Source of the DNA: Acidimicrobiaceae bacterium | Lineage (GTDB): Bacteria; Actinomycetota; Acidimicrobiia; Acidimicrobiales; RAAP-2 | Reading direction: 5' to 3' | DNA length: 9,428 nucleotides | NCBI GenBank assembly: GCA_003157945.1 | Contig: PMFY01000126.1 | Coordinates: 5,925-15,352 of the forward strand | Part shown: positions 1 through 9,428 of the stretch, piece by piece | Numbering within the stretch: the stretch's first letter is position 1 | How the letters are laid out: each line of letters starts with the position of its first letter | The notes under the pieces: model-generated | Databases searched by the model: none | Seen by the model: the letters and a program-made list of their open reading frames with translations, nothing else | What the model was told of the DNA's origin: nothing | Position numbers and translations under genes: made by a program

Positions 1-809
1 CTCCGACCGACCCGCCGGCCCCCGACCCGCCGGCCCCCGACCCGGACGGGTCGTTCGCCCCGGGCGGCGACCGGAGGACCCTCCGTCTCAGCAGTGACGA
101 CGAGGGGCTGGTGGCTGCGGCCCTGGCGGCCAACCCCCGGACCGTGGTGGCGGTCATGGGCGGTTCGGCCGTCGTCATGCCCTGGCTCGACCGGGTCCCG
201 GCGACACTGCTCGTCTGGTACCCGGGCATGGAGGGTGGCCGGGCCTTCGGCGACGTGCTGACCGGGGTCGTCGAGCCCGGCGGCCGCCTACCGTTCGCGC
301 TTCCTGTCGACGAGGCCGACCTCGTCCCGTTCGATCCCGATGCCGGATCGGTGGTCTACGACCTCTTCCACGGGCAGTGGAAGCTGGACCGGGACGGCGT
401 AGTGCCGCACCGGCACCTCGGTGCCGGTCTCGGCTACACCTCGTGGTCCGTCGACGGCACATCGGCCCGGGTGCAACCGGACGGCCCGGGACGCGGCGTC
501 ACGACCGGACGGGTGACGGTGGACGTGGCCAACACCGGCGACCGGGCCGGTTCCACGGTGGTCCTCTGCTTCGCCGGGTTGCCCGGATCGTCCGTCGATC
601 GGCCCTTCCGGCGTCTCGTGGCCTTCGCCCGGGTCACGCTCGACCCCGGTGCCCGGGAGCGCGTCGACCTGTCCTATGACCTCGCCGACCTGGCCGTTCG
701 GCGCGAGGGTGCCTGGTGCCAGGAGCCCGGTCGTTATGAGCTGACCGTCGGCACCGACGCCGGCACGCCCGTGACCACCCTGACCGTCGACCTGCCGGGT
801 CCCGGCTGA
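1..809 (+). CDS. Glycoside hydrolase family 3 protein, C-terminal part (beta-glucosidase/beta-xylosidase type), 5' end outside window
   Basis: This is the last 268 residues of a gene that begins before the window; the first whole codon is at 3. The frame is open from the window edge, so the GTG at 111 is internal. The stretch ANPRTVVAVMGGSAVVMPW, then LVWYPGMEGGRAFGDVLTG and PGGRLPF, is the classic GH3 C-terminal (alpha/beta sandwich) domain. A YDLFHGQWKLDRDGV segment and GAGLGYTSW follow, which in GH3 enzymes lead into a fibronectin III-like domain. That domain is seen here from about 498 to 800 (VDVANTGDRAGSTVV, FARVTLDPG, EPGRYELTVGTDAG). Such enzymes remove terminal beta-linked glucose or xylose. 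The neighbouring xylulokinase favours a xyloside substrate, but this is inference. Oddities are a Pro/Asp-rich insertion (3-50) and PGGDR where many GH3 enzymes have a Glu-Gly-x-Asp-Arg loop. No signal peptide can be judged because the N-terminus is missing. Confidence 0.9.
   Translation, partial: PTDPPAPDPPAPDPDGSFAPGGDRRTLRLSSDDEGLVAAALAANPRTVVAVMGGSAVVMPWLDRVPATLLVWYPGMEGGRAFGDVLTGVVEPGGRLPFALPVDEADLVPFDPDAGSVVYDLFHGQWKLDRDGVVPHRHLGAGLGYTSWSVDGTSARVQPDGPGRGVTTGRVTVDVANTGDRAGSTVVLCFAGLPGSSVDRPFRRLVAFARVTLDPGARERVDLSYDLADLAVRREGAWCQEPGRYELTVGTDAGTPVTTLTVDLPGPG
9..44 (+). repeat. Tandem 15-bp repeat inside the GH3 gene
   Basis: Two perfect copies of GACCCGCCGGCCCCC lie at 9-23 and 24-38, followed by a six-base partial copy. 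The unit is five codons long, so it keeps the frame and encodes a repeated Asp-Pro-Pro-Ala-Pro. It probably arose by slippage and lengthens a surface loop of the hydrolase. Confidence 0.8.
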
Positions 810-811
810 AC

Positions 812-2248
812 GTGCCGCTCGTCCTGGGAGTGGACAGCTCCACCCAGTCGACGAAGGTGGAGGTACGCGACGCCGACGACGGCACGCTGGTGGGGTCCGG
901 CCGGGCACCGCACCCCGCGGTCCGCCCGCCCCGGTCCGAGCAGGACCCCGAGGCGTGGTGGGAGGCGCTGCGGCTGGCCGCCGCCGAGGCCACGGCTGAC
1001 GGGTCCCTCCGGGTGGCTGCGGTGTCGGTGGCCGCGCAGCAGCACGGCATGGTCGTTCTCGGCGGGGACGGCCGTGTCCTCCGTCCGGCCAAACTGTGGA
1101 ACGACACCGAATCGGCGGCGGAGGCGGAGCGCCTGGTGGCCCGGCTCGGGCCGGAGGCGTGGGCCGCCCGGACCGGGTCGGTCCCGGTGGCCGCCTTCAC
1201 CGTGACCAAGCTCGCCTGGCTGGCCCGCCACGAGCCGGAGACCGCCCGGGCGGTCCGGTCGGTACTGCTGCCCCACGACTACCTGACCCTCCGCCTGACC
1301 GGGCGTCGGGTGACCGACCGCGGCGACGCATCGGGGACCGGCTACTTCGACCCGACGGCGGGGGTGTGGCTGTGCGACCTGCTCGATGACGTGGTGGGGC
1401 CGGCCGACTGGGGCGCCCGGCTGCCGGAGGTGCTCGGGCCGTCCGAGTCCGCCGGGCCGCCGAGCCGGGACGGGTCGGCGGGGCTCGACATCGGGACGTT
1501 CGAGGTGGTCGGCCCCGGCACCGGCGACAACATGGCGGCGGCCCTCGGGATCGGACTCGCACCGGGCCAGGCCTGCCTGTCCCTCGGGACCTCGGGGACC
1601 GTCTACGCCCGTAGTGACCGGCCCGTCGCCGATCCGACCGGGACGATCGCCGGATTCGCCGATGCCACGGGCGGCTACCTCCCGCTCGCCTGCACCCTCA
1701 ACGCCACCCGGGTGACCGGGACGGTGGCCGGTCTCCTGGGCGTGACGGACGCGGGGCTGGACGACCTCGCACTGGCCACGGCCACCGGCTCGTCGGGGCT
1801 CACCCTCCTGCCGTACTTCGACGGGGAGCGCACACCGGACCGCCCGACGGCCACGGGCGTCATCGCCGGCCTGCGCTCCGTCGCCACCCGCGAAGGACTG
1901 GCCGCCGCCGCCTTCGAGGGCGTCGTGTGCGGTCTCCTCGACGCCCTCGATGCGCTGGCGCGGGAGGTGACCGTGGGGGACGGCCCCCTGTTGGTGGTGG
2001 GCGGCGGGTCGCGCTCGGCCGCGTACCGGCGTGCCGTGGCGGACCTGTCCGGTCGGCCGGTGCTGGTGCCCGATCTCGACGAGGCGGTGGCCACCGGCGC
2101 GTGCGTGCAGGCGGCGGCGGCCCTGTCGGGGCGCGATCCCGACGAGGTGCGCTCGGGCTGGGGGATCGGCGGCGCCACGTCGACCTCCCCCGACCCGGAG
2201 GTGGACGCGGCCGGGATCCGTCGGGCCTACGCCACCTTGCGCGGCTGA
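812..2248 (+). CDS. xylB: Xylulokinase (FGGY carbohydrate kinase family)
   Basis: This 478-residue cytoplasmic kinase would phosphorylate D-xylulose with ATP to xylulose 5-phosphate, the entry point to the pentose phosphate pathway. The N-terminal phosphate-binding loop is GVDSSTQSTK, with Asp8. QQHGMVVL and KLWNDTES follow as expected for xylulokinases. The GTGDNMAAALG segment carries the likely catalytic base, Asp239. The second half has LSLGTSGTVYA, PYFDGERTP and the adenosine-site motif GGGSRSAAYRRA (from about residue 397). The length is normal for the family. The GTG start follows the GH3 stop by only two bases, with no obvious separate ribosome site, so the two genes are probably co-transcribed and translationally coupled. 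No xylose isomerase or regulator lies in the window. Another FGGY substrate (such as ribulose or gluconate) is possible, but the motif set fits xylulokinase best. Confidence 0.93.
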   Translation: MPLVLGVDSSTQSTKVEVRDADDGTLVGSGRAPHPAVRPPRSEQDPEAWWEALRLAAAEATADGSLRVAAVSVAAQQHGMVVLGGDGRVLRPAKLWNDTESAAEAERLVARLGPEAWAARTGSVPVAAFTVTKLAWLARHEPETARAVRSVLLPHDYLTLRLTGRRVTDRGDASGTGYFDPTAGVWLCDLLDDVVGPADWGARLPEVLGPSESAGPPSRDGSAGLDIGTFEVVGPGTGDNMAAALGIGLAPGQACLSLGTSGTVYARSDRPVADPTGTIAGFADATGGYLPLACTLNATRVTGTVAGLLGVTDAGLDDLALATATGSSGLTLLPYFDGERTPDRPTATGVIAGLRSVATREGLAAAAFEGVVCGLLDALDALAREVTVGDGPLLVVGGGSRSAAYRRAVADLSGRPVLVPDLDEAVATGACVQAAAALSGRDPDEVRSGWGIGGATSTSPDPEVDAAGIRRAYATLRG

Positions 2249-2250
2249 GC

Positions 2251-2286
2251 GACGGGCACGGTACCGGCTCCGTTCGGGTGCCCGTC
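2251..2286 (+). terminator. Hairpin after xylB, possible terminator
   Basis: GACGGGCAC (2251-2259) pairs perfectly with GTGCCCGTC (2278-2286) around an 18-base loop, which can add an inner CCG/CGG pairing. It starts two bases after the xylB stop codon. There is no T-run after it, so intrinsic termination is not certain; in high-GC actinobacteria such hairpins often lack the run. It may separate the GH3-xylB transcript from the glycerate kinase gene. Confidence 0.5.
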
Positions 2287-2292
2287 CGTCGG

Positions 2293-2305
2293 TAGGGTGC
2301 AGGGA
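2293..2305 (+). promoter_or_regulatory. Probable leaderless promoter of the glycerate kinase gene
   Basis: A TAGGGT box (2293-2298) fits the actinobacterial TAnnnT -10 consensus. It ends six bases before the ATG at 2305, so transcription would begin at or next to the start codon. No Shine-Dalgarno sequence is seen in this gap and no good -35 box is visible. Leaderless genes are common in actinobacteria. This is inference from spacing alone. Confidence 0.45.
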
Positions 2306-3336
2306 TGCCCCGCGTCGTGCTGGCCCCGGACAAGTTCCGGGGCACCGCGACCGCTTCCGGGGCCGCGGCGGCGCTGGCGGGAGCCGCCACCCGGCTCGGC
2401 TGGGAGGCGGAGGCCATTCCGCTGTCCGACGGCGGCGAAGGCCTGCTCGAGGCGTGCGCCGTGGTGTGCCCCGAGGAGGAGTCGACCGTGGTCACGGCGC
2501 CGGACGGGTCGCCGGTCACCGCCCGGTGGCGGATCGGGGACCGGCTGGCGGTCGTGGAGTCGGCGCAGGCCTCCGGCCTGTCGCTCGTGGGCGGTTCCGA
2601 GGGCAACGACGCGATGACGGCCACGTCCCGGGGGACCGGCGAACTGCTGGTGGCTGCCGCGGCCCGAGTGGGGTCGGGTGGGACCGTCGTGGTCGGCCTC
2701 GGGGGGTCGGCGACCACCGACGGCGGCCTCGGGGCCCTCGAGGCCGTCGAGTCGGCCGGGGGGCTGGCGGGGGTGCACCTGGTCGGGGCCTTCGACGTGG
2801 CGACCCACTTCGTGGACGCCGCCCCGCTGTTCGCCCCGCAGAAGGGGGCGGACGCCGACCAGGTGGCCGCGCTGGCCAGCCGGCTCGAGGCGCTGGTCGA
2901 CCGCTACCGGTCGCGGTACGGCGTCGACGTGCGCGACCTGGCCGGGTCGGGTGCGGCCGGCGGCCTCGGCGGCGCACTGGCCGTACTGGGTGCCGAGCTC
3001 CGCTCCGGCTACGCCCTGGTGCACGACCTGGTGGGACTCGGCCCGGCCCTCGACGCGGCCGACCGGGTGGTGACCGGCGAGGGGGCGCTCGACGCCACGT
3101 CGTTCGCCGGCAAGGTCGTGGGCGGCGTCGTCGGCGACGCCCGGGACCGCGGCCTCCCCACCCTGGTGGTCGCCGGGAGGTGCAGCGACGAGGGGGCAGC
3201 CCGGGCCAGGGACGCCGGATGCGAAGTGGTCTCGCTCACCGAGCGCTTCGGACCACGACGGGCGACGGCGGAGACCGACGCCTGTCTGGCCCGGGTGGCC
3301 TCCGACTGGCTGGACACACCCGTCGGGGACGGCTGA
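2305..3336 (+). CDS. Glycerate kinase (GarK/GlxK-type family)
   Basis: This 343-residue cytoplasmic enzyme would phosphorylate D-glycerate with ATP to phosphoglycerate, feeding lower glycolysis. Family landmarks appear in order: APDKFRGT near the start (usually APDSFKG), PLSDGGEG (usually ADGGEG), GLGGSATTDGG at about residues 132-141, FAPQKGAD near 178, AGSGAAGGLGGALA, and VTGEGALDATSFAGK from about 256. The protein is somewhat shorter than the roughly 370-380 residues usual for the family, and several motif positions differ, so it is a divergent member. Whether it makes 2- or 3-phosphoglycerate cannot be read from the sequence. The ATG at 2305 is the best start because the conserved Ala-Pro-Asp motif begins six residues later. 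It does not overlap its neighbours: a hairpin and its own -10 box lie before it. Confidence 0.9.
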   Translation: MPRVVLAPDKFRGTATASGAAAALAGAATRLGWEAEAIPLSDGGEGLLEACAVVCPEEESTVVTAPDGSPVTARWRIGDRLAVVESAQASGLSLVGGSEGNDAMTATSRGTGELLVAAAARVGSGGTVVVGLGGSATTDGGLGALEAVESAGGLAGVHLVGAFDVATHFVDAAPLFAPQKGADADQVAALASRLEALVDRYRSRYGVDVRDLAGSGAAGGLGGALAVLGAELRSGYALVHDLVGLGPALDAADRVVTGEGALDATSFAGKVVGGVVGDARDRGLPTLVVAGRCSDEGAARARDAGCEVVSLTERFGPRRATAETDACLARVASDWLDTPVGDG

Positions 3337-3341
3337 CCCTC

Positions 3342-3386
3342 GGGGCAGAGGGGCAGAGGGGCAGAGGGGCAGAGGGGCAGAGGGGC
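3342..3386 (+). repeat. GGGGCAGA octamer tandem repeat, G-quadruplex-capable
   Basis: Five exact copies of GGGGCAGA (3342-3381) are followed by a partial GGGGC. They begin five bases after the glycerate kinase stop codon. The result is six GGGG runs separated by CAGA, more than enough for a four-tetrad G-quadruplex in the + strand DNA or in the transcript. Copy number may vary through replication slippage. I see no conventional hairpin terminator for the glycerate kinase gene, so this block may take that role; that is speculation. Confidence 0.85.
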
Positions 3387-3436
3387 GGGACCGCTCCGAT
3401 CGCTCCTCCGGCACCTGGGGGCCGGGCCGGGTGTGC

Positions 3437-3445
3437 TGCTACCAT
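3437..3445 (+). promoter_or_regulatory. Extended -10 promoter for the B12-controlled operon
   Basis: TGCTACCAT combines a TACCAT -10 hexamer (3440-3445) with a TGn extension one base upstream, as in extended -10 promoters. No -35 box is evident. The predicted transcript start, near 3452, lies just before the riboswitch core, giving a leader of about 220 bases. Confidence 0.5.
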
Positions 3446-3449
3446 CGGG

Positions 3450-3568
3450 TCAGCAACATGAAGTCCCCGGGCGGGGAAGCCGGTCGAATTCCGGCGCTGG
3501 TCCGCAACCGTAGGCGGCACATCGGGACCCCGAGGGGTCGGTGCCGCGAGTCGGGATGCCGCCCTGGA
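3450..3568 (+). ncRNA. Cobalamin riboswitch
   Basis: The conserved B12-box core is clear: GGGGAAGCCGG (3473-3483), then CCGGCGCTGGTCCGCAACCG (3491-3510), close to the usual GCTGnCCCGCAACTGTA, and the closing AGTCGGGATGCCGCC (3549-3563). GCCGG (3479-3483) pairs with CCGGC (3491-3495). GCGGCAC (3514-3520) pairs with GTGCCGC (3541-3547) and encloses a GACCC/GGGTC hairpin at 3526-3539. GGGCGG (3469-3474) pairs with CCGCCC (3559-3564) and closes the domain. The 5' part is short compared with classical members, so the left boundary is approximate. It would sense a cobalamin and turn down the downstream importer when B12 is plentiful. Confidence in the class is high; the preferred form (adenosyl-, methyl- or hydroxocobalamin) is unknown. 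Confidence 0.92.
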
Positions 3569-3671
3569 ACTTGATGAGTCCCGCCCGTCGAGAACAGCGG
3601 CACGGACTCGGTCATCGGAGCCAGCGAATCCTCCGGTGCTCCCGGGTCATGGCCCGGAATCGAGTAGCCCG
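3569..3671 (+). promoter_or_regulatory. Riboswitch expression platform (leader hairpins)
   Basis: This stretch lies between the aptamer and the ATG at 3672. GAGTCC (3576-3581) can pair with GGACTC (3604-3609). CATCGGAG (3613-3620) can pair over eight bases (one G-U) with CTCCGGTG (3631-3638). CCGGG (3642-3646) can pair with CCCGG (3653-3657). None is followed by a T-run, so control of translation or a factor-dependent terminator is more likely than classical intrinsic termination. No clear Shine-Dalgarno site precedes 3672, so the mechanism stays open. Confidence 0.5.
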
Positions 3672-4787
3672 ATGTCCATCACCAGGCGCCGCCGGTCGGC
3701 AGCTCCCGATGGAGACACCAGCCGGTCACCGCGGGTGGGCCGCGTCCGTGGCCGGCGGCGGTTCGCCCGGGGTGCCCTGGTCGTCGCCGCCGGCACGGCG
3801 GCCCTCTCGCTGGCCGGGCCCCTCGCCCTCCGGCCCTTCGCCGACGCCGCCCACGCCGCCGGTTCGGCCGGGGAGGTCTCGGTCGCCTTCGTGCTCGACT
3901 TCGGTGGCTCGTCCGGCGACCAGGTGGTCGGGTGCGTGACGGTCCCCTCGAGCGACACCCGGTACGACGCGCTCGCCGCCTTCGTCCAGGAGAAGGGCCT
4001 GACCCAGCCGGGTTACGCCCCGAGTGGACTGCTGTGCTCGATCAACGGTGTCCCCAGCAGTGGTTGCGGGCAGGTCATCGACGGCGGCTACATCTACTGG
4101 GCCTACTTCACGGGGGGAGCGCACGGCTGGGTCTACTCCTCCACGGGGGCGTTCGGCACCGTTGGGACGGACGACGTCGAGGGCTGGCGATTCGAGAACC
4201 CCGGGTCCGGCAACCCGGGCGACCCCGGCCCGCGCACCGCTCCTCGCTACAACGCCATCTGCGGCTCGACGACGCCCACGACCCTCCCGACCGGTGGGTC
4301 CGGGGGCGGTGGCGGTGGCCATGGCGGTGGTGGCGGTGGTGGTGCTGGTCAGGGCCGTGCGCATACCGCGACCCACTCCCGCACGCCGGGTGGGGCGGCC
4401 GCCGCCTCCGGCGGCCCGTCCACCACGAGTTCGTCGCCCACCCCGTCGTCGACTGCGCCGTCGACCACCACGTCGACCGTGTGTCCGAACCCCACAACCT
4501 CGTCAACCACAACCTCGTCGACCACCTCGACGCCCCCCACCTCGTCGGCCGCCGCCTCGTCCACCACGACGTCGACCACCTCGACGACCCCGTGCCCGGA
4601 CACGGCCACGTCGTCCCCGGACACGTCCGTCACGACCGATCCCACGGTGGGACTCGCCAACACGCGACACGCCTCCTCCGGGGGATCGGGACCGGGCCCG
4701 GACCCGATGATCGTCGGTGGCCTGCTGATCGCCGCCCTGGCCATCGCCGGATACACCCGGTGGCGGAAGCGTCCCCGCACCCCATGA
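3672..4787 (+). CDS. Exported, membrane-anchored DUF4430 (transcobalamin-like) protein; probable cobalamin capture protein
   Basis: The protein is 371 residues long. Residues 21-63 look like an export signal: an Arg-rich start with a twin-arginine-like RRRFAR (28-33), a hydrophobic core (about 34-53) and a possible cleavage site near AHA-A (60-63). Residues 68-176 match the DUF4430 pattern, with EVSVAFVLDFGG, a GYAPSGLLCSINGV segment, GGYIYWAYFTGGAHGWVYSS and DDVEGWRFENPG. Cys88, Cys122, Cys132 and Cys197 could form disulfides. A Gly-rich linker (about 207-230) and a long Ser/Thr-rich stalk (to about 325) follow. Then comes a membrane helix (346-361) with a basic cytoplasmic tail. DUF4430 is related to the C-terminal domain of intrinsic factor and transcobalamin. 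With the riboswitch upstream and the ECF genes downstream, a tethered corrinoid-binding protein is the likely role (inference). An in-frame GTG at 3636 is an alternative start, but it lies in a leader hairpin and adds nothing conserved. Confidence 0.85.
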   Translation: MSITRRRRSAAPDGDTSRSPRVGRVRGRRRFARGALVVAAGTAALSLAGPLALRPFADAAHAAGSAGEVSVAFVLDFGGSSGDQVVGCVTVPSSDTRYDALAAFVQEKGLTQPGYAPSGLLCSINGVPSSGCGQVIDGGYIYWAYFTGGAHGWVYSSTGAFGTVGTDDVEGWRFENPGSGNPGDPGPRTAPRYNAICGSTTPTTLPTGGSGGGGGGHGGGGGGGAGQGRAHTATHSRTPGGAAAASGGPSTTSSSPTPSSTAPSTTTSTVCPNPTTSSTTTSSTTSTPPTSSAAASSTTTSTTSTTPCPDTATSSPDTSVTTDPTVGLANTRHASSGGSGPGPDPMIVGGLLIAALAIAGYTRWRKRPRTP

Positions 4788-4800
4788 GGAGCCGGCCCGG

Positions 4801-5997
4801 ATGAGCCGCCCGACCCTCGCCGGCCCCGGGCGACGGGGCCTCCATCCCGGTGCCTGGTGGCTGTGGGCGGCCTGCCTGGCCGGCGCCGCGTCACGGACCA
4901 CGAACCCGATCCTGCTGCTCCTGCTGGGCGCCGTGGTCCTGTACGTCGCGGCGGCCCGCCGGACGGACGCCCCCTGGTCGCGGTCGATCGTGGTGTTCCT
5001 CCGGCTCGGACTCGTCGTCATCCTCATCCGGGTCGTCCTGGTGATCGTCTTCGGCAACCGGCTGCCCGGGCACGTCCTGTTCACGCTGCCGCACGTACCC
5101 CTGCCGTCGTGGGCGGCCGGCGTGAGCATCGGCGGCCCGGTGACCGCCGAGGCCGTCCTGGCGGCGGTGGTGCAGGGCCTCCGGCTGGCCGTGGTGCTCG
5201 TCTGCTTCGGCGCCGCCAACTCGCTGGCCAGCCCCTACCGCCTCCTGCGCTGCCTGCCGGCCGTGCTCTACGAGGCCGGCGTGGCCATCACCGTGGCGCT
5301 GTCCTTCGCCCCGGAGCTGGTGATGGCCATCACCGACGTCCGTGCCGCCCGTCGGCTGCGCGGCCGCCCCGTCCGTGGACTGGCCGGATTGCGCGGCACG
5401 GCGGTGCCGGTGCTCGAGCGCGCCCTCGACCGCTCGCTGCAGCTGGCGTCGTCGATGGACGCCCGCGGCTACGGCCGGCGGGTGGCCGTGGCCCGCGGGG
5501 TGCGCCGCACGGCGACCGGGGCGACCGCCGGTGGGCTGCTGCTGGTGGTCGCCGGTGTCTACGGCGTCCTGGTGGCGGGCTCGCTGCCCGGGGGCGGCAT
5601 CCCGTTCGTGGCCGTCGGTGCCGTGCTGGTGGGGGCCGGACTGGCCACCGGGGGTCGCCGGACCAACCGGACGAGGTACCGACCGGACCCGTGGGGCCTG
5701 CCCGAATGGCTGGTGGCGGGCTCGGGGGTGGTGGCACTGACCTCGCTGGTGGTCTCCGGCGTCCTCGGCGTTCCCGGACTCGAGTACGTACTGTCGCCGC
5801 TGCGCCCGCCGACCCTGCCGGTGGCGGCCGCGGTCGGGATCCTCGTCGGACTGGTGCCGGCCTGGGCCGCGCCGGTGGAGCGCACGGCACCCGTGACCCG
5901 GGTCACCCCGAGGACCCGACCGACCGATGGGGCGGTTCCCGGAGCGCCCGCGCCGGTGGTGACCCCGACCGTCGTCCGCGGAAGGACCGTCGCATGA
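4801..5997 (+). CDS. ECF transporter T component (CbiQ/EcfT family, extended C-terminus)
   Basis: This 398-residue membrane protein would be the scaffold subunit that couples ATP hydrolysis to the S component. Several hydrophobic segments fill the first 170 residues. The two Arg-containing coupling motifs then appear as VRAARRLRGR (about 180-189) and MDARGYGRR (219-227), the second being the diagnostic Ala-Arg-Gly box that docks into the ATPase. Typical EcfT proteins have about 265 residues. This one continues with four more hydrophobic segments (about 240-260, 267-283, 301-322, 342-362) and a Pro/Thr-rich tail. The ATG follows the DUF4430 stop by 13 bases, with AGGAG at 4787-4791 as its ribosome site, overlapping that stop codon. 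Its own stop overlaps the ATPase start (ATGA). The family call is firm; cobalamin specificity comes from context. Confidence 0.9.
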   Translation: MSRPTLAGPGRRGLHPGAWWLWAACLAGAASRTTNPILLLLLGAVVLYVAAARRTDAPWSRSIVVFLRLGLVVILIRVVLVIVFGNRLPGHVLFTLPHVPLPSWAAGVSIGGPVTAEAVLAAVVQGLRLAVVLVCFGAANSLASPYRLLRCLPAVLYEAGVAITVALSFAPELVMAITDVRAARRLRGRPVRGLAGLRGTAVPVLERALDRSLQLASSMDARGYGRRVAVARGVRRTATGATAGGLLLVVAGVYGVLVAGSLPGGGIPFVAVGAVLVGAGLATGGRRTNRTRYRPDPWGLPEWLVAGSGVVALTSLVVSGVLGVPGLEYVLSPLRPPTLPVAAAVGILVGLVPAWAAPVERTAPVTRVTPRTRPTDGAVPGAPAPVVTPTVVRGRTVA

Positions 5998-7616
5998 TCC
6001 GGTTCGAGGACGTCACGTTCAGCTACGACGGTGCCGACCGTCCCACCCTCGACCACGTCGACCTGGTCGTGGGGGAGGGTGAGCTGTGCGTGGTGGTCGG
6101 ACCCACCGGGTCGGGCAAGACCACCTTGCTGCGCGCCGTCAACGGACTGGTGCCCCACTTCACCGGCGGCCGACTCTCCGGCGAGGTGCTGGTCGACGGC
6201 CGGTCCACCCGGGAGTTCCCCCCGCGCGAGCTGGCCGACGTGGTCGGGATGGTCGGGCAGAACCCCGCGGCCAGCTTCGTGACCGACGTCGTCGAGGACG
6301 AGCTGGCCTACACGATGGAGAACCTGGGGCTCGACCCGGCCGTCATGCGGCGCCGGGTGGAGGACGCCCTCGACCTGCTCGGCCTGCACGACCTCCGCTA
6401 CCGGCCGCTCGGCACGCTGTCCGGGGGACAGCAGCAGCGGGTGGCGATCGGAGCCGTGCTGACCGCGTCACCCCGGGTGCTGGTGCTCGACGAGCCGACA
6501 TCGGCCCTCGACCCGGCCGCGGCGGAGGAGGTACTGGCGTCCCTGACCCGCCTCGTCCACGACCTCGGCCTCACCGTCCTGTTGGCCGAGCACCGGCTGG
6601 AGCGGGTGCTCCCGTTCGCCGACTCGGTGGTGCTCGTGCCGGGTGGGGGCGGTCGGCTCAACGTCGGACCGGCGGCCGAGGTCATGGTCGACGCACCCGT
6701 CGCCCCACCGCTGGTGGAGCTCGGTCGCCTCGCCGGCTGGGACCCGCTGCCCCTGTCGGTGCGGGACGCCCGGCGCCTGGTGTCGCCGCTGCGCGACCGC
6801 CTGGTCGGGGCCGTGCCGCCACGCACCGTCCCCGTGCCCGACGGCCCGGCGGTCGCCCGGCTCGACCGGGTGACCGTGCGCTTCGGCGACGTCACCGCCC
6901 TCGACGGCTGTGACCTCGAGTTCCGGGCGGGTGAGGTCGTCGCCGTCATGGGACGGAACGGCTCCGGCAAGTCCACGCTCCTCGGACAGCTGGCCGGTGT
7001 GCGCGGGCCCACGTCGGGACGGGTGCAGGTGGCCGGTCAGGATCCCACGGGACTCTCCCCGCGTGACCTCGTCGCCCGGGTCGGCCTCGTCCCCCAGGAC
7101 GCCGGCCTGCTCCTCTACGGCGACTCGGTGGCGGCCGAGTGCCGGGGCGCCGACCACGACACGGGACTGGACGCCGGCACGACTGCGGCCGTGCTGGAGC
7201 GGATCCTGCCGGGCCTGCCGGCCGACCGGCACCCCCGTGACCTGTCCGAGGGCCAACGCCTGGCCCTCGCCCTGGCCGTGGTCCTCGCCCCGGCCCCGCC
7301 CCTCCTCCTGCTCGACGAGCCCACGCGCGGCCTGGACTACCCCGCCAAGGCCCGGCTGGTGACACTCCTGGGTGACCTGGCCGCCGCCGGGCACGCCGTG
7401 GTGATGGCCACCCATGACGTCGAGCTGGTGGCCCGGGTGGCGACACGCGGTGTCGTGCTGGCCGAGGGCGAGGTCGTGGCCGACGGGCCGGCCCGGGACG
7501 TGGTCTGTCAGTCGCCCGTCTTCGCCCCCCAGGTGGCCAAGGTGCTGGCGCCCGATCCGTGGCTGACGGTGGACGAGGTCCGGACGGCACTCGAGGTGGG
7601 GGCGGTCCGTGGTTGA
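5994..7616 (+). CDS. ECF transporter ATPase, two ABC domains fused (EcfA-EcfA')
   Basis: This 540-residue protein holds both nucleotide-binding domains of an ECF importer on one chain. Domain 1 has Walker A GPTGSGKT (36-43), a Q-loop in MVGQNP, signature LSGGQ (142-146), Walker B VLVLDEPT with Glu167, and a switch His200 in AEHR. Domain 2 has Walker A GRNGSGKS (320-327), Q-loop VPQD, signature LSEGQ (417-421), Walker B LLLLDEPT with Glu442, and His474 in ATHD. All catalytic elements are intact in both halves, so two active ATP sites are expected. The same frame is open far upstream (from 4857), but that part overlaps the T component. The ATG at 5994 directly precedes the conserved beta strand, overlaps the T stop by four bases and has GGAAGGA (5980-5986) at good spacing. 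It would act at the inner membrane face with the T and S proteins. Confidence 0.95.
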   Translation: MIRFEDVTFSYDGADRPTLDHVDLVVGEGELCVVVGPTGSGKTTLLRAVNGLVPHFTGGRLSGEVLVDGRSTREFPPRELADVVGMVGQNPAASFVTDVVEDELAYTMENLGLDPAVMRRRVEDALDLLGLHDLRYRPLGTLSGGQQQRVAIGAVLTASPRVLVLDEPTSALDPAAAEEVLASLTRLVHDLGLTVLLAEHRLERVLPFADSVVLVPGGGGRLNVGPAAEVMVDAPVAPPLVELGRLAGWDPLPLSVRDARRLVSPLRDRLVGAVPPRTVPVPDGPAVARLDRVTVRFGDVTALDGCDLEFRAGEVVAVMGRNGSGKSTLLGQLAGVRGPTSGRVQVAGQDPTGLSPRDLVARVGLVPQDAGLLLYGDSVAAECRGADHDTGLDAGTTAAVLERILPGLPADRHPRDLSEGQRLALALAVVLAPAPPLLLLDEPTRGLDYPAKARLVTLLGDLAAAGHAVVMATHDVELVARVATRGVVLAEGEVVADGPARDVVCQSPVFAPQVAKVLAPDPWLTVDEVRTALEVGAVRG

Positions 7617-8454
7617 GCGGGGGAGCAGCCGCGCGGTCGTCCGCCTCCGGTCGCGGTCCTCGGTGCTCCTCCTCGTCACGTCCATCGTGGGGCTCGTCGG
7701 GTTCTCGTGGCCGCTGTTCCTGCACGGCAGCTCGTCGGTCGCCCAGGCCCACTCGGCGGATGCCCCGTGGATCTTCATCGCCGTGCTGCCCCTGCTCCTC
7801 GCCGTCGTGCTCAGCGCCCTGGCCGAGGGCTCGCTCGACGCCAAGGCCATCGCCCTGCTCGGCATCCTGGCGGCGTGCGGTGCGGCGCTGCGGATCCCCA
7901 GTCCCGGTGTGGCCGGTTTCGAGCCCGTGTTCTTCCTCCTCATCCCCGCCGGTCGGGTCATGGGCCGCGGATTCGGGTTCGTACTGGGTGTCCTGACCCT
8001 GGCCGTCTCCGCGCTCATCACGGGTGGGATGGGGCCGTGGCTCCCCTTCCAGATGTTCGGGGCGGGCTGGCTCGGCTTCGGCGCCGGGTGCCTGCCGCCG
8101 ACGAAGGGCCGGGCCGAGGTCTGGCTCCTGGCCGGCTACGCCGCCGTCGCCTGCCTGCTCTACGGCACGCTCCTGAATCTGTACTTCTGGCCGTTCGGAG
8201 CGGGGACGGACACCAGCTTCTCGTTCGTTCCCGGTGCAGGCATGCTGCACAACCTCCACAGCTTCGTGCTGTTCGACCTCACCACCTCGCTGGGCTTCGA
8301 CATCCCCCGGGCGCTCACCAACGCCGCCCTCGTCCTCCTCCTCGGCAGGCCGGTGCTCGCCGCACTCCGCCGGGCCAGCCGCCGGGCGGCCTTCGACGCC
8401 CCGGTCGTCCTCGAGCCGGGCCGCACGCCGGCCGCGGACACGCCGGCCGCCTGA
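7609..8454 (+). CDS. ECF transporter S component (substrate-binding membrane subunit), probable cobalamin/corrinoid specificity
   Basis: This 281-residue membrane protein has about six hydrophobic segments (roughly 17-38, 53-72, 80-96, 104-135, 145-163 and 172-192), with a further one near the C-terminus. The stretch FEPVFFLLIPAGRVMG, then FGFVLGVLTLAVSALITGG and MGPWLPFQMFGAGWLGFGAG, is the pattern I know from actinobacterial ECF S components. In the importer this subunit binds the vitamin and topples in the membrane to deliver it. The GTG start overlaps the end of the ATPase gene by eight bases, so translation is probably coupled; a G-rich GGTGGGGGCGG lies just upstream. The ligand is inferred from the riboswitch and the DUF4430 gene; an S component cannot be assigned a vitamin from these motifs alone. 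A corrinoid precursor such as cobinamide is an alternative. Confidence 0.85.
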   Translation: MVERGSSRAVVRLRSRSSVLLLVTSIVGLVGFSWPLFLHGSSSVAQAHSADAPWIFIAVLPLLLAVVLSALAEGSLDAKAIALLGILAACGAALRIPSPGVAGFEPVFFLLIPAGRVMGRGFGFVLGVLTLAVSALITGGMGPWLPFQMFGAGWLGFGAGCLPPTKGRAEVWLLAGYAAVACLLYGTLLNLYFWPFGAGTDTSFSFVPGAGMLHNLHSFVLFDLTTSLGFDIPRALTNAALVLLLGRPVLAALRRASRRAAFDAPVVLEPGRTPAADTPAA

Positions 8455-8456
8455 CC

Positions 8457-8496
8457 GGTCCCGTCCGGACGGCACGTGACCTGCCCGGTCGGGACC
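8457..8496 (+). terminator. Long imperfect hairpin after the transporter operon
   Basis: GGTCCCG (8457-8463) pairs with CGGGACC (8490-8496). The stem continues after a T-T mismatch with CCGG (8465-8468) to CCGG (8485-8488) and three more pairs, leaving an eight-base loop. It begins two bases after the S-component stop codon. The left arm contains a perfect 12-base palindrome, CCGTCCGGACGG (8461-8472). There is no T-run. The position suggests a terminator for the B12 operon. Confidence 0.5.
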
Positions 8497-8524
8497 CACC
8501 TGGGCCGGATGCCCTGTCCGGCCC

Positions 8525-8530
8525 TACACT
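8525..8530 (+). promoter_or_regulatory. Probable -10 box of the acyl-CoA synthetase gene
   Basis: TACACT fits the TAnnnT -10 pattern and resembles the other two proposed boxes in this window. It lies 59 bases before the GTG start, after the hairpin that closes the transporter operon. No convincing -35 element is seen. Confidence 0.4.
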
Positions 8531-8577
8531 CACAGTCCACGCCGGAGACATCCCGCCGGCCCGCGTACGTGGTGAAC

Positions 8578-8584
8578 GAGGAGG
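8578..8584 (+). promoter_or_regulatory. Strong ribosome binding site deciding the acyl-CoA synthetase start
   Basis: GAGGAGG ends five bases before the GTG at 8590. It is the best Shine-Dalgarno match in the window and makes that GTG the preferred start, although no ATG is available nearby in the frame. Confidence 0.7.
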
Positions 8585-8589
8585 CGACC

Positions 8590-9428
8590 GTGTCGGTCAC
8601 ACATGAGGAGGCCCTGGCCCAGGTGACCGGGCCCGGCCAGCTGTTCGAGGTGGTCCCGGTCACGGCCGGCGGACGCGACGTCCGGGTGTTCAAGAACGCC
8701 CCGACCAACCTGGGTCAGATGTTCGCCGGCGCCCGCGGCGACCAGTCCACCTTCATGGTCTACGAGGACGAGCGCTGGACGTTCGGCGAGACCATGCGAA
8801 ACGTCGACGCACTGGCCCACACCCTCGTCAACCAGTACGGGATCACGCGGGGCGACCGGGTCGGGATCGCCATGCGGAACCTGCCCGAGTGGATCGTCTC
8901 GTTCGCCGCCATCCTGTCGGTGGGGGCGATCTCGGTCTCCCTCAACGCCTGGTGGACAGAGTCCGAGCTCGACTACGCCATCGAGGACTCGGGCCTGTCC
9001 CTGCTGATCGCCGATCCGGAGCGCATCGAGCGGGCCCATGCGCCGGCCCACTCCCGCGGGATCCCGATGATCATGGTGCGCGGCGACCAGCTCGAGCCCA
9101 ATCCGACCGGTGTCTCCCGCTACGACGAGGTGGTGACCCTCGGCGATCCGATGCCGGAGGTCGAGGTCGACCCCGATGACGACGCCACGATCCTCTACAC
9201 GTCGGGCACCACCGGGTTTCCGAAGGGCGCCGTCTCCACCCACCGCGCCGTGATCAACGGGCTGATGGGCTTCTGGTGCAACACCACCATCCAGACCGCC
9301 CGCAAGGGCGAGGACGCCCTGGGCACCGGAGGCGCCTACGCCCCGTGTTTCATCCTCATCGTCCCGCTCTTCCACGTGACGGGCTGCGTGCCCGTGATGC
9401 TCTCCTGCTTCGGCATGAAGTTCAAGCT
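8590..9428 (+). CDS. Acyl-CoA synthetase / AMP-binding (class I adenylate-forming) enzyme, 3' end outside window
   Basis: The first 279 residues of an adenylate-forming ligase are present; the frame is still open at the window edge. The family is usually about 500-570 residues, so roughly half is seen. Residues 203-213 (YTSGTTGFPKG) are the diagnostic P-loop-like AMP-binding motif. Earlier family landmarks are YEDERWTFGE, the GDRVGIAMRNLPEW stretch with AILSVGAISVSLNAWW, and YAIEDSGLSLLIAD. The later FILIVPLFHVTG fits the acyl-pocket region. Such enzymes activate a carboxylic acid, commonly a fatty acid, with ATP to an acyl-adenylate and then transfer it to coenzyme A. The chain length or exact substrate cannot be judged because the C-terminal half is missing. 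The gene has its own probable promoter and is separated from the B12 operon by a hairpin, so a link with vitamin uptake is not suggested. Confidence 0.92.
   Translation, partial: MSVTHEEALAQVTGPGQLFEVVPVTAGGRDVRVFKNAPTNLGQMFAGARGDQSTFMVYEDERWTFGETMRNVDALAHTLVNQYGITRGDRVGIAMRNLPEWIVSFAAILSVGAISVSLNAWWTESELDYAIEDSGLSLLIADPERIERAHAPAHSRGIPMIMVRGDQLEPNPTGVSRYDEVVTLGDPMPEVEVDPDDDATILYTSGTTGFPKGAVSTHRAVINGLMGFWCNTTIQTARKGEDALGTGGAYAPCFILIVPLFHVTGCVPVMLSCFGMKFK

Follow-up and report, generated by a model that had tools for sequence, protein, structure and literature searches.

In the accepted view of ECF importers, the membrane S component captures the vitamin unaided. Structure 6FNP is that of ECF-CbrT, an importer of cobalamin and cobinamide (PMC5997447). 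In L. delbrueckii this transporter uses a shared, common ECF module, and CbrT is encoded in nrdJ-cbrS-cbrT-pduO (PMC5997447). BtuFCD has in common with the system proposed below an ATP-driven import of corrinoid and an external binder; a 2009 survey found about 10% of B12-uptaking bacteria to be without it (PMC2667541). In animals, intrinsic factor, transcobalamin and haptocorrin have both of their domains fused in one secreted protein with receptor uptake, and the two domains of transcobalamin sandwich B12 (PMC1796856).

Burroughs et al. 2007 (PMC1796856) predicted B12 scavenging for extracellular transcobalamin-like SLBB proteins in bacteria lacking B12 synthesis genes. As in the loci described here, the clade has extracellular domains like the C-terminal domain of transcobalamin, α/α toroids, and CbiO-like ATPase and CbiQ-like neighbours; it occurs in low-GC Gram-positives, planctomycetes and euryarchaea, and has the toroid fused to the domain. 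Transcobalamin-like scavenging beside CbiO and CbiQ genes was therefore already predicted, and the idea of the first-pass annotation has this precedent. The word riboswitch is absent from the accessible text of that paper. An L. rhamnosus protein has been annotated as an 'additional lipoprotein component of putative cobalamin ECF transporter' (PMC9963975), its function not being demonstrated in that work, so that an extra surface component of such a transporter is already an idea at the level of annotation.

The window, that is the whole stretch of 9,428 nt analysed here, contains an operon that we read, with a probability of about 0.7, as a system for corrinoid (vitamin B12) uptake, in which an anchored β protein and a separate toroid would form a clamp feeding a CbrT-type ECF importer. 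Its features are as follows.

3474–3560, + strand: cobalamin riboswitch aptamer core (RF00174, 33.4 bits, E 1.4e-5, plus covariation)
3585–3592, + strand: conserved element CCGTCGAG, immediately downstream of the aptamer and unchanged in all 20 riboswitch regions of the alignment
3672–4787, + strand: predicted exported, membrane-anchored protein of 371 aa with a transcobalamin-β-like domain (start as in P0001; hydrophobic ends; 238 homologues)
3861–4274, + strand: β-grasp domain of this protein, as modelled
4275–4706, + strand: its stalk, of low complexity and rich in T/S/G/P (composition, sequence)
4707–4787, + strand: its predicted anchor, a C-terminal hydrophobic segment and basic tail (sequence, hydropathy 1.57; same pattern in homologues)
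4801–5997, + strand: EcfT, transmembrane coupling protein (CbiQ PF02361, E 1.6e-7, above cut-off)
5997–7616, + strand: fused double ATPase EcfA-EcfA', 539 aa (ABC_tran, two stretches in one protein)
7609–8454, + strand: S component, CbrT type (family profile A4 against PDB 6fnp_A, E 4.1e-8)

The four genes behind the riboswitch (exported protein, EcfT, double ATPase and S component) are tightly packed on one strand, in the order and of the families described in the first-pass annotation. The EcfT and ATPase frames overlap by a few bases, as do those of the ATPase and the S component. NCBIfam ECF ATPase models match the double ATPase only below their cut-offs. Among eight scanned window proteins no BtuF-type binding protein or BtuC-type permease was found by Pfam domain. 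A search of the plasmid collection gave no match. Xylulokinase-like and glycerate kinase genes lie upstream (812–3336) and an acyl-CoA-synthetase-like gene downstream (8476–9426). These flanking genes recur around the operon in two relatives (L001, L019), and the glycerate kinase and synthetase genes in a third (L022).

The score of the window riboswitch exceeds the RF00174 gathering score of 31.5 bits, and is modest if a covariance-model score is taken alone. Because it lies near the Rfam cut-off, the window was aligned with 19 riboswitches of related loci, those of L023, L024 and L030 being left out. The aptamer core is almost invariant in this 20-row alignment, and 9 of the 18 predicted pairs stay paired despite two-sided changes in at least one aligned sequence. 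The above-threshold match and the covarying core together bear out the earlier claim of a B12 riboswitch ahead of the operon; 112 nt separate the match from the ATG at 3672. The element CCGTCGAG may belong to the expression platform. We considered a kissing-loop of TCGA at 3484–3487, in an aptamer loop, with TCGA at 3588–3591, within CCGTCGAG, and do not claim it, because the first loop reads TCAA in several relatives. The annotated N-termini of two homologues (P0028 and P0065) are translated riboswitch core (MKSPGGEAGR.PALVRNRR), a mis-call of the start site that is also evidence for a riboswitch there. A run of near-identical GGCAGAGG-type repeats (3341–3390) fills part of the gap between the riboswitch and the glycerate kinase gene.

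The longest open frame of the first gene begins at 3636, and its start is placed at 3672 as in a homologue of 100% identity (P0001). The protein has an N-terminal hydrophobic stretch by sequence and hydropathy. The hydropathy of its anchor is just below the line of 1.6, which is exceeded in 105 of the 118 listed homologues of more than 250 aa. The structural model has the β-grasp fold of the transcobalamin β domain. As a candidate for the β-hairpin insert expected after the helix (model residues 34–44), the model has short strands (51–52 and 58–61). A Pfam search with the protein gave no match even at E 10, DUF4430 (PF14478) included, and the label 'DUF4430' therefore rests on the fold and on profile comparison, in which hhalign finds a remote likeness. 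The match to NCBIfam SCO2322_fam (NF040672) is sub-threshold, at 49.9 bits against a cut-off of 85. The β homologues bear the precomputed label PF28005.1, which the local Pfam search did not return, and a PDB sequence search with the β alignment gave only chance-like matches (best PsaF, E 0.004). Of the earlier description as an anchored DUF4430 protein, the transcobalamin-like β domain anchored outside the cell stands, on fold, profile, stalk and C-terminal segment, and the Pfam assignment falls.

The S component alone has no Pfam or NCBIfam match. The profile of its family (25 relatives) has one meaningful match, the CbrT structure, the next being at E 1.6; this agrees with its earlier assignment to a B12-type importer. 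Chain A of 6fnp is taken to be CbrT from its length of 182 aa and the profile match. It is well supported by sequence comparison that the transporter is a CbrT-type ECF importer, with a CbrT-homologous S component, a CbiQ-family EcfT and two ATPase domains. ECF-CbrT shares the S component family, EcfT and the two ATPase domains (PMC5997447), whereas the window operon is a dedicated one that encodes a separate ECF module for itself and adds an extracellular β protein.

Instead of cobalamin itself, the system might scavenge an incomplete corrinoid or a precursor, such as cobinamide or cobyrinate diamide, or else a different cobamide. Cobalamin riboswitches sense the end product and not the imported form, which counts for this reading. 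CbrT imports cobinamide too (PMC5997447), and one review annotates CbrUVT for cobyrinate diamide uptake. Such a substrate seems to us improbable, and would make a variant of the corrinoid importer that we prefer, not a different machine. In the ten close genomes, all drafts, no CbiC was found, and all ten have B12-binding domains, which from their frame lengths would belong to methylmalonyl-CoA mutase and MetH. The window bacterium, which is Acidimicrobiales-like, is probably unable to make the corrin ring. A depletion of CbiC in β-gene genomes of the phylum was considered and rejected (CbiC in 5 of 23 genomes with the β gene and 35 of 126 without); with carriers of β and DUF4430 joined, the counts are 7 of 47 against 33 of 102.

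In relatives of the window, a gene for a secreted α/α toroid, which is the fold of the other half of intrinsic factor, lies between the riboswitch and the β gene or under a second cobalamin riboswitch. The lone tethered domain, proposed in the first-pass annotation as the binder, is therefore probably not the binder. The window contains no toroid, and in L001, L005, L019, L022, L023 and L024 likewise none lies between the β gene and the upstream sequence. A whole-genome search found the toroid in 8 of 10 related genomes (absent from G002 and G010), and in the four genomes with the window-type operons L001, L005, L019 and L022 it is on other contigs. The four relatives examined that are closest to the window have it at another site, behind a cobalamin riboswitch of its own, and the window organism presumably carries a toroid elsewhere in its genome. 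In six genomes (G001, G003, G004, G007, G008 and G009) an independent riboswitch search found that an RF00174 match precedes the toroid match by no more than 270 nt. Of the RF00174 matches in the ten genomes, at least 15 with a capped number of candidates scored per genome, 14 adjoin a toroid or a β operon, one of these 14, in G010, being just below the cut-off. Among the matches listed in these genomes, that at G009:C227:1520-1634 is the sole one away from toroid and β genes. In L010:545-4257 two consecutive toroid genes precede the β gene, and neither EcfT nor an S component directly follows it.

On the reading that we prefer, the riboswitch would permit expression of the operon when B12 is low. 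The anchored β-grasp protein would work outside the cell with the separately encoded toroid, a counterpart of the α domain, where the two would close on a corrinoid and hand it on to the CbrT-type S component; the double ATPase and EcfT would then drive it across the membrane. Binding of corrinoid by the β protein and toroid is suggested by how they fold, by the riboswitch control that they share, by the adjacency of their genes and by the fusion of S component and toroid described below; their joint action and the transfer to the S component are what we infer.

It could also be that the toroid is a terpene-cyclase-like enzyme and that the operon imports cobalt or some other ligand, the likeness to intrinsic factor being one of common fold only. 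DXDD is the catalytic motif of squalene-hopene cyclase. At this place all 17 aligned toroids have D-x-[D/N]-S, with N in three, which argues against a cyclase. Together with export of the toroid and β proteins as predicted from sequence, the CbrT-like S family and the cobalamin riboswitches ahead of both genes, this makes the enzyme reading very improbable. PF01122 (eukaryotic cobalamin-binding) gives E 0.07 and 0.22 with two toroids, which is below any cut-off and no proof.

A survey of 149 Actinomycetota genomes was made. SCO2322_fam matches 23 of them at E ≤ 1e-3, and only 4 above its cut-off. In 18 of the 22 β-relative genomes other than G001, an RF00174 match lies within about 2.1 kb upstream of the β relative on the same strand (nine of the 18 being below the Rfam cut-off); the exceptions are G012, G032, G033 and G117. 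As to whether homologous loci stand under another regulator, this favours the riboswitch of the first-pass annotation. A match to SCO2321_fam (NF053823), the toroid, lies within about 2 kb upstream of β in 18 of the 22, most such matches being below the family cut-off, and 3 of 14 control genomes also give below-cut-off matches. In G112 and G144 the toroid is at another site, preceded by a separate riboswitch match (which in G112 is below the cut-off). No toroid match accompanies the β gene and riboswitch match of G072, and G068 has a doubtful toroid match only. Pfam DUF4430 matches 26 of the 149 genomes. RF00174 occurs within 4 kb upstream of it in 17 of 24 (three below cut-off) and in G050 and G117, counted apart (G117 below cut-off), making 19 of 26 in all. 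Several DUF4430 loci hold DUF4430, EcfT, ATPase, S component and toroid together; the DUF4430 profile leaves out 3 of 20 loci, which are at contig edges (L062, L071, L072).

In one DUF4430 locus (L077, of G065) the riboswitch is followed by a DUF4430-like gene, then by a second DUF4430 gene, EcfT, the double ATPase and an S-toroid fusion. The last is a single open frame (L077:3420-5453, minus strand) with S component, toroid and a C-terminal hydrophobic segment. It is not a lone artefact. Of 7994 homologues scored, 5904 have E ≤ 1e-30; at least 120 of these, of 542–693 aa, are listed, and every one of the 120 matches the S profile of the window type at E ≤ 1.4e-16. The S and toroid parts are both present in 15 of 15 aligned homologues. 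A precomputed ECF Pfam label is on only 7 of the 120, and one listed row names Solirubrobacterales.

These data bear on whether the tethered β protein might by itself catch corrinoid for the S component, the toroid being a separate B12-regulated protein with another task. The loci without an adjacent upstream toroid and the absence of any toroid match in G072 would fit this, as would the solo transcobalamin C-terminal domains in fishes cited by Burroughs et al. (PMC1796856). It is nevertheless unlikely, if the least so of the alternatives considered, given the frequent adjacency of the toroid in the phylum, the separate riboswitch match ahead of it in G112 and G144, its fusion to the S component in another branch, and the contact of both transcobalamin domains with B12 (PMC1796856). 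For the two-part clamp we lean slightly towards a phylum-wide form, in which toroid and anchored β protein, separately encoded and both under cobalamin riboswitches, would close over corrinoid and dock on a CbrT-type S component (fused in Thermoleophilia-like bacteria); such ECF importers would form a class that clamps its substrate outside the cell.

Compared with the clade of Burroughs et al., the branch described here is actinobacterial and goes unrecognised by Pfam DUF4430, and it has the halves in separate genes and sometimes under two riboswitches. Where animals have a single carrier protein, the genes beside the ECF importer encode two, of which one is anchored in the membrane; sequence identity with the animal carriers is about 11–18%. 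In the literature searched, which lay mostly outside subscription journals, we found no experimental test and no description of an actinobacterial two-riboswitch arrangement or an S-toroid fusion. The divergent actinobacterial branch is new here, as are the evidence from riboswitches, the split arrangement and the fusion of S component and toroid. If the pairs bind corrinoid, the rule of capture by the S component alone would have an exception across Actinomycetota. SCO2321_fam and SCO2322_fam, to which toroid and β are remote, sub-threshold relatives and which NCBI names without function, would gain one, and corrinoid auxotrophs would have a recognisable uptake system. The system offers a bacterial parallel, open to test, to the animal B12 carriers with their two domains and, if true, a counterpart across a phylum of intrinsic factor and its receptor-side hand-over.

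When compared with the Acidimicrobiales proteins, the two NCBI families are circularly permuted, which is seen as two halves matching in swapped order. Toroid and β proteins permuted in this way are at L086:3092-4402, L088:8335-9717(-), L030:1708-3027(-), L031:1060-2115, L032:1297-2286(-) and L023:6821-7576; the β proteins of L036 and L037 show no permutation. The first gene after the riboswitch, ahead of DUF4430, encodes a large secreted protein in two loci, of 848 aa at L076:448-2991 and of 891 aa at L081:749-3421; the L076 protein has PQQ-type propeller and DUF5719 matches. At L083:2174-4474(-), in G050, a DUF4430 protein comes after the riboswitch, then a toroid and then an SCO2322-like protein, so that both β types are in one operon.
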